DNA of 64,000 nucleotides from Stenomitos frigidus ULC18 (GTDB lineage: Bacteria > Cyanobacteriota > Cyanobacteriia > Leptolyngbyales > Leptolyngbyaceae), in contig NZ_PVWK01000160.1 of NCBI RefSeq assembly GCF_003003795.1, positions 1 to 64,000 of the forward strand, given 5' to 3'. Under the pieces are notes generated by a model. The model was not told the DNA's origin. It ran no database searches and saw only the letters and a list, made by a program, of their open reading frames with translations. This document shows, piece by piece, positions 1 to 64,000 of the stretch. The stretch's first letter is position 1, and each line of letters starts with the position of its first letter. Position numbers and translations under genes: made by a program.

Positions 1-540
1 TTCTCTGGTTCATCAGGTTGCTTCTCTAGCTTACTGATGTAACTGGAAGTATTACACCTTATTTAATCCATAATCCTTAGCGACATTTCGTCATGACAAT
101 CAATCGCTCTGTCTGACATACCGCTTTCCATGACACAATCGTGATTAGTCATTGCCCATTCGTCGTTCGCGCTTGTTCGTTTTGTCGAACCACTCCTCTA
201 GAACTTAGGTTTCCCACATTGGTCTAATCTCTAGCAGCTCTATAGAGAAATCTGAGCTTTGATGCTATTGACTTCAGTGGCTTACGTGACTAAGCTTGTA
301 AGCCTTATTGCTTTACTTGGCTCTAGCGTAAACTAGCTGATTGCTGAAGGTATCCGTGAATTCCTGTTTTTGGTTTCTGCTTACCCGACACGCCACTCTC
401 GCAGTTTCCCGTGTTTCTGCTGCCATTGAATGTATACGTTGGATGAGCGGCGGTTAAGCTGCGGGGCGATCGCACAACCGCGGGAAGCTGCTATAACCGT
501 TAGGGTGTACACGTCAACGGCTTTGGCTAAGTGACAGTGA
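1..540. other. intergenic region upstream of the HerA-type ATPase gene
   Basis: No gene, RNA gene or mobile element was recognised here. An in-frame TGA lies directly before the ATG at 541, so the ATPase gene cannot extend further upstream in its frame. The stretch is AT-richer than the genes that follow and presumably holds their promoter, but no convincing -35/-10 pair stands out. Confidence 0.5.
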
Positions 541-2277
541 ATGAACGCTAATAATTCGCTTCTAGATAATTCGCTTCTAACCAATGCGGTGAGCTTAGAG
601 GGTGCATTGCCTTCGCCGCGCGTGATTGGCACGGTGAAAGGACCGGGTGAGACGGGTAACCAGTATGTCTTCATCACAGCGGACAATCGATCGGTAAAGA
701 TCGGCGAATTTGTTTTTTATGAGGTCGTTACGCCGGAGCGCGAGTCTGCGCTACAGATTTTAGGCAAGATTTCGGCACGTTGTTTGATTGACCACCTGCC
801 GGATCGTATTTTTGCGGATACAGAGATTAGTCCAGAAGCGATCGCGGCGCTGGTTGGCTTTACTTACAACAATCCTGAGATCTACGAGATCACGGTGGAC
901 GTTGTGGGTTATTTCGACCCCAATCTGGGCTTTATGAACCCTCGTCGTACACCCAACCCAGGGGCGAAGGTTTACCTGGCAGACGATGCCATGCTCCGGC
1001 GTGTGTTGAACAAGAAGCAACCGGGTGAGGTGGGTGCTGCACACATTGGGTCGTTGCTGCTACGGGAGTCAGATGTGCCTGTGGCGCTCGATGTGAAGGA
1101 ATTGGTGAGTACCCACATGGCGATCCTGGCGGGAACGGGATCGGGCAAATCCTACACAGCAGGCGTGCTGATCGAGGAACTGTTGCTGCCGCATAACCGC
1201 GCTGCCGTGCTGATTTTCGATCCACATGGCGAATACCATACATTGGCGGAGATGCGAGGACATCCTGCGTTTCAAGGAAGCGATGGTTACACGCCGAAGG
1301 TGAAAATTCTCACGCCAGAAGCGATTCGGATTCGGGTGTCGTCGCTGGATTACTACGATATTGTGACGCTGCTGCCAGATATGAGCGATCGTCAGCAGTC
1401 CATTCTCAACAAGGCCTATCGGCTGCTTCAACGGCATAAGCAGGGCGAATATCGTTGGGGCATTCAGGATCTCATTGCAGCAGTACGTGAAGCCGATATG
1501 CAGGTCGACGAAGAAGGCAACGAAAAGTCGGGTTCATCGGCTCCGGCGTTGGAGTGGAAACTGGAGCGACTGGAGCGATCGCAGTACTTTCACACCTTTG
1601 AGCACACCGTTGCGCCTAGAGATCTCTTTGAGCCAGGGCAGGTGACAGTGCTACAAATGAATGAAATCAGCCAGGAAGAGCAGCAGGTGATTTGTGCGGC
1701 GGTACTGCGACAGTCTAATCAGGCACGGATGAACACCCAGCGGGAATTGATTCAGCCTGACGATGAAAATTTTCTGCCCTACCCTGTCTTCATCATTGTG
1801 GAAGAAGCACATCGCTTTGCGCCTGCTCATGAGCCATCGCGCTGCAAAGCCGTACTGAGAACGATTTTGAGCGAGGGCCGCAAGTTTGGTCTCGGCATGG
1901 GGTTGATTACACAACGCCCCGGCAAGATTGACTCGGATGTGCTGTCTCAGTGCATGAGCCAGTTCATTATGCGCATTGTCAATCCTGTCGATCAGGAGAG
2001 CCTGAAATATGGCGTTGAAGCCGCAGGGCGCGATTTGCTCAAAGAATTGCCTGCTCTCACGAAGGGGCAGATTATCGTAGCAGGTGCCTGTGTCAATACA
2101 CCTGTGCTGTGTAAAGTGAGACAGCGGCTAACAAAGCACGGTGGCGAAACGCTTAATGCACCAGAAATGTGGCAGCAGCATTTTCAAGCACACCATGCTC
2201 GCGATCGCCAAATTCAACAGGCTCCGGTTGCAGGTCGCCCCCGATCGCAAACCGTGCGGGGAGTCAGCATTGAGTGA
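541..2277 (+). CDS. HerA/DUF87-type P-loop ATPase
   Basis: A 578-aa protein of the HerA/FtsK-like ATPase family; bacterial and archaeal HerA are hexameric DNA translocases, often paired with the nuclease NurA. The N-terminal about 180 residues form a beta-rich domain resembling the HAS-barrel. The Walker A motif GTGSGKSYT is at residues 198-206, followed by the strand VLIFDPHGEY near 223, a Walker B-like FIIVEEAHRFAP near 420 and a conserved ITQRPGKIDSDVL segment. The start is fixed by a TGA immediately upstream. No NurA-like gene is adjacent; the next gene is on the opposite strand, so it appears monocistronic. The family assignment is firm. Whether it acts in DNA repair, defence or another translocation process cannot be told from the sequence. 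Confidence 0.85.
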   Translation: MNANNSLLDNSLLTNAVSLEGALPSPRVIGTVKGPGETGNQYVFITADNRSVKIGEFVFYEVVTPERESALQILGKISARCLIDHLPDRIFADTEISPEAIAALVGFTYNNPEIYEITVDVVGYFDPNLGFMNPRRTPNPGAKVYLADDAMLRRVLNKKQPGEVGAAHIGSLLLRESDVPVALDVKELVSTHMAILAGTGSGKSYTAGVLIEELLLPHNRAAVLIFDPHGEYHTLAEMRGHPAFQGSDGYTPKVKILTPEAIRIRVSSLDYYDIVTLLPDMSDRQQSILNKAYRLLQRHKQGEYRWGIQDLIAAVREADMQVDEEGNEKSGSSAPALEWKLERLERSQYFHTFEHTVAPRDLFEPGQVTVLQMNEISQEEQQVICAAVLRQSNQARMNTQRELIQPDDENFLPYPVFIIVEEAHRFAPAHEPSRCKAVLRTILSEGRKFGLGMGLITQRPGKIDSDVLSQCMSQFIMRIVNPVDQESLKYGVEAAGRDLLKELPALTKGQIIVAGACVNTPVLCKVRQRLTKHGGETLNAPEMWQQHFQAHHARDRQIQQAPVAGRPRSQTVRGVSIE

Positions 2278-2319
2278 GGGTAGATGAAGTGAACGTGCGA
2301 TCGCGGGCAAGGCGATCGT

Positions 2320-3258
2320 TTACGGTGGTGTCGGCGTGCTGTCTGTCAGCGGTGGCGCTGATTCAACCGGAGACGGGGCAGTATGCTGATTGGCTTTAGC
2401 TAGCGCCAATTCTTTGTTCTTCCGATAAGCGGCTACTCGATCTTGTGCGGTCGCATAGCGGCTATCTTCTGCAGTGACCTCTGCCATCAAGTCTGAGGCA
2501 CGCTGCCAACGGGCTGCCAATTCGAGCCACTGTGCTTGTGATTGTGCCGTTAAACCGGCTTGTGATGCCTGTTCTGCAATCCGCACGGCGATCGGAAAGG
2601 GGTCTTGTTTGGTAGTTGGCTGCAGTGTGGAAACCGCTGTCTGCGGCTGTGTTGGCTGAGGAGGACTGCTTGCCTGTGGGGTTGCGGATGGTGCTGGCTT
2701 CACTGCTGTTTCTGTTTTGGGGGCTCCCAGCCAGCTATACAGCGCCCAGCCACCCAAGAGCAGCAAGAGACTGGCACTAGCGCCACCTACAAGTCCGCGC
2801 CAAAACTGATGGCGCTCGCGCTGTTGTCCTGCAGAACGTGTGGGCAGATTCGACTTTGGTAGCGGTACGTTCTGCTGCCACTCATTGAGGATGTGGCGAA
2901 AAATGTTTGGTTTGTTCAGCGTGATTTCTTGTGACCACAGCAACTGGCTTTCAGGATCACGACTGATTTCGTCTAGCCACAGTAACTGTTGTTCGCGTAC
3001 GATGCGGCTGTTGATGTTGACTCGACGAATGTTGCGGGGTGAGATCGCCTCCAAGGTCTGTCGAATCTGCCTAATGAGTTCTGATGGTTCTAGCTGTTCT
3101 GCTGTAGCAGCTTCACAGAGAATTTGTAGCACGTTATCTGCAAAAATGGCACGTGTTCGTACACCCGAATCAGCAAGCTTTTCGTTGAGCACCTGAATAA
3201 TTGCTGCAACGCTGCCTTGATTAGCTTGTTTGACGATATCGTTCACTGTGCTGGTCAT
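2320..3258 (-). CDS. hypothetical single-pass membrane protein with Pro/Thr-rich linker
   Basis: A 312-aa protein not assigned to a family. The N-terminal about 150 residues look globular and helical. One membrane segment (SASLLLLLGGWALYSWLG) lies near residues 160-178, followed by a Pro/Ala/Thr/Gln-rich stretch (about 185-220). A helical region near 225-290 contains SRYATAQDRVAAYRKNKELA, which resembles repeats in other cyanobacterial exported proteins of unknown function. The C-terminus is again Pro/Thr/Ser-rich. The layout suggests a cytoplasmic N-domain and an extracytoplasmic C-terminal part. It converges with the HerA-type gene across about 40 bases. Function unknown. Confidence 0.7.
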   Translation of the reverse strand: MTSTVNDIVKQANQGSVAAIIQVLNEKLADSGVRTRAIFADNVLQILCEAATAEQLEPSELIRQIRQTLEAISPRNIRRVNINSRIVREQQLLWLDEISRDPESQLLWSQEITLNKPNIFRHILNEWQQNVPLPKSNLPTRSAGQQRERHQFWRGLVGGASASLLLLLGGWALYSWLGAPKTETAVKPAPSATPQASSPPQPTQPQTAVSTLQPTTKQDPFPIAVRIAEQASQAGLTAQSQAQWLELAARWQRASDLMAEVTAEDSRYATAQDRVAAYRKNKELALAKANQHTAPSPVESAPPLTDSTPTPP

Positions 3259-3544
3259 TATTGAAAGCTATAAATTGACCCTGATCTGAGAGGAAGGATG
3301 CTATGGCGACCCTTGATTCAAGATACTCCAATTTCGTGAAATGAAAACCAATAAGCGCATGAATATGAGACTAAAGGGTACTCAAAAAAGCAGTATTAGC
3401 GATAAAAAACTTAACGAACGCAACTCGAACTCACGATCGATTAGGTTATGCGATCGCCTTTGGGGTCAGCCTCTCAACGCTGGTCAAGCACTTCTTACTT
3501 TGAATTGACGGCTCATTCAAGTTGAGCAGCAATTGGTCTTCGTT

Positions 3545-4288
3545 TTAGTTTTTTAAATGGCGGCAATCGTTGAAGCGTCGTACTTGCCAGAGATCTGTAT
3601 TAAAGCGATTTTGATCGGAACGATGCCACCGCGATTGATCAACCCAAAACTCAAAGATGGCAGTATTATTTGCTCGTAGCCGCCACGAGCGATCGCACCC
3701 CATGAGCTCTGCAATCAAGTGTTGCAAAATCCAGCTATGAGTCACGATCCAAATTTGATCCCCATTCTGGTGTCGGCTGAAGACGGTTTGAATAAACTGG
3801 TTGGCGCGGTTTCTGGCATCCTGTGGCGTTTCGGCACCGGGAATCTGAATCCAATCGGGTGACGCTTCCAGTTCACGGCAGAGGTCAGGATAACGATGAA
3901 TCGCTTCTGCCCAGGTCAGCCCTTGAAAAATGCCGTTTTGAAATTCTTTGAGTGTATCGGTATACGCTACTGTGATGCTTCCAGACGCATTCTCTGTTGT
4001 GTCAATGGTGGTCTCAGCGCTGTCAATGAGATCACTGACGGCAGCCGGAAGGGGTGCTGTCTGAAAATGGTCAAGCAAAATCTGTGTGGTCTGAGCGGTT
4101 CGTTTGAGTGGGCTACTGTACACATGAGAAGGATGCCAACCTTCTGCTAGCAGGCTGCGGGCAAGCTTCTCTGCCTGCTGCTTGCCTTCGCGGGAAAGCG
4201 CATAGTCGCCATGACCCTGCATGCGTTTTTCCTGGTTGCCGGTGGACTGCGCATGACGAATAAATAACAGCTTCATGACTCGATGCAT
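3545..4288 (-). CDS. histidine phosphatase family protein (phosphoglycerate mutase-like)
   Basis: A 247-aa protein of the histidine phosphatase superfamily. The catalytic RHG-type motif appears as FIRHAQSTGN near the N-terminus; RHAQ is an accepted variant. SSPLKRTAQT near residue 60 supplies a conserved phosphate-binding arginine, and IWIVTHSWIL near 183 carries the second catalytic histidine. Members hydrolyse phosphate esters by a phosphohistidine intermediate; the substrate cannot be deduced. An ATG at 4288 has an upstream AGGA about eight bases away and is preferred over the internal ATG at 4276. It is divergent from the VOC gene across an unusual inverted-repeat spacer. Confidence 0.82.
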   Translation of the reverse strand: MHRVMKLLFIRHAQSTGNQEKRMQGHGDYALSREGKQQAEKLARSLLAEGWHPSHVYSSPLKRTAQTTQILLDHFQTAPLPAAVSDLIDSAETTIDTTENASGSITVAYTDTLKEFQNGIFQGLTWAEAIHRYPDLCRELEASPDWIQIPGAETPQDARNRANQFIQTVFSRHQNGDQIWIVTHSWILQHLIAELMGCDRSWRLRANNTAIFEFWVDQSRWHRSDQNRFNTDLWQVRRFNDCRHLKN

Positions 4289-4319
4289 GAATTGATCCTA
4301 TGAGATGAATAGGCCGATT

Positions 4320-4480
4320 ACAGTCTAGAGATTTTAGACTGGAGACTCTGAACGGAAGACTTTAGACTGGAGACTCTGGATGCAAAAAGCTGCTGACTAG
4401 TCACCGCAAACATCGAGACATTTGCGGCGAGTCTAAAGTCCCAGTCTAAAGCCCCTAGTCTAAAGTCCTTAGTCTAGAGC
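4320..4480. repeat. oppositely oriented arrays of an AGTCTAAAGTCC-like unit around a small hairpin
   Basis: The left half (4320-4378) holds copies related to GACTTTAGACTGGAGACTC. The right half (4430-4480) holds GTCTAAAGTCCCAGTCTAAAG and similar copies in the reverse sense. Between them is a hairpin with perfect seven-base arms CCGCAAA (4404-4410) and TTTGCGG (4421-4427). The whole could fold as one long imperfect hairpin between two divergent genes. Confidence 0.7.
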
Positions 4481-4502
4481 AAAAGTTCTCAGGCTAACCG
4501 CT

Positions 4503-4949
4503 ATGCATCACGTTTCGATTCGGACGGCAAATATTTTTCGAGCGATCGCCTTTTACGAACAGCTTGGCTTTCAAGTGCAAGAGCGTTTTACCACAGGCTT
4601 CACGTTGGCTTGCTGGATGGAGGGCTTAGGCGGACGGATCGAATTGATTCAAATTCCAGAACCACGGCCTGCGCCAGATGCCTTTGGCGATGAGCATTAT
4701 GTTGGTTACTATCACTTATCGTTTGATCTGACTGGCGTTACAGATGATTTAACTCGTTGGTTGGAGGCATTGAGCGATCGCTTCACAAAAGCTGCAGCAG
4801 CGCAACCTGATCAGTTTCAAGCACTCACAGTGCTGCTACAGCCAGAGCAACAAATGATCGGCGATCGTGTTTACGAAGTCGCTTTTATTGCCGATAGCGA
4901 CGGACTGGCGTTGGAGTTTTTGCGGACAATGGAGCGGAGAGACGGGTGA
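4503..4949 (+). CDS. VOC (glyoxalase/bleomycin-resistance) family protein
   Basis: A 148-aa protein with the vicinal-oxygen-chelate fold. It starts MHHVSIRTANIFRAIAFYEQ, the usual first beta-alpha unit (histidine metal ligand, then FYEQLGF), and has LEFLRTMERR near the end with a Glu in the usual last metal-ligand place. Such proteins include glyoxalase I, dioxygenases and isomerases; the sequence does not say which. It converges with ftsI, leaving 43 bases between stops, and is divergent from the histidine phosphatase. Confidence 0.82.
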   Translation: MHHVSIRTANIFRAIAFYEQLGFQVQERFTTGFTLACWMEGLGGRIELIQIPEPRPAPDAFGDEHYVGYYHLSFDLTGVTDDLTRWLEALSDRFTKAAAAQPDQFQALTVLLQPEQQMIGDRVYEVAFIADSDGLALEFLRTMERRDG

Positions 4950-4992
4950 ATCACGCAAAACATCGCTCACGCCACCTCTGCTCCCTTGCCTG

Positions 4993-6810
4993 TCATCGCC
5001 CCATCGTCTCCTCTGATGCTAATGTGCTTGGTGGAATTTTTTCCAGGCTAATGAGGGCTTCCATGACAGACTTAACGACGGGGGCAGCAACGGTTGAACC
5101 GAAAGCATCGCCACCTTTGGGCTCATCGACAACAGCAACGACGACATAGCGGGGTGCTTCGACCGGAAAGATGCCTACAAAGCTGGTAATCTTTGCATGA
5201 TCAAAGTAGCCACCATTAGGATTAGCTTTTTGGGCCGTTCCAGTTTTCCCTGCAATGCGGTAGCCAGGAATTTGGGCACTCTTACCTGTCCCTTTGCTGA
5301 CCACCGTTTCCATCATTGATAGCACAGACTGAGTCGTTGCTTTAGAGAAGATGGGTCGAGGCATGGGGAGATTGGGTTGCCAGTAAGGTTGTCCTTTGCT
5401 GTCAAACAATCCCTTTACAACATGAGGGGTAACCAGTTTGCCACCGTTTGCCAGCACGGCATGGAGCTGAGCCAGGTGAATCGGGGTAAGCGAAAAGCCC
5501 TGCCCAAAAGCGGTAGTGGCTCGTTCGATCGCCGATTCGAGGAAGACCTTTCGAGTTTTGAACTGACCGGACGCTTCGGATGGTAAATCAATACCCACCA
5601 CTTCACTCATGCCTAGTCGTTTCAGCCAGGTGTAATAAACGCTGGGTTTAATCTGCTGCACGACGTGCACCATGCCAACGTTGCTAGAGTATTCCAGAAT
5701 TTGCGTGAGCGTAATGCTGCCTCTGCCGCCCGAGGTCGAATAGTCAAAGTTTTGGATGGGCCAGCCACCAACCTGAATCTGACCCTCATCGTAGAAGACG
5801 CTGTCTGGTTTCACCGAACCAGTTTCCAGGGCTATCGCCACATTAAGAGGCTTAAAGGTTGATCCCGGCTCATACAAATCAGAAAGCGCCCAATTTTTGA
5901 AGCGATCAACCGAGTATTTGAAGTACTGATTGGGGTCGTAGGACGGGGTCGATGCCAGCGTGAGCAGGGAACCGTCACGGACATCCATCACGATGACAGT
6001 GCCACGTTTAGCACTGAATTTCTTGACCTGTTGCTGTAAGGCTGCGATCGCCACACGTTGTAGGCGACTATCTAATGTGAGTTGCAGTTGCCAATCATCG
6101 ACATTCAGGAACCCTCCAGGCACCTGGTCAGGCATCAACGACCCATCCCCCATGCGCCGCAATTTCACTGGGTTTGACAGGCGCTCCAGCAACTTCTGCT
6201 GGCTTAATTCCAGCCCTGCTTGCCCTTTGTGGTCATCATTGACGTAGCCCAAGACATCTGCCGCTAGTTCATGCTGGGGGTAGAACCGCTGCTGGCTCTG
6301 AAGGAGTTCTAAGCCGTCGGCTCGCAGGTTGGTGATTTGGTCAGCAACTGTCTCAGAGAGAGAATATTCAAGGCGAATGCCGGTTTCAGCTTGATCCAGC
6401 TTCTTGACCAAATCAGCTGCCGCTTGCCGTAGTAATGGAGCGAGCTTCTCAGCGATCGCCTGCTTCGATTCCTTAAACAGCTTCGGGTGCGCAAATAACG
6501 TGTAAACCGGACGATCCAACGCCAGTACTGTATCCGTGCGATCGATAATCTGGCGACGTGGGATGAACGGCCGCATGTAGACCATCTGCTGTTCTTGTGC
6601 CCGTGCTTGCAGCTGGGGAGCCTGCACAATCTGCAAACGAAAGAGGTTCAATAGCAGCAACCCACACCCACCCACCAGTGCAACCCAAACTAAGAGCAAC
6701 CGAAAGGTAGGCAGCTCTATAAAGGCAGTGCGATCGACCCGTCGAGGGCGATTGCTGACTGGTAAGCGACGCGCACGCTGCGATGACAGAGAACGAGGAG
6801 GACTAGCCAT
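4993..6810 (-). CDS. ftsI: septal peptidoglycan transpeptidase, penicillin-binding protein FtsI/PBP3-type
   Basis: A 605-aa class B penicillin-binding protein. A basic cytoplasmic N-terminus (about 1-33) is followed by one membrane anchor (about 38-58), the pedestal domain (GRRQIIDRxDTVLA-like segment near 84-98) and the transpeptidase domain. All three active-site motifs are present: STFK (317-320), SSN (375-377) and KTGT (522-525). It crosslinks peptidoglycan at the division septum together with FtsW. It lies 11 bases downstream of an FtsL-like gene on the same strand, the usual cyanobacterial ftsL-ftsI pairing. No PASTA domain is visible. Confidence 0.93.
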   Translation of the reverse strand: MASPPRSLSSQRARRLPVSNRPRRVDRTAFIELPTFRLLLVWVALVGGCGLLLLNLFRLQIVQAPQLQARAQEQQMVYMRPFIPRRQIIDRTDTVLALDRPVYTLFAHPKLFKESKQAIAEKLAPLLRQAAADLVKKLDQAETGIRLEYSLSETVADQITNLRADGLELLQSQQRFYPQHELAADVLGYVNDDHKGQAGLELSQQKLLERLSNPVKLRRMGDGSLMPDQVPGGFLNVDDWQLQLTLDSRLQRVAIAALQQQVKKFSAKRGTVIVMDVRDGSLLTLASTPSYDPNQYFKYSVDRFKNWALSDLYEPGSTFKPLNVAIALETGSVKPDSVFYDEGQIQVGGWPIQNFDYSTSGGRGSITLTQILEYSSNVGMVHVVQQIKPSVYYTWLKRLGMSEVVGIDLPSEASGQFKTRKVFLESAIERATTAFGQGFSLTPIHLAQLHAVLANGGKLVTPHVVKGLFDSKGQPYWQPNLPMPRPIFSKATTQSVLSMMETVVSKGTGKSAQIPGYRIAGKTGTAQKANPNGGYFDHAKITSFVGIFPVEAPRYVVVAVVDEPKGGDAFGSTVAAPVVKSVMEALISLEKIPPSTLASEETMGR

Positions 6811-6821
6811 AACAACAGCTC

Positions 6822-7361
6822 TTAATATCCCAGGGGGGTGTTGGGCGCTACTTCAGCTTTGAGCACGCTAGGGGGGGCGGCTAAGGCTGGGCGTTGTGGA
6901 GCCGGCTGAAGAAAAATAGTGTTGTCTGGAGTTTGGGGCACGAGTCCTGAACCTGGTTGATCAGCTTGTAACGCCAGTTGATTTTTCAAGCCTTCATTGG
7001 TAGCAATCATCTCTCGCTCGTTGCGCTGGAGCGTTTTCAGCTTGCGGTATTCTTTGCTCCAAAGCTGCTGCGTATAAACAGTGCTGCCATAAACAATCAG
7101 TGTCGCTGTCACTAGAATAAACGCAATGACCAGAGAGCCGCGCTGTGCTTGAATCAACAACCGCAACCACAACGGTAGCGATCGGGAAGAAGGCAGGCGT
7201 CTGACTGCTGTGCCTGCTGTCGGTGCTACTGCTTTTAGCGGTGGTCTGGAGCGTTTTGAAACAGTCCGTACTGCAGGCTGGGCTGGTACTGGGTAGAGCG
7301 GCGATCGACGGTTAGAAGTGGGTTGCCGAGAACGGGGCGCAGATCGAAACGCAGTAGACAT
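6822..7361 (-). CDS. FtsL-like divisome protein (small single-pass coiled-coil protein)
   Basis: A 179-aa protein with a long basic, Pro/Arg-rich cytoplasmic N-terminus (about 1-75), one membrane helix (GSLVIAFILVTATLIVYGST, about 88-107) and a short periplasmic helical stretch (YRKLKTLQRNEREMIATNEG) suited to a coiled coil, then a Pro-rich tail. This is the FtsL/DivIC architecture, and its place directly before ftsI supports a role linking FtsQ/DivIC-type proteins to the septal synthase. Primary sequence in this family is poorly conserved, so the call rests on topology and context. Confidence 0.75.
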   Translation of the reverse strand: MSTAFRSAPRSRQPTSNRRSPLYPVPAQPAVRTVSKRSRPPLKAVAPTAGTAVRRLPSSRSLPLWLRLLIQAQRGSLVIAFILVTATLIVYGSTVYTQQLWSKEYRKLKTLQRNEREMIATNEGLKNQLALQADQPGSGLVPQTPDNTIFLQPAPQRPALAAPPSVLKAEVAPNTPLGY

Positions 7362-8402
7362 CAGCTTCTCATCACTCCTTTAACACACGTACAGCCTTGC
7401 CTGGTGGCAATTAATCACGCTGCATAACTCAACATACCCAAGGCTCAAGCTTAGGAAACTTACTTATCGCACAGAAACTGCCTTTGGGCTCAGTTTGCGA
7501 TCGCAAGTCAGCCATCTTCATCAAGATTACCAGTCAGTCTACTGCAACAATTCGATTTTCAAACAAAAATAAGGCGACTGGGGCTTTAAGCGGATTGCTT
7601 GGAAACTAGCATTGCTCATCAAGCGGCTTGACGCAAAAACTGCCGTCGCTTGCCCCAAACCCTTTCACAAAGGGATCTACCCCTTCAAGCTTCAAAGGTT
7701 GTTTGAAAAGTATGGCAAGCATCGCCGTTACGTTGCTATCTCACCCGTGATTGCAAAACCAGGCTCATGGAGCGAAGCCCGTTGATGAAAGTGAAGGATT
7801 TATTTGGGTCATTGATGGTGCGGGCATCTTGCCCGCGTTGGCGCAGCCTCTCCGTAGGAGCGTGGATTAATTAATCTGAACCATTTGCTTTCTGTAGGGA
7901 CGTTCCATGGAACGTCCCTACAGAAAGAATTGCACCTGATTAAATCTGCGTTCCGTAGAAGAAATGAGACGTCTGTGCTGCGCACACGCTATGCGAACGC
8001 ACTGTAGCTAAGCTGTTCATCATTCAAACTGAGTATTTACAGCGGTTCTCAATCGAGTAAGCCACAGTCTTGTCGAGACGGGTGTGGGGTGTAGGGTATA
8101 GGGTGTGGTGAATGCAAATGAAAACGGCTGTAGGAGGCTGAAACCCTTTACTGGCTTAGATCACTTTGAAAATTTAAATGCATAACAGCTTATGACCGAA
8201 TTTAATTTTTAACTCCACAAACGGGTCAATGCCTGCCCTATAACGCTTTTAGTCCCTTTCGTGGGCTTCACCTGGTGAAACCGTGATTTTCAATCACGAG
8301 CGGGTGACGCCATAAACGAAAACTGTGCAAACATCCTCGTAGTTGGGAGCCTTCTGGCTTGAACTCAGGTCAGACGTTCACGCCAAAGCCCATGATTATT
8401 CC
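7362..8402. other. 1-kb intergenic region with scattered cyanobacterial interspersed repeats
   Basis: No gene is supported. The 7.36-7.56 kb end should hold the promoter of the FtsL-like/ftsI pair. Around 7830-8005 are short elements seen widely in cyanobacterial genomes: GCGTTGGCGCAGCCTCTCC, a 40-base palindrome (separate entry) and GCTGCGCACACGCTATGCGA. Two stretches near 7740-7755 and 8285-8310 share CAATCACG-type words but do not form a gene. Confidence 0.5.
7888..7927. repeat. 40-bp perfect palindrome
   Basis: Each 20-base arm is the exact reverse complement of the other; the left arm ends GGGACGTTCCA and the centre is CCATGG. It belongs to the class of interspersed GTAGGGACGTTCC-type palindromes common in cyanobacterial intergenic DNA. 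No T-run follows on either strand, so it is not an obvious terminator. Confidence 0.85.
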
Positions 8403-8795
8403 CTAAGCCAGCGTCTCCGGGCAATATCCTAAGCCTTGTACAAACTGTTGCCGAAACTCCTCAATTTCTTCGCGATCGGGAGTGCCATGTGAAACTACTG
8501 CAACCTGGTAACGATGCATCACATCAACAGGTGACTGCCCCGTTTCCAACCCCCAGAGTGCCATTTGTACGCGAATACCGGGATCGCAAGGAATACCCAG
8601 TTCATTCATGAACGCGCGCAAGTTGCCATGCTCGTGAGGCTCCAGGCAGCGATTCATTTTTACTTTGATAATCCAGCCGTCGATTTGATGAATCACAGTC
8701 ATGAAGTGTACTGGAAACCGACTGGAGTAGTGCAAATACTCAACAACCCTTAAAGTGAGGGTTGCATTTGAAAGATGATACAGGTAGTCCATCAC
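8403..8795 (-). CDS. conserved hypothetical protein
   Basis: A 130-aa protein with no recognised domain and no membrane segment or signal peptide. It is rich in His, Met and charged residues (HQIDGWIIKVKMNRCLEPHE in the middle) and ends QFVQGLGYCPETLA. Two adjacent ATG codons open the frame, and another ATG in the FMTVIHQIDG segment could be the true start, giving a shorter protein. It stands alone between two intergenic regions. Function unknown. Confidence 0.55.
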   Translation of the reverse strand: MMDYLYHLSNATLTLRVVEYLHYSSRFPVHFMTVIHQIDGWIIKVKMNRCLEPHEHGNLRAFMNELGIPCDPGIRVQMALWGLETGQSPVDVMHRYQVAVVSHGTPDREEIEEFRQQFVQGLGYCPETLA

Positions 8796-8829
8796 AGTTT
8801 TTCCAGACCCGTCAAACGCCTACATCATT

Positions 8830-9075
8830 TATAGTCCACCAAACGTATCATCAAATACCAGGGGGAAAGCCCTCTAAGTGAAGAGGGTTTCCACCCAATT
8901 TGGGTAAGGAGTGAGGGGAGCTTGAGAGTTCTAAGTTTTGGGTTTTGAGTAGCACTTTGTGCCGCTGCGCTAGAGAGTTTTGAGTTTTGAGTTCTCTGCC
9001 GCCCCTGCCTCCTCTGCTTCCCCAGCTTCCTGTCTCCTTCCAACAATTGACAACTAACAACGAACGCCTCCAGCC
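8830..9075. repeat. low-complexity word repeats upstream of queA
   Basis: This spacer holds runs built from short words such as GAGTTTTGAGTTTTGAGTTC and CCCCTGCCTCCTCTGC. The same kind of text recurs after queA (10205-10340), before the WD40 kinase and inside two coding regions of this window. No gene is supported here. Confidence 0.6.
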
Positions 9076-10206
9076 ATGTCCGATCGCCTGCTTGCCGCTT
9101 ACGACTATGTTTTACCTGAGGCACTGATTGCTCAAACGCCGTGTGTTCCTCGCGATGGTGCGCGTTTACTGGTTGTGAAGGATCAGGTGCAGCATGGTCA
9201 TGCGATCGTGCGCACCTTACCTGACCTGCTGCGAGAGGGCGATTTGTTGGTGCTTAACAATACTCGCGTCATTCCAGCACGCCTCTACGGGCACAAACTG
9301 GGTGGGATGCCTGTGGAGGTGCTGCTGCTAGAGCCACAAGCAGGGGGCGATCGTGCTGCTGGTACAACGCATTGCTGGCTGGCGTTGGTCAAACCTGGTA
9401 AGCGGTTGAAGCCAGGTGCCACGATCGTCTTCAGCGGGCAAGACGCTAAAGAAAGTACGAGTGATCGCGTTTTGAGCGCAACGGTGATGGCGATCGATGC
9501 CGCAACGGGCGGGCGCATTTTGCAGTTTGATGTGCCAGCAGGAACGTTGTTAGACGAGTGGATTAACCAGTTGGGGCAGATGCCGTTGCCGCCCTATATT
9601 ACTCAAACCGAGGCGCATCCTGACCAATATCAGACGGTTTATGCCGATCGCCCTGGTGCGGTTGCTGCTCCGACTGCGGGGTTGCACTTTACCCCAGAGT
9701 TGCTGCAACGTCTGCAAGCGCAAGGCATTGAGCAGGCGTTTGTTACCCTGCATGTGGGGGTGGGCACCTTTCGCCCAGTAGAGGCAGAGACGATCACTGA
9801 TCACACGATGCATGCTGAGTGGATTGAAGTGCCACCAGAGACGGTCGCGAAAATTCAGCAAACAAAGGCGAAAGGGGGACGCATTATTGCAGTGGGCACG
9901 ACGGTTGTGCGATCGCTGGAGTCAGCGGTACAAAGCGGTATGATTCAGCCCTTTTGCGGCAAAAGCAACCTGTTTATCTATCCGGGCTATCAGTGGCAGG
10001 TGGTCGATGGTTTGATGACGAATTTTCACTTGCCGAAGTCCAGCCTGATGATGTTGGTCAGTGCGTTGATTGGGCGGCAGCGTCTGTTGGCTTTATATCA
10101 GATCGCGATCGCAGAGCAGTATCGCTTTTACTCTTTCGGCGATGCCATGCTGATTCTGCCAGAAGCGAGGGAGGAGAGGGATGAAAGGCTAAAGGATGAA
10201 GGATAA
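9076..10206 (+). CDS. queA: S-adenosylmethionine:tRNA ribosyltransferase-isomerase
   Basis: A 376-aa protein that transfers and isomerises the ribosyl part of SAM onto 7-aminomethyl-7-deazaguanine in tRNA, giving epoxyqueuosine in the queuosine pathway. It begins [14 protein letters not shown] and contains the signatures [15 protein letters not shown], the [12 protein letters not shown] segment and [13 protein letters not shown], then [11 protein letters not shown] and [18 protein letters not shown] near the C-terminus. Length is slightly above the usual 340-365 aa; the last residues ([12 protein letters not shown]) run into low-complexity repeat DNA, which may have extended the tail. No other queuosine gene is adjacent. 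Confidence 0.95.
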
Positions 10207-10346
10207 GGGGTTAACGGAGAAAAGTTTTGAGTTTTGAGTTTTGAATTGTAAGAGCGGAGAGAGTAAAGAGAGTTTTGAGTTAAGCCTTTAGCCTTTCCCA
10301 CTCCCTACTCCCCACTCCCTATATTTTTAGCCTTTAGCCTTTCCTT
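10207..10346. repeat. low-complexity repeat spacer between queA and murD
   Basis: Composed of repeated words (GAGTTTTGAGTTTTGA, TTAGCCTTTAGCCTTTCC, ACTCCCTACTCCCCACTCCC). The two flanking genes converge here. No distinct terminator hairpin was identified. Confidence 0.6.
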
Positions 10347-11726
10347 TTACTGCAACTCCTGACAAAGCTCGCGGAAGTGATCGCCACGTTGTTCAAAGTT
10401 TTGGTATTGGTCGAAACTTGCGCAGGCGGGTGATAGGAGCACAACAGGAACTTGATACTGTTTGGCAAGTTCTGTCGATCGCGTGACGGCTCGTTCCATC
10501 GTTTTCACAATTTCGGCGTTGGCATAGCCGACCTGCTGCAAGCGTTGGGCAAACGCAGGTGCAGCGTTACCAATCAAGAGTACAGCGGCAGCGTTGGCCT
10601 GGATAGTCGCAATCCAGGCGTTGTCGTCGCCCTCTTTGGCTTCGCCACCAGCAATGAGAATGGCAGGATGCTTGACCGCAGAGAGACCGACTTCAGCCGC
10701 ATCGTAATTGGTTGCTTTGCTGTCGTTGATGAAGTCGATGCCCTGCCAGGTGCGAATGTGCTCCAGGCGATGCGGTACACCAGGGAAGGTGGCGATCGCG
10801 TGGGCGATCGCGTTCTTGTCAATGCCTGCCAGTTTTGCCGTTGCAATTGCCATCAAAAGGTTCTGCTGATTGTGCGCTCCTGGCATGCGTAACAGATTGG
10901 CGGGCATGATCAGTTCAGTAGGCGTCCGCACCCAGGCATCCTCAATGTAGAGACCTTGAGAGGGGTTGCCGACTAGCGTTGTCTTGCCGTTTACGCTGGT
11001 CCAACAGGCATCTGGATGCACAGGGGCAAGCTGCTGATTGCCTAAGTTTTGTAAGAACGGATCATCACCGTTGAAGACCTGTTGGCGGGACTGCTTGAGC
11101 AGATGCGACTTGATTTCGCAGTATCGTTCTAGCGTTTTATGACGACTGAGATGATCGGGTGTAAAAGTTGTCCAGACGCCGATGCGGGGCACGATCGAGG
11201 GTGAAGATTCGATTTGATAGCTACTGAGTTCCGCGATCGCCCAATCTGGTTTCTTGGCCTCTAGCGCCACTTCACAAGCGGCATAGCCAATGTTGCCAAA
11301 CGCGGGAGCATGTAACCCTGCGGCTTGAAAAATGGCAGCAATTAAGGCAGTCGTCGTGGTTTTACCATTCGTACCTGTAATGCCAACCCAGGGACAATCT
11401 TTCAGATGCTGCCATGCGAGTTCAGCTTCACCGATGGTTTCAATGCCCAGGTCTCTGGCGCGAACTAAGCCCGGTAGATCCCAGGGAACGCCAGGGCTAA
11501 CGACGATTCGCTGTAAAGACTCTGCTTGCAGCAGCTCTGCCCTATGAGGATCAAAGACTTCCTTCAGATGGACGGGGATGTTGTTGGCTGCAAGCTGCTG
11601 CTGCTGCTGGCGCAAGCTATCAGAGCTTCCAGAATCGCTAACGGTGACCTGCCATCCTTCGCGTTTGAGTAATCGAGCGGCTGCTATTCCTGATTTTCCA
11701 AGACCAATGACATACGCGTTGGGCAT
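10347..11726 (-). CDS. murD: UDP-N-acetylmuramoyl-L-alanine--D-glutamate ligase
   Basis: Adds D-glutamate to UDP-MurNAc-L-Ala in cytoplasmic peptidoglycan synthesis. From the preferred ATG the protein is 459 aa and opens [20 protein letters not shown], the Rossmann-like UDP-binding domain. The ATP loop [15 protein letters not shown] is near residue 115, GNIGYAA follows, and the C-terminal ligase domain has [13 protein letters not shown] with [11 protein letters not shown]. An ATG seven codons upstream (11747) is also possible; homologues usually begin at the shorter start. Length and motifs are normal. Confidence 0.95.
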
Positions 11727-11747
11727 AGCAGCGTCAAAGTTCCTCAT

Positions 11748-12157
11748 TTTGCATTTTTCATCGTACCGCTTAATGGTGGTTTGTCCGATCTCTGAAGCGA
11801 TCCGGCATCAGCAGTCAGCTATCAGCAGTCAGCTTTTGGTTGATAGCGGATAGCCGTCGAGAAGGATAATGGCGTTCATCACTGTCTTGGATCGCTATTG
11901 GTAGACAGCATGGATGCGTTAAGTCTCAAACTTCAAGAGGATGTCCAACCGATCACAAACGGTTAGGATTCGTAGGCTGTGTGCTGTAACCCTGTCTGTT
12001 GGCAAATAATTACACGCGCTAAACATGCTGGTTATCCGTACAAGGCGTTGCTTGAAGCGTCGATCGGCTGGCGATTATCATACTCAAAGGTGCTTTGGCT
12101 CGCCAGACTAGCGGTTCGGTGCAACCGTGTTCCACGTTTTAGAGATTATTGATCGTT
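11748..12157. other. intergenic region between murD and ftsH
   Basis: The divergent promoters of murD and ftsH must lie here. The murD side contains a short CATCAGCAGTCAGCTATCAG low-complexity repeat (about 11805-11840). The rest shows no gene, hairpin terminator or known operator. Confidence 0.5.
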
Positions 12158-14020
12158 ATGCCCATTAAAGAACAACCGAATTCTCCTCGCCCTCGCCTGA
12201 TCAGTAATATTTTTTTGGCGCTGATTGGTTTATCGCTGATCGTCAACTTTGCGTTGCCTATTTTTCTCGGACCTCAAATTCCTGGCGTCCCCTACAGTCT
12301 CTTCATTCATCAGGTGCAGGAAGGGGAAGTGGAGCGGGCGCAGGTCGGTCAAAACCAGATTCAATTTCAATTGAAAACTGCGGAAGGGCAACCTGGTCGA
12401 GTTTTTACAACCACACCGATCTTTGATTTGGAGTTGCCTAAGTTACTGGAAGCGAAGGGCGTTGAATTTGCTGCTGCGCCCCCACCCAAGAACGCTTGGA
12501 TTGGCAGTCTGCTCAGCTGGGTCATTCCGCCCTTAATCTTTGTCGCGATCTGGCAGTTCTTTATTCGACGCGGCGGCGGTGCGGGTGGCCCTCAGGGCGT
12601 GCTTTCCATTGGGAAGAGCAAAGCCAAAGTTTATGTCGAAGGAGAACCAGGAAAAGTCACCTTTGCTGATGTCGCTGGCGTAGAAGAAGCCAAGGCTGAG
12701 TTAGTGGAGATTGTCGATTTCCTTAAAACACCAGGACGCTACACACAAATTGGGGCACGCATTCCTAAAGGGGTGCTCTTAGTGGGGCCTCCAGGCACTG
12801 GAAAAACGCTGCTGGCAAAGGCGGTGGCTGGTGAAGCAGGCGTTCCGTTCTTCAGCATCTCTGGCTCAGAGTTTGTGGAGTTGTTTGTTGGGGTTGGTTC
12901 CTCACGTGTCCGTGATCTGTTTGATCAGGCCAAGAAGCAGGCTCCCTGTATTGTGTTTATCGATGAATTGGATGCGATCGGTAAGTCGCGGAACAGCGGT
13001 GGCTTCTACGGTGGCAATGATGAACGTGAACAGACATTGAATCAGTTGCTTGCTGAAATGGATGGCTTTGCTGTAGGTGAAGCAACCGTAATCGTGCTGG
13101 CAGCCACCAACCGTCCTGAAGTGTTAGATCCCGCGCTGTTGCGTCCTGGTCGGTTTGACCGTCAAGTGCTGGTCGATCGCCCAGACTTAGCCGGACGTGA
13201 ACTGATTCTCAAAATCCATGCTCAAAAAGTGAAGCTGGGTGAGGATGTCAATTTGAAGGCGATCGCCACTCGCACCCCTGGTTTTGCGGGAGCCGATCTG
13301 GCAAATCTAGTGAATGAAGCGGCGCTATTAGCGGCTCGTAATAAGCGGGAGACAGTCGCTCAGGAAGACTTTGCCGAAGCGATCGAGCGAGTCGTTGCGG
13401 GACTGGAGAAGAAGAGTCGTGTGCTCAACGAAAAAGAGAAGAAAATCGTGGCGTATCACGAGGTCGGTCATGCTCTGGTCGGCTCTCTGACGACTGGGAG
13501 CGGCAAAGTCGAGAAAATCTCGATCGTGCCTCGTGGTATGGCAGCACTGGGCTATACCTTACAGCTACCGACTGAAGATCGCTTCCTGATGGATGAAGCC
13601 GAGCTGCGAGGACAAATTGCAACTCTGCTGGGTGGACGGTCTGCTGAAGAAGTGGTGTTTGGCAGTATTACCACTGGCGCATCGAACGATTTGCAGCGGG
13701 CAACCGACCTGGCAGAGCGCATGGTGACGACCTATGGCATGAGCAAGGTGCTTGGTCCACTCGCATACCAGCAGGGGCAACAAGCGCAGTTTCTCGGTGA
13801 TGGTGCGCCCAATCCCCGCCGAGTGATGAGCGAAGAAACCGCACAAGCGATCGATCGCGAAGTGAAAGATATTGTGGAAACCGCGCATCAGCACGCGCTA
13901 CACATTATCCAGCTCAACAAGGACTTGCTGGAGACGATCGCGACTCAGCTTCTAGAAACTGAGGTGATTGAAGGCGAGAAGTTACACAAATTGCTGGATC
14001 AGGTTCAAGCCGCAGCTTAG
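12158..14020 (+). CDS. ftsH: ATP-dependent zinc metalloprotease FtsH
   Basis: A 620-aa membrane-anchored AAA protease. Two membrane helices (about 18-38 and 117-136) flank a lumenal/periplasmic domain. The AAA module has Walker A GPPGTGKT (210-217), Walker [12 protein letters not shown] and the second region of homology ([20 protein letters not shown]). The zinc site HEVGH (around 435) marks the protease domain. In cyanobacteria FtsH paralogues form hetero-hexamers that degrade damaged photosystem II D1 or regulators; which paralogue this is cannot be told. The ATG at 12158 is preferred over an in-frame TTG at 12149. A strong terminator follows. Confidence 0.95.
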
Positions 14021-14050
14021 AAGCGGGAATAGATCCGATTTGGAAGACTC

Positions 14051-14089
14051 AATGTCCCTTGCTTACTTGTAGGCAGGGGACATTGTTTT
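14051..14089 (+). terminator. intrinsic terminator of ftsH
   Basis: Twelve-base stem (AATGTCCCTTGC at 14051-14062 against GCAGGGGACATT at 14073-14084, one G-T wobble), ten-base loop, then GTTTTGTT. Confidence 0.85.
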
Positions 14090-14163
14090 GTTAGGCGCAC
14101 TTCAGCCAGTGATTGAAAGTGCGCTAGGTTGACGATGCACCTAAAACGCGGCTGACTATACTG

Positions 14164-14943
14164 ATGTTCCTCTTTCTGGAAACGGCTTCTACCCCGATCA
14201 CACCGGTTGACTTGTGGGCAAAAACCAGCGGCACCTGGATCAACGTGGCTACGATTTTAGTTGGCACACTCTGCGGCTTGTTACTACGAAAAAGCTTACC
14301 TTTCGCAATGCAGCGGGTGATCACCCAAGGGGTGGGACTCGTAACGCTTTTTCTCGGTGTAACGATGGCGAGTAGTCTGCTCAAAGCTCAGACTGGACGA
14401 GTCGATGGAATCATTCTGGCACTTCTGGCGATCGTCTTTGGTGGCTTGCTGGGTGAAGGACTTCAGCTTGAAGAACATTTGTACACTCTGGGCGAATGGC
14501 TGAAAGCGCGCTTTAAAGGAGAAGGCAGTTTCACCGAAGGCTTCGTCGCTGCCAGTTTGTTGTTTTGCATTGGGCCAATGGCGATTATTGGCAGCCTCAA
14601 TAATGGCATCACCGGAGACAACACGGTCTTGACCATTAAGGCCACGATGGATGGACTTGCCGCGATCGCCCTCACCAGCAGCTACGGCATTGGCGTTGGC
14701 TTCTCCAGCCTCATGATTCTGCTCTATCAAGGTGGACTGTCACTGCTGGCAGGTCTTCTCCCTCAAATTATGGCAAACCCCACCACCAATCCCCACGTGC
14801 TCATCACCTCCGGCGTCGGCGGACTCATGATTTTAGGCATCGGCTTGAATTTACTCGATATCGCCAAAGTCAAAGTTGCGTCGTTTCTACCTGCTTTACT
14901 CATCGCGCCCTTACTCTATAGCCTTGCTAAATGGCTTACTTAG
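14164..14943 (+). CDS. DUF554 family membrane protein
   Basis: A 259-aa hydrophobic protein with about six to seven predicted membrane helices. It shows the family's signatures: GTWINVATILVGTLCGLLLR near the N-terminus, LLGEGLQLEEHL in the middle and FCIGPMAIIGSLNNGITGDN near 134-154, then SSYGIGVGFS. Some members elsewhere are annotated YdfK-like or as possible transporters, but no substrate is established. Starts at ATG 14164, about 75 bases after the ftsH terminator, so it has its own promoter. Confidence 0.85.
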   Translation: MFLFLETASTPITPVDLWAKTSGTWINVATILVGTLCGLLLRKSLPFAMQRVITQGVGLVTLFLGVTMASSLLKAQTGRVDGIILALLAIVFGGLLGEGLQLEEHLYTLGEWLKARFKGEGSFTEGFVAASLLFCIGPMAIIGSLNNGITGDNTVLTIKATMDGLAAIALTSSYGIGVGFSSLMILLYQGGLSLLAGLLPQIMANPTTNPHVLITSGVGGLMILGIGLNLLDIAKVKVASFLPALLIAPLLYSLAKWLT

Positions 14944-15092
14944 AACTGATTAATAAGTTGTTATCCCACTAGGCGATCTGGGAGCGAGCAGCTTGAAGAT
15001 TGTATAGGATAAATAAGTAATGCAAATAGGATCAGTTTCGCACAGCGTGGAATATTTCAAGGCAGTCAATTACTCTTAAGGACAAATCATAG

Positions 15093-15839
15093 ATGCGTCA
15101 TCTTCATGGAAGTAAAATTCTCCTTCTGCTACGGAATGGTATTGCAACTGATTGGGAGAGTTTGTGTGTTCAGTGTGGACTAGAAGCTGATCAAGACGGC
15201 ACCTTACAAGGGATACTCCGTCGTAGCCTCAACGAACTTCGTGAAGCTGGTCTTATAGAATTTACAACTGAAAAGAGAGATCGTTGGTGGCGCACCATTA
15301 GGGGTGAAATTAAAGTTTCACGACAATGGGAAGATATTCAGAACGCACTTGGAATTAGTCTGGCAGAAGTATCTAAGTTGGATTCCGATAGGTCGATGAT
15401 TGTGAAACCATACTTTGGGTTGCCAGACAAATCCATTAGCAGTGCTGATTTATTCGTTTTAATGCCATTTAAGCCGGAAATGAAGCCCCTATATGATGAT
15501 CACATCGTAAAAGTGGCGGACGATTTAAATTTAAGTGTTGCGCGTGGAGATGACTTCTTTACTGCTCATTCTGTAATGCTAGATGTTTGGAGCGCTATTT
15601 GTTCTGCAAAAGTGATAATCGCGGATTGTACAGGGCGGAATCCGAACGTTTTCTATGAAATCGGTCTTGGACATGTGTTAGGAAAGCCCGTCATCCTTAT
15701 TACGCAAAATAATGAAGATGTACCATTTGATGTAAAACATATGCGTTACATCCAGTATTCTTATACTCCACGAGGGATGCTAGAGTTTGAGAAACGCCTC
15801 GCCGAAACCATCAAAACTATCTTGCCAATTGAACGATAA
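15093..15839 (+). CDS. winged-helix-like + TIR/nucleoside deoxyribosyltransferase-like protein
   Basis: A 248-aa protein in two parts. Residues about 5-75 look like a winged helix (ILRRSLNELREAGLIEFTTE). Residues about 118-245 form a Rossmannoid TIR/nucleoside 2-deoxyribosyltransferase-like domain, with strand FVLMPF (121-126) and ADCTGRNPNVFYEIGLGH (177-194), in which Glu189 matches the nucleophilic glutamate of deoxyribosyltransferases. Related domains hydrolyse N-glycosidic bonds of nucleotides or NAD and occur in anti-phage and stress systems; here that is inference. The gene is AT-rich and contains no HIP1 octamer, unlike its neighbours, suggesting horizontal gain. RBS AAGGA lies ten bases before the ATG. 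No partner gene is adjacent. Confidence 0.75.
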   Translation: MRHLHGSKILLLLRNGIATDWESLCVQCGLEADQDGTLQGILRRSLNELREAGLIEFTTEKRDRWWRTIRGEIKVSRQWEDIQNALGISLAEVSKLDSDRSMIVKPYFGLPDKSISSADLFVLMPFKPEMKPLYDDHIVKVADDLNLSVARGDDFFTAHSVMLDVWSAICSAKVIIADCTGRNPNVFYEIGLGHVLGKPVILITQNNEDVPFDVKHMRYIQYSYTPRGMLEFEKRLAETIKTILPIER

Positions 15840-16023
15840 TTTTAAATTATCTAAAAGATTGTAGAGACTTGGCTGAAATGCGAGAACAACACCGCTGTTG
15901 CAGCGGGTTTCTAAAGGTTTCTAATGTAATTACAAAAGTTTTTAGTAGCTGTTGAAAAGCAACATTAGTTATTAGTTTTTAGAAAGAGCCATTATGCAGA
16001 AGTTTAGGATAGCGACGATACTC

Positions 16024-16320
16024 TTACTCTTTACCTTCTTCCCCACGCCTCAATCCCGCCAATTCAGCGGTGAGAAAATTGATAAACTGTCGCGCACTGC
16101 GGCCCGATCGCCCGTTATGTCGAGTCGCCCATTGCAGCGCCTGGAATTCCAACCCCTCTGAATCCAGCTGAATCCCCGCTTGCTTGGCGAGATGGTGGAT
16201 GATTTGCAAATAGGTCGTTTGATTAGCGGGCTCAAAGGTCAGCGTTAAGCCGAAGCGATCGCTGAACGAGAGCTTTTCCTGTAAGGTGTCCCAGGCATGG
16301 ACTTCATCGCCATCGCTGGG
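16024..16320 (-). pseudogene. C-terminal fragment of a DUF815-type AAA+ ATPase
   Basis: Reading leftwards from about 16320 the minus strand encodes DEVHAWDTLQEKLSFSDRFG, then LTLTFEPANQTTYL and QIIHHLAKQAGI, ending RSARQFINFLTAELAGL and a stop. This is the C-terminal third of the DUF815 predicted ATPase family (usually over 400 aa). The reading frame loses similarity at about 16320, where sequence of an unrelated PAS protein begins on the other strand. No start codon or Walker motifs remain. Confidence 0.75.
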
Positions 16321-16339
16321 AGGGGGGCGATCGCCCTCA

Positions 16340-16599
16340 GGAGACTGTTACGGGAGGGTGTGGTACTTCCAAGACATTACCGAACGCAAACGAGCCGAGG
16401 ACAAGCTCTATCAAAGCCAGGAACGCTACATCTTAACAACTCAAGCGGCCAAGGTTGGGGTATGGGAATGGAATCAACAAATCGGCGGCAGAAGATTCTT
16501 TTCAAAGATGGACGCGTCTTTGCTGCATACTTTGCTGGAATGACATCATCTACCGGCGAAAATGACGGTAGAATTTGGTACTTTCGGCTTTCCTGCTAA
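16340..16599 (+). pseudogene. fragments of a PAS-domain sensor kinase
   Basis: The plus strand first encodes GRVWYFQDITERKRAEDKLY and QSQERYILTTQAAKVGVWEWN, the junction between two PAS repeats. It then shifts frame to give FKDGRVFAAYFAGMTSSTGE and NDGRIWYFR, the end of a further PAS repeat. Most of one PAS domain is missing between the pieces, and neither the 5' part nor any kinase domain is present. It directly abuts the DUF815 fragment, so this is a rearrangement scar. Confidence 0.7.
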
Positions 16600-16634
16600 T
16601 AAAATGGCTCTCATGGCTGCTTCACTTACCCTTT

Positions 16635-17156
16635 TCACTGGCTCATCTGAGTCATATTGCCCCAGGCTGGCGCAGGCGGGGTAATGTGGGTAGGTGGCAT
16701 GGGTGCTCGCTGCGGTGCCGCTTGCGCGATCGTTGGGTAGCTGCTGATCTGCACAAAGCTGGGCGTAAACAGGAAAATATGCTCACCGATGCGCTCTTGA
16801 TGCCCATCAATAGCAAAGGCTGCCCCGGCTACAAAATCAACGCACCGCTGTGCCGCATCGGCATCCATCAAGCTCAGGTTTAAGATAATCGATCGCCGTT
16901 CACGTAACGCAGTAACCGCTTGAGGCATTTCCTCGAATGAGCGTGGCTCCATCAAGTACATTTCTGTATGCGCCATTTTGCGGTTTGGCATCCCCACCAC
17001 ATTATTGGGCGGCATGACTGGTTGCTGCATGGCATCCATCGTCTCAGAGGAATAATAGGCGGAACCGTCTTCTTCCTCGTACTCGTAGTCATATTCGTTT
17101 TCGTCGTAGCGATCCTCAAACCCAAATGAGTCCCATACGCGCCGAAAGATGTTCAT
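16635..17156 (-). CDS. sepF: cell division protein SepF
   Basis: A 173-aa SepF (DUF552, Cdv2/YlmF) protein; it bundles FtsZ filaments and tethers them to the membrane in organisms lacking FtsA, including cyanobacteria. It starts [17 protein letters not shown], an amphipathic helix suited to membrane binding. An acidic Tyr-rich linker ([13 protein letters not shown]) follows, then the core domain with [45 protein letters not shown] and FLFTPSFV. A Gly/Pro/Met tail ends it. Start chosen at 17156 because AAAGG lies about eight bases upstream. Confidence 0.93.
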
Positions 17157-17568
17157 GACGACCAACCTTTAGATTAGTTCATGCGTTCCATCTTAGCCGA
17201 GGATCGCAATCTTCACCAGAGGTAATTTTTGATGCGGTGGTGGTGGCTTCGATTGTGCTGGCACTCGATCGTGGACAGTTCCGCTCAGACCGGATCAGGA
17301 CGGGCAGATTAACCGTTCGGCTAGAGCACCAAGACGATAAACAGCAGCTGCTGGCACTAGATTCGGGTCATACTCAGCTTTATACCTGGGTTTCTACACT
17401 GCCAAAAGCAGCTTGCACCAGCCCAAGTAATGGTTTTCTTAGAGGTTCCTGAACGCTTTCTAAGACGTTTTTCATCATGGGTTCAGGTACTTTGCGCATG
17501 ATAGTAGCTCAGCCTTAGCAGTGCTTTCGTGGCTGGATTAACTGACAACGCAGTAACAAAACAGAGAC
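17157..17568. other. intergenic region between sepF and msrB
   Basis: The two genes diverge here. An open frame on the plus strand (about 17237-17452) has no RBS or recognisable domain and is not called. No repeats or terminators seen. Confidence 0.45.
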
Positions 17569-18081
17569 ATGAAGAAGCGCTATTTTTTATGGGCTGGTAC
17601 AGCCATGATTGGCACAGCCGGGTTATCACGCTATTTTCCGGGAAGGGCGCGAGCTGAGATGACAACGACCCATGCTCAAACGACCAACAATGGCTTTGAG
17701 ATCACTAAACCAGAGCCAGAGTGGCGCAAAATCTTGACATCAGAGCAGTTTCAGGTGCTTCGCCAACAGGGAACGGAATTGCCGGGTACCAGTCCTCTCA
17801 ATCAGCAGCATGACAAAGGCACGTTTGCTTGTGCCGCGTGTGCTTTGCCGTTATTCACATCCACAGCTAAATTTGACAGCGGTACGGGCTGGCCCAGTTT
17901 TTATGCGCCCATTGAAGGCGCGATCGGCACCACAACCGATACCTCCTTCTTTATGACGCGTGTGGAGGTGCATTGCCGCCGCTGTGGCGGGCATTTGGGT
18001 CATGTGTTTGACGATGGGCCACAACCGACGGGAAAACGCTACTGTATGAACGGGGTAGCAATGAAATTTATTCCGGGCTGA
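17569..18081 (+). CDS. msrB: peptide-methionine (R)-S-oxide reductase, exported
   Basis: A 170-aa MsrB that reduces methionine-R-sulfoxide in proteins. Two CxxC zinc pairs (CAAC near residue 87 and CRRC near 136) and the catalytic cysteine in GKRYCMNGVAM are present, with the conserved GTGWPSFYAPI and GGHLGHVFDDGP segments. The first about 34 residues (KKRYFLWAGTAMIGTAGLS then a basic patch and ARA-E) form a signal peptide, so it probably acts outside the cytoplasm. The cytosolic form lacks such a leader. Confidence 0.92.
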   Translation: MKKRYFLWAGTAMIGTAGLSRYFPGRARAEMTTTHAQTTNNGFEITKPEPEWRKILTSEQFQVLRQQGTELPGTSPLNQQHDKGTFACAACALPLFTSTAKFDSGTGWPSFYAPIEGAIGTTTDTSFFMTRVEVHCRRCGGHLGHVFDDGPQPTGKRYCMNGVAMKFIPG

Positions 18082-18608
18082 GCCAGCTTCGAGCGAGGGA
18101 CGATCGATTTCAGTGGATGATGCCTGCCCAAAGTCTGAAGCGGCTAGAAGCAACAGTTTGAGGCAGCACGCTTTAAAGGGCTAAAGATAGTCAAAAAAAT
18201 GCCTGACCCTAATAAGCCCCCAGGGTCAGGCAATCTGCCTGTAAGGACGCATTTCTAAACGCAAAAGCTAAACGAACATAGTTGCCCCCTATAGCTGTCT
18301 AGCTTTCCCGAGTGCGTTCCTCAGATCTATATCAATTCTGGTTTCTCTGCTTGCTAAAACCATCCGATATAGTACTCAAATTAAGGCAAAGATTAGCCTC
18401 AGCGTTTCTTTCTAAGTCCGTAGATCCACGCTTTCTAACAGGAGAGGGCTTCGTTGCCTGCAGCCTTTCAAACGTTTGTGCACGGGCTCAGGTGCAGAGC
18501 CAAGGCGATACGGCATACGAATGGGACATCCCTCTATGGCAAGCGAGCGTTGCACCGATCACGATATTAGAAGTGCATGAGTTGATTGTGCGGCGCGCGA
18601 TCGACCAA
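18082..18608. other. intergenic region between msrB and the MetX-like gene
   Basis: The two genes converge. Apart from the terminator at 18193-18232 no feature is supported. The open frame on the plus strand that enters the MetX-like gene is an antisense shadow. Confidence 0.5.
18193..18232 (-). terminator. intrinsic terminator, minus strand
   Basis: Perfect 11-base stem (TGCCTGACCCT at 18200-18210 against AGGGTCAGGCA at 18222-18232) with an 11-base loop. On the minus strand it is followed by seven T. It would end transcripts of the MetX-like gene, whose stop codon is about 375 bases upstream. Confidence 0.85.
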
Positions 18609-19619
18609 TCAGCTTGCCAACAATTCTTTAATACTATCGTCAATGAATTTTGTATCCACGGCATTCACGCCACCGCCTGCAAAGTGCCCCCAAACCGATT
18701 TAATCACGCGGAGTTCGGCATTGGGCATATACTTCACTTCGTATTCGTTATCTTCAGGTGGAAAGTAGAGATCCATTTCGGCAGGCATCACGATCGCCTT
18801 CGCTTTAATGGCTCCTAACGCTTTCTCAAAATCGCCGTCAAAGCCAGGCGTTTGGCTAATATCGCCGTTCTGCCACGTCCACAGCATCGTCAGCAAGTTG
18901 TTGGCGTCTTTTTTGAGGAAAAAGCCTTCCCAAAACGCTACCAGAAAGTCTTCCAATGACGAATAGCCCATCTGGAGATATACTTTTTCGCGATAAAACG
19001 CTTGCGACAAACCCCAGCCAGCATAGACACGCCCCACAGCACGGAGCCCAGTCGTGGGTGGTTCATCATACCAGCCACCCTTCCAGGCAGCGTCTGCTTG
19101 CAAAGCCGCTTTCACGCCTTCTAAAAAGACGATGTTGTGAAAGCTGGTTTTCGCTGAACCGCAGAACGGAAAGATGCGTTCCACCATCTCTGGATAGCTG
19201 ATGCCCCATTGGTAGGTCTGCCCTGCACCCATTGACCAACCAACGACAAGGGCAATTTTTTCAATGCCAAACTTTTCGGTGACAAGTTTGTGCTGCGCGC
19301 GCACGTTGTCGTAAAAGGTAACGTTGGGAAAACGGCTCTTGTTGTAGGGTTGGGGATTGTTGCTGGGCGAGGTGGAAAGCCCGTTCCCAAGCATGTTGGG
19401 GATGATGATGAAATAGTTTTTTGGATCAAGCGCCATGCCTTCACCGACGAGCCACTCGTTATCGTAGTGCTGTCCGGAGTACCAGGTCGGATAGACAATG
19501 ACGTTACTCTTGTCTGCATTAAGCGTCCCGTAGGTTTTGTATGCCAGTTTGGCATCGCGCAAGGTTACACCACGTTGGAGAGAAAAGTCGCCAAGATCAA
19601 AAAATTCGTAGTCAACCAT
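18609..19619 (-). CDS. alpha/beta hydrolase, MetX-like (homoserine acetyltransferase family)
   Basis: A 336-aa protein from the preferred ATG at 19619 (MVDYEFFDLGDFSLQRGVTL). It has the MetX-type N-terminus (DAKLAYKTYGTLNADKSNVI), an oxyanion region, the nucleophile elbow GWSMGAGQTYQW (Ser) near residue 120 and a C-terminal SVWGHFAGGGVN with the catalytic His. The acid is probably in MPAEMDLYFPPEDN. True homoserine O-acetyltransferases carry a GGSMGGMQ elbow; here it is GWSMGAGQ, as in a branch of uncharacterised MetX-like hydrolases, so the methionine role is doubtful. Transcribed alone, with its own terminator. Confidence 0.8.
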   Translation of the reverse strand: MVDYEFFDLGDFSLQRGVTLRDAKLAYKTYGTLNADKSNVIVYPTWYSGQHYDNEWLVGEGMALDPKNYFIIIPNMLGNGLSTSPSNNPQPYNKSRFPNVTFYDNVRAQHKLVTEKFGIEKIALVVGWSMGAGQTYQWGISYPEMVERIFPFCGSAKTSFHNIVFLEGVKAALQADAAWKGGWYDEPPTTGLRAVGRVYAGWGLSQAFYREKVYLQMGYSSLEDFLVAFWEGFFLKKDANNLLTMLWTWQNGDISQTPGFDGDFEKALGAIKAKAIVMPAEMDLYFPPEDNEYEVKYMPNAELRVIKSVWGHFAGGGVNAVDTKFIDDSIKELLAS

Positions 19620-19848
19620 GAGAGAAACCCTGATCTTTGGATATGCAAAAGCAGGATCATGCCGTTGTGCAGCACGATCGACTACAAACTGAGTCACCCT
19701 CACTAGAGAAGGGTTGCAAGGAACTCACTCATTTGGCATGGCACCCACCGGTGATTATCAACCACGGGCTAGCTGGGCAACGTTCACTAAAGAAATTCAA
19801 CGCGTTGCAGCGCAAGCCTTAAAACTGCTTTAGCAAGTTTTGTACTGT

Positions 19849-19890
19849 TAGCCCAGACGTTCAATCACATAGCCCAGACGTTCAATCACA
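19849..19890. repeat. two tandem copies of a 21-bp unit
   Basis: TAGCCCAGACGTTCAATCACA occurs at 19849-19869 and again, exactly, at 19870-19890, ten bases past the urtE stop. Probably a slippage duplication. Confidence 0.9.
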
Positions 19891-19900
19891 GGTGAAATGG

Positions 19901-20614
19901 CTAAACTGCAAGATATTTGTGTACCAGTGCGTCTGTCAAATCAGCAGTATGGCCGTTCGCCACAACCGAGCCTTTCTCCATAATGAAAAACTTTTGGGCA
20001 AGCTGACGCGCAAAGTCAATTTTCTGTTCAACCACAACAACCGTAATGCCTTTTTCACGGTTGATGCGCTTCAGCGTTTCTTCAATTTCCTGGACGATCG
20101 AGGGTTGAATGCCTTCAGTGGGTTCGTCCAGCAGCATAATTTTGGGATTACTCAATAAGCCGCGCGCGATCGCTAACTGCTGCTGTTGACCACCACTCAA
20201 CAGTCCACCCTGGCGCTTCAGGTGTTGTTTCAGCATCGGGAAGAACTCAAAGATTTCTTCAGAAATTTTCTTCGGCTTATTTTTAGCTGCCGTCATTCCC
20301 AGCTTCAAGTTATCTAGTACTGACAGATAAGGGATGATCTCACGTCCCTGAGGGATGAACGAAATACCATACCGAGCACGTAAATAAGTCGGCGTTTTAG
20401 TGATCTCGTCAGCATCAAAGACGATGCTTCCAGACATCACTTTATTCAGACCAATTACACTACGCAGCAGCGTCGTCTTACCAACGCCATTGCGACCCAA
20501 AATACAGGCAATTTCACCCTTTTCAACTGCCATATCGACGTTGAACAGCACAGGCGTTTGACCGTAGGAAACAGTCACATCGGTCAGATTAAGCAGCGGC
20601 ATCGATTCGTTCAC
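19901..20614 (-). CDS. urtE: urea ABC transporter ATP-binding subunit UrtE
   Basis: A 237-aa ABC ATPase of the LivF type. Walker A GRNGVGKTTLL (about 39-49), the signature LLSGGQQQQLAIARGLL and Walker B IMLLDEPTEGIQPS are intact, with the H-loop replaced by the VVVEQKIDFA form typical of UrtE. It pairs with UrtD to drive urea uptake. Its 5' end overlaps urtD by about 26 bases (an internal ATG at 20602 shortens this), so the two are translationally linked. Confidence 0.95.
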   Translation of the reverse strand: MNESMPLLNLTDVTVSYGQTPVLFNVDMAVEKGEIACILGRNGVGKTTLLRSVIGLNKVMSGSIVFDADEITKTPTYLRARYGISFIPQGREIIPYLSVLDNLKLGMTAAKNKPKKISEEIFEFFPMLKQHLKRQGGLLSGGQQQQLAIARGLLSNPKIMLLDEPTEGIQPSIVQEIEETLKRINREKGITVVVVEQKIDFARQLAQKFFIMEKGSVVANGHTADLTDALVHKYLAV

Positions 20615-21386
20615 GACCTAAATACACCTCAATAACTTTGGGATTTGTCTGTACTTCCTGGACGGAGCCTTCGGTCAACTTTTCACCCTGATGCAGCACC
20701 ACAATGCGTTGCGCGATCTGTTTCACAAACTCCATGTCGTGCTCAATCACCACAACAGCGTGTTGGTTCGCCAGCGTTTTGATAATCTCGCCCGTCTCGT
20801 GGGTTTCGTCGGGGGTCATGCCCGCTGTCGGTTCATCCAGCAGCACCACGGTCGGATCTTGAGCCAGCACCATGCCAATCTCAATCCATTGCTTTTGCCC
20901 ATGGGAAAGCGAGGACACTTTGGTAAAGGCTTTATCCAGTAGACCAATGCGATCGAGCACCGATTCGATTTTGGCTTTCTTGACACTGGTGAGCTTGGTT
21001 TTGATGGAAGCAAACACGCCATGTGACCCTTTCAGCGCCAGCAGAATGTTCTCAAACACCGTCAGTTCGTTATAAACATTAGGGTTTTGGAATTTGCGCC
21101 CGATGCCCATGTGTGCGATCTCGTGGGGGCTTTTATTGGTGATCTCTTGCCCCTGATAGAAAACATGCCCAGACGCAACAGGCGATTTGCCCACGATCGC
21201 ATCCATGAGAGTACTTTTGCCTGCGCCATTTGGTCCGATGATGGTAACAATTTCCTTGTCACCCACGTCCAGGCTGACGCCCTTAATCGCCTGAAAGCCT
21301 GAGAATACGACTCTCACATCTCTCACAGACAAAATTGCTTCATGAGGTTCTACCTTAGAATCGCTGGTAGACAGAAGTGTATCCAT
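20589..21386 (-). CDS. urtD: urea ABC transporter ATP-binding subunit UrtD
   Basis: A 265-aa LivG-type ABC ATPase from the ATG at 21386, which has AAGG/AGGT purine runs upstream; an ATG at 21431 is also in frame. Walker A GPNGAGKSTLMDAIVG, the Q-loop segment IGRKFQNPNVYNELTV, the signature LSHGQKQWIEIGMVL and Walker B VVLLDEPTAGMTPDET are present. LSHGQKQ in place of LSGGQ is the hallmark of UrtD. Second ATPase of the urea importer. Confidence 0.95.
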   Translation of the reverse strand: MDTLLSTSDSKVEPHEAILSVRDVRVVFSGFQAIKGVSLDVGDKEIVTIIGPNGAGKSTLMDAIVGKSPVASGHVFYQGQEITNKSPHEIAHMGIGRKFQNPNVYNELTVFENILLALKGSHGVFASIKTKLTSVKKAKIESVLDRIGLLDKAFTKVSSLSHGQKQWIEIGMVLAQDPTVVLLDEPTAGMTPDETHETGEIIKTLANQHAVVVIEHDMEFVKQIAQRIVVLHQGEKLTEGSVQEVQTNPKVIEVYLGRERIDAAA

Positions 21387-21506
21387 AGACCTGACCTTAC
21401 TGTGTTCAAATTTGTTAACGTAACCTAACATTCCCTGTCAGCGCGATTCTGTGATGTAGATAGCGATTTGTAAACCGACCTTGAGGAACACGGGTTCGTT
21501 CAAGGC

Positions 21507-22763
21507 TTATTTCAGCCTGGACTGTCTCTTGGATGTTTGAGCGGACGATCGAACCGCACCACGCACGGTCTTTAACAGCAACGTGAACGATCGCGCTAAA
21601 CCGTGAATTGCCTGTTGCAGTGGGGTAGCCCAATCAAACACTCGCGCCTGTACAAATCCCGATGTGGAACTTGAAGTGGGTGCAGGCTCAACGCTCGTTT
21701 GATCTGCCAGCTTGAACTGCTTTGGCAGCAGACCCATCAGACCATCGGGCAGAAACAGCACCACAACCAGCAAAATAATGCCGACAATCAGTTGCCAATC
21801 TTGCGTCACACGGTCTACAGAGTTCTGCAATTGACCCAGCAAAATAGCCGCAATTAAGGGACCCACCAGGCTACCCCGACCACCGACCGCGACCCAAATG
21901 ACGACCTGCGTCCCAAACGCGACACCTAAATAGACGGGTGAAATAAAGCGGTTCAACGGCACAAAAAGACCACCCGCAATACCCGCGATGCCTGCTGATA
22001 ACGTCCAGACGAAAATCTTGAAGCTGGCAACGTCATAACCCAGGTAAGAGATGCGCTTTTCGTTCTCTTTGATGGAGCGCAGAATCAAGCCAAAGTTTGA
22101 CTGTGTTAACCAATAACTGCCCGCCAGCACAAAAGCGGCGAAGATGAGAATCATGAAATAAAGACCGATGGGTGGAATGACCAAACCACCAAATAAAGTC
22201 AGTCTCGAAACATCCGTAATACCGTTTGTCCCTCCCGTGTAGGCTTGTTGGCTCACGAAGAAGGTGGTCAGCGCTGAGGCGATCGCCAACGTAATGATAG
22301 TGATGTAAACGCCACTCACCTTAGAGCGAAAGATGAAGGAGCCAATAATGTAGGCAAAGGCGGCGGGAAGTGCCACCATCGCGATCGCCGCGATCGGGAA
22401 AAACTGTAGTGGTGCGATAAACCAGGGCAGTTCCTTCAACCCATTCCACACCATGAAGTCAGGCAGCGTACCACCATAGGTATTCGCCGAGGCAGCCAGA
22501 TTCAGCTTCAGGTAATACGCCATCGCGTAACCACCCAGCGTAAAAAACACGCCATGAGCAAAGCTCAAAATACCCGTGAAGCCCCACACCAGATCGAGCG
22601 AGACACCCAATACACCAAACAGCAGAAGCTTTGCCATCAAGTTTGCCTGAAACTCACCAGCGACAAACGGCAGAATGGCGAGAATCAAAAAGGCAATACC
22701 TCCGATCGCCAGTAACTTGACTGGTACGGTTGATTGTCGCAGCCGACCCATTACCTCTGTCAC
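21507..22763 (-). CDS. urtC: urea ABC transporter permease UrtC
   Basis: A 418-aa LivM-type permease with about nine membrane helices. Conserved segments include VLGVSLDLVWGFTGILSFAHG near the N-terminus (first 20 residues quoted are the branched-chain permease signature), SYWLTQSNFGLILRSIKENE and RISYLGYDVASFKIF, and the GGRGSLVGPLIAA loop. It starts with GTG at 22763 or ATG at 22751. The last about 60 residues (Ser/Thr/Pro-rich, then basic) extend beyond the usual UrtC end and are not conserved in composition. Confidence 0.94.
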   Translation of the reverse strand: MTEVMGRLRQSTVPVKLLAIGGIAFLILAILPFVAGEFQANLMAKLLLFGVLGVSLDLVWGFTGILSFAHGVFFTLGGYAMAYYLKLNLAASANTYGGTLPDFMVWNGLKELPWFIAPLQFFPIAAIAMVALPAAFAYIIGSFIFRSKVSGVYITIITLAIASALTTFFVSQQAYTGGTNGITDVSRLTLFGGLVIPPIGLYFMILIFAAFVLAGSYWLTQSNFGLILRSIKENEKRISYLGYDVASFKIFVWTLSAGIAGIAGGLFVPLNRFISPVYLGVAFGTQVVIWVAVGGRGSLVGPLIAAILLGQLQNSVDRVTQDWQLIVGIILLVVVLFLPDGLMGLLPKQFKLADQTSVEPAPTSSSTSGFVQARVFDWATPLQQAIHGLARSFTLLLKTVRGAVRSSAQTSKRQSRLK

Positions 22764-22820
22764 GTTGAAATCCCCCTACATTGATGGCGAAAAATAAACT
22801 GAATCGCGTGGTGCGATTTT

Positions 22821-23768
22821 CTAAGCCCGCTTCTGAACCGTGAATAGACCTTCTGGACGGTAGCGGATTAAGACAATCACCGCGAACAGAACAATCACTC
22901 GTGCAGCAGGGTCGTTGAGCAAGTAAGCGATCGCTGAGTTGGCGGAACCAATCAGCACCGAACCGGCCAGCACACCGACTAATTTGTCCACACCACCTGT
23001 CACTACAGTCATCCAGGCATCGACCAGATAATCTTGACCCATGGGTGGTGCCACGCTCTTCAAGGACGAAATGACAGCACCTGCAATGCCTGCCAGACCA
23101 CAACCATAGGCAAACGTCACCATATCTACCAGGCTCGTATTGACGCCCAGGCAACGAGTCATATCGCGGTTCTGAGTCACTGCACGAATCTGACGACCGA
23201 GCGATGTTTTATACAGCAAAAAGGCAGTTAGTGCCAGTAGTGCTAACGCCACAAAGAAGATGAACAGCCGATAGTAAGAAATTTCAACTGACTGACCGCC
23301 GGCCTTGAACAGTGAAAGATTGCCCTTAATGTAGGGGGGCGCTTTCACATATTTCAGCTGTGCCGTAAAGATCAGTTTGACGACGCCTTGCAGCACAATA
23401 CTCAAGCCCCACGTTGCCAGCAGGGTTTCCAACGGCCGCCCGTAGAGCTTTCGAATAATCGTGATTTCGACGATCGCGCCGATGACCGCTGTCACAATAA
23501 ACGCGAACGGAATAGTCATCAACAAATCCATCTTGAAGTTCTTCTGGAGCACAAAGGTGGTGTATGCACCCAGCATGATGAATTCGCCATGCGCCAGGTT
23601 AATAATCCGCATGACCCCAAACGTGATTGCCAAGCCTAAACCTGTCAGTAGCAAAATACCGATGATGCCAACGCTATTCAAGAGCTGATTGGCAAAGGCG
23701 ATCGAGTCAAAGCTTTTCGCTGGTGGCGAGGACTGCGCCAGATAGACCAGAGACGAAATAAAGTTCAT
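22821..23768 (-). CDS. urtB: urea ABC transporter permease UrtB
   Basis: A 315-aa LivH-type permease with about eight membrane helices. Characteristic parts are GLGLAITFGVMRIINLAHGE, the FIMLGAYTTFV segment, EITIIRKLYGRPLETLLATW and GQDYLVDAWMTVVTGGVDKL. It forms the urea channel with UrtC. Located between urtC and urtA, same strand, in the standard order. Confidence 0.95.
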   Translation of the reverse strand: MNFISSLVYLAQSSPPAKSFDSIAFANQLLNSVGIIGILLLTGLGLAITFGVMRIINLAHGEFIMLGAYTTFVLQKNFKMDLLMTIPFAFIVTAVIGAIVEITIIRKLYGRPLETLLATWGLSIVLQGVVKLIFTAQLKYVKAPPYIKGNLSLFKAGGQSVEISYYRLFIFFVALALLALTAFLLYKTSLGRQIRAVTQNRDMTRCLGVNTSLVDMVTFAYGCGLAGIAGAVISSLKSVAPPMGQDYLVDAWMTVVTGGVDKLVGVLAGSVLIGSANSAIAYLLNDPAARVIVLFAVIVLIRYRPEGLFTVQKRA

Positions 23769-23866
23769 GAATCCCCTTACTCAACCAGAACGACATCTGT
23801 GAAACCAGCTTCCGTGAACGTAGTGCTGGGCGCGATCGCACCCAGCCAAACTCAGACCTAAAGGTG

Positions 23867-25264
23867 TTAAGCCTGCTTCAGAAACTCAACGGGAAGATCC
23901 TTCTTGGTTTCCACATTGGGGTTGCTGCGATCGTCAGGCGATTTGTGCTTGCAGATCCGTCCTTTGTAGAGCGCTTGGCTCCAGGGAATCGGCTTCACTG
24001 CTGCCTTCGTCGCAAAGACAATTTCAGCCTGTCCATCCTCTTTCCACTTACCAATTCTGGAGTAAAGATAGGTGTGATAGTTGTCAGGGTCAACTTTAAC
24101 GGTACCTTGTGGTGCCTTAAACTCTTGTCCACGGGTCGCCTCGCGGATATTAGCAGTGGTAAATTCCTTTCCTGCTTCCGCAATCTTCTCCATCGCCTGT
24201 GCCATAAAGAAGGTTTGGAGGTAGGCCGCTTCCATCACACCGTTCGTGACACGATCCTGTCCAAACTTCGCTTTGAACTGTTCTACAAACGCTTTGTTTT
24301 CAGGTGTATCCACCGTTTGGAAATAGTTAAAGCTGGTGTAGTGACCGGCTGCAAATTCAGAACCCATCGCCTGAATTTCTTCTTCGGTGGTGGGGTACGC
24401 CATAATGGGCGTGTCTTTTGAGGTTAAGCCAGCATCTTTATACTGCTTGTAGAACGCAGGAATACTGTCGCCCACCAGGTTGCTCAGCACAAAGTCAGGC
24501 TTCGCTTGCTTAATCTTGTTGATGATGGTGATGAATTCGGTTGTACCCAGTGCAGCATACTCATCGCCAACCACCTGTCCACCCGCTTTCACAAGCTCGG
24601 CTTTCGCAATCCGGTTGCTTTCTTTGGGATAAATATAGTCAGAACCGATGAAGAAACCCTTCTTCCCAAAGTTCTTCGCGCAGTAGGGGATGGAATCGGT
24701 AATCTGCTGATTCGGTGCAGCACCCGTGTAGATGACGTTGGAGCTACACTCGTTGCCTTCGTAATAAACTGGGTAGTACAGCATTTTGTCTTTTTCTTCA
24801 AAGACAGGCAGCACGGATTTGCGGCTAGCAGATGTGTAGCAACCCAGGACGCAGACCACTTTATCTTCGTCAATCAACCGCTTAGACATCTGGTTGTATA
24901 AATCCCAGTTGGAGTCGGGGTTGACGACCACCATTTCAATTTTCTTGCCCTTAATGCCCTGCTTGCCAGACCAGGGGCCTTTGCCTTCGTTGATCTGCTC
25001 GATCGCCAAGAACGTAGCGTCTTGTAGCGATTTTTCCACAATCGCGATCGAACCCGTGGTGGAATACATCACCCCAACTTTAATACCGTCACCAGCTGCA
25101 GTTGATGCAACAGGGCTGGCACCAGGAGAGGCAGAGGTCTCAGCCGTTGGAGTGCCACCAGAACAAGCAGCAACAACACTAGAGCCAAGTGCAAGTGAAC
25201 CATACTGGATAAACCGACGACGATTCATACCACCCAGTACGATCAGGGGCTGACGCGACTTCAT
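23867..25264 (-). CDS. urtA: urea ABC transporter substrate-binding lipoprotein UrtA
   Basis: A 465-aa periplasmic urea-binding protein. The start at 25264 (MKSRQPLIVLGGMNRRRFIQ) is chosen for the AAGGAGA about ten bases upstream; an ATG at 25312 lacks this. The leader has an RRRF twin-arginine-like patch and ends VVAAC, a lipobox. The mature part has the IKVGVMYSTTGSIAIVEKSL strand-helix, GKKGFFIGSDYIYPKESNRI and YHTYLYSRIGKW typical of UrtA. First gene of the urt operon, preceded by an NtcA-type promoter. Confidence 0.95.
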   Translation of the reverse strand: MKSRQPLIVLGGMNRRRFIQYGSLALGSSVVAACSGGTPTAETSASPGASPVASTAAGDGIKVGVMYSTTGSIAIVEKSLQDATFLAIEQINEGKGPWSGKQGIKGKKIEMVVVNPDSNWDLYNQMSKRLIDEDKVVCVLGCYTSASRKSVLPVFEEKDKMLYYPVYYEGNECSSNVIYTGAAPNQQITDSIPYCAKNFGKKGFFIGSDYIYPKESNRIAKAELVKAGGQVVGDEYAALGTTEFITIINKIKQAKPDFVLSNLVGDSIPAFYKQYKDAGLTSKDTPIMAYPTTEEEIQAMGSEFAAGHYTSFNYFQTVDTPENKAFVEQFKAKFGQDRVTNGVMEAAYLQTFFMAQAMEKIAEAGKEFTTANIREATRGQEFKAPQGTVKVDPDNYHTYLYSRIGKWKEDGQAEIVFATKAAVKPIPWSQALYKGRICKHKSPDDRSNPNVETKKDLPVEFLKQA

Positions 25265-25719
25265 TAAGCAATTCTCCTTACCTGTAAAAATCTCATATGC
25301 ACAATCGAACACTTGCTAAGCTGCAGCCATCGCCGCACTCAACGGTTGTTAAGTCATCCTGCGTATAGAGGCGTGTTGCAATACTGAGTGATATTAGAGT
25401 TACGCTTGCACAGTATTTGTATCAGGATATACAAACCGACATCGGTAACCGCTAGAAGTCATAGAACTGAAGCAAATGGTTAGCCTGACGAAGAAGTAAA
25501 CTCGACAATGGGCGACGAGCTTTAAGGCGATTTCTGAGCAAGCTTTGACACTGTAGGGACTGCAAGGTCTCGCATCACTCTTTGAAGCAGGCAAGTTATG
25601 GGTAATCTGCTTTCTGGAAATCTCCGTATATCAGCAAGCAGCGATCAGACAAAAGCCAACTACTGAGCCTTGGCCAATCACTACGAATTGACACCTTAAC
25701 CACCCTAAGCTCATGGCTT
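25265..25719. other. urtA leader and promoter region
   Basis: Separates ureG from urtA on the same strand. It contains the NtcA-type promoter (25391-25432, separate entry), about 125 bases before the urtA start, leaving a leader RNA near 120 bases long. No other feature recognised between 25440 and 25719. Confidence 0.6.
25391..25432 (-). promoter_or_regulatory. NtcA-activated promoter of the urt operon
   Basis: GTA-N8-TAC (GTATCAGGATATAC, 25419-25432) is followed on the minus strand, after exactly 22 bases, by the -10 element TAATAT (25396-25391). That is the canonical class II NtcA promoter layout of cyanobacteria, with the box centred about 41 bases before the start. It implies induction of urea uptake under nitrogen limitation, as reported for urt genes in other cyanobacteria. 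Confidence 0.85.
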
Positions 25720-26340
25720 CTACACTGAAAGCTTACGCATACTTGGCGGTAGGCTAGTGGTCAGAAAGTCAATCACGGCCTCTAAGCCTTGCTGTGTCTT
25801 GAGATTAGAAAACACAAAGGGTTTCTTGTCCCGCATTTTCCTGGCATCCCGATCCATCACGTCTAAATCGGCACCGACGTGAGGAGCGAGATCAATTTTG
25901 TTGATCACGAGAAGGTCAGACTTGGTGATCCCGGGTCCACCTTTGCGAGGAATTTTATCGCCGCCTGCTACATCAATGACATAAATGGTGAGATCGACGA
26001 GTTCTGGGCTAAACGTCGCTGCCAGATTATCGCCACCGCTTTCGACAAACACCAGATCGAGATCAAGAAACTGCTGCTCCAGGTCTTCGATCGCCGCCAA
26101 ATTCATCGACGCATCTTCTCGAATCGCAGTATGTGGACAACCGCCTGTTTCCACACCACGAATGCGATCGCGCGATAGTGCCTGACTCCGGACTAAAAAC
26201 TGCGCGTCTTCCTGGGTATAAATATCGTTGGTGACGACTGCCAGGTGGTAGCGATCGCGCATCGCCTTGCACAACGCTTCCACCAGCGCTGTCTTCCCCG
26301 ACCCCACTGGACCCGCGACTCCAACTCGAAAAGCACTCAT
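25720..26340 (-). CDS. ureG: urease accessory GTPase UreG
   Basis: A 206-aa GTPase that delivers nickel to urease together with UreE, UreF and UreH/D. The P-loop [15 protein letters not shown] is at 10-24, [13 protein letters not shown] and the metal-linked [17 protein letters not shown] (CPH motif) follow, then [15 protein letters not shown] and the base-specifying NKIDLAP. Its place upstream of the urea transporter links uptake with urea breakdown. No other urease gene is within the window; those genes must lie elsewhere. Confidence 0.96.
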
Positions 26341-26702
26341 AGAATTTTAGCTTGTGGGTTGTAGCCAGACGTTTTCTGCGTCAGTCCTGAGGACGTTTGA
26401 GAAGTTTACCAGACTACATCTCATCCACAAAGGGATTAGCCTTTTAGCTGTTGAAGCCTCACGAACACATACGGGGTTTAGCTGCTGGAGATGCCTCCAG
26501 CAGAGGACACGATCAAGGCTTTTTCGCGTTATATCCTTGCTACAGGAGATTATGCGAAAGACCCATGCCTTTGCGGCATCTTGTCTGCGGCTCTACCGTC
26601 AAGATCGGCTCAAATTAACGCACTAAGTTTTGTTTAAGTAAAGAAGAAACCCTTCAATAGGGCTGTATAGTACTTTGGCTCATTCGCCAAACTTGAGTTT
26701 GA
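26341..26702. other. intergenic region between ureG and the 746-aa membrane protein gene
   Basis: No gene is supported. A perfect hairpin with nine-base arms CTGCTGGAG (26482-26490) and CTCCAGCAG (26495-26503), four-base loop, lies here without a T-run. The region must carry divergent promoters. Confidence 0.5.
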
Positions 26703-28943
26703 ATGGGTTCTCTCGTTACGGGGTCAGTCTCTATGGGTATACCGTTTGTTTTAGATGTTGCGATCGGCTTAATTTTCATCTACTTGATTCTTAGCTTGCT
26801 CGCATCAGAGCTTCAGGAACTGCTCACAACGCTGTTCCAGTGGCGAGCAAAACATTTAAGAGACTCGATCGAAGTGTTTCTGGCCGGTGGTAGTAGTACT
26901 CCCGAAGCAGAAGAAGTCAGAGTTCTAGTCAGTAACCTCTACGACGATCCACTGCTAAAAAACGTTAACCAAGAATCAAAAAGCTTCATTGCCAAAGGCG
27001 CACGCGAAATTACTCGTTGGTTGATTCCTGGTAACAGAAAGGGGGCGTTTGGGACTCAGCAATCTTCAGGCCCGTCTTACATTGCTCCAGAGACCTTTTC
27101 AACTTCGCTACTCGAACGGGTGGGGATGTCAACCTTAGCGAGAAAGCTCACCGAAGTGAGGCTAGAAAAGTTCGCCATCAGAATTGTTGGAGGCTTTAAG
27201 GTACAAGAGGGTGAAGCGCCGTTGAGTGATTGGGAAAAGGGCAGAATTCGGCTCATTGCTGAAAAAGCCCGAAAAGACTTAACCAATGATGCCAATTTCG
27301 CGACGCTTGTAGAAGAGTATGCTGATATCCTTCACGACTATACGGTTGAAGCAACAACATTAAATACCTGCGTCGAGCGTATGGGCGAAAGCCTGGATGC
27401 GTATATTGCGAATTATCCATTGCCCACTGCTCAAATGACTGAGCCAGTTACCATCTCTCCGGTTTCAATGGAAGTGTCTCAAGGGTTTGATCCAGCGGCG
27501 GCACCATCTGAAATACCGGAATCGGCGCCGACTGCTTCAACCAATGACGAAGATTTAGTCTATTTCGCAAAGCGTTTAAGAGCGTTTAAATTGAGCCTTT
27601 TTGGTGCAGATAACGAGCGGGCAATCCTGTCTGGTGGGTTGCGCCCAAGCTTATCTGAAATTGCTCAACTGGTTGATGCAAGCAGCACCACCTATCAAGA
27701 AGTTGCTCAGTCATACAAAACGCTGCTTGAAAAAGCAGTGCCACTAGAAGCGCTAGTCAATCCTGAATTGGAGCAGCAGCTTTTAGAGTCCTATCCCGAA
27801 GCGATCGAAAAAGAGATTGTGCAGGCGTATCCTGAGACTGTTGAAGAACAGTTTGTCGCGATCGTGCCAGATATCTTTAAGACCGTTGAAAAGCAATTAA
27901 CCAATCGCAGACGCAAAACCTATCGAGCCAGACAGAACCCACAGATGAATTTGCTGAAGCAGCAGCGGCGCACGCTTCATAAAGCGCTGGGTCAATTGGG
28001 CGCAGAACAACGGCAACAAGTTTTAAGTGCGGTGCTCAACCAGTTTGGTGGCGATGAACGGACAGTAATCATCAACAAGGGCCTGGAAGAACTGAGCAAT
28101 GAGCAACGGTATATTGTCATCAATATCGTCTTTGTAAAGTTGGGCTTAACCAATGAAGATCGCTCAGTTTATGACAACTATCAAACCTATAAAACGATCC
28201 AGCAAGCATTAGGAAAACTACCCAACTCGATCAAAGATAGCTTTGCAATTCTTGCCAGACGAGCGCAGTCGAAAGTGCAACAGATTAGCCATGATGTCAG
28301 TCAGTTTCGCACAGAGGTCGAAGTTTGGTTCGATCGCTCAATGGAACGCGCTTCTGGTGTTTACAAACGCAATGCAAAAGGCGTGGCAATCTTAATTGGA
28401 TTATTACTGGCAAGTGCCACCAACGCAGATGCCTTTTTTATTGTGAACCGCTTATCCAACGATGAAAATTTACGTAAAGTCATCACGGATCAAGCGGCAC
28501 AATTGCCTACAAGAGATCCTTCAGCACCAGTCAAGCCATTAGATCAGGAGCTTAAAGATTTAAAGCAACAGACTGATACAGCCCTCGACGATCTATCGCT
28601 TCCAATTGGTTGGAAACCGGAGAACTTTTCCAAACAGTTTGAGTGCCCCCTTCCGCCTCCGCCTCCGCCTCCTGGCTCCCCAGCTCAACCCAACAACGTA
28701 AAGCCGACCAGCACTCCCTGTGACATTCTTTCTGAGCGAGGGACCCTCACTCCAAACAAAATCTCCCAACTCATTGTATCGAGACCGATCGATGCGCTCA
28801 AAATTCTGCTTGGTTGGATTGTTAGTGGTCTGGCGATCGCAATGGGTGCCCCCTTCTGGTTTGACCTGCTCGGCAAGATCATGAACGTGCGTAATTCTGG
28901 CAGCAAACCCCAAACCGCAGCCACCAAGGAAACGGCGAAATGA
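26703..28943 (+). CDS. large hypothetical membrane protein with internal helical repeats
   Basis: A 746-aa protein of unknown function. A membrane helix near the N-terminus (IPFVLDVAIGLIFIYLILSL) is followed by ELQELLTTLFQWRAKHLRDS, a motif that recurs in bacterial proteins annotated only as hypothetical. A long helical, acidic middle part (about 60-530) contains SYPEAIEKEIVQAYPETVEE and ERASGVYKRNAKGVAILIGL, where the second helix begins (about 558-580). A Pro-rich loop with seven prolines near 655 precedes the last hydrophobic segment (GWIVSGLAIAMGAPFWFDLL). The true start may be the ATG at 26733. Gene stands alone. Confidence 0.75.
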   Translation: MGSLVTGSVSMGIPFVLDVAIGLIFIYLILSLLASELQELLTTLFQWRAKHLRDSIEVFLAGGSSTPEAEEVRVLVSNLYDDPLLKNVNQESKSFIAKGAREITRWLIPGNRKGAFGTQQSSGPSYIAPETFSTSLLERVGMSTLARKLTEVRLEKFAIRIVGGFKVQEGEAPLSDWEKGRIRLIAEKARKDLTNDANFATLVEEYADILHDYTVEATTLNTCVERMGESLDAYIANYPLPTAQMTEPVTISPVSMEVSQGFDPAAAPSEIPESAPTASTNDEDLVYFAKRLRAFKLSLFGADNERAILSGGLRPSLSEIAQLVDASSTTYQEVAQSYKTLLEKAVPLEALVNPELEQQLLESYPEAIEKEIVQAYPETVEEQFVAIVPDIFKTVEKQLTNRRRKTYRARQNPQMNLLKQQRRTLHKALGQLGAEQRQQVLSAVLNQFGGDERTVIINKGLEELSNEQRYIVINIVFVKLGLTNEDRSVYDNYQTYKTIQQALGKLPNSIKDSFAILARRAQSKVQQISHDVSQFRTEVEVWFDRSMERASGVYKRNAKGVAILIGLLLASATNADAFFIVNRLSNDENLRKVITDQAAQLPTRDPSAPVKPLDQELKDLKQQTDTALDDLSLPIGWKPENFSKQFECPLPPPPPPPGSPAQPNNVKPTSTPCDILSERGTLTPNKISQLIVSRPIDALKILLGWIVSGLAIAMGAPFWFDLLGKIMNVRNSGSKPQTAATKETAK

Positions 28944-29070
28944 GGGGTGATTTGATTCCGGTTCCCTCTCCCAAATTGGAAGAGGGCTAGGGAGAGGGCG
29001 ATTCGGGCAATGATGCAAAAGATTTGTCAGTCAATCAGGGAGAGAGGTAAGGAGTTTTAGCCTTCATCCC

Positions 29071-30513
29071 TTATCCTTTAGCGTTTCCCTGACTTCTTGC
29101 CATTTGCTCCAATGCCGTTTGCAAATCCTGCGTCAAGGTGGCAACCGCTTGCTTAGCGTTCCGTCGGCTGCTTTTGTAGTCGTCCCAACGATCGGACACC
29201 GAAAGCGGTTGACCGATCGTCAAAATAGCCTTGAGTTTACCCAGTTTGGGGCGATCGAAGGAGTTGCCGCCTTTGATGCGCGTCACCATACCCCACATCA
29301 ATAACGTGGTTTCGGCGAAGCGTTCGACGGTGGGTTTTTCCAGTACATACTTGCCCGTTACGGCAACGAAGCTTTCAACAACGCGCATGTGCCAAATCCG
29401 GAGGTCGGCTTCTTCTGCAATCCGATCGGCCAATCCGTGTTCCAGGGGCGAAACCTGGTCGATCGCCTTCAGGTCTTCGCGGTAGATATAGTCCCAACCA
29501 GCCTGTTCTAAGCGCCGGCAGCGATCGATGACGCTACCTTTGGGCTGCAGGTTGAAATACTGCTCTGCTACTTTTAGGGCGGCATCCATTAATGCGTTCA
29601 GTCGGGTGGCGAAGGCGGCATGGGAAGGCGTCGCTGCCGGGTCTGAAGCAGGAGTGCTGTAGTCCTTAGTGATCGCGAGATCCTGGTGATAAAAGCGGCT
29701 GTAGAACGCTTCCATCACCGACAGCAAATTTTCCCCCAGGCGATACAGTCGCCCATAAAGAACGTCTTTGTTAATGCCATCTTCGCCAGTAACAGCGGCA
29801 TGGCTTGGATTCACTGTGAGTCCTGCATCCTTCTCTAGCTCCGTCAACAGTTGGTCAATGGCGTGCCAGGGTGGGGTGATATAGCGGTACTGAATGCCGA
29901 TCGGCACAATGAGAACTGTCTCAGAGCGATTGGCTTTTTCTAAATCTTCAGCGCACCAAAAAGCGAGTTGGCTTAGTCCTGGTTCCAACGGGCTCACAAT
30001 TTCGGTATGACCATTGGTGGCACCTTCAGGAGCGGCGGCTAACGGCAACGAGCCATTGGCAAATAAATCGCGAGCAGACCGCAAGCCAACGCGATCGACC
30101 TTACCGCGATGAATGGGAGTGCCACCCAGACGAGAATATAGCCAGCCCATCCTGGCACCAGCCCACAGCGGAATCCCGCGATCGTACATAAAGTGGGCAT
30201 GAATCGGACGTCGCAGCGTGATCCCTTGCTGCCGGGCGACGTTGGGCACAATGTTTGTGAGCAGGGTTGCCAATGCAAAGGGGTCATTCACACTGGGATG
30301 CCGAAACGCTAGCAGCAGTCGGATCTTCCCTGCCTGAAATTGGCGATAGAGATCCACTAAGACCTCGACATTGTGGGCTTCAACCTGCCTCAAGGGCGTC
30401 CGCGATCGCATAATCAGCGGCAACAGCCATTGCAACACTTTCACAACCGTCAGGTTGAGCTTGGGTGGAATAAATTCCAATGGCGGTTGCACTTGGCGAA
30501 TAAGGCGAGGCAA
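29071..30513 (-). CDS. PlsC-type 1-acyl-sn-glycerol-3-phosphate acyltransferase family protein
   Basis: A 480-aa protein. FRHPSVNDPF (near residue 66) is the HX4D acyltransferase catalytic motif, and APEGATNGHTEIVSP near 160 matches the EGT-type substrate motif (EGAT here). Such enzymes acylate lysophosphatidate or related lipids at the membrane. The C-terminal half is specific to a longer cyanobacterial form of about 480 aa. The start is TTG at 30513, supported by GGAG six bases upstream; no ATG lies nearby. Downstream of the recombinase-like gene on the same strand, about 140 bases away. Confidence 0.8.
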   Translation of the reverse strand: MPRLIRQVQPPLEFIPPKLNLTVVKVLQWLLPLIMRSRTPLRQVEAHNVEVLVDLYRQFQAGKIRLLLAFRHPSVNDPFALATLLTNIVPNVARQQGITLRRPIHAHFMYDRGIPLWAGARMGWLYSRLGGTPIHRGKVDRVGLRSARDLFANGSLPLAAAPEGATNGHTEIVSPLEPGLSQLAFWCAEDLEKANRSETVLIVPIGIQYRYITPPWHAIDQLLTELEKDAGLTVNPSHAAVTGEDGINKDVLYGRLYRLGENLLSVMEAFYSRFYHQDLAITKDYSTPASDPAATPSHAAFATRLNALMDAALKVAEQYFNLQPKGSVIDRCRRLEQAGWDYIYREDLKAIDQVSPLEHGLADRIAEEADLRIWHMRVVESFVAVTGKYVLEKPTVERFAETTLLMWGMVTRIKGGNSFDRPKLGKLKAILTIGQPLSVSDRWDDYKSSRRNAKQAVATLTQDLQTALEQMARSQGNAKG

Positions 30514-30652
30514 GGGAGTCTCCTTCGTAATTGTTGGTTGTTAGTTTTTAGTTATTAGGAAGCAGAAGCTAGATGATAGAAGGTAAAAGCTGACTGCTGA
30601 ACGCTGATAGCTGAAAGCCGCTTTACTCAAAACTCTCTTTCTCTTCTGTTCT

Positions 30653-32014
30653 CTAAAAGATAAACATCAGCTTCAGCTTCCACGTTTCCTCATTGCGGAT
30701 CAGTTCGATTTGGCGAATAAATTCGCGGAAGTAGAAACGACGCTCCGCTTCAGAAAGGTCGAGCCAGAATTGGGGGATAGACACAGTCTGAGCGATTGCC
30801 TGTAAATTTACTGGAGGAAGCTGTGCCAGTTTGCTCTGGAGCACAGCCATTTCAGTCCGTAGTTTGTAGGCGCGGAGATCGGCAGTCTCTTGATCGAGAA
30901 CGCCGCTGGTGACCAAGGGCGGCAGTTGTGCGAGGATGGTTTGCTTGGCAGCGATCGCGCCACCGATACCCTGTTTTATTGTGCCCACATCGGGTAGATC
31001 CCCACCGGCTACAGCGCGAGGCAGGTCTTCGCAGATGCGTTCAATGGTTTGCTGGAGGATGGCGCCGTAGTCGATCGCCCCACACTTCGGTGTTTGGGTG
31101 CATCCAGTCGGGCGCAGGTAGAGATACTCGCGATCGTGGCGGGGTGCAGAGACACGGGTGACAGTCATGGGCGATCGACACTCGCTGCATACGACTAATC
31201 CTGCTAGAGAACGTGGTGCGCTGGCAGTGCGGGGAGGCATTTGGCGGTTCCGTCGCAGCAGGCGATCGACCTGAGCGGCTTCTTCACGCGAGATGATGGG
31301 CGCGTGCGTATCGCTGACCAGTTCACCGTTTTGATACGCCAGATCACCACGATAAACGGGATTGGTGAGCCAGCGATGCCCTGTCGAGACGGCGATTTTC
31401 TTACCGTAGCGTTTCGCCAAATAACGCACCGCACCATTCAGTGATCCATAGAGCAAAAACTGCTCGAAAAAGTCTTTGACGACCGGAGCCGTGCTGCGAT
31501 CGACCACATAGCGACTTTTGCTGCGTCGATAACCATAGGGTGCTTTTCCCGGTGGTGGTAACGCCTGCACGCGGTTCTGAGCGTGTCCCTGACGAATGCG
31601 ACGACTCCGTTGCTCGCGCTGTACTTGCTGCAACAGCTTGAGCAAATCTGCCTGTAAATCTGCCCCCTTGAGGATGGGTTGGTCAGCCAAAGCAGGAGGC
31701 ATTGTGCTGGTTGCTTGCTCTGTCACAATGAGACGAATGTTCAACGCTTCCAGTTCAGCCAGCCGATCGCCCACTGCCTGCACAGAATCACCCAATTCTT
31801 CCACGCGCCGAATAAGCAGATAATCCGCTGGTGCTGCCTGACAGTCTTCGAGAAGCTGCTGCCACTGCTGCCGAGCCGCACTCTCCTTTCCTTTTTTCGG
31901 TACGGTGGCGATCGCCAAGTCTTGATAGACATGATCAATGTCCCAACCCCACAGATCGCGATCGGGCGTTGGTTCGAGTAAAGGGTCGCTGTAGAGATAG
32001 GCAATAATTTTCAT
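30653..32014 (-). CDS. catalytically degenerate serine-recombinase-family protein
   Basis: A 453-aa protein with resolvase-like N-domain (about 1-105), recombinase domain (about 150-255) and zinc beta-ribbon (CSEC near 275, second Cys pair near 306), then a helical C-terminus. Aligned with gamma-delta resolvase, Arg8, Ser10, Arg68 and Arg71 are replaced by Tyr8, Asp10, Glu73 and Asp76 (YLYSD and VEELGD instead of ARVS and LDRLGR); only a neighbouring Ser9 remains. It is therefore unlikely to recombine DNA and may act as a DNA-binding protein. The start ATG at 32014 overlaps the stop of the acetyltransferase gene (ATGA), so translation is coupled. No att sites or prophage genes flank it. Confidence 0.8.
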   Translation of the reverse strand: MKIIAYLYSDPLLEPTPDRDLWGWDIDHVYQDLAIATVPKKGKESAARQQWQQLLEDCQAAPADYLLIRRVEELGDSVQAVGDRLAELEALNIRLIVTEQATSTMPPALADQPILKGADLQADLLKLLQQVQREQRSRRIRQGHAQNRVQALPPPGKAPYGYRRSKSRYVVDRSTAPVVKDFFEQFLLYGSLNGAVRYLAKRYGKKIAVSTGHRWLTNPVYRGDLAYQNGELVSDTHAPIISREEAAQVDRLLRRNRQMPPRTASAPRSLAGLVVCSECRSPMTVTRVSAPRHDREYLYLRPTGCTQTPKCGAIDYGAILQQTIERICEDLPRAVAGGDLPDVGTIKQGIGGAIAAKQTILAQLPPLVTSGVLDQETADLRAYKLRTEMAVLQSKLAQLPPVNLQAIAQTVSIPQFWLDLSEAERRFYFREFIRQIELIRNEETWKLKLMFIF

Positions 32015-32577
32015 TGTGCCGGGTGCGATCGATCTGCCACCATGAGCCAGCAATCCCGATACTTGCCTTCGTGCAGTTCATGGGCAGGCAGCTGCTTAAC
32101 CTTGCTAAAGCCACACTTTTCGTAGCATCGAATGGCGCGGGCGTTGCTGACATGTGGGTCTATCAACACCTTATCAGCTTGCAGATGCTCAAACAGGTAG
32201 GTCAAAGCGGCTGACAGCGCTTTCGTACCAATGCCTTGATTCCAATCATGCGACTCGCCAATGAATAGGTCAACGGCATAAATGGTAATGCTTTCACCAA
32301 TGTCGTAGTCGCCATACTCCTGTCTGTCAGACTCTGTGAGGGGATAGTACTGTAAGTAGCCGATCGCCTCAGTTTGGTACAGAATCAGGCATGGTGTGAT
32401 GTCCTCTTGCCATAAAACTTTGGGACGATACGCTTCTAAAACCCTTGCCAACGGATACGGATTATCTCTGCCTTCATAAAATTCCAACACCGCTTCATCA
32501 GTAAGCCACTTTGCCATCAGCTGATAATCCTGCATGTCGTCTTGCATGAGGCGAATGGCAACATCGTCCTGCTGCAT
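32011..32577 (-). CDS. GNAT acetyltransferase, AAC(6')-like
   Basis: A 188-aa acetyltransferase from ATG 32577 (a TTG at 32595 is also in frame). The acetyl-CoA loop is WNQGIGTKALSAALTYLF, and DPHVSNARAIRCYEKCGF follows, closely matching the aminoglycoside 6'-N-acetyltransferase AAC(6')-Ib/Acetyltransf_8 pattern; AYRPKVLWQEDITPCLILYQ also fits. Family members acetylate aminoglycosides, siderophore precursors or unknown amines, so drug resistance is not implied. It starts about 24 bases after the VOC gene and overlaps the recombinase-like gene by four bases. Confidence 0.82.
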   Translation of the reverse strand: MQQDDVAIRLMQDDMQDYQLMAKWLTDEAVLEFYEGRDNPYPLARVLEAYRPKVLWQEDITPCLILYQTEAIGYLQYYPLTESDRQEYGDYDIGESITIYAVDLFIGESHDWNQGIGTKALSAALTYLFEHLQADKVLIDPHVSNARAIRCYEKCGFSKVKQLPAHELHEGKYRDCWLMVADRSHPAQ

Positions 32578-32600
32578 TAAAACCACACCGATCAAGCTTG

Positions 32601-32963
32601 CTAAACCTCACCGAGCTCAATCACATTGCCATCGGGGTCTTGAGTAAAGAGGGCAGCACGACCAGATGCACTTACTTGAGTCGGGCAATTGTGTGCTAGA
32701 AGCTGTTCTTTGGCTGCATCCAAATTGGCGACCGAAAAAGCAATGTGTTGATTACGTCCCCATTTTTCAGGGTTGTTCAGTTCAATGGTGAACGCATCGG
32801 CAACAATCAAATGGATCTGGAAGCCAGCCACTTCATACCAGGCTCCAGGAAAGCGAAGCACACGATCGACTTTCTCTAGCCCCAGGACAGAGCCGTAAAA
32901 TTGCTCCGATCGCTCCAAGTCTGAAACCAGCAGTGCAGTGTGTAGGCAGCGAGTAATCTTCAT
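32601..32963 (-). CDS. VOC family protein (glyoxalase-like)
   Basis: A 120-aa protein from ATG 32963 (KITRCLHTALLVSDLERSEQ, then FYGSVLGLEKVDR). It holds one VOC module pair with ligand-type His and Glu (IHLIVAD, QHIAFSV, GNVIELGE). Many relatives are annotated glyoxalase/dioxygenase; substrate unknown. An upstream ATG at 33008 is possible but unlike homologues. Same strand as the following acetyltransferase and probably co-transcribed. Confidence 0.85.
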   Translation of the reverse strand: MKITRCLHTALLVSDLERSEQFYGSVLGLEKVDRVLRFPGAWYEVAGFQIHLIVADAFTIELNNPEKWGRNQHIAFSVANLDAAKEQLLAHNCPTQVSASGRAALFTQDPDGNVIELGEV

Positions 32964-33034
32964 GGTGATCAACCTGTGAGCATCAATCTCCAGAATACCG
33001 GAACTCATCAAGGGCGTTTCTTAAAAAGCGTTTC

Positions 33035-34369
33035 TCACTGCACAGACATCTCCATCAAGCATTGGGCAATCCGGTTTGCGGCTCCGGGTGCACCCATGCG
33101 ACGACGACCGTTTTCGGCGATCGTTTGCAGCGCGTCGGGATTTTGTAGCAGAGATTGAATGACAGCCGCAGCACGATCGGGTTCCTTCACCAGCATCACA
33201 GATGCCCCTAACAAGCGAGTCTGCGCCTCGGCAAAACCAGGCGTAAACTGTGGACCTTTACCAGGAATGATAATCGCAGGTTTGCCCAGTCCGATAAATT
33301 GTTCCGTTGCAGTGCCTGCCATCGCGATCGCCACATCCGCTCGATGCAAACACTCCGCAAACCGACGCTGCGCCAAGACCAAAGTGGATTTGCGATCGCC
33401 CAAACCGACGGTGTAAGAACCCTCCGCCACCTGCTGCCAGCGATACGCCATTAAGGCTTTGTGGAGCGTTTCTGTCTCCAGTCCAGGCGCGATCGCCGCC
33501 AAAAATGTCAGCGGTCGCGGCATCTGCGCAATCATGCCATTCACCGCTTGCAAAATTGTTTCCCAATTGGCATACGCTTCCGGTGGACGCGAACCAGGCA
33601 GGAGGGCGATCGTCAAGGCAGACGGCTTCAGGTTAAACGCTAAATCCCGCTCTTCATCCTTAAGCCTTAAGCCTTTATCCTTTTCCCCTTCCCCCTCCCA
33701 ATCCAGCCTATCCATCATCGGATTGCCCAGGTCAAACGCTGGAATGTTTCGACGCTTAAGGCTCGTTGCCGTGATTGTGTCTCTGGGAAAAACTGCTTTG
33801 CAATTGGGATGGCTCATTAGCCAGCGTTCCCACGGATGGTAGATGCAGCCTGTCCAGCGTTCGAGGCGATCGTCCCACCACGATCGGCGCGGCAACCAAC
33901 CACCCTCATCACGCAGGTAGTATTCTGACTTGGCGGTACCTACAAAGGCGTAGGGAAGCCCACTTAAGCGGGCGAAGAGGAGCGGTACAATGTCGCCGAC
34001 AGCAAGGATGAGAGAGTGGGGTGTGGGGTGTGGCGGCTCGTGAGCCTCGCCGAACGAGGTGTGGGGTGTGGGGGTGGCTGCTTCTTTTGCCCAAGCTTGA
34101 ATGGCGCGGAGTTGTGCCAGGGTGAGTTGGAGTAAGCCGCCTCGAATGTCGCGTACAAGCTGTCGCCCATCCTGATAGATGAAGCCGCCAGAGGGCATGG
34201 TTTTAACAGAACCGATGAGAGGAATACCGCTATCGCTATAGGCATGACCTTCACCCACGATCGGCAACGCTGCAAGTTCTGGTGGTTCGGATTGTTGCTG
34301 AAGTTCGCGCAAGATGCGGAGGGCGATCGCATCTTCACCATGACCATTGCTGAGACAGAGTACGCGCAT
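33035..34369 (-). CDS. LpxB-related glycosyltransferase-like protein with two in-frame repeat insertions
   Basis: A 444-aa protein of the lipid-A-disaccharide synthase-related family found in cyanobacteria (TIGR03492 type). It begins RVLCLSNGHGEDAIALRILR and has LILAVGDIVPLLFARLSGLP, LLPGSRPPEAYANW and IAMAGTATEQFIGLGKPAII, the GT-B signatures. Its role differs from LpxB and is unestablished. Two stretches look foreign: residues about 95-120 (ATPTPHTSFGEAHEPPHPTP) and about 221-243 (EGEGEKDKGLRLKDEERDL). Both are encoded by the low-complexity words found between genes in this window and keep the frame open. Confidence 0.85.
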   Translation of the reverse strand: MRVLCLSNGHGEDAIALRILRELQQQSEPPELAALPIVGEGHAYSDSGIPLIGSVKTMPSGGFIYQDGRQLVRDIRGGLLQLTLAQLRAIQAWAKEAATPTPHTSFGEAHEPPHPTPHSLILAVGDIVPLLFARLSGLPYAFVGTAKSEYYLRDEGGWLPRRSWWDDRLERWTGCIYHPWERWLMSHPNCKAVFPRDTITATSLKRRNIPAFDLGNPMMDRLDWEGEGEKDKGLRLKDEERDLAFNLKPSALTIALLPGSRPPEAYANWETILQAVNGMIAQMPRPLTFLAAIAPGLETETLHKALMAYRWQQVAEGSYTVGLGDRKSTLVLAQRRFAECLHRADVAIAMAGTATEQFIGLGKPAIIIPGKGPQFTPGFAEAQTRLLGASVMLVKEPDRAAAVIQSLLQNPDALQTIAENGRRRMGAPGAANRIAQCLMEMSVQ

Positions 34370-34466
34370 GAGAAGCAGGAGACTGAGGACTGATGGCTAG
34401 AATAAGGCAGATAGACGACCACCAGACAAATTAGTGCCCTTTAGCTTTAATTTTGTCCCACTGAAC

Positions 34467-34889
34467 TTAGGCGGTTACTCTAGTGCCGTTTTGTACGATC
34501 GATGCGCTGCTTTCAGTTACAGGTGTAGGTGGAAGCATGTTAGTCGTGCTGCGGGACGTAGATCGTCGTCCAGTGGAGCGTGGCTTTCCGCCTGCCATGC
34601 GATATTCTCGGCTGTCTTCACCGTAACGCGCTGCTACGTTGACCATCAGCCGTTTAGACAGATCGGTGAGAGCTTGCTCGGTGAGTTCAACGTCTCGCTG
34701 AGCATCATCAACGGTTGACAGCAGCGTGTTGTAGTACGCAAGTCTCTGCCGCATTTGGTCAATCACATCGGCGTATGCCTGTGCCGTCACCCCGTTGCCA
34801 AAATCGAGCATACGCTCGATCGACTGCAACGATTCCAATTGGCGTTCTGATTTTGCTAACACGCGTGAATTTCGTTTCGGGCGTGGCAT
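34467..34889 (-). CDS. hypothetical protein
   Basis: A 140-aa protein of unknown family. ATG 34889 follows AAGGAAGG by five bases, a good RBS. The N-terminus is very basic (MPRPKRNSRVLAKSERQLES), the middle is helical (QAYADVIDQMRQRLAYYNTL then VDDAQRDVELTEQALTDLSK) and the C-terminus is Ser/Thr/Arg-rich (STGRRSTSRSTTNMLPPTP). This could be a DNA- or RNA-associated coiled-coil protein, but that is only an impression. It is upstream of the LpxB-related gene on the same strand, 97 bases away. Confidence 0.7.
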   Translation of the reverse strand: MPRPKRNSRVLAKSERQLESLQSIERMLDFGNGVTAQAYADVIDQMRQRLAYYNTLLSTVDDAQRDVELTEQALTDLSKRLMVNVAARYGEDSREYRMAGGKPRSTGRRSTSRSTTNMLPPTPVTESSASIVQNGTRVTA

Positions 34890-35445
34890 GTGCACCTTCC
34901 TTAAAGAGAACAGTCTGTGAAAGAACTGCCTTAAGGTAGCGAGGAAAACATGGCGCTGTTCACCGTGATTCTGAGGAAGTTTGTTGTAATTTCACACAAA
35001 CGTATTGGTAAAAACCGTAGTTTTGCAGAACAAAGACTAGAAACACGAAAGGTTTTTGAAAATGGTCGGGATGTTTATAAAAACCAGATCGCTATTGCGA
35101 AGGACTGTTGAAGCGTTCAGCAAAACGTTGCAAGCATTATGATTGATCATGCGCCATTCATCAGCAATGTTGAGAGGTTTATGAAAAATGTTGCGATGAT
35201 TCTGATTAATAGCAAATTGTTTACACTAGCGCGAAGGCAAATCCGAGAAAAAGAAGCACGGATTGCCCACCGCATTTCTCCTAGAGATTTGCTGAGATCC
35301 TAACGCGCAATCCTTTGCGTTGCTAGCGTCAATGAGCAATCCTGCTATTTTATAGGTTGTGAGGCTGCTCACTGACGCCGTTAGGACTAAAGCGCCTTGA
35401 ACTCACTTTGCTCAAGACAGATCGTCACAAACTTCGGGGCAAGCA
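34890..35445. other. intergenic region with an imperfect inverted repeat
   Basis: No gene is supported. Arms at 35326-35342 (GCGTCAATGAGCAATCC) and 35361-35378 (reading GGCTGCTCACTGACGC) pair except for one mismatch and a small bulge, giving a hairpin with an AT-rich loop about 80 bases before the next gene. Promoters of both flanking genes should lie here. Confidence 0.5.
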
Positions 35446-36591
35446 ATGCGTAAATTCTTATTCTGGATTGGATGGAGTTACGTCGGATTCTCTATTTTGT
35501 GGTTGATCTTACGACTGGGGTTCTCTGATCACCTCTGGTCGCTTCTGCTAGTTAATGCCACGGCTGACTATCTGTTTGTACCGTTGCCTGTTTTGTTAGT
35601 AGCCAGCCTGTTACACCAACGATGGCAATTACTGTTGGGGCTAAGTATTCCAGTCATAACGTTTGGTGTCCTGGTGGGGGCACCGTCCTTACCACCCTTT
35701 GCAAACGCTCAAGAAAAGAATGTCATTCCCCTTTCCAACCATATCGATACTGCCGACACGCTCTTTGTGTGTGGCTGGGATGAGGTATTCGCTCTTAAGC
35801 TTACGTCCGATGCTGAAAAGCCAGCGAAGATTTGGTCATGGAAAGCTGCCACTAGTCCTGGTCTTCCAAAACTGATGGTTACCAAGTTTGCCACTACTGA
35901 TGAGTGCAAACCGATCGAGCAAGGGCGGAAAGTTCTTATTACCTCTTCAACAAATGGCGTTGCACTGGTTGAACAAGCGACTGGAAAAGCCCTATTTTAT
36001 GCATCTGTACCAGGAGCACACTCTGCGGATTTGCTACCAAATAATCGCATCGTGGTCGCTGGTGCAGATAGTCCCATCGGTGGGCACACCCTCCAACTGT
36101 TTGACGCTAACACGTCTGCTCGTCCACTGTGGAAAACCGAGTTGTACTCTGGACATGGGGTCTATTGGGATCAGGCTCATACAGTACTCTGGGCGCTCGG
36201 TCGCTATGAACTTCGCCAGTACGAACTAGTTCGGTGGGAATCGAAGTTACCAGAACTAAGATTGAAGCAATCATTCCTATTACCTAGTCCGGGCGGACAT
36301 GATCTTTCTCCAAATTTTGATCGATCGACATTATTCATAACCACGGACACTGATGTCGTTCTGTTTGATCTACAGTCAAATACATTTATAAGTGAGTCAA
36401 GGATGAACCGACTGACACTGGTGAAAAGCATTAGTGTTCATCCAGTTACTAAGCGCCTAGCGTATGTGCAAGCTGAAGGTGGACACTGGTGGAGTTCGCG
36501 TATACATCTTTTGGAATCCAAACAATCGAAGGCTGAGCAAACAATCTTGCTGAAAGGAGAACGCCTTTACAAGGCAAGATGGATTGATTAA
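35446..36591 (+). CDS. membrane-anchored beta-propeller protein (DUF6528-like)
   Basis: A 381-aa protein. Two or three membrane helices occupy about residues 1-80 (FLFWIGWSYVGFSILWLILR and VPLPVLLVASLLH). The remainder is extracytoplasmic and beta-rich: DTLFVCGWDEVFAL, KVLITSSTNGVALVEQATGK and RIVVAGADSPIGGHTLQLFD, a propeller pattern like the DUF6528 family. Function unknown. RBS GGGG lies just before the ATG. It is followed on the same strand, 230 bases later, by another membrane protein. Confidence 0.7.
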   Translation: MRKFLFWIGWSYVGFSILWLILRLGFSDHLWSLLLVNATADYLFVPLPVLLVASLLHQRWQLLLGLSIPVITFGVLVGAPSLPPFANAQEKNVIPLSNHIDTADTLFVCGWDEVFALKLTSDAEKPAKIWSWKAATSPGLPKLMVTKFATTDECKPIEQGRKVLITSSTNGVALVEQATGKALFYASVPGAHSADLLPNNRIVVAGADSPIGGHTLQLFDANTSARPLWKTELYSGHGVYWDQAHTVLWALGRYELRQYELVRWESKLPELRLKQSFLLPSPGGHDLSPNFDRSTLFITTDTDVVLFDLQSNTFISESRMNRLTLVKSISVHPVTKRLAYVQAEGGHWWSSRIHLLESKQSKAEQTILLKGERLYKARWID

Positions 36592-36824
36592 TGTTGCAAT
36601 TGCCGGTTTCCCTGATCTCAGATGTAGTGTCACACGGTCACCACATTTTGCACAATTGTTGAAACATAATATCTCCATGCCCGGAAATGCTTTCCTATAG
36701 AATCCTGCTTGCATAGAGCTTCGCTCTGCCAAAGGCATAGGCAATTTTACTTTTGGTGAGACCAACTACTCGAAAGACAGTGTTGTTGAGAGGCATTGAG
36801 ATTAATAGTTAGGGTAGAACTGCC

Positions 36825-37592
36825 ATGAAAAATACCTTGGTTTGGATACCATCCGTCGTTCTTCTCGTTTTAGCAGGTTTTGGTCTAGTCAGTTGGACAC
36901 AAACTCCTGTCAGCAGTTTGGTTAACTGGATCGTTGGTATTGCCATATTCAGTTGGTTACTAGCAATTACGATCGTGCCATGGAACGTTTATTTTCAAGC
37001 AAAGGAAGTGCTGGTAGATGCGACCCTTTCTACTGAGCAAGGTATTAGCGTGAATGCTGAGCAGCAACAGTATGCGGTCATGATTGCACAACGAAGTTTG
37101 TGGGTTGCACTTTTGTTGCATCTTCTATCCGCAGTGGCACTCTATCTACTAGCACTTTGGCAAGTGAGTGCCATTGGTTATTTTGGTTCTATCGCTGCGC
37201 TTCTGCTGACTGTTTTGCGTCCAACTGTCCGAACCTATCAATTCTTGGCAAGGCGCTTAGCGATGATTCAAAGTGGCTTTAAGTATCCTCGTGAAGATGT
37301 TCTGGAATTGAGAGGACGGGTCATGGGGCTAGAAGGCAGGGTTCAGGAAATGAGCCAGCGATTAGATTTGAATAATTCGACTTCCTGGATTTGTGTGCAG
37401 CAACGTCAATGGGAGGCATTGCGTCAGGATCTTACTCGTCTTGCCAGTTCCCAGGAAGAGTTCAAAGCAATCAACCGATCCGAACATGCTTCTCTTTCCC
37501 GTGAGGCACAACAGGCGATCGCCCAGCTCAGTGAAGATAGCCAATTTCTCAATCAGGCGCGCGAACTGATTCGCTTTATCAAGTCGGCATAA
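36825..37592 (+). CDS. hypothetical membrane protein with C-terminal coiled coil
   Basis: A 255-aa protein with four hydrophobic segments in the first 140 residues (for example VWIPSVVLLVLAGFGLVSW and SLWVALLLHLLSAVALYLLA). They are followed by a helical region with coiled-coil character (VLELRGRVMGLEGRVQEMSQ, about 164-183) and a charged tail. No family recognised. It precedes yidD with about 65 bases between. Confidence 0.7.
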   Translation: MKNTLVWIPSVVLLVLAGFGLVSWTQTPVSSLVNWIVGIAIFSWLLAITIVPWNVYFQAKEVLVDATLSTEQGISVNAEQQQYAVMIAQRSLWVALLLHLLSAVALYLLALWQVSAIGYFGSIAALLLTVLRPTVRTYQFLARRLAMIQSGFKYPREDVLELRGRVMGLEGRVQEMSQRLDLNNSTSWICVQQRQWEALRQDLTRLASSQEEFKAINRSEHASLSREAQQAIAQLSEDSQFLNQARELIRFIKSA

Positions 37593-37657
37593 AGGCAAAA
37601 GTCTTTGACGATAGATGTCGAGTCAAGAGTCTTCTTTCACCACGATAAACTGGCAGT

Positions 37658-37906
37658 ATGAAACTCTTATTGATAGGACTTATTCGCGGCTATCGGGTAT
37701 TTCTCTCGCCGCTGTTGCCGCCAACGTGTCGCTTTCAGCCAACATGTTCGCAGTATGCGCTGGAAGCGGTCGATCGCTTTGGTGTCTTGCAAGGCGGTTG
37801 GTTAGCCGCACGACGCATCTGTCGCTGTCATCCCTTTCACCCTGGCGGTTACGATCCGGTACCATTGCGATCGCAGCCTGAGCCACTGGAACGGGAAGAG
37901 CTTTAA
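37658..37906 (+). CDS. yidD: membrane protein insertion efficiency factor YidD
   Basis: An 82-aa YidD. The whole family pattern is visible: [20 protein letters not shown], then [20 protein letters not shown] and [17 protein letters not shown], with its conserved cysteines. It lies at the inner membrane and assists YidC-dependent insertion. Commonly sits with rnpA/yidC; here it is instead six bases before a VanX-like dipeptidase gene. Confidence 0.95.
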
Positions 37907-37912
37907 GCTGCT

Positions 37913-38626
37913 ATGAAACCCTACCAGCATGTTGCGATTGTCGAGTGTGATGAACCCCTACTACCCATTCCTGAAGACCACTTTGCCTTTGTGTGCCCTC
38001 ATCCCTATGCCAAAATAGGTGCGCCGTATGGCAATAAGTCACCCTTTTACCTGCGTGACGGAGTGATTCAGCGGTTGAGTGAAGCTCAGACTACGCTGCA
38101 ACAGCACCATCCTGGTTGGCGGCTACAAATTTTTGATGCATATCGCCCGATCGCCGTACAGCAATACATGGTGGACTACACGTTGCGGGAAGTCGCTCAG
38201 GCAAAAGGCTTGCAGCCGGATCAGCTGACTGAATTGCAGCGTCAGGAGCTTTTAGAACTGGTTTACGAGTTTTGGGCAGCGCCAAGCGCAAATCCCGCCA
38301 CACCACCGCCACATAGTACCGGAGGTGCGATCGATTTAACGCTCGTGGACGAGACCGATCGTGTAGTGGACATGGGGTCACCGATCGATGAGCTTTCACC
38401 CCGTTCATACCCTGACCATTTTGCGTTGAGTGAAGACCTGCGCGATCGCGCGTTTCACCAGCATCGCCAACTGTTGCGATCGGTCATGCTTGCCGCTGGC
38501 TTTCAGCAACACCTCAACGAGTGGTGGCACTTCTGCCTGGGCGATCAGATGTGGGCATGGCTGACGAATCAGGGAACGATGGGAGGTGTAGTGGCGCGGT
38601 ATGGAAGGATGCAGGATGAGAGATGA
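37913..38626 (+). CDS. D-alanyl-D-alanine dipeptidase family protein (VanX/DdpX-like)
   Basis: A 237-aa zinc dipeptidase. Zinc-binding segments are STGGAIDLTLVD (His of the SxHxxGxAxD pattern is the PPHSTGG His, and Asp) and EWWHFCLGD (EWWH, His ligand and catalytic Glu). The arginine of LQIFDAYRP also matches. Family members cleave D-Ala-D-Ala and are used for wall recycling in many bacteria without vancomycin resistance; no vanH/vanA genes are near. Six bases after yidD, so probably co-transcribed. Confidence 0.9.
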   Translation: MKPYQHVAIVECDEPLLPIPEDHFAFVCPHPYAKIGAPYGNKSPFYLRDGVIQRLSEAQTTLQQHHPGWRLQIFDAYRPIAVQQYMVDYTLREVAQAKGLQPDQLTELQRQELLELVYEFWAAPSANPATPPPHSTGGAIDLTLVDETDRVVDMGSPIDELSPRSYPDHFALSEDLRDRAFHQHRQLLRSVMLAAGFQQHLNEWWHFCLGDQMWAWLTNQGTMGGVVARYGRMQDER

Positions 38627-38788
38627 GGGAATGAGGGCAAAAGAGTTATGACTTGGTTCTGAGTTCTTGCATGCTGACTACTGACTGCTGACTCCTAACC
38701 CCTCTCTCCTTTCCCCTCTCCCCTCTCCCCTCACAATCCCCAGTAACCGCTTATCATAATCATCTAGTCGCTGATTGCTCCCGATCGT
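38627..38788. repeat. low-complexity repeat spacer before the WD40 kinase gene
   Basis: Made of the window's repeated words (GCTGACTACTGACTGCTGAC, then CCCCTCTCCCCTCTCCCCTC). The kinase promoter must lie in or near it. Confidence 0.55.
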
Positions 38789-41080
38789 ATGAGCTACTGC
38801 CTCAACCCAAATTGTCGGAAGCCTCAAAATCGAGACAGTGTAGAGTTTTGCCGCAACTGTGGCGCAACACTGCGGCTCAAAGGTCGTTACCGACCGATCA
38901 AGCCGATCGGTCAGGGTGGGTTTGGCAGAACCTTTCTGGCGATCGACGAAGACAAACCATCCAAGCCACGCTGTGTGGTGAAGCAGTTTCTGCCAGCCAA
39001 CCAGGATGCTCAGCATTTAAAAAAAGCCGCCCAGCTCTTTGAACGAGAGGCAATGCGCCTGGAAGAACTGGGCAATCACCCACAAATTCCAGCGCTGTTA
39101 GCCTACTTTAGCCAGGAGGAACAGCAATATCTGGTGCAGGAGTTTGTGGACGGCAAAAACCTGGCAGAGCTGCTGCACGAACACGGCGTGTTTACAGAAG
39201 TGCAGGTACGGGCAGTGTTAGTGGGGCTGCTACCTGTGCTGGAGTTTATCCATGCTCACAGCGTTATTCATCGCGATATCAAGCCTCCTAACATTATTCG
39301 CATGGCGACTGGAAACGTTGCCAGGCAGTCGCGATCGTCAGAGTGGACTGAATTATTACAAGCGCTTTCACTGGAAGCCGCACAAGGGTACATCGATTTT
39401 GTGAGCGATTGCCGCTTTAGCGATCGGCTGCGTGAGGGCTTTACTCAACCACCGAGAGCGTTATCGATCGCCACGTATACCCACTGGCAACAGATGGCAG
39501 CACAGTTTACCAGCTACGCCGATTTGCCCTTTGCTCAGCGACAGCAACTGGTCGCAAAGGCGAGTCGCCTGCTCAACGAGAGACGGCAACTGTCTGGATC
39601 GGCTGAAACGCATGAAGGACACCTGGCACTGGTCGATTTTGGTGCGGCAAAAGCTGCCATCGGCACTGCCTTAGTGAACACCGGGACGACGATCGGCAGC
39701 CCAGAATACCTGGCACCAGAGCAAAGTCGGGGCAAAGCCGTTTTTGCCAGCGATTTATTTAGCCTGGGTGTGACCTGTATTCATTTGTTGACCAACCGAT
39801 CGCCCTTCGATCTGTTCGACACCAGCGATAACACCTGGATCTGGCGTCAATACTTGAAAACACCGGTCAGTGAGACTCTGGGACATATTCTCGATCGTCT
39901 GTTGGAACCGGGTGTGAATCGGCGCTATCAGTCTGCAACCGATGTCTTGCGCGATCTAGAAGGGGGGTTGTCAGAAGGACAAGTTTCCCCTTCTCCTGCC
40001 GTGCCCCGCCATTCCGCATCGTCGCCTCAGTCCAAGCCGATCGCGGTACTGGCTCAACCCGCTCAAACACCCGGTACTGTCCGCTCAGCCGCATCAGTAG
40101 CGGTACAGGTCATTGCGCAGGCGATCGCGCCCAAGCCCCAGCGGGAGGAGGCTTCCCCAGCCCGACGCAAAGCACCCAAAGCGTTACCGACCTGGCATTG
40201 TATCCACCAACTGCTTAATCCAGGGAAGGTGTATGCGATCGCGCTCAGCCCCGTCGAGCCGCTTTTGGCAAGCAGCAGCGGCACCACCATTAAGCTCTGG
40301 GATGTACAAACGGGACAACCACTGCGAACCCTGACCGGGCACCTGGATGTGATCTACTGCCTTGTCATTAGTCCAGATGGGACGGTGTTGCTTAGCGGTA
40401 GTGCAGACAAAAGCATCCGACTCTGGGATCTGCAAACGGGGCAGCGCCTGGGCACGATCGCCCTGCATACCGACACCGTTCTCAGCCTTGTCCTCAGCCC
40501 AGATGGGCGGACGCTTGCCAGCGGCAGTCTCCATGATCCAATGAAGCTGTGGGACTTGGAGACCAATCGGGAACGGGCTAGTCTTTCGGGACAAGCGGGA
40601 CGCATCGAAGCGCTGGCGTTCAGCCCTGATGGGCTTTGGCTTGCCAGCGGCAGTAGTGACGGCACAGTAGCGCTTTGGGATGTGAACTTGAAAACAGCTA
40701 CAGGACGAGAACCTCGTTTCCTGAAAGGGCATGTGCAAACGGTTGCAGCGCTGGCATTTGAACCAGACGGCAAAACCCTTGTCAGCGGGAGCTGGGATGG
40801 GACTGTCAAGCTTTGGAGTACGCGCACCCAACGCGAAAAGCGCACCCTTCAGCCAGAATCTGGTCGCGTGACTGCCCTCACGCTCAGTCCTGATGGCAAG
40901 CTTCTGGTCACAGGCAGCGATACGCTCAAACTCTGGCAACCACGCACTGGCAAAGAGCTTGCCACCCTGTCTGGGCATACCTCAGTCATATCTGCGATCG
41001 CCCTGACCCATGACAGCCAAACTCTGGTCAGCAGCAGTTGGGATGGCACCATTCGGATCTGGAAAAACGGAGACGCGTGA
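38789..41080 (+). CDS. Ser/Thr protein kinase with N-terminal Cys motif and C-terminal WD40 propeller
   Basis: A 763-aa kinase. A four-cysteine N-terminus (Cys4, 9, 21, 24) typical of cyanobacterial 4-Cys kinases precedes the kinase fold: Gly loop GQGGFGRTFLA (41-51), VVKQF lysine, catalytic HRDIKPPN (161-168) and DFG (283-285). About 106 residues (172-277) are inserted between the catalytic loop and DFG, where few are normal. Pro/Ala-rich linker (about 395-475), then seven WD40 repeats (about 485-763), enough for one propeller. Probably a cytoplasmic signalling kinase with a scaffolding domain; substrates unknown. Confidence 0.92.
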   Translation: MSYCLNPNCRKPQNRDSVEFCRNCGATLRLKGRYRPIKPIGQGGFGRTFLAIDEDKPSKPRCVVKQFLPANQDAQHLKKAAQLFEREAMRLEELGNHPQIPALLAYFSQEEQQYLVQEFVDGKNLAELLHEHGVFTEVQVRAVLVGLLPVLEFIHAHSVIHRDIKPPNIIRMATGNVARQSRSSEWTELLQALSLEAAQGYIDFVSDCRFSDRLREGFTQPPRALSIATYTHWQQMAAQFTSYADLPFAQRQQLVAKASRLLNERRQLSGSAETHEGHLALVDFGAAKAAIGTALVNTGTTIGSPEYLAPEQSRGKAVFASDLFSLGVTCIHLLTNRSPFDLFDTSDNTWIWRQYLKTPVSETLGHILDRLLEPGVNRRYQSATDVLRDLEGGLSEGQVSPSPAVPRHSASSPQSKPIAVLAQPAQTPGTVRSAASVAVQVIAQAIAPKPQREEASPARRKAPKALPTWHCIHQLLNPGKVYAIALSPVEPLLASSSGTTIKLWDVQTGQPLRTLTGHLDVIYCLVISPDGTVLLSGSADKSIRLWDLQTGQRLGTIALHTDTVLSLVLSPDGRTLASGSLHDPMKLWDLETNRERASLSGQAGRIEALAFSPDGLWLASGSSDGTVALWDVNLKTATGREPRFLKGHVQTVAALAFEPDGKTLVSGSWDGTVKLWSTRTQREKRTLQPESGRVTALTLSPDGKLLVTGSDTLKLWQPRTGKELATLSGHTSVISAIALTHDSQTLVSSSWDGTIRIWKNGDA

Positions 41081-41086
41081 GTCCTC

Positions 41087-42793
41087 TTATGAGCCAAGGC
41101 GATCGCCCTGCCTTGCCAACAACGGTGCCGCCTGAAGGAGTGCTTGCGTATAAGGGTGCTGAGGGTGCGTGAAAATGTCGTGAGTGAAACCCAGTTCAAC
41201 GATTTTGCCTGCCTGCATGACCGCAATGCGATCGCAAAAGAACCTGGCAACCCAAAGGTCATGCGTGATGAACAAATAGGTCAGATTAAACTCATCCTTC
41301 AAGTCTCGCATCAGCGCTAAAACCTGCGTCTGCACGCTGGCATCGAGCATACTGACAGGCTCATCGCAGATGATCAGTTGTGGACGCGTAATCAGGGCAC
41401 GGGCGATTGCCACCCGCTGTTGTTGCCCGCCTGAAAGCTGCGCTGGATAGCGATCGTAAAACGACTTCGCCGGACTCAAACCCACGCGCTCCAGCATGTC
41501 CAACACTTGCCCTTTCGCTGCGTTCGGTTCAGCCAACTGGTGAATCCGCAGCGGATCTCCAATGCTCTCCCCCACCGTCATCATGGGATTTAAACAGGCA
41601 TGAGGGTCTTGAAACACCATCTGCATGTGTCGTCGCTGCTGCCGCATTGCCTCCCGCGTCAGCCCGACTAAATTTTGCCCCAAAAACTCGACCTTACCTG
41701 CGGTTGGACGAATCAACTGCAAAATCGTCCGTGACAGCGTACTCTTGCCACAGCCCGATTCTCCCACCAACCCCAACGTTTCACCAGGATACAGATCCAG
41801 CGTGATACCATCTACCGCTTTGATCGTCTGATCGTCTTGCGAGAATAAACGAGAGATGAAATTTTGCTCCAATGTATAGTGCTGCTTAAGGTTATCAAGA
41901 TGGAGCAGGGGTGTCGGGTGCCGGGTGTCGGGTATCAAGTCTATCTTCTCCTCTTCCTCCACTCCCCACTCCCCACTCCCCACTCCCTTAACCACATCAA
42001 CCGCCTGCAAATGCAACGCCGCCTCTAAAAGCGATCGCGTGTATGCATGCTGAGGGTGCTGCAAGACAGCCTGAGTCGTACCTGTTTCAACAAACTTGCC
42101 GTTATACATCACCGCAATGCGATCGCAATATTCGCCAATCATGGCCAAATCGTGAGAAATGATCAGCAACGCCATCTGGCGCTCGTCGCAGAGCCGGGTC
42201 AGTTCGCGCAAAATCTGGGCGGCAACAGTGACATCCAGGCTCGTCGTCGGTTCATCTGCCACGATCAGTTTGGGATTCAGCAACAGCGCCAGCGCGATCG
42301 CCACCCGTTGGCGCATGCCGCCACTAAACTCATGCGGGTACTGCGACCAGCGACTAGCAGGAATGTTGACGGCTTCTAAGGTGGCGATCGCCTGCGCTTT
42401 TGCCTGCTGTCGAGAAAGCGTTGGTTGGTGCGATTGGAGCGTTTCTAAACAGTGATCCCCGATCGTCATAAGCGGATCAAGGCGCGTCATTGGGTCTTGA
42501 AAAATCAACGCAACGGCTTCACCTCGAAATTGACGCAAGGCCGCTGGCGAAAAATCAAAGACAGACTGGCCAGCGAATGCTACACGTCCCTCAACAAGCG
42601 TGTCTTCTGGCAGTAGCCGCATCGCCGCTCGCCCCAACGTACTCTTGCCACAGCCCGACTCTCCCACCAAACCCAGCTTTTCCCCAGGGCTCAGGCTAAA
42701 CGAGACATCATCCACTGCCCAAGCGATCGCATCCGACCCAGACTGAGGATACGCCACCCGCAAATGTTCGACCTGAAAGAGAGCGTTTGTCAT
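41087..42793 (-). CDS. fused oligopeptide/dipeptide-type ABC transporter ATPase (two ABC domains)
   Basis: A 568-aa protein with two complete ABC ATPase domains of the DppD/DppF (OppD/OppF) type. The first has GESGCGKSTLGRAAM (44-58) and LSGGQ-like EFSGGMRQRVAIALALL; the second has GESGCGKSTLSRTIL, QLSGGQQQRVAIARALI and ICDEPVSMLDASVQ. It would energise uptake of peptides or similar solutes, but no permease or binding protein is adjacent. The linker (about residues 268-296, GVGSGEWGVEEEEKIDLIPD) is encoded by the ACTCCCCACTCCCC repeat found between genes. It converges with the kinase gene, six bases between stops. Confidence 0.92.
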   Translation of the reverse strand: MTNALFQVEHLRVAYPQSGSDAIAWAVDDVSFSLSPGEKLGLVGESGCGKSTLGRAAMRLLPEDTLVEGRVAFAGQSVFDFSPAALRQFRGEAVALIFQDPMTRLDPLMTIGDHCLETLQSHQPTLSRQQAKAQAIATLEAVNIPASRWSQYPHEFSGGMRQRVAIALALLLNPKLIVADEPTTSLDVTVAAQILRELTRLCDERQMALLIISHDLAMIGEYCDRIAVMYNGKFVETGTTQAVLQHPQHAYTRSLLEAALHLQAVDVVKGVGSGEWGVEEEEKIDLIPDTRHPTPLLHLDNLKQHYTLEQNFISRLFSQDDQTIKAVDGITLDLYPGETLGLVGESGCGKSTLSRTILQLIRPTAGKVEFLGQNLVGLTREAMRQQRRHMQMVFQDPHACLNPMMTVGESIGDPLRIHQLAEPNAAKGQVLDMLERVGLSPAKSFYDRYPAQLSGGQQQRVAIARALITRPQLIICDEPVSMLDASVQTQVLALMRDLKDEFNLTYLFITHDLWVARFFCDRIAVMQAGKIVELGFTHDIFTHPQHPYTQALLQAAPLLARQGDRLGS

Positions 42794-43038
42794 GAGTGAG
42801 TTATTAAGAATGAGCGTTCAGCGTTCAGCCTTCAGCGTTCAGCTACTCTATCAGTTGTTAGCGATCACACAAAACAGTGCTGAGACGATATGACTGACCA
42901 CTGACTCCGGGCGACTGACTGCTGACCATTGACTCCTGACCACGAATCGCTGATAGCTGATAGCTGACGGCTGACGGCTGACCGCTGACGGCTGATAGCT
43001 GACGGCTGACCGCTGATCGCTGCCTTCTCCTTCTGCCC
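42794..43038. repeat. dense low-complexity word array
   Basis: Consists of short related words, mainly GCTGATAGCTGACGGCTGAC variants plus GACTGCTGACCATTGACTCC, and GCGTTCAGCCTTCAGCGTTC at the left. Unit length and order vary and there are no unique spacers. Confidence 0.75.
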
Positions 43039-43623
43039 CTACTTATCACACCGTCGCATCAAATAAGCCACCCCAAAATCACCGTTTGGATGCTTTTCTA
43101 AGATTTCCGCCAACTCAAAAATTTGTGCAGCCAGTGCGGGGCCCAATTTATCGATCGTGGCACGTCGCTCTTGCGCCAATTGCTCTCTTTCCCGTGTGCG
43201 CGTCTGCCAGTCATTGGAGAACATGTGGTCAATGACAGTATGTAACCCCAGCGTTTGCAGCGTCTCCCACTCACCTCGATCGCACCAAATGCCTTTGCAG
43301 TTTGGGCATCGCTCCACATAAAACGGTGTTTTCACACTCACCTTTGCCCTTGCCAGGTACGCATTGCATTCGGGACAAAGGGCTGCTCTTGAGTCGAAGG
43401 GCGATCGTGCACAATCCATTTCCAGCGCCTGATCGATTAACGTAGATAAGTTTTCCGCAGGCGGCTGCTGTTGCTGCCAATCGGCATAATCGGCGCCCCC
43501 AAGCCAGACCCCGTCACATTCCGAACAATGGTGAGCCGCTAACTGTTTCACCAGCTGACGATCGACCAAATCTACTTTTTTATCCTTCGGACACTGCACT
43601 GGCGCTTTCCCCAATTCAACCAA
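43039..43623 (-). CDS. TFIIB-type zinc-ribbon protein
   Basis: A 194-aa protein with zf-TFIIB motifs. Cysteine pairs occur at CPKD...CSECDGVWLGG (first ribbon, only partial on its left side) and CPECNAYLARAKV...CPNCKGIWCDRGEWETL (second, complete). The C-terminal about 70 residues are helical and charged (WQTRTREREQLAQERRATID). Similar small proteins are widespread in cyanobacteria without known function. Confidence 0.85.
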   Translation of the reverse strand: MVELGKAPVQCPKDKKVDLVDRQLVKQLAAHHCSECDGVWLGGADYADWQQQQPPAENLSTLIDQALEMDCARSPFDSRAALCPECNAYLARAKVSVKTPFYVERCPNCKGIWCDRGEWETLQTLGLHTVIDHMFSNDWQTRTREREQLAQERRATIDKLGPALAAQIFELAEILEKHPNGDFGVAYLMRRCDK

Positions 43624-43734
43624 TCCTTTCTATTTAACCAAGCAAGCGTAAGGATTTCGGCTTTTAAAGTGAAGAAATCAGGAGTCAGTGGTCAGGATTT
43701 AGACCTCACTCAACACTTAAAACGCAAAACAATT

Positions 43735-44103
43735 CTATTCTCCCAACAGCCCATCACAGTAACGCTGTAAGGTGGTCAGGCGATCGCGGATCTGTTGTCG
43801 GCGCTGCTCAGCGGTTACCGATTGCCGTGCTGCCTGCAAAAACATGATGTCCATGGCTAACAACCGCAGTTGCTTGTCAATTTCTACGTGGTACGACTGC
43901 ACCCAATGCTGTACTGCTGGAGCGAGTTCATCGAGCTGTAAACTCAAGATCTGCTCGCGGAAAAACTGCTGCAATGCCATTGCTTTAGACTTCAACGCCA
44001 GCTCAGTGTCATTCGATACAGCCAGAATCTGATCCATTTCCCTCAAACGGTGCTTAAACGACTCGTAGGGCTGCTGGTACTTTAGCGGCAACACGTTCTT
44101 CAT
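43735..44103 (-). CDS. PatD-like protein (heterocyst frequency control family)
   Basis: A 122-aa helical protein from ATG 44103 (MKNVLPLKYQQPYESFKHRL). It ends EIDKQLRLLAMDIMFLQAAR and RLTTLQRYCDGLLGE, the signature part of the PatD family as I recall it; PatD affects heterocyst frequency in Anabaena. Homologues also occur in cyanobacteria without heterocysts, so the role here is open. The frame extends upstream to 44247, but that part reads like non-coding sequence. No other heterocyst gene was seen in the window. Confidence 0.7.
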   Translation of the reverse strand: MKNVLPLKYQQPYESFKHRLREMDQILAVSNDTELALKSKAMALQQFFREQILSLQLDELAPAVQHWVQSYHVEIDKQLRLLAMDIMFLQAARQSVTAEQRRQQIRDRLTTLQRYCDGLLGE

Positions 44104-44472
44104 CCTGCACCGCCTCATTCGTAAGTTAGTGTAAAGAATTTTGTCATTCTTGCTAGGATAGACACTAATGGAGGTTAAGAACATCACAGTTAAACGCAAA
44201 TTAGCTCTAATGTTCATGCCTTTAGAAAAGAATTTAGATCGCAACAAATTTAGTGTTTACTGATTATTTTGCGACCTGATAAATTCACTGCTTGTGCCGA
44301 TTAGGTTCAGGTTAACTAGCCACCTGTTTCGCTCGTCGTGAGACTGGAAACTACTTGTTAGTTTTTGGGACGATGCGTCGAAACAACCGACCTGTATCAG
44401 GCAGCACACGGTGCAGTAGAATCAGCCAATACAACAAATCTTTCGAGCCTTCCGACTCCTAAGCTTGACAGC

Positions 44473-46755
44473 ATGCACCTAACGGCTCCCGCATCTCCCA
44501 TTGAGTTTGATCTTCCTGCCTGGTTGCAGGACTGTCTACAGGCGCGATCGACTCAGCCGTCGCCTGCTGCGTCCGAAACCTCTAAAACTGATACTGACGA
44601 CCTGGTCTGTAGAGCCTTTGAATTTGCCTACGAGCTCCATAAAGGGCAATACCGAGCGTCGGGCGAACCCTACATCATGCACCCTGTTGCAGTGGCTGGC
44701 CTACTGCGCGATTTGGGCGGCGGCGGCGTCATGATTGCTGCGGGGTTCTTGCATGACGTAGTTGAGGATACTAGCGTTACGGCCGAAGAACTCGGAGAGC
44801 TCTTTGGTGAAGAGGTTCAACTACTGGTTGAAGGCGTCACTAAACTCTCAAAATTCAACTTTTCTAGCAAAACAGAACGACAGGCTGAAAACTTTCGCCG
44901 CATGTTCCTGGCTATGGCGCAGGATATTCGAGTCATCGTCGTCAAGCTAGCAGACCGTTTGCACAATATGCGGACGCTTGAACATTTACCCGATGCGAAA
45001 CGTCGGCAAATTGCGCTCGAAACGCGCGAAATCTTTGCGCCTTTAGCCAATCGATTGGGGATCGGGCGCTTTAAGTGGGAGTTGGAGGATTTGACCTTCA
45101 AATACTTGGAGCCTGAGTCCTATCGGCAAATCCAAGAACTGGTGGCTGAAAAACGGATCGATCGCGAAACGGGTCTGGCTCAAATTGTCGATAGCCTCAA
45201 GCTGCGCTTGGAGCAAGCAAAAATTGCTTGTGCTGACATTAGCGGTCGCCCCAAGCATCTCTATGGCATCTACCAGAAGATGAAGCGGCAGCAAAAAGAC
45301 TACAACGAGATCTACGATGTAGCCGCGATTCGACTGATCGTCAGCGCCAACGACGAATGCTACCGTGCTTTGGCAGTGGTTCACGACATGTTTCGCCCCA
45401 TTCCTGGGCGCTTCAAAGACTATATTGGTTTGCCAAAGCCCAATCGCTACCAGTCGTTACACACGGTTGTCATTGGCAACACAGGTAGACCACTGGAAAT
45501 TCAGATTCGGACCCTGGAAATGCATCACATTGCAGAGTACGGGATTGCTGCTCACTGGAAATACAAAGAAGCAGGCAGCTCTAGTAAGACGCAACTAACA
45601 ACGACCGACGAGAAATTCACCTGGCTGCGTCAACTGTTGGACTGGCAAAGCGATCTCAAAGATGCTCAGGAATACCTGGAGAACATCAAAGACGATTTGT
45701 TTGATGGTGATGTTTACGTCTTCACGCCTCAAGGCGATGTGGTATCCCTTAGTCGTGGTGCAACTCCCGTTGATTTTGCTTACCGTATCCATACCGAGAT
45801 CGGTAATCACTGTGCTGGGGTGCGTGTAAATGAACGCATGACTACACTCGACACGCCGCTGAAGAACGGCGATATCGTTGAGATTATTACTCAGAAGAAC
45901 TCTCGACCAAGTCTCGATTGGCTTAATTTTGTCGTCACTCCCGGTGCCCGTAATCGCATTCGTCAGTGGTATAAGCGATCGAACCGAGAAGAAAATGTGG
46001 CTCGTGGTCGTGAAATGCTAGAGCGCGAACTGGGTAAAAATGGCTTTGAGGCTCTGCTCAAGTCAGCTCCCATGCAAGCGACAGCAGAGCGATGTAACTA
46101 TCATACAGTGGAAGATTTGCTTGCTGCCGTTGGCTACGGCGAAGTCACTCTCAACTCCACTCTCAATCGCTTGCGTGAAACGATTAAAGCACAGCAACCT
46201 TTAGTCAAGCTCTCTGATAGCCTCAGTGCTTCTACTCAAGAGCTGCCGTTGTTGCCGACGTCTCCCAAACTCTTACCAGTCCAGCCGTCTAGCAAAGCAC
46301 CCATTATTGGTGTAGAGGGCTTACTACATCACATCGCAGGATGCTGTACGCCGGTTCCAGGTGAAGCCATCATTGGCGTTGTCACACGTAGCAGCCGAGG
46401 CATTTCAATTCACCGTCAAGGCTGTCCTAACGTGGAGCCGATCCCCGGCGATCGTCTGGTGCCCGTTAGTTGGAATACGGCTGATCAGGATCATGGGCGT
46501 CCGCAAACGTACCCAGTAGATATCCAAATTCAAGTAATTGATCGAGTCGGCGTACTGAAGGATATTCTGTCTCGCCTAACCGATAATAATATCAATGTCC
46601 GTAATGCCCAGGTAAAAACGTATCCAGCTCAAACTGCGATTATTGATTTAGGCATTGACATCCGTGACCATGAACAGCTTGAGCGCACCTTTAGCCAAAT
46701 CAGAAAGTTGAGTGACGTGCTTAATCTCCGCCGTTTGAACCAGATCGAAGACTGA
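44473..46755 (+). CDS. bifunctional (p)ppGpp synthetase/hydrolase, RelA/SpoT homologue
   Basis: A 760-aa RSH enzyme. The hydrolase HD pair is in FLHDVVEDTSVT (residues about 93-104) with HPVAVAGLLRDLGG upstream. The synthetase has RLIVSANDECYRALAVVHDM, RFKDYIGLPKPNRYQSLHTV and EIQIRTLEMHHIAEYGIAAH, then TGS (VFTPQGDVVSLSRGATPVDF) and a C-terminal ACT domain (IQVIDRVGVLKDILSRLTDN). Both catalytic sites look intact, so it should make and break the alarmone (p)ppGpp. The ATG at 44473 gives the usual length; an upstream TTG at 44365 is in frame but has no RBS. Confidence 0.94.
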   Translation: MHLTAPASPIEFDLPAWLQDCLQARSTQPSPAASETSKTDTDDLVCRAFEFAYELHKGQYRASGEPYIMHPVAVAGLLRDLGGGGVMIAAGFLHDVVEDTSVTAEELGELFGEEVQLLVEGVTKLSKFNFSSKTERQAENFRRMFLAMAQDIRVIVVKLADRLHNMRTLEHLPDAKRRQIALETREIFAPLANRLGIGRFKWELEDLTFKYLEPESYRQIQELVAEKRIDRETGLAQIVDSLKLRLEQAKIACADISGRPKHLYGIYQKMKRQQKDYNEIYDVAAIRLIVSANDECYRALAVVHDMFRPIPGRFKDYIGLPKPNRYQSLHTVVIGNTGRPLEIQIRTLEMHHIAEYGIAAHWKYKEAGSSSKTQLTTTDEKFTWLRQLLDWQSDLKDAQEYLENIKDDLFDGDVYVFTPQGDVVSLSRGATPVDFAYRIHTEIGNHCAGVRVNERMTTLDTPLKNGDIVEIITQKNSRPSLDWLNFVVTPGARNRIRQWYKRSNREENVARGREMLERELGKNGFEALLKSAPMQATAERCNYHTVEDLLAAVGYGEVTLNSTLNRLRETIKAQQPLVKLSDSLSASTQELPLLPTSPKLLPVQPSSKAPIIGVEGLLHHIAGCCTPVPGEAIIGVVTRSSRGISIHRQGCPNVEPIPGDRLVPVSWNTADQDHGRPQTYPVDIQIQVIDRVGVLKDILSRLTDNNINVRNAQVKTYPAQTAIIDLGIDIRDHEQLERTFSQIRKLSDVLNLRRLNQIED

Positions 46756-47309
46756 TGCATCCGTCCTCTCAAGCACTAAGTCTGATGCGAAACGATGTGC
46801 AAACAAAACGGCTGGCGAGATAAATGCTATGCTCCATTACGATTAAATTTCAACATTAACGCTTAAAAAACAATACGTAGCCCCGTCAGATCAGCGCCTT
46901 CTTATTAGGCGTAATTGATAGATACACAGCATATACGTGTATTTACTGGCAGGCCACCATTTTTCTTACTATCTCTGCTGTCAGCCACGATCGCGCAGAT
47001 AGCTTGTCTGAGGCAATAGCAGGGCTTCGGATATTGCGTTTTGTGACTTGAAGCCAGATTAACATTTATACTCTAAGATGAAGTTGAGTGATTCTAGTCA
47101 CAGCCTCTAGCTTGATGCCACGGGTACGATCGAGACCACTAGGGATTGGAAGAACGCTTGGGGATACCTACTGAATGCATTGCCCCTTACTGAATGTATT
47201 GCCCAAACCTGCAACAATGGTATTATTCTTTCGTCTAAGATTAGAGCCTTACACGTTGATCAGTACCCTCAGTGCCTGAATCAGTCAAAATCTACCCTCA
47301 TCCCTGGGC
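46756..47309. other. 554-base intergenic region
   Basis: No gene or strong hairpin recognised. Palindromic words such as CATATACGTGTAT (46929-46941) and a repeat pair CTGAATGCATTGCCC/CTGAATGTATTGCCC (near 47170-47205) are present. Confidence 0.45.
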
Positions 47310-48629
47310 ATGGGAGTTCTAGCCGCCGTGAGTACCTGGACACCCAACTTTAATCGACAGATCGACCAAGAGGAGCAGCAGTTGTATGATCACTTGCTCC
47401 GGCTTGTTCAGTCTGAGCTGCCTGCACAATTGATAGAACGCTTTCGTGCGTTGTTCGTTGATGGGGTCGGCTATCCTGACTCAGACATTGCGGCCGCAAT
47501 CAACAAAATTGCTACATCCAAAGCCGCTGACCAAGAATTTCGCTTTGTTCTCAACCGTTGCTGTCACATCTTGATCAACCGTTGGCAGACTCGCCCCCAA
47601 CTTCAGGCTGCCATCCCAGAGCTGATCGCGATTTTTGAGACAACGCCCTCTCGACCCGTCACTGAATATTCGCGATCGCGATCGGTGAGACGCGTGCGCG
47701 AGTTGGTGAAGGGATTTGTTGACAGTGAGCAATATGTCACGCTCCGTCGCTTGGGGCAGGTGATGAACCAGGCGGTTGACCTAAAGACCCCTCCGCCTGC
47801 TCATGAGCCGATCGGTGCTCTCATTCAGCGCTATCCCTATCTCTATGAGCACTGTCTGTTGACTGAGGGCAGCCCTTATGAGCATCAACAAACGATTCGG
47901 CAACTTCAGACGAAGGCACAGCGTCAATACGAAGTTGATTTGTCACAATACGTAACTTATCAGGTGAGGCGATCGCAGATTGACCGTAATGCACCCTTGC
48001 TGGCGTCTCACCGGATTCTTCAACCCGTCAAAAATCCAACCTTATTGAGCGATCAAGAATTGTGCCGCGCGCTGAAGCAGTTTGCTGGTAAATCTCAAAG
48101 CGCTGGCACTTATCGTGACTTAGCGCAACGGTTTCTGACTCACACCAACCAGGCACCCACCTACCAGTCGTTCAAGGATGACCTTTACCAGTACATTACG
48201 GCGTCCGTAGACCCAGAATATGGTCGGCGACAGTTCAACAATCAACTCTACAGTCAGTTAAAAAACACGCTGCCAGAAAGCGATGACCAAAAACTCAACG
48301 ATTTCCTGCTGGTGAGAACATGTAGCCAGTTGCTAAACTTCCTGGTGGTTGAGAGCCCTCAGAGACCCAACCATTTTGTCTTTGTTGATCTAATCTCCAA
48401 TATCGGCTCTACGTTAACGACGGGCCTCTTGCTAAAAATTGTGCTAATTTGTCGCAAGGTAAAGCCTTACCTGGAAAAGCGCTTTTCCATTTTGTTCAAC
48501 CACTATGAATTTTGTCGCCGTGATGGTGTGCAGTGGCTCGTCGAAGCGATGGAAACGCTCAATTTAGCGCTGAGCACGAATTTTAGTACGATTGATCTTT
48601 CTTTTATCAATCAAATTGCGTATCAATGA
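47310..48629 (+). CDS. conserved cyanobacterial protein of unknown function
   Basis: A 439-aa soluble-looking protein without recognised domain. It is largely alpha-helical: FRFVLNRCCHILINRWQTRP, YVTYQVRRSQIDRNAPLLAS and RTCSQLLNFLVVESPQRPNH are typical segments. I believe homologues are common in cyanobacteria, but no function is known to me. It starts MGVLAAVSTWTPNF; a later start is possible. The ribosomal protein S21 gene follows on the same strand after a 240-base spacer with a hairpin. Confidence 0.75.
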   Translation: MGVLAAVSTWTPNFNRQIDQEEQQLYDHLLRLVQSELPAQLIERFRALFVDGVGYPDSDIAAAINKIATSKAADQEFRFVLNRCCHILINRWQTRPQLQAAIPELIAIFETTPSRPVTEYSRSRSVRRVRELVKGFVDSEQYVTLRRLGQVMNQAVDLKTPPPAHEPIGALIQRYPYLYEHCLLTEGSPYEHQQTIRQLQTKAQRQYEVDLSQYVTYQVRRSQIDRNAPLLASHRILQPVKNPTLLSDQELCRALKQFAGKSQSAGTYRDLAQRFLTHTNQAPTYQSFKDDLYQYITASVDPEYGRRQFNNQLYSQLKNTLPESDDQKLNDFLLVRTCSQLLNFLVVESPQRPNHFVFVDLISNIGSTLTTGLLLKIVLICRKVKPYLEKRFSILFNHYEFCRRDGVQWLVEAMETLNLALSTNFSTIDLSFINQIAYQ

Positions 48630-48695
48630 GTTTTGGGGAGACGAAAGCAATTTTTTGTGCTAACGTACCCTTTGAATTGATCTGTCGGTAAGCTT

Positions 48696-48765
48696 GGTCG
48701 AGTAGCCTCTTGTCAGCTGTGCTATGGATTATTAAGGATGCCGCCTCCAAAGGCTTGACTCGACC
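48696..48765 (+). ncRNA. structured leader/spacer hairpin before rpsU
   Basis: GGTCGAGTAGCC (48696-48707) pairs with GGCTTGACTCGACC (48752-48765), leaving a two-base bulge, over a 44-base loop. It lies about 115 bases before the S21 start and could be part of a regulatory leader, or just an end structure of the preceding transcript. Confidence 0.4.
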
Positions 48766-48878
48766 TGTAACCGGGAAGGCAACCAACGCTTAAACGGGTT
48801 TGTCTGAGAGCAGTGGATTGCTCATCGTAAGTTCGGCAGCTCATTCATACAATCATTTTTCGGGAGAAGTTGAAAGGA

Positions 48879-49058
48879 ATGACTCAGGTAGTTCTCGGTG
48901 AAAACGAAGGCATCGATTCTGCTTTGCGGCGCTTTAAACGTCAGGTCTCCAAAGCCGGCATTTTGGCTGATCTACGGTCGCATAGACACTTCGAAACACC
49001 AATTGAAAAGAAAAAAAGGAAGGCAATTGTGGCTCGACGCAAACGTCGCTACAACTAA
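48879..49058 (+). CDS. rpsU: 30S ribosomal protein S21
   Basis: A 59-aa S21: [20 protein letters not shown], then the ARG-rich tail [13 protein letters not shown]. It binds near the 3' end of 16S rRNA in the 30S subunit and aids initiation. ATG 48879 has GGAGAAG nine bases upstream. Confidence 0.95.
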
Positions 49059-49333
49059 GTTTTAGCTTCTAAACGTTATTTTTTGGGACAGTCGCGCTTT
49101 CATCGAACCTCCACAGAACAAAGAGTGAAGCCTAGATGAATAGGGAAGCGTGATTATTTATAAGCTTCGGCAGTCTCTTTAAAGCACCCAGGTTTTGGGT
49201 AGCATGGGTTACGCATTGAAACGCCTCCTACGTTTAAGTGAGCCTACCTATTTAGCACAGCTTTAGGCTTTCTCGGGCAACGCCCACGCCGAGCCAGCCG
49301 AAGTGCATCTTTAGTTTCAGATGTTACAAAAGC
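49059..49333. other. rpsU downstream spacer
   Basis: No gene is supported between the rpsU stop and the bidirectional terminator. Confidence 0.5.
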
Positions 49334-49370
49334 AGTGCACGCAGTCGATCGGCGATCGACTGCGTGCACT
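49334..49370. terminator. bidirectional intrinsic terminator
   Basis: Perfect 17-base stem: AGTGCACGCAGTCGATC (49334-49350), loop GGC, and its complement (49354-49370). Four T follow on the plus strand and four on the minus strand. It sits between rpsU and the converging exported-protein gene. The centre contains a GCGATCGA HIP1-like word. Confidence 0.85.
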
Positions 49371-49404
49371 TTTAGCGAAGCGGCTTCAGCTAGCAAGCAG
49401 CTGA

Positions 49405-49767
49405 CTAACCACCAACTTTGTCCTGAACTTTCTCAAGCACGTTTTTGATGTCTTTCTCGACCGAGGGGATGCTCCCTGAGTTTGAGGGGCGCTTCATCTC
49501 TTTGAGGCCCGCTTTGCCTTGCACTTCATTGAGGCCACCACCTCTAGTTTTCGCTTGCGTTTCGCTCAGGTTGGGGGGATGATCCGTAGCGATCGCATTA
49601 CGCGATTCTTGTTCGTACTCTTTAGCAGCTTGGTTTGCGGCTGCATTTGGCTCATTTTTGATGGGTGCAGCAAAAACGGGAGTCACGTAAGAAAACAGTA
49701 AGACAGCGCAAAGACAAAGGGTTAAAAAGTAGCGAAGGGGACGTAAAGCAGTTAAAACATCTTTCAT
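49405..49767 (-). CDS. small exported protein (possibly low-temperature-induced type)
   Basis: A 120-aa protein with a signal peptide (YFLTLCLCAVLLFSYVTPVFA, cleaved after AFA-type site near 33). The mature part is Asn/Ala/Lys-rich: AAANQAAKEYEQESRNAIAT, TRGGGLNEVQGKAGLKEMK and VEKDIKNVLEKVQDKVGG. Similar proteins in cyanobacteria are sometimes annotated low temperature-induced; I cannot verify this. RBS GGAGGAG is seven bases upstream. Confidence 0.75.
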   Translation of the reverse strand: MKDVLTALRPLRYFLTLCLCAVLLFSYVTPVFAAPIKNEPNAAANQAAKEYEQESRNAIATDHPPNLSETQAKTRGGGLNEVQGKAGLKEMKRPSNSGSIPSVEKDIKNVLEKVQDKVGG

Positions 49768-50075
49768 AGCAGGCTCCTCCAGGCTATAGAAGTTAGAGTT
49801 GAAAAGCTTGTTGCACAGTGCAACGAAGCTTCTCTATCTACTCAGATCGACCTACCTATCGACATCTACATCTTGGCGGATCTATATCGCTGTGTTGGTT
49901 GTTTCTTCTCTCTCTGGGGGAGGAGCAAAAGGCTGGGATAGCTGCTCCAGGTCGCTTCGTGCTGCTAGGAGCAAGCCACGCCAATTGGCTACACTCAGAG
50001 CTATCCAGTAGTCGGTCGGGGACATGGCGCCACCATATCGCTACTAGAAATACAACCTTATTCAATTTATGTGAC
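49768..50075. other. intergenic region upstream of the exported-protein gene
   Basis: 308 bases with no recognised gene; it carries that gene's promoter. Confidence 0.45.
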
Positions 50076-51233
50076 TCAGTAGGTGTAAAACATTTCTTGC
50101 AGTGCTTTGGTGTCACTTGTGATTGTGAGACCCAGCATCAGCAAAATGCGGGCTTTCTGGGGGTTTAGATTATCCGTCACGATGAAGTCATGTTCATCGT
50201 CTTTCTCTTCGCCGTTTCGCACAATACGCCCAGAACCGGTGCGTGAACTCCGGGCAATAATTACCCCTTTTTGACGAGCCGCGATCGCGGCAGGCTCCAA
50301 TTGCATCGAGATGCTGCCATCGCCGACACCCGCATAAACAATACCTTTGGCACCATCAGCAATAGCTGCGTTAAGTAACACAGGGCTATTGTTGCCATAG
50401 CCATAAATGATGTCAACCTGAGGTAGCTTTGTGTTGGTGGTGACTGTAAACGGGGTGGCAGTGGTATGTTTGCGTGCTGGCGTACGGTAAAAGTAGGGTT
50501 TGCCCAATTCGACATAGCCTAGATAGCCCAGATCAGGAGTCTGAAAGGTGTTAAGACTGGTTGTATTGATTTTTGTCACTTCACGGGCAGCCGAAATTTG
50601 GTCGTTGAGGCTGACGAGTACGCCCTTGCCCACAGCGGTTGGACTGCCTGCGATCGCCACTGCATTGTAGAGATTGAGGGGCCCATCGGCACTCAGCGCT
50701 GTAGCGGGACGCATCGATCCGACAATGACAACGGGCTTTTGGCTCTTCGTCACGAGATTGAGAAAATAAGCGGTTTCTTCGATCGTATCGGTGCCATGAG
50801 TGATCACCACACCATCGACATCCGGTTTTGCCAATACTGCATTCACACGATCGGCAAGCTTCAGCAGGCCCGCATTCGTCATGTTTTCGCTGGCGATTTG
50901 CAGCACCTGCTCACCCGTTACGTTAGCGATTTTTTTCAGCTCAGGTACAGCGCTAATGAGCGCAGCTACGGGTAGTTTGGCCGCTTGATAGCCAACGGTT
51001 GTGGTTGAAGTCGCACCTGTGCCTGCGATCGTGCCACCCGTGGCCAAAATCACCACGTTGGGTAGTTTAGCGGTAGGTGCAGCAGGTGTTTGTGCAATCG
51101 TCTCTGACGATCGCGTCATAACAGCCGCTGGAGGCATTTTGCCGGGAGCAAATTGCGCTAACGCTGGCATGATTATGAGCATTGCGATGGTCAGCACAAA
51201 CAAAAGGGCAAACACGAAGCGGCTTTTTCGCAT
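50076..51233 (-). CDS. type II (periplasmic) L-asparaginase
   Basis: A 385-aa L-asparaginase with signal peptide (FVFALLFVLTIAMLIIMPAL-AQ). The first catalytic motif LATGGTIAGTGA carries the nucleophilic Thr, and GVVITHGTDTIEETAYFL carries the second Thr-Asp pair; Lys and Ser positions also match (SQKPVVIVGSMRPATALSAD). It hydrolyses asparagine to aspartate and ammonia outside the cytoplasm, a nitrogen-scavenging role. Pro/Ala/Thr linker between signal and enzyme. Monocistronic. Confidence 0.95.
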   Translation of the reverse strand: MRKSRFVFALLFVLTIAMLIIMPALAQFAPGKMPPAAVMTRSSETIAQTPAAPTAKLPNVVILATGGTIAGTGATSTTTVGYQAAKLPVAALISAVPELKKIANVTGEQVLQIASENMTNAGLLKLADRVNAVLAKPDVDGVVITHGTDTIEETAYFLNLVTKSQKPVVIVGSMRPATALSADGPLNLYNAVAIAGSPTAVGKGVLVSLNDQISAAREVTKINTTSLNTFQTPDLGYLGYVELGKPYFYRTPARKHTTATPFTVTTNTKLPQVDIIYGYGNNSPVLLNAAIADGAKGIVYAGVGDGSISMQLEPAAIAARQKGVIIARSSRTGSGRIVRNGEEKDDEHDFIVTDNLNPQKARILLMLGLTITSDTKALQEMFYTY

Positions 51234-51331
51234 GAGATGGACACCTGAGGCGGGGGCTAGAGATTGAGGCTCAATATAGTCCAGAATGATAACCGACTTC
51301 GTAGTCTCAAGAACAAGCAGACAGCGTCCAT

Positions 51332-51967
51332 TTAGTTGAGTCGATGTTTTTGCAGTGCCACGATCGCTGCCTGAGTGCGATCGCGCAAACCTAAGCGACT
51401 CAGGATATTTGTCACGTGATTGCGAACGGTCTTTTCGGAGATGAAGAGAACCTGTGCAATCTCGCGGTTGCTAGAACCCTGGGCGATCAGCTGTAGAATT
51501 TCCTGCTCTCGCGGCGTTAAGTCCGTCAACTCTAAGGGTGGATTGGGTGGCACGGGTGGAGCCGCGATCGCCTTGTGAGAAAGCCCTGGACCGATCTGGG
51601 TGTACCCTTTTTGCACAAATCGAATAGCCTGCACTAATTCTTCAAACGGCGTATCCTTCAGCAAATAGCCAGAGGCGCCCTTTTGCAACGCCTGCGTGAC
51701 GTACTCCTGATCGTCAAAAGTGGTCAGCACCAGAACTTTGGTGCCGGGAAACTGCTGACAAATGGCTTGGGTTGCGGCGACGCCATCCATGACAGGCATG
51801 CGCACATCCATGAGGACAACGTCCGGCGTTAAGGCGGCGACGAGAGCGATCGCGTCTTGCCCGTTGGCGGCTTCTCCAACTACCTGTAAGGTGTCATCTG
51901 ATTTCAGCAAGGCTTTCATCCCTCGACGGATCAGATCTTGGTCGTCAACGAGCAGCAGGCGAATCAT
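51332..51967 (-). CDS. NarL/FixJ-family response regulator
   Basis: A 211-aa regulator. Receiver domain (1-120) has the acidic pair (LLVDDQD), phosphoacceptor Asp in VVLMDVRMPVMDGV and the Thr/Lys switch (VLTTFDD...KGASGYLLKD). The LuxR-type DNA-binding domain follows (LTPREQEILQLIAQGSSNRE then ISEKTVRNHVTNILSRLGLR). Partner of the adjacent histidine kinase. Confidence 0.95.
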   Translation of the reverse strand: MIRLLLVDDQDLIRRGMKALLKSDDTLQVVGEAANGQDAIALVAALTPDVVLMDVRMPVMDGVAATQAICQQFPGTKVLVLTTFDDQEYVTQALQKGASGYLLKDTPFEELVQAIRFVQKGYTQIGPGLSHKAIAAPPVPPNPPLELTDLTPREQEILQLIAQGSSNREIAQVLFISEKTVRNHVTNILSRLGLRDRTQAAIVALQKHRLN

Positions 51968-52025
51968 GGAGGTGAGGGGTGAGGAGTAAGGGATGAAGAA
52001 GGCTATTGGGGCTCAGTAAGCCTCA

Positions 52026-53228
52026 TCAGGATGGCGGCTGCAAGGGAAAGGTGGCGCGGATTTGACAGCCTTGTTGGGGTGCTGCAATGAGTTCAAACTG
52101 ACCCGCGATCGCTGCTGTGCGTTCCTGCATGCCCTGCAAGCCAAAGCCTGTAGTCGTCTGGTTCGGGTCAAACCCCTGACCATTATCCTGCACCGAAACC
52201 TGTAGGCGATCGACGATCGTTTGAATGGTGACATCGACCGCAGTGGCAGCAGCATATTTGCAAATGTTGGTCAGTGCTTCTTGCACGATGCGATAAACGG
52301 TACTTTGAATATCGCCAGACAACGGTTTGTGAAGCAACAGTTGGCAGTTGGGCGTAATGCCTGTAGAGCGGCGAAACTCTTCGATGAGAGTGGCGATCGC
52401 GGCCTCCAGTGATCGTCCCTGCAAGGGATCAGACCGCAGTGCTGAGACGGATTGTCGCACCTCTTGAAGTGCGGTAGAGCCAATCTGCTTGGCTTCGACT
52501 AGCAGCGCTTTTGCCTCTTCGGGGTCTGACTGCAACAAGCGCAGCGCGGCCTCCAGATGCAGGTTGTAGGCAGTGAGGGAATGCCCCAACGAATCGTGAA
52601 TATCGCGCGCGATACGATTCCGTTCTTGCAGCGTTGCCTGGTCTTCGATGCGAAGTGCATATTGGCGCAGGCGTGTGTTCGCGATCGCCAGTTGCTCTCG
52701 ACTACGCCGTTCCGATAAGGCCGCATTTACAAGCGCTTGCAGAAAGATCACAATCAGCCCAAACATGACGATAAAACTCAACAGCAGAAAGCCACCGCGA
52801 TCGACAAAAATAGGGATGCGAAACAGTTCTAATGACCGGAATCGTTGTGCCTGTAGGCTGATGCAAAGCCCAACCGCGATCGTTGCTACCACTGAACGGT
52901 AGTACCCCTCAAACACCAAGCAATTGCGAACAATCAGCACCACGTACAAAAGCGTAAACAAACGAATGCCACCGAATGTTGTCAGGAACAGCAGCAACCC
53001 CATTTCAACCACGGTGTAGAAAACTTTGGCAGTGGGGCGGGACGGCAGCTTTAACCCCATCAGCACAAACACACCGAGACCAATCAGATTGAGCAAGGGC
53101 GATCGCGGCAGTTGGCTAAAGGGCGATCGCGGCAGAATTTCGCTCAATGCCACAATGCCCAATAGTATCCACTCCAAATAGAGCAGAAAGCGGAGTGAAT
53201 CATCTCGATGGTGAGCGGGTAGCTTCAT
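52026..53228 (-). CDS. NarX/DesK-type membrane sensor histidine kinase
   Basis: A 400-aa kinase with about six membrane helices in the first 170 residues and almost no extracytoplasmic domain, which suggests sensing of or through the membrane. HisKA_3 phosphoacceptor His is in RNRIARDIHDSLGHSLTAYN, and the ATPase domain has IQSTVYRIVQEALTNICKYA (N box) and QDNGQGFDP with GLQGMQERTAA. It is followed on the same strand by its regulator 58 bases on. Confidence 0.94.
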   Translation of the reverse strand: MKLPAHHRDDSLRFLLYLEWILLGIVALSEILPRSPFSQLPRSPLLNLIGLGVFVLMGLKLPSRPTAKVFYTVVEMGLLLFLTTFGGIRLFTLLYVVLIVRNCLVFEGYYRSVVATIAVGLCISLQAQRFRSLELFRIPIFVDRGGFLLLSFIVMFGLIVIFLQALVNAALSERRSREQLAIANTRLRQYALRIEDQATLQERNRIARDIHDSLGHSLTAYNLHLEAALRLLQSDPEEAKALLVEAKQIGSTALQEVRQSVSALRSDPLQGRSLEAAIATLIEEFRRSTGITPNCQLLLHKPLSGDIQSTVYRIVQEALTNICKYAAATAVDVTIQTIVDRLQVSVQDNGQGFDPNQTTTGFGLQGMQERTAAIAGQFELIAAPQQGCQIRATFPLQPPS

Positions 53229-53400
53229 GCTGCGTTGATCCTACAACCACCTACCTTACGCGTTCTCAGGCAAGGGATACAAGGGTGCGCTGTCCTGCTA
53301 CAGCGTGGGACAAATGTCCCGCTTCAAATGAGGACACCTGCCTCAGGTGTGGAACCGCTATGACTCATAGGATGGGAGCATCGAACTGAGGAGCCAACCG
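53229..53400. promoter_or_regulatory. divergent promoter region with three inverted repeats
   Basis: Between the kinase gene (minus) and the Spy-like gene (plus) lie GCTGTCCTGCTACAGC (near 53289-53304), GGGACAAATGTCCC (53307-53320) and ACACCTGCCTCAGGTGT (53334-53350). Any may bind the response regulator; this is inference. Confidence 0.5.
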
Positions 53401-54036
53401 ATGAAACAGCCCATGAAACGAAACTTGATTGCGCTACTGGCAGGCAGTCTTGTTGTTGCAACCCCTATACTTGCCAACCTGGCAGTCGCTCAAACGCCAA
53501 GCCCGCTGCCTGCCAACACCCCTAATGCCGCAGTCATTCCAGCAGATCGCTTAGAGCGACGTCAGCAGCTTCGGAGTCAAATCAGCACGATTCTCACACC
53601 GGAGCAGCGTCAGCAGTTTGCTACTGCGATCAAACAAGGTCAATCCGTGGAAGCGACGATCGCCGCAATGAACCTTTCTGCCGATCAAAAAGCGCAACTG
53701 CAGCAGGTGCTTGCAGCATCAGGCTTGCCTAATCTGTCGCAGCTTAACCTCACTCAGACGCAAAAAGTGCAATTGAAGCAGGTATATGCCCAAGTGCGCA
53801 CTCAACTGGACCAAATCCTGACCGTAGAACAGCGCCAGCAGTTCAAAGCCGCTTTGGTGCAAGGCAGCAGCTTCCAAGGCGCGATCGCCACGATGAACCT
53901 TTCAGCAGAACAGAAAACCCAAGTGCGCCAGATGATGCAATCTACCCGTCCTCAACTGGACCAGATCTTAACGGCTGAACAAAAGCAGCAGCTTCGACAA
54001 AACCTGTCTTCACTGCGGCAACAACGCCAACGCTAA
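53401..54036 (+). CDS. Spy/CpxP-like periplasmic protein
   Basis: A 211-aa exported protein. Signal peptide MKQPMKRNLIALLAGSLVVA ending ...AVA-Q. Mature part carries repeated LTPEQRQQF / LTVEQRQQFKAALVQG / LTAEQKQQLRQNL units, the LTxxQ motif of the Spy family, alternating with MNLSADQKAQLQQVL-type segments. Spy/CpxP proteins are periplasmic chaperones or stress sensors. GGAG nine bases before the first ATG fixes the start. It is divergent from a membrane two-component system, which suggests control by it. Confidence 0.85.
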   Translation: MKQPMKRNLIALLAGSLVVATPILANLAVAQTPSPLPANTPNAAVIPADRLERRQQLRSQISTILTPEQRQQFATAIKQGQSVEATIAAMNLSADQKAQLQQVLAASGLPNLSQLNLTQTQKVQLKQVYAQVRTQLDQILTVEQRQQFKAALVQGSSFQGAIATMNLSAEQKTQVRQMMQSTRPQLDQILTAEQKQQLRQNLSSLRQQRQR

Positions 54037-54111
54037 GCGCTACAAAGCATTGAACTCAAGCTCGCCTTCAATCTCCTATTCCCAACCCTTTCACGCTTTG
54101 GTCAAACTCCT

Positions 54112-54630
54112 ATGCATTCATCGTCTACAGCGACCGCCAATGACGCGTTCCTTGACTACCTTCTGCACCTTGTCGATCAGATGGGCGATCGCCTGGGTCT
54201 TAATGTCCCGCCAGTCGTACCGATCGAGCAACTCCGCGACTTGCCTCTTGGCACACTGGGGCGATCGCTGGCTGACTTCCTCGACCAGGAGAAGTTAGCT
54301 CCGTTCCAAACAGGTCCCCGTCGCAAGCAGCTTCACGACAGCGTGCATGTGCTGACGGGGTATGGTGCAGACCCGATCGGTGAAGCAGAAGTACAAGCCT
54401 TCTTACTCGGCGCCAAGTTTCATCCAGCCCACCTGCTGCTAATGGGTGGCTTACTCCGCATGATCCATCGGCGAGTCGTGCCCTTACCGCTGTTGCATAC
54501 CGCTATTCGCCAACGGCTATGGGCTGCCTACTGGCATGGACAGCGTTCTACCTTCGATGTTGATACCTGGCAACCCGAAGCCCAGTGGCATCTGCCACTT
54601 TCCCAGGTAAAAGCTCTGTTTCATCTCTAA
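54112..54630 (+). CDS. Coq4-like protein
   Basis: A 172-aa Coq4-family protein. The zinc motif HDx2H-x11-E is exact (HDSVHVLTGYGADPIGE). Coq4 supports ubiquinone synthesis in mitochondria and alphaproteobacteria; a cyanobacterial homologue from Nostoc sp. PCC 7120 (Alr8543, PDB 3KB4) has been solved. Cyanobacteria make plastoquinone, not ubiquinone, so the role here is unclear. Follows the Spy-like gene by 75 bases. Confidence 0.88.
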   Translation: MHSSSTATANDAFLDYLLHLVDQMGDRLGLNVPPVVPIEQLRDLPLGTLGRSLADFLDQEKLAPFQTGPRRKQLHDSVHVLTGYGADPIGEAEVQAFLLGAKFHPAHLLLMGGLLRMIHRRVVPLPLLHTAIRQRLWAAYWHGQRSTFDVDTWQPEAQWHLPLSQVKALFHL

Positions 54631-54688
54631 CAGTCGACTCACGTTCATTATCCACGTTCATCTCATTCATTGTCATAAGGAGACACTC

Positions 54689-55138
54689 ATGAAGTACCTA
54701 CTATCGCTTTCCTTGCTCGGTCTGACTTTCGTGCTCAGTAGCTTGCCTGCTTCTGCGGGTCAAGTGACGGGTGTACGGGGTGGTAACGCTTCGGGTTCCG
54801 GGTTTGTGGTGCCCAACCGTCAAGGGGGCACCACTGGCTACGGACAAGGCTCTTTTACCGGACCAAATGGCGCTAATGGCAGCGGTCAGGCACAGTTCCA
54901 AACAAATGGTCAGGGGAGCGCGACTTACAGCGGCAGCACCAGCGCTACAAGAGCAAACGGTCAGCCTGTGAATGCGACAACCAGCGGCAGCAGCAGCTAT
55001 AACTCAACCACGGGCTATAGCGGTCAAAACACCACGACTGTCAATGGCAATACCTACACCACATCGACTCAGAATGGGACTGCCACGCTAACAACGCCCT
55101 CTGGTAGTCAAACCTATACCCCACGACGGTTCCGTTAG
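54689..55138 (+). CDS. hypothetical exported Ser/Thr/Gly/Asn-rich protein
   Basis: A 149-aa protein with a signal peptide (SLSLLGLTFVLSSLPASA-G). The mature part is low complexity and Ser, Thr, Gly, Asn-rich (GSGQAQFQTNGQGSATYSGS and similar), ending in a basic PRRFR. RBS AAGGAG precedes the ATG. Such composition suggests a surface or wall-associated protein. Function unknown. Confidence 0.75.
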   Translation: MKYLLSLSLLGLTFVLSSLPASAGQVTGVRGGNASGSGFVVPNRQGGTTGYGQGSFTGPNGANGSGQAQFQTNGQGSATYSGSTSATRANGQPVNATTSGSSSYNSTTGYSGQNTTTVNGNTYTTSTQNGTATLTTPSGSQTYTPRRFR

Positions 55139-55177
55139 TCGACAGTAAGGGTGTCATCAGAGTTAAGGAAGCCCGAT

Positions 55178-55223
55178 TGTTGTCTCATCTAGGAATGCGA
55201 TCGCATTCCTAGATGAGACAACA
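55178..55223. repeat. 46-bp perfect palindrome centred on HIP1
   Basis: The 23-base arms are exact reverse complements and the centre is GCGATCGC. A partial echo (AGATGAGGCAACAC) follows at 55228-55241. No T-run, so it is not a standard terminator. Confidence 0.9.
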
Positions 55224-55246
55224 CCCCAGATGAGGCAACACTAGCG

Positions 55247-55348
55247 TTAAGCGCATGCGGCACTTTGCCAGGTTACGACAAAAGCAATGAGAGCGATCGT
55301 GACTACAGCCGCAATCAAGTCAAAGGGCACTGCACCAGTAAGCCGCAT
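55247..55348 (-). CDS. possible 33-aa membrane peptide
   Basis: A short frame, MRLTGAVPFDLIAAVVTIAL then IAFVVTWQSAACA, with one hydrophobic helix. It lies downstream of the terminator of the light-harvesting-like gene, and its RBS is weak. It could be a small membrane protein or chance. Low confidence. Confidence 0.25.
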   Translation of the reverse strand: MRLTGAVPFDLIAAVVTIALIAFVVTWQSAACA

Positions 55349-55406
55349 CTCTGACTGAAGTGGAACTGGACGCTCTCCACAACCGCCTTGACGATCGCTG
55401 ACCAAC

Positions 55407-55433
55407 AAAAAGCCCCAGCGATAAAGCTGGGGC
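55407..55433 (-). terminator. intrinsic terminator of the light-harvesting-like gene
   Basis: GCCCCAGC (55412-55419) pairs perfectly with GCTGGGGC (55426-55433), six-base loop. On the minus strand the stem is followed by five T. Confidence 0.88.
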
Positions 55434-55506
55434 AAAAACTAAGAAAGCCAAATAGTGATACAGACGTAGCCAGCAATCAGGAGCAGGAAGAGTACTCCTA
55501 AACGCT

Positions 55507-55674
55507 CTAGCTCACGACAAAAGCAGTCAACAAGCTAAGGACAACTAGACCAGCCGCGATCGCTGCTTGCACGGTATAACGCTGTTGCTGTTCCGCAGAG
55601 GGATACTCAGCAAAATAAACCTTGGGCTCTGCAGCGTAGTTGTTGAGAATGCCGTTTTCGTTGGTGGTGTACAT
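55507..55674 (-). CDS. Ssl1498-family light-harvesting-like protein
   Basis: A 55-aa protein: MYTTNENGILNNYAAEPKVY, then FAEYPSAEQQQRYTVQAAIA and a membrane helix (AAGLVVLSLLTAFVVS). The sequence matches the small cyanobacterial proteins annotated Ssl1498 family light-harvesting-like. RBS AGAGGAA is eight bases upstream of the ATG. It has its own terminator. Probably a thylakoid single-helix protein; exact role not established. Confidence 0.85.
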   Translation of the reverse strand: MYTTNENGILNNYAAEPKVYFAEYPSAEQQQRYTVQAAIAAGLVVLSLLTAFVVS

Positions 55675-56092
55675 AATCAGTTCCTCTTTAAGTTTGTTGC
55701 CTTATGTAAATCAATATAACGTTTTTGTTACATAACGTCAATAGATGAGTGATTTTTGCTATGCAGAATTTGTTCTGACCACCATCAGATTTTCTAAACG
55801 ATGAGCGCGATTGTCCTCGTGGAGTGGTTCAAGGACTCTATTTCAGGACTTACACAAAAGTTGTCGAAGTTCGCCCCCTACCCCCCAAGATTGGGGGAAC
55901 TGAGTTTATTAAAGCCCCCAGAATTGGGGGTTTGGGGGCAAATGCGTAAGTCCTATATTTGTAAGAGGCATTGCTGCTTTGAGGGATGAATTGCGTAGGG
56001 GCGGTTCGCGAACCGCCTAAGAACAGCGACCAGCGGAAAAGTGTCAACGCAACCTTTTACAATGAGGAACGTTCCGACTGTGTTGCGATGCC
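55675..56092. other. intergenic region with interspersed hairpin repeats
   Basis: No gene is supported. The common cyanobacterial C-run/G-run element occurs here: arms at 55881-55897 (CCCCCCAAGATTGGGGG) and 55915-55930 (CCCCCAGAATTGGGGG). GGCGGTTCGCGAACCGCC (56000-56017) is a perfect 18-base palindrome of the GTAGGGGCGGTTCG family. Confidence 0.65.
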
Positions 56093-57073
56093 ATGAGTCT
56101 TCAGAGCAAACCTGCTTGGGCAGGCGATGATTTTCTCTCTCGCTGTGTCAACCGCTTGATTCAAACCAAGTCTGTCTATACAGTGATGAAGCAGCAGGCA
56201 CGTCAGGTGCTCATTCAAACAGCGGAAAAGAATGGCGTTCCCTGGCGCAAGCGCTACGAGGAACTGACAGCAGCAGGGTTGCAGCAGCGGGCAGAACAGG
56301 TCATCAATACTGAAGTCCGCTATCCCGACTATTATCAAGTGCCGTTCCATGCGTATGAGCAGGGGAATCTCTGTTGGGAAGCCGCCTTTGAGGCAGAATC
56401 GGCGACTCATGCCATGGCACTCCGAGTCTGGAAAGATGAACCGTTAACCTGGCAAGAGGCTCAGGAGAGGCTCCGCAGCAGTTTCCATCAGGTGCTTGCC
56501 CAACACAGCATGCAGCCTGTGCAAGACATACTCGACATCGGTTGCTCTGTTGGACTTTCGACTCTGGCATTACATCGCTTCTATCAAGGTCGGCAGGATG
56601 CGCCTGTCTATACCACTGGTTTAGACTTATCGCCCCACATGTTGACCGTCGCTCAGCATCGCGATGAAAAGGGTGAGATTAAGCAATGGCTGCATGCCAA
56701 CGCCGAAGCGACAGGTCTACCCGATCGCTCTTTTGATCTAGTCACTCTGCAGTTTGTGATTCACGAGTTACCCCGGCAGGCAACCATCGCCATCTTTAAA
56801 GAGGCGTTACGGCTTCTGCATCCTGGTGGATATCTGGCGATCGTGGATAACAATCCCCAGTCACCAGTCATTCAGAACCTGCCACCCGTGTTGTTCACAC
56901 TCATGAAGAGTACAGAACCCTGGTCAGATGATTACTACACCTTCAATGTCGAAGCGGCACTGCAGTCGGTTGGCTTTGCCCCTGTCACCACCGTTGCCAG
57001 TGACCCTCGCCATCGCACTATTCTGGGACGCAAACCATCTCGTTATCCTACCCTGTCTCGCGCTACCGATTAG
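56093..57073 (+). CDS. class I SAM-dependent methyltransferase
   Basis: A 326-aa protein. N-terminal about 135 residues are helical and particular to this type; the Rossmann core follows with motif I ILDIGCSVGLSTLAL, TTGLDLSPHMLTVA and DLVTLQFVIHELP. Substrate unknown. Its TAG stop overlaps the stop of the converging MocR fragment. Confidence 0.87.
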   Translation: MSLQSKPAWAGDDFLSRCVNRLIQTKSVYTVMKQQARQVLIQTAEKNGVPWRKRYEELTAAGLQQRAEQVINTEVRYPDYYQVPFHAYEQGNLCWEAAFEAESATHAMALRVWKDEPLTWQEAQERLRSSFHQVLAQHSMQPVQDILDIGCSVGLSTLALHRFYQGRQDAPVYTTGLDLSPHMLTVAQHRDEKGEIKQWLHANAEATGLPDRSFDLVTLQFVIHELPRQATIAIFKEALRLLHPGGYLAIVDNNPQSPVIQNLPPVLFTLMKSTEPWSDDYYTFNVEAALQSVGFAPVTTVASDPRHRTILGRKPSRYPTLSRATD

Positions 57074-57214
57074 CGGTCTAAAACTTGAGCCAGGCGATCG
57101 ACCCCTGTGGCAATCTGCGCCTGATCCAGTTCTCCATAGCCGAAAATAAACTCTCCTCGCTCACCAGGATGGCAATAGTGAGACTGGGCAGACATGAGCC
57201 CTGCGACACCCCAG
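57070..57214 (-). pseudogene. C-terminal remnant of a MocR-family (GntR-aminotransferase) regulator
   Basis: The minus strand reads SWGVAGLMSAQSHYCHPGER, then GEFIFGYGELDQAQIATGVD and RLAQVLDR-stop. This matches the end of MocR-type PLP-dependent regulators (GVGLY...YY...FGYAxL...GIxRLAEVL). Intact members are about 450-500 aa; the rest is gone. Similarity stops near 57214, where the remnant of an opposite-strand gene begins. Confidence 0.72.
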
Positions 57215-57220
57215 GAGGTT

Positions 57221-57445
57221 GCAGGCACCCTGGTACTATCATTGCCCTTGTCTGAGGCGTCTGCAAAAGTTCGGACTGGCCCTCCAAACGATGATGAAGC
57301 CGATTATGCTTTACCCGTGTGGGCAGGAGAAATCCCCTTGCGGCTAACTCCACTGGCTCCGATCCCCGATCCAAAACTACTGGCAGGTGTTGAGTTGCCA
57401 ACGTCTGTGCAACACTACACTCGCAACAGTAGCCGCCAATCATGA
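57221..57445 (+). pseudogene. C-terminal remnant of a pyridoxamine 5'-phosphate oxidase-family protein
   Basis: Encodes GTLVLSLPLSEASAKVRTGP then PNDDEADYALPVWAGEIPLR and IPDPKLLAGVELPTSVQHY, the conserved end of FMN-binding split-barrel (PPOX) proteins of about 230 aa. The first two thirds are missing. Its stop overlaps the start of the next frame (ATGA, 57442-57445). Confidence 0.75.
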
Positions 57446-57684
57446 GAACGAAAACAGCATTGATGCTATCCCTTCGTCGGGTGATTCGGAGGATCGATCG
57501 AGAGACTGTCGGGCTGATCTATGGCTTTCTGGGAGTGTTGACGTTCAGCCTGACCCTTCCCGCCACTCGCTTAGCTGTCGCTGACTTAGATGCCACGGTG
57601 GTTGGGTTAGGACGGGCAGTGGTGGCAGGCATCCTGGCAGCCATTCTATTGCAAGTCACACGGCAACCCCCACCCTCCCTTTGA
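57442..57684 (+). pseudogene. truncated EamA/DMT-type transporter
   Basis: An 80-aa frame: a basic N-terminus, then GLIYGFLGVLTFSLTLPATR and LGRAVVAGILAAILLQVT, the first two helices of EamA drug/metabolite transporters, which normally have ten helices in about 300 aa. The frame ends in a stop (QPPPSL). ATGA overlap with the PPOX remnant shows the former operon. Probably not functional. Confidence 0.75.
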
Positions 57685-57850
57685 TCCCAATACCCTAAGC
57701 GTTGTGTCAACAGCTATAAATGAATTTGGGTGGCACCAGATAGTGAGAAACTGCCACAACCAAAGTCTCATTGGACAGCAAAAATCGGCACAAGGCAACG
57801 AAACCAATTAGAAAGAGGCAATCCTCATTAGAAGCCTATACGTGCTGTCA

Positions 57851-58411
57851 TCATGGCGTTTTGCTCTCCTGAGCAGACGGTTCATTTAACAGTGAGAGTG
57901 ACTCTTCACACCAGGCTAACCATGCCGTTTCGAAGCGAATCCCATTCAACAATGTCAGGTACTGAAATTTCGCTTTTACTGGCAGGGCTTGAGGATTCGG
58001 AAAGAATTTTTGCTCAATTTGCCGATACACCGTTAGCCGTTCTTGATGCCGCGCTTGATGCTGCTTGAGTTCCGCTAGAAACGTGTCGTTTGGCACGGCA
58101 TACCCTGAAAACGTTTTTACCAGCAGGTCATCCCGTAGCGGCGCAATGTCGCAAGGCTCGGCAATCCAGGCTTTCAGGTAAGCTTTGCCGGCTTCGGTCA
58201 TTTGATAAATGCGTTTATCGGGACGACTTTGCTGATGAATGGTCTCAAAACTCAAGAGGCCTTGTTCCTCTAACTTGCTCAGCTCTCGATAAATCTGCTG
58301 GAAGCTGGCTTGCCAGAAAAACCCAACGGAGCCTTCAAACCGCTTCCGCAGGTCATAGCCGCTGCAGGGTTGATCGAGCAAGATCGCCAAAATTGCGTGT
58401 GCTAAAGCCAT
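57851..58411 (-). CDS. PadR-family transcriptional regulator
   Basis: A 186-aa PadR repressor. Winged helix: ALAHAILAILLDQPCSGYDL, RKRFEGSVGFFWQASFQQIY and RELSKLEEQGLLSFETIHQQ, then the C-terminal dimerisation helices. It begins 20 bases from a 48-base inverted repeat shared with the divergent gene and so probably controls both. Ligand unknown; PadR types often respond to phenolics or drugs. Confidence 0.93.
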   Translation of the reverse strand: MALAHAILAILLDQPCSGYDLRKRFEGSVGFFWQASFQQIYRELSKLEEQGLLSFETIHQQSRPDKRIYQMTEAGKAYLKAWIAEPCDIAPLRDDLLVKTFSGYAVPNDTFLAELKQHQARHQERLTVYRQIEQKFFPNPQALPVKAKFQYLTLLNGIRFETAWLAWCEESLSLLNEPSAQESKTP

Positions 58412-58424
58412 AAACCAAAATTGC

Positions 58425-58453
58425 TTGACAATTCAATTAGTTGACTATACCTT
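58425..58453 (+). promoter_or_regulatory. probable promoter of the PadR-adjacent gene
   Basis: TTGACA (58425-58430), 17-base spacing, TACCTT (58448-58453). It overlaps the left arm of the PadR inverted repeat, so bound PadR would block it. Confidence 0.65.
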
Positions 58454-58478
58454 ATTCACTATAGTCAACTAATTGAAT
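58431..58478. promoter_or_regulatory. candidate PadR operator
   Basis: Two perfect 19-base arms (58431-58449, beginning ATTCAATTAGTTGACTATA, and 58460-58478) with a ten-base spacer. It lies between the divergent PadR gene and its neighbour. Confidence 0.85.
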
Positions 58479-58544
58479 AGCAGCATGATTGATTATCAGA
58501 CCGATCAGTTCACCCTTCGTAAAAACCTTCAGGAGCGTCAACGT

Positions 58545-58931
58545 ATGAGTTACAACCTTTACCAAATCGATCTTCCAGAGCATCCAGAGGCAGTCATTTT
58601 TGTGAATGGCTTCGTAGCACGCGATCGCGCTGGCTTTCTGTGGATGTGGCAAAACCTTTTCTGGATCAGGCACACAACAGCGCAAGCAAAAGGCTGTGTG
58701 CAGGTGAAAGCCGGGATCTGTGGCCCCAGAGAGGTGATCATGACCAGCTATTGGCGATCGGAAAACGACCTCAAAGACTTCTTTAGAGGTGCCGGTCACA
58801 GGCAGATGATGCAATTCACGGCCAAACACCCCCAAAGCCTGTGCCTGTACAATGAGACCTACCAACCCTTACGCAGTGGTAAGTACACCCATGAGCCTCA
58901 AGGTATGGCAAGTCTTTATGCACGCGTGTAA
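58545..58931 (+). CDS. hypothetical protein, DUF4188/monooxygenase-like (probable PadR target)
   Basis: A 128-aa protein from ATG 58545, chosen for AGGAG nine bases upstream; a longer frame begins near 58473 inside the operator. It reads EAVIFVNGFVARDRAGFLWM, then VIMTSYWRSENDLKDFFRG and AKHPQSLCLYNETYQ, resembling DUF4188/ABM-like dimeric alpha-beta barrels. No metal or cofactor motif is visible. Function unknown. Confidence 0.7.
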   Translation: MSYNLYQIDLPEHPEAVIFVNGFVARDRAGFLWMWQNLFWIRHTTAQAKGCVQVKAGICGPREVIMTSYWRSENDLKDFFRGAGHRQMMQFTAKHPQSLCLYNETYQPLRSGKYTHEPQGMASLYARV

Positions 58932-59088
58932 GCAGGAAAGAATGCTGCCAATCAGGACTCTAAAAACGGTCTAACGCTTTTATCACAGGCTGACCAGACA
59001 ACGGTATCGGTGAGAACGGTGACTGGCAGCAAGTGCACGGGAGCGTTAGACTGCGCTTGCATACCCACTGCAAACCATCAAATTGATT

Positions 59089-59943
59089 ATGTCTGACGCG
59101 TCCTGGCACCACGACACCCTCTACACAAACGGCATCAAGCTGCATTATGTGACTCAAGGCGAAGGGCCACTGATGCTTTTGCTGCATGGCTTTCCAGAGT
59201 TCTGGTATTCCTGGCGGCACCAAATTCCAGAGTTTGCAACCGATCACAAAGTCGTTGCGCTGGATCTACGTGGCTACAACGACAGCGATAAGCCAGAAGC
59301 CCAATCGGCCTACGTGATGGCCGAGTTTATCAATGATGTGAAAGGTGTGATCGAAGGGTTGGGCTACGATCGCTGCATTCTGGTCGGGCACGATTGGGGT
59401 GGCGCGATCGCCTGGTCATTTGCCTATGCACATCCAGAATTGGTCGAGCGCTTGATTGTGCTGAACCTGCCCCATCCCGCCAAATTTTCGGAAGGCTTAC
59501 GCACACCACAGCAAATCCTCAAAAGCTGGTATATTGCCTTTTTTCAACTGCCGCTCTTGCCCGAACTGCTCTTTCAATTCGACGATTTTAGTTTGCTAGA
59601 ACAGGCGTTCCGTGGCATGGCGATCGACCAAAGCGCCTTCACTGACGCTGACATCGAGGCGTACAAAAACGCCTTTGCCAAACGTGGTGCGCTGACAGGT
59701 GCCATCAACTACTACCGCAATCTGTTTGCTCAATTTTCAGTGGAGCGATCGTGGGGCATTCTCACCATTCCAACCCTCATGATTTGGGGTGAGGCAGATA
59801 CGGCTCTGGGCAAAGAACTGACCTATGGGACTGAAAAGTACGTGCAGGATTTTCGTATTCGTTACATTCCCAACTGCAGCCATTGGGTACAGCAGGAACA
59901 GCCGCAGTTAGTGAATCAATTTATGCGAGAGTTTCTTGAGTAG
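59089..59943 (+). CDS. alpha/beta hydrolase, epoxide-hydrolase-like
   Basis: A 284-aa hydrolase. HGFPEFWYSWRHQIP carries the oxyanion residues, VGHDWGGAIAW has Asp as nucleophile, and the catalytic His is in PNCSHWVQQEQP. Asp nucleophile with Tyr/Trp surroundings fits epoxide hydrolase or haloalkane dehalogenase; an epoxide hydrolase is more likely because of HGFPE. The start is ATG 59089, two codons inside a possible TTG start. Confidence 0.88.
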   Translation: MSDASWHHDTLYTNGIKLHYVTQGEGPLMLLLHGFPEFWYSWRHQIPEFATDHKVVALDLRGYNDSDKPEAQSAYVMAEFINDVKGVIEGLGYDRCILVGHDWGGAIAWSFAYAHPELVERLIVLNLPHPAKFSEGLRTPQQILKSWYIAFFQLPLLPELLFQFDDFSLLEQAFRGMAIDQSAFTDADIEAYKNAFAKRGALTGAINYYRNLFAQFSVERSWGILTIPTLMIWGEADTALGKELTYGTEKYVQDFRIRYIPNCSHWVQQEQPQLVNQFMREFLE

Positions 59944-59960
59944 GGAGTAGGGAGTGAGCA

Positions 59961-61142
59961 GTGGAAAAGGATTTTAAGGGACTGGCTGACCAGTACAAAA
60001 CGGCACTGCTGGATGATGTCTTGCCGTTTTGGGAACGGCATGCGATCGACTGGGAGCAGGGTGGTTATTTCACCTGTCTCGATCGCGCTGGTAAGGTTTA
60101 CGACACCGACAAATTTATTTGGTTGCAAAATCGGCAAGTGTGGCTCTTTTCGATGCTATGCAACCAGTTTGAGAAGCGTGAAAACTGGCTCAACATCGCA
60201 GCAAACGGTGCAAATTTCCTTGCCAAACATGGACGTGATGCCGATGGTAACTGGTACTTTGCACTCGATCGTGCGGGCAATCCGCTTGTCCAGCCCTACA
60301 ACATCTTTTCGGACTGCTTTGCCGCGATGGCATTTAGTAAGTATGCGCTGGCATCGGGCGAAGACTGGGCAAAGGATGTGGCGTTGCAGGCATACAACAA
60401 TGTGCTGCGCCGTAAGGATAATCCCAAAGGTCATTACAACAAGACCTATCCTGGCACACGACCGTTGAAATCCCTGGCAGTGCCCATGATCCTCGCTAAC
60501 TTGTCGCTAGAAATGGAGTGGCTGTTGCCGAGTGACCAACTGGAGGACATTCTCAGTGCCACGGTTCAGGAAGTGATGGGTGCTTTTTTAGATCGCGATC
60601 GAGGCTTGATGTACGAAAACGTTGCGCCTGATGGCTCACACGTTGATTGCTTTGAAGGACGGCTCATTAACCCTGGGCACGGCATCGAAGCGATGTGGTT
60701 CATTATGGATATTGCGAATCGTCACAATGACACTGCCACCATTCATCAAGCTGTTGATGTCGTCCTCAATATCCTCAACTTTGCCTGGGATGCTGAGTAC
60801 GGTGGTTTGTACTATTTCATGGATGCAGAGGGTCATCCCCCGCACCAGTTGGAATGGGATCAAAAACTGTGGTGGGTGCATTTAGAGTCGCTGGTGGCAC
60901 TGGCAATGGGGTATCGCTTAACTGGCCGAGAAGCCTGCTGGGAGTGGTATCAGAAACTGCACGACTACGCCTGGTCACACTTTGCCGATCCAGAATATGG
61001 CGAGTGGTTTGGCTACCTCGATCGACGCGGCGAGGTGCTACTTAACCTCAAAGGCGGCAAATGGAAAGGCTGTTTCCATGTACCACGAGCGCTTTATCTC
61101 TGTTGGCAGCAGTTTGAAGCGCTGGAGCAGAAGAGTTGTTAG
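59961..61142 (+). CDS. AGE-family epimerase/isomerase (N-acylglucosamine 2-epimerase-like)
   Basis: A 393-aa (alpha/alpha)6-barrel enzyme. [37 protein letters not shown] and [20 protein letters not shown] are the conserved active-site stretches, including the catalytic His residues. Epimerises N-acylglucosamine/mannosamine or related sugars. The start is GTG 59961; the purine run just before it (GGGAGTAGGGAGTGAG) doubles as RBS and is one of the window's repeat words. Follows the hydrolase by 17 bases, likely co-transcribed. Confidence 0.9.
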
Positions 61143-61225
61143 TGGTTGGTTGTTAGGAGGAGTCATAGACCAGGAGGTTAAGGGCCAAAGCCTGAAAGTA
61201 TGGTTGACCATTGACCATTGACCAC

Positions 61226-61260
61226 CATCGCCCCTGCCTAATTGACTCAAGCGCGATCGC
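61226..61260. repeat. HIP1-containing repeat, copy B0
   Basis: ATCGCCCCTGCCTAATTGAC then TCAAGCGCGATCGC. First of at least five copies (consensus GCCCCTGnATnATTGGCTCAAG followed by a HIP1 site) that separate the Uma2, ParDE-like and PIN modules. Confidence 0.8.
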
Positions 61261-61262
61261 TT

Positions 61263-61853
61263 CTATCTAGTTGTACCAATCTGCCTAAAGAAGCGTTCTA
61301 TAAGACATCCAAACCTGGGCAGAATCGGTGAGGTAATAGTGTCCTGGGCGGTGTAGGTAGCGGCTCGTTTGAGGACTGCATTCTCGCGGCGGTAAACTTC
61401 GACCTGTTGCAATTCTCGGCTGACGATCCAATACTCCTCAACGCCTTGAGATGAGTAAAGTTTGAGTTTAGCTTCGCGATCGCGTCGTTCATTCATCACA
61501 CCCGGAGATAGCACTTCGACGATGAGTTCAGGTGCGCCTGTAAAATGTCCCGCTTCGTCGATGAAACGCTCCATGCGTCCAACACTGATCCAAACCGCAT
61601 CGGGGATAACATTATCGGCATCGCTGAAGATGATGCCAGGAGTTGGGAATGCTTCTCCTAGCTGCGTCTCGTCTGACCAGTTGCCTAATTCATTACAGAT
61701 GTTACGAATAACGGCTTGATGTCTCAGATGTGGTGCTCTGGTCACAAAGAGTTCTCCGTCAATGATTTCGTAGTGCTTCCACTCATCGGCTGCAAGGAGT
61801 TCGAGATCGGCAGTCGTCCAGCGAAGTTTTTCAGACGAGGTTTGTTGACTCAT
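61263..61853 (-). CDS. Uma2-family (DUF820) endonuclease-like protein
   Basis: A 196-aa protein with the restriction-endonuclease-like fold: YEIIDGELFVTRAP, DAVWISV (PD in VIPDA), ELIVEVLSPGVMNERRDREA and KLKLYSSQGVEEYWIV, with Asp-Glu-Lys active-site residues. Cyanobacteria carry many copies; function unknown, nuclease activity inferred. The gene is bounded by HIP1 repeats. Confidence 0.9.
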   Translation of the reverse strand: MSQQTSSEKLRWTTADLELLAADEWKHYEIIDGELFVTRAPHLRHQAVIRNICNELGNWSDETQLGEAFPTPGIIFSDADNVIPDAVWISVGRMERFIDEAGHFTGAPELIVEVLSPGVMNERRDREAKLKLYSSQGVEEYWIVSRELQQVEVYRRENAVLKRAATYTAQDTITSPILPRFGCLIERFFRQIGTTR

Positions 61854-61952
61854 GACGTGTCTCCGCGACCTTCTTTGGTTCTATTCTCGCTTGTTTATCA
61901 CCGCGATCGCTCTCCTTCCAAGATCGCCCCTTTATACTATGACGATCGCCTC

Positions 61953-62085
61953 CAACAAGACCTGAAACAGCGATCGCCCCTTCCCTTAACAATAGCGATC
62001 GCCTCTGCATGATTGGCTCAAGGGCGATCGTCCCTCTCCACAGACCGATGATCGCCCCTGGATGATTGGCTCAAGCGCGATCGCG
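61953..62085. repeat. HIP1-containing repeats A1, B1 and B2
   Basis: A1 (61953-62001: CAAGACCTGAAACAGCGATC then GCCCCTTCCCTTAACAATAG), B1 (61996-62030) and B2 (62048-62085, ATCGCCCCTGGATGATTGGC then TCAAGCGCGATCGCG). Confidence 0.8.
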
Positions 62086-62113
62086 CGCAATTGGGGAAAC
62101 AGGGTCATTAGGC

Positions 62114-62419
62114 TCAAGGCAGATCTTCAAACAGAGCAGTCAAATCCTGATAGCCACTCACTACCCTGAGTACTTCGATATCGTCATTGAGTAAACGGTA
62201 AAAAATGAGGTACTGCGCGTGGGGCAAACTGCGTGAGCCAGGATAAAGTTCATCTCGTTTGCGACCAATTTGAGGAAACTGAGCAATCCGTTGAAGGGTG
62301 GCATCGATGCCGCTCAGAAACCGTTCGGCGCTGGTTAAACCGTTTTGGGCCGCAAGATAATCTGCAATTGCTTCAATATCTCGACTGGCGAGGAGTGTAA
62401 GTCGACAAACTCGACTCAT
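62114..62419 (-). CDS. RelE/ParE-type toxin
   Basis: A 101-aa ParE-like toxin (LTLLASRDIEAIADYLAAQN, FPQIGRKRDELYPGSRSLP and YLIFYRLLNDDIEVLRVVSG). ParE toxins act on gyrase and RelE types on ribosome-bound mRNA; the family alone cannot say. The ATG overlaps the antitoxin stop (ATGA, 62416-62419). Confidence 0.9.
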   Translation of the reverse strand: MSRVCRLTLLASRDIEAIADYLAAQNGLTSAERFLSGIDATLQRIAQFPQIGRKRDELYPGSRSLPHAQYLIFYRLLNDDIEVLRVVSGYQDLTALFEDLP

Positions 62420-62679
62420 GTTTGGGAATAGCGCTGGCGTAATCGTTGGCGAATCGCTTCGATTTCAGTCGCAGCATCCAGGAGTTCTCCCCGTTCGGCG
62501 GCTTCAACTCCCAGCAGCACCTCACGGCGTAATGCTTCAAACCGTCCCTGATAAATTTGTTCCCGCTCTGCTAATGCTTGCAGTCCCGCAAGAAGGATTT
62601 CTTCTAGTGAGGCATATTTACCACTGGCAATCTGGCGATCGGCAAACTGCTGTAAATCTGGCGGCAGTGGCATAGTCAT
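62416..62679 (-). CDS. ParD-like antitoxin
   Basis: An 87-aa protein with the ParD type ribbon-helix-helix N-terminus (PLPPDLQQFADRQIASGKYA then SLEEILLAGLQALAEREQ) and a helical toxin-binding C-terminus. First gene of the module; a second ATG at 62673 could be the start. Confidence 0.88.
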   Translation of the reverse strand: MTMPLPPDLQQFADRQIASGKYASLEEILLAGLQALAEREQIYQGRFEALRREVLLGVEAAERGELLDAATEIEAIRQRLRQRYSQT

Positions 62680-62730
62680 TGTTGTACTCGAACGTGGGCA
62701 CTCATTTTTTCAGTTTAACGTACCTGTGGA

Positions 62731-62815
62731 ATCGCCCCAATATGACTGGCTCAAGGGCGATCGCAGTCAGCAAAACCTGAAACGACGATCGCCCCTTCGC
62801 TTCACAAGCGCGATC
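62731..62815. repeat. HIP1-containing repeats B3 and A2
   Basis: B3 (62731-62764, ATCGCCCCAATATGACTGGC then TCAAGGGCGATCGC) followed by A2 (62767-62815, CAGCAAAACCTGAAACGACG then ATCGCCCCTTCGCTTCACAA). A2 repeats at 63545-63592. Confidence 0.82.
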
Positions 62816-62833
62816 GTCATTTGTGAACTGGCT

Positions 62834-63247
62834 TCAACTCCCCAGTAGCGCTCGAAAGCCTGCTTGATTAAAATGGTCGTCTGCCGTGAGCGCCTCTATC
62901 ATGCCTCGCTCCTGCATCACAACAAACGATACGCAGTCAATCAGTCCCCACTCTTTGTCGAGACGATTCTTGAATAAGTTGAAGGCAGCTTCGTAGAGGT
63001 CGTTGGATAATGAAACGATTTCAACGTTGGGGTCAGCGATCAGTGATTCAAGAAGCTGAATTGCTGGAACTCTGTATCGTTGTTTAGAGAGTGCATTGCC
63101 AATTTCTAAGAGGATTGCTTGTGTTGTCACTAAGCGAGTGCCACTCTTTTCAAGCTGATTGGCAAGATCAAGCGCTCGTGCATGATGTTTGTCAGTGGTG
63201 GCAGATAGCGCAATGGCAAACGATGTATCGAGAAAGACCTCAGACAT
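62834..63247 (-). CDS. PIN-domain toxin (VapC-like)
   Basis: A 137-aa PIN nuclease from ATG 63247. FLDTSFAIALSATTDKHH holds the first acidic residue, LEIGNALSKQRY the second, and EWGLIDCVSFVVMQE the third. It would cleave RNA. Its start overlaps the antitoxin stop by eight bases. Confidence 0.88.
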   Translation of the reverse strand: MSEVFLDTSFAIALSATTDKHHARALDLANQLEKSGTRLVTTQAILLEIGNALSKQRYRVPAIQLLESLIADPNVEIVSLSNDLYEAAFNLFKNRLDKEWGLIDCVSFVVMQERGMIEALTADDHFNQAGFRALLGS

Positions 63248-63476
63248 TTTCTTGAACAGCGTCACTATACAAGTAGTGATCTAAATTTGCTGACCAATCG
63301 GGAGCGCCTTGCAAATGAAGCGATTTGGCAGTTTGCAGAAACGACTTTGGGTTTGCTGATGTCTCTGGCGAGACGCTCTCAACCGTTATTCGTACTAGTG
63401 TGCCAGCTTCCAGGTCTAGAGGCGCTGTTGGATGAAGGGTGGTGCCATCAAAGACAGCTTCTACTATTTGGATCAT
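63240..63476 (-). CDS. antitoxin of the PIN module (DUF104-like)
   Basis: A 78-aa protein from ATG 63476: MIQIVEAVFDGTTLHPTAPL then DLEAGTLVRITVESVS resembles DUF104/AF2212-type antitoxins. C-terminal part (SLHLQGAPDWSANLDHYLYS) should bind the toxin. Confidence 0.82.
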   Translation of the reverse strand: MIQIVEAVFDGTTLHPTAPLDLEAGTLVRITVESVSPETSANPKSFLQTAKSLHLQGAPDWSANLDHYLYSDAVQENV

Positions 63477-63544
63477 GGCTGTTCTCACAACTGCGATGTC
63501 CTTAGTATATCCGCTCGATTTAACTAACTCGGCTGGCGATCGCA

Positions 63545-63613
63545 ACCAGCAAAACCCGAAACACGATCGCCCCTTCGCTTCACAAGACGATCGCCCCTGC
63601 ATAATTGGCTCAA
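63545..63613. repeat. HIP1-containing repeats A3 and B4
   Basis: A3 (63545-63592, ACCAGCAAAACCCGAAACAC then GATCGCCCCTTCGCTTCACA) overlaps B4 (63588-63613, GATCGCCCCTGCATAATTGG then CTC). Confidence 0.82.
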
Positions 63614-63628
63614 ATGCTTAAAACTCAA

Positions 63629-63678
63629 TGAGCCGGATGAGTCTTCGGCGAACCTACCAACCCATCCGGCTCGGTTTT
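63629..63678. terminator. probable bidirectional terminator
   Basis: GAGCCGGATG (63630-63639) pairs with CATCCGGCTC (63663-63672), and four T follow on the plus strand (GGTTTTATC). On the minus strand the stem is followed by ATTGAGTTTT. It bounds the template-repeat-like element on its left. Confidence 0.7.
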
Positions 63679-63930
63679 ATCTTTGGAGGTTGTTGCCGTC
63701 CTCACTGGGAAGGGTCTGGACTCTTCTGTGTACGCCCGGACAATTCCCATTGCCCAGTTCTGACGGTAGAAGAGTGCTGGAAACACCGAACACACCACCC
63801 GAAAACCAACATTGTTGTTGCGGTCGGCGGGAGCATTATAGTTGCGGTTGGCAGCGCGACAGTTCACCGGATTGTTGTTCCAGGAACCGCCACGTTTACC
63901 GACGCCAATCCCAACTCAGGTCTCGACGAG
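63673..63930 (-). other. candidate diversity-generating retroelement template repeat with structured RNA tail
   Basis: The minus strand encodes RGGSWNNNPVNCRAANRNYN then APADRNNNVGFRVVC (63790-63893), the form seen at the C-terminus of formylglycine-generating-enzyme-like proteins that are variable targets of DGRs. AAC/AAT triplets (W-NNN, R-NNN) are intact, as in a template repeat. An in-frame TGA lies about eight codons upstream of RGGSW, so it is not the end of an intact gene. After FRVVC, complementary pieces ACTCTTCT (63720-63727) and AGAAGAGT (63768-63775), with inner GGACAAT/ATTGCCC, could form a hairpin. No reverse transcriptase is in the window. A remnant of a formylglycine-generating-enzyme-like gene is the alternative. 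Confidence 0.5.
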
Positions 63931-64000
63931 CGAGAAGACTGAGTGAGATGAGTATACGGCATGATGACTGAGAAGCCTGTTTTGTGAAAATAATTTGCTC
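63931..64000. other. right edge of the window
   Basis: Seventy bases without a recognised feature; whatever owns the repeat-like element may continue beyond the edge. Confidence 0.4.

Follow-up and report, generated by a model that had tools for sequence, protein, structure and literature searches.

Is the minus-strand sequence at the right edge of this locus, which reads like the end of a gene for a formylglycine-generating-enzyme (FGE)-like protein, the template repeat (TR) of a diversity-generating retroelement (DGR), and if so, which enzyme copies it? The window analysed here comprises bases 1-64000 of contig C141 (133 kb), part of a draft genome of 6.98 Mb in 167 contigs with 100% estimated completeness. 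The first-pass annotation had proposed a DGR template repeat at this edge, and comparison across the genome bears it out. The minus strand of 63771-63897 holds a true template repeat of a DGR, TR2, whose target is the variable repeat VR2, located 305 bp upstream of it. The features of the pair are as follows.

63771-63897, minus strand: TR2, DGR template repeat (donor); its differences from VR2 are confined to TR adenines in the core
63916-63918, minus strand: in-frame TGA upstream of the TR reading frame, by direct sequence reading
C141:64076-64202, minus strand, past the window edge: VR2, variable repeat of TR2, at the 3' end of VP2
C141:64071-65471, minus strand, directly beyond the window edge: VP2, 466 aa, TIR (TIR_2) plus FGE-sulfatase/C-type-lectin (CLec), from domain matches

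The minus strand of TR2 reads KRGGSWNNNPVNCRAANRNYNAPADRNNNVGFRVVCSVFPAL, also written RGGSWNNNPVNCRAANRNYNAPADRNNNVGFRVVC. Over 118 aligned bases, VR2 differs from TR2 at 17 of the 23 TR adenines and at none of the 95 other bases (Fisher p=7e-16); the ungapped 127-base alignment holds one extra non-adenine difference, beyond the 3' block. The TR2 adenines appear in VR2 as T (7), G (6), A (6) and C (4), and both repeats contain an invariant, IMH-like 3' block, GTTGGTTTTCGGGTGGTGTGTTCGGTGTTTCCAG, which is nearly adenine-free. Since the differences sit at the adenines of the window copy, the signature of mutagenic retrohoming, TR2 is the donor, and the lack of any non-adenine difference argues for recent homing. 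The annotation had staked its claim on a near-copy differing only at adenines, and not evenly at all bases, and on a DGR reverse transcriptase (RT) in the genome. Such a copy is found in VR2, with adenine-only differences in the core, and the RT exists. The variable region read as FGE-like is also real, as the FGE-sulfatase domain of VP2 ends in VR2 at its C-terminus, and the in-frame stop noted upstream is the TGA listed above. A promoter scan near TR2 returned only a weak match.

The run of toxin-antitoxin genes said to adjoin the element lies directly downstream of TR2, at window positions 62114-63602, and consists of ParE/ParD and PIN/AF2212-like genes, the AF2212 match falling slightly below the Pfam cut-off. 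A Uma2-family gene is present at 61263-61853. C141 encodes bioB and is therefore most likely chromosomal. VP2-TR2 is embedded in it with more than 60 kb on each side, and a search of the contig gave neither an RT hit nor an RT fragment, even at E<=10; an RT remnant on C141 was rejected on this basis. The RT and Avd expected near 64 kb are present in the genome, but on contig C59, and the TR2/VR2 pair is thus not part of a complete cassette in cis.

The sequence downstream of TR2 contains a structured RNA with the following elements.

63630-63776, minus strand: structured TR-RNA tail, Rfam RT-14 (RF02921), 52.0 bits against a gathering score of 48.1
63655-63776, minus strand: match of model R1 to the TR2 tail, 108.6 bits
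63720-63775, minus strand: helix P1, ACUCUUCU / AGAAGAGU, from sequence, consensus structure and compensatory changes
63738-63755, minus strand: inner stem GGGCAAU-GGGA-AUUGUCC, enclosed by P1
63685-63705, minus strand: helix P2, GUGAGG...CCUCC, from consensus structure and compensatory changes
63620-63672, minus strand: terminal hairpin GAGCCGGAUG...CAUCCGGCUC (63630-63672), then AUUGAGUUUU

We assign the RT-14-matching RNA to DGR templates, as their 3' tail. In an alignment of the corresponding region of 44 templates from relatives, P1 closes from the template end, the inner stem forms around GGGA, and P2 follows, with compensatory changes in 18 of 24 pairs. The fold has 97.2% of cells paired and a covariation of 0.534, compared with 0.247 in shuffled alignments and at most 0.143 when slid, which indicates that it is under selection. 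The compensated pairs of TR2 itself are GGGCAAU/AUUGUCC and GAGG/CCUC; the commonest form of P2 in other loci is GUGAUG...CAUCC. R1, a covariance model built here, is broader than the narrow Rfam RT-14 model, as none of 12 related loci scanned, C59 included, reached the RT-14 gathering score. With R1, the TR2 tail and that of TR1, the template on C59 (108.4 bits), are the only two tails in the genome. The hairpin of TR1 is placed similarly to the TR2 terminal hairpin and differs in sequence. The predicted terminator-ended hairpin corresponds to 63630-63672 followed by a short T run, although a simple terminator scan did not flag it, and the left boundary, drawn at 63673, falls short of the functional RNA, which extends to about 63625-63630. 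In BPP-1, a folded spacer 3' of the TR recruits RT-Avd (PMC12875486), and by analogy the TR2 tail may have the same role.

The enzyme candidate on C59 is a single gene.

C59:5078-6190: DGR-type RT, the sole one in the genome, with motifs IGNLTSQ and YVDD

This RT shares 60-76% identity with RTs from other DGR loci of cyanobacteria that have TR/VR pairs, and is directly preceded by Avd (NF033474, 136.2 bits against a cut-off of 80; also PF22296). C59 additionally carries TR1 together with three FGE targets; in one of these, the FGE part is fused to an N-terminal region of SAV_2336 type. TR1 fits its own three VRs; as the donor of VR2 it is excluded, with 17 non-adenine mismatches against 0 for TR2. 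RT hits on contigs C13, C94 and C48 are only 22-30% identical to the DGR RT, and the reading frames of those on C13 (632 aa) and C94 (538 aa) have a length typical of group II intron proteins, which makes it unlikely that they are DGR RTs. Contig C59 is most probably a plasmid, given its replication gene (CyRepA1 NF042913, 344 bits, cut-off 200), its partition genes (ParB TIGR00180, 124 bits, cut-off 58, and a ParA-like gene) and its MobA/VirD2 relaxase (MobP). No overlap was found between the contig ends, leaving it unclosed, its HIP1 density is about half that of the window and its GC is slightly different. It may therefore have been misassigned through a binning error; the HIP1 and GC differences also suit a plasmid. 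The C59 DGR (L020:7675-14869) lies in a conflict-type cluster with the SAV_2336-FGE target, a MoxR-like AAA ATPase, CHAT and Trypco2, a setting resembling that described for DGR-linked ternary conflict systems (PMC10907252).

To place this arrangement in context, R1 was searched against 390 cyanobacterial genomes, one per species. The tail was found in 100 of them, and a comparison of tail and RT positions revealed many tails with no DGR RT nearby. About 45 such RT-distal loci were examined, taking the best VR by a score blind to changes at the adenines of the template, so that the counts at other bases are the informative part. Comparable modules number 13, in 12 other genomes; the differences between template and VR are given below, at adenines and then at other bases.

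G131, RT elsewhere: 8/28 and 0/90; closed chromosome
G047, first module, RT elsewhere: 10/27 and 0/91
G047, second module, RT elsewhere: 8/25 and 0/90; RT remnant nearby
G268, RT elsewhere: 20/29 and 1/89
G123, RT elsewhere: 17/27 and 2/91
G321, RT elsewhere: 11/20 and 2/98
G011, RT elsewhere: 15/28 and 1/90; short contig, target gene frameshifted
G297, no detected DGR RT: 14/27 and 0/91
G186, no detected DGR RT: 12/27 and 0/91
G103, no detected DGR RT: 14/29 and 1/89
G041, no detected DGR RT: 16/28 and 0/90; genome 85% complete
G154, no detected DGR RT: 9/20 and 2/98
G366, no detected DGR RT: 8/20 and 1/84; fragmented

Seven modules thus have a DGR RT elsewhere in the genome and six have no detected one. 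Compared with the distal VRs, the RT-linked templates show 15-26 non-adenine mismatches and the local template 0-2 (G000, G131, G047, G123, G268, G321). Template and target are 288-536 bp apart in most RT-distal modules (724 and 1410 bp in two), and in RT-linked loci the best-matching VR is more than 900 bp away in 42 of 45. The tails of 15 RT-distal loci taken alone are 97.5% paired with a covariation of 0.608, and are therefore not decaying. The rate of non-adenine differences is 0.31% in RT-linked loci, 0.82% in distal modules whose genome has an RT at another locus and 1.25% where the genome lacks one, the last group also counting the decaying G098 module. This is the order expected if supply in trans maintains the modules, though their number is too small for a firm conclusion. 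Another four loci average 12% non-adenine differences and look decayed, with G213 and G206 retaining only an RT fragment; they were grouped after the mismatch counts were known, and the grouping is descriptive only. On balance, we lean towards the view that non-autonomous modules, consisting of a target, a private template and the fold but no enzyme, are dispersed in cyanobacterial chromosomes and owe their diversification to an RT-Avd acting in trans from another locus, in some cases a plasmid-borne one, such that one mobile mutator can serve several sensor-like genes.

Several other observations were made on these loci. The G041 module (L124:2863-4914), from a genome that gave no RVT_1 hit, targets an FGE protein of caspase-like type (Peptidase_C14). 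The near-complete genomes G046 (a single contig) and G098 have a TR tail and zero RVT_1 hits. Among 49 loci tested, 18, nearly all of them RT-distal, have the 3' end of an FGE gene directly abutting the RNA tail (L121, L123, L126, L146, L147, L150, L153, L155, L161, L169, L176, L177 and L179-L184). Most of these lack a separate template, as would result from recombination between VR and TR with loss of the intervening stretch, and some of their tails have the lowest R1 scores. In several cyanobacterial DGRs (L033, L040, L050 and L128), template and VRs do not share a strand with the RT gene, and the template must therefore be transcribed separately from the RT. At L127 (G025:C1:1994420-1995436), the DGR RT contains an internal TAA and the neighbouring RNA tail looks intact; the genome, a single contig, has a second DGR RT.

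We consider it probable that VP2-TR2 is a chromosomal, non-autonomous DGR module that has a private template and borrows RT-Avd in trans from C59. Transcription across about 63900-63620 would yield an RNA containing the template and the RT-14 fold. RT-Avd from C59, probably a plasmid, would bind this fold and copy TR2 into cDNA with random bases opposite adenines. The cDNA would then replace VR2 and could rewrite up to 23 adenine-encoded positions on the lectin-like face of the TIR protein. In N. punctiforme, a cyanobacterial template RNA is highly expressed and the targets show adenine-specific diversity (PMC12691664). For TR2, we infer transcription, binding by RT-Avd in trans and current activity; the other genomes in which the RT lies elsewhere and the RT-linked templates do not match point to supply in trans.

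A rather unlikely alternative is that the module is a recently stranded relic, that TR2/VP2 formerly relied on an RT in cis or on a helper since lost, and that VR2 is now frozen and ignored by the C59 RT. The adenine pattern can persist for some time after the enzyme is gone, as the six modules with adenine bias kept in genomes with no detected DGR RT (G297, G186, G103, G041, G154 and G366) illustrate, and G098, with zero RVT_1 hits, has a decaying module with 4/97 non-adenine differences. However, the absence of an RT fragment from C141, the 0/95 non-adenine differences, a tail kept as well as the RT-linked one and a compatible RT-Avd in the same assembly all speak against a relic. It is less likely still that the activity comes from a second DGR RT. 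With 167 contigs such a gene could be unassembled, and several relatives have at least two DGR RTs, but estimated completeness is 100%, VP2-TR2 is over 60 kb from either end of a contig with no RT hit, and the genome contains exactly two TR tails.

Hardly any weight can be given to the idea that the repeat is no template but simply the duplicated end of a gene, left over from a tandem copy of an FGE gene. It does encode an FGE-like C-terminus, and FGE paralogues occur elsewhere in the genome. A decayed copy would differ at all bases, whereas every core difference falls at an adenine of a single copy, and the repeat is followed by an RNA fold with covariation; the base specificity already refutes this explanation, and a decayed tandem copy was rejected on these two observations.

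The arrangement matters for how DGRs are counted. Surveys have been keyed on the RT gene (Roux et al.), and RT-anchored searches miss non-autonomous modules; if templates can exist away from their enzyme, genomes hold more diversifying genes than such surveys count. The modules also suggest a testable rule for the RNA requirement of RT-Avd, namely an RT-14-like fold rather than a given template sequence. Should C59 be representative, acquiring or losing a plasmid could turn the diversification of chromosomal TIR and caspase-like sensors on or off.

A limited literature search, covering few subscription papers, found none describing dispersed targets with private templates and no RT. The BPP-1 DGR has Avd, TR and RT together in cis, with the TR before the RT, whereas VP2-TR2 has no nearby RT; the likeness lies in the folded spacer 3' of the TR, which is set beside the TR2 tail by description and not by RNA sequence. 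The tail at 63630-63776 exceeds the gathering threshold of RT-14 (RF02921). A DGR with two templates has been reported previously (PMC6642488), and the cyanobacterial RT clade is called 5E (Dore et al. 2024, PMC10907252). With cyanobacterial DGRs (PMC7517822), the locus shares adenine-specific TR/VR pairs, RT-Avd, occurrence on some plasmids, and CLec target genes that carry the VR close to their 3' end and are fused to TIR, CHAT, peptidase or kinase domains. In Thiohalocapsa PB-PSB1 (PMC10907252), RT-less loci likewise still diversify, which was explained by trans action. The complete locus in that case is DGR 2, whose template is matched by the VRs at DGR 4 and 5, whereas VR2 matches only its own adjacent template. 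Remote DGR target genes are already known in cyanobacteria (Vallota-Eastman et al. 2020, PMC7517822) and were assigned to the RT-linked template; in contrast, the TR2/VR2 locus comes with a template of its own, and the RT-linked template is mismatched.
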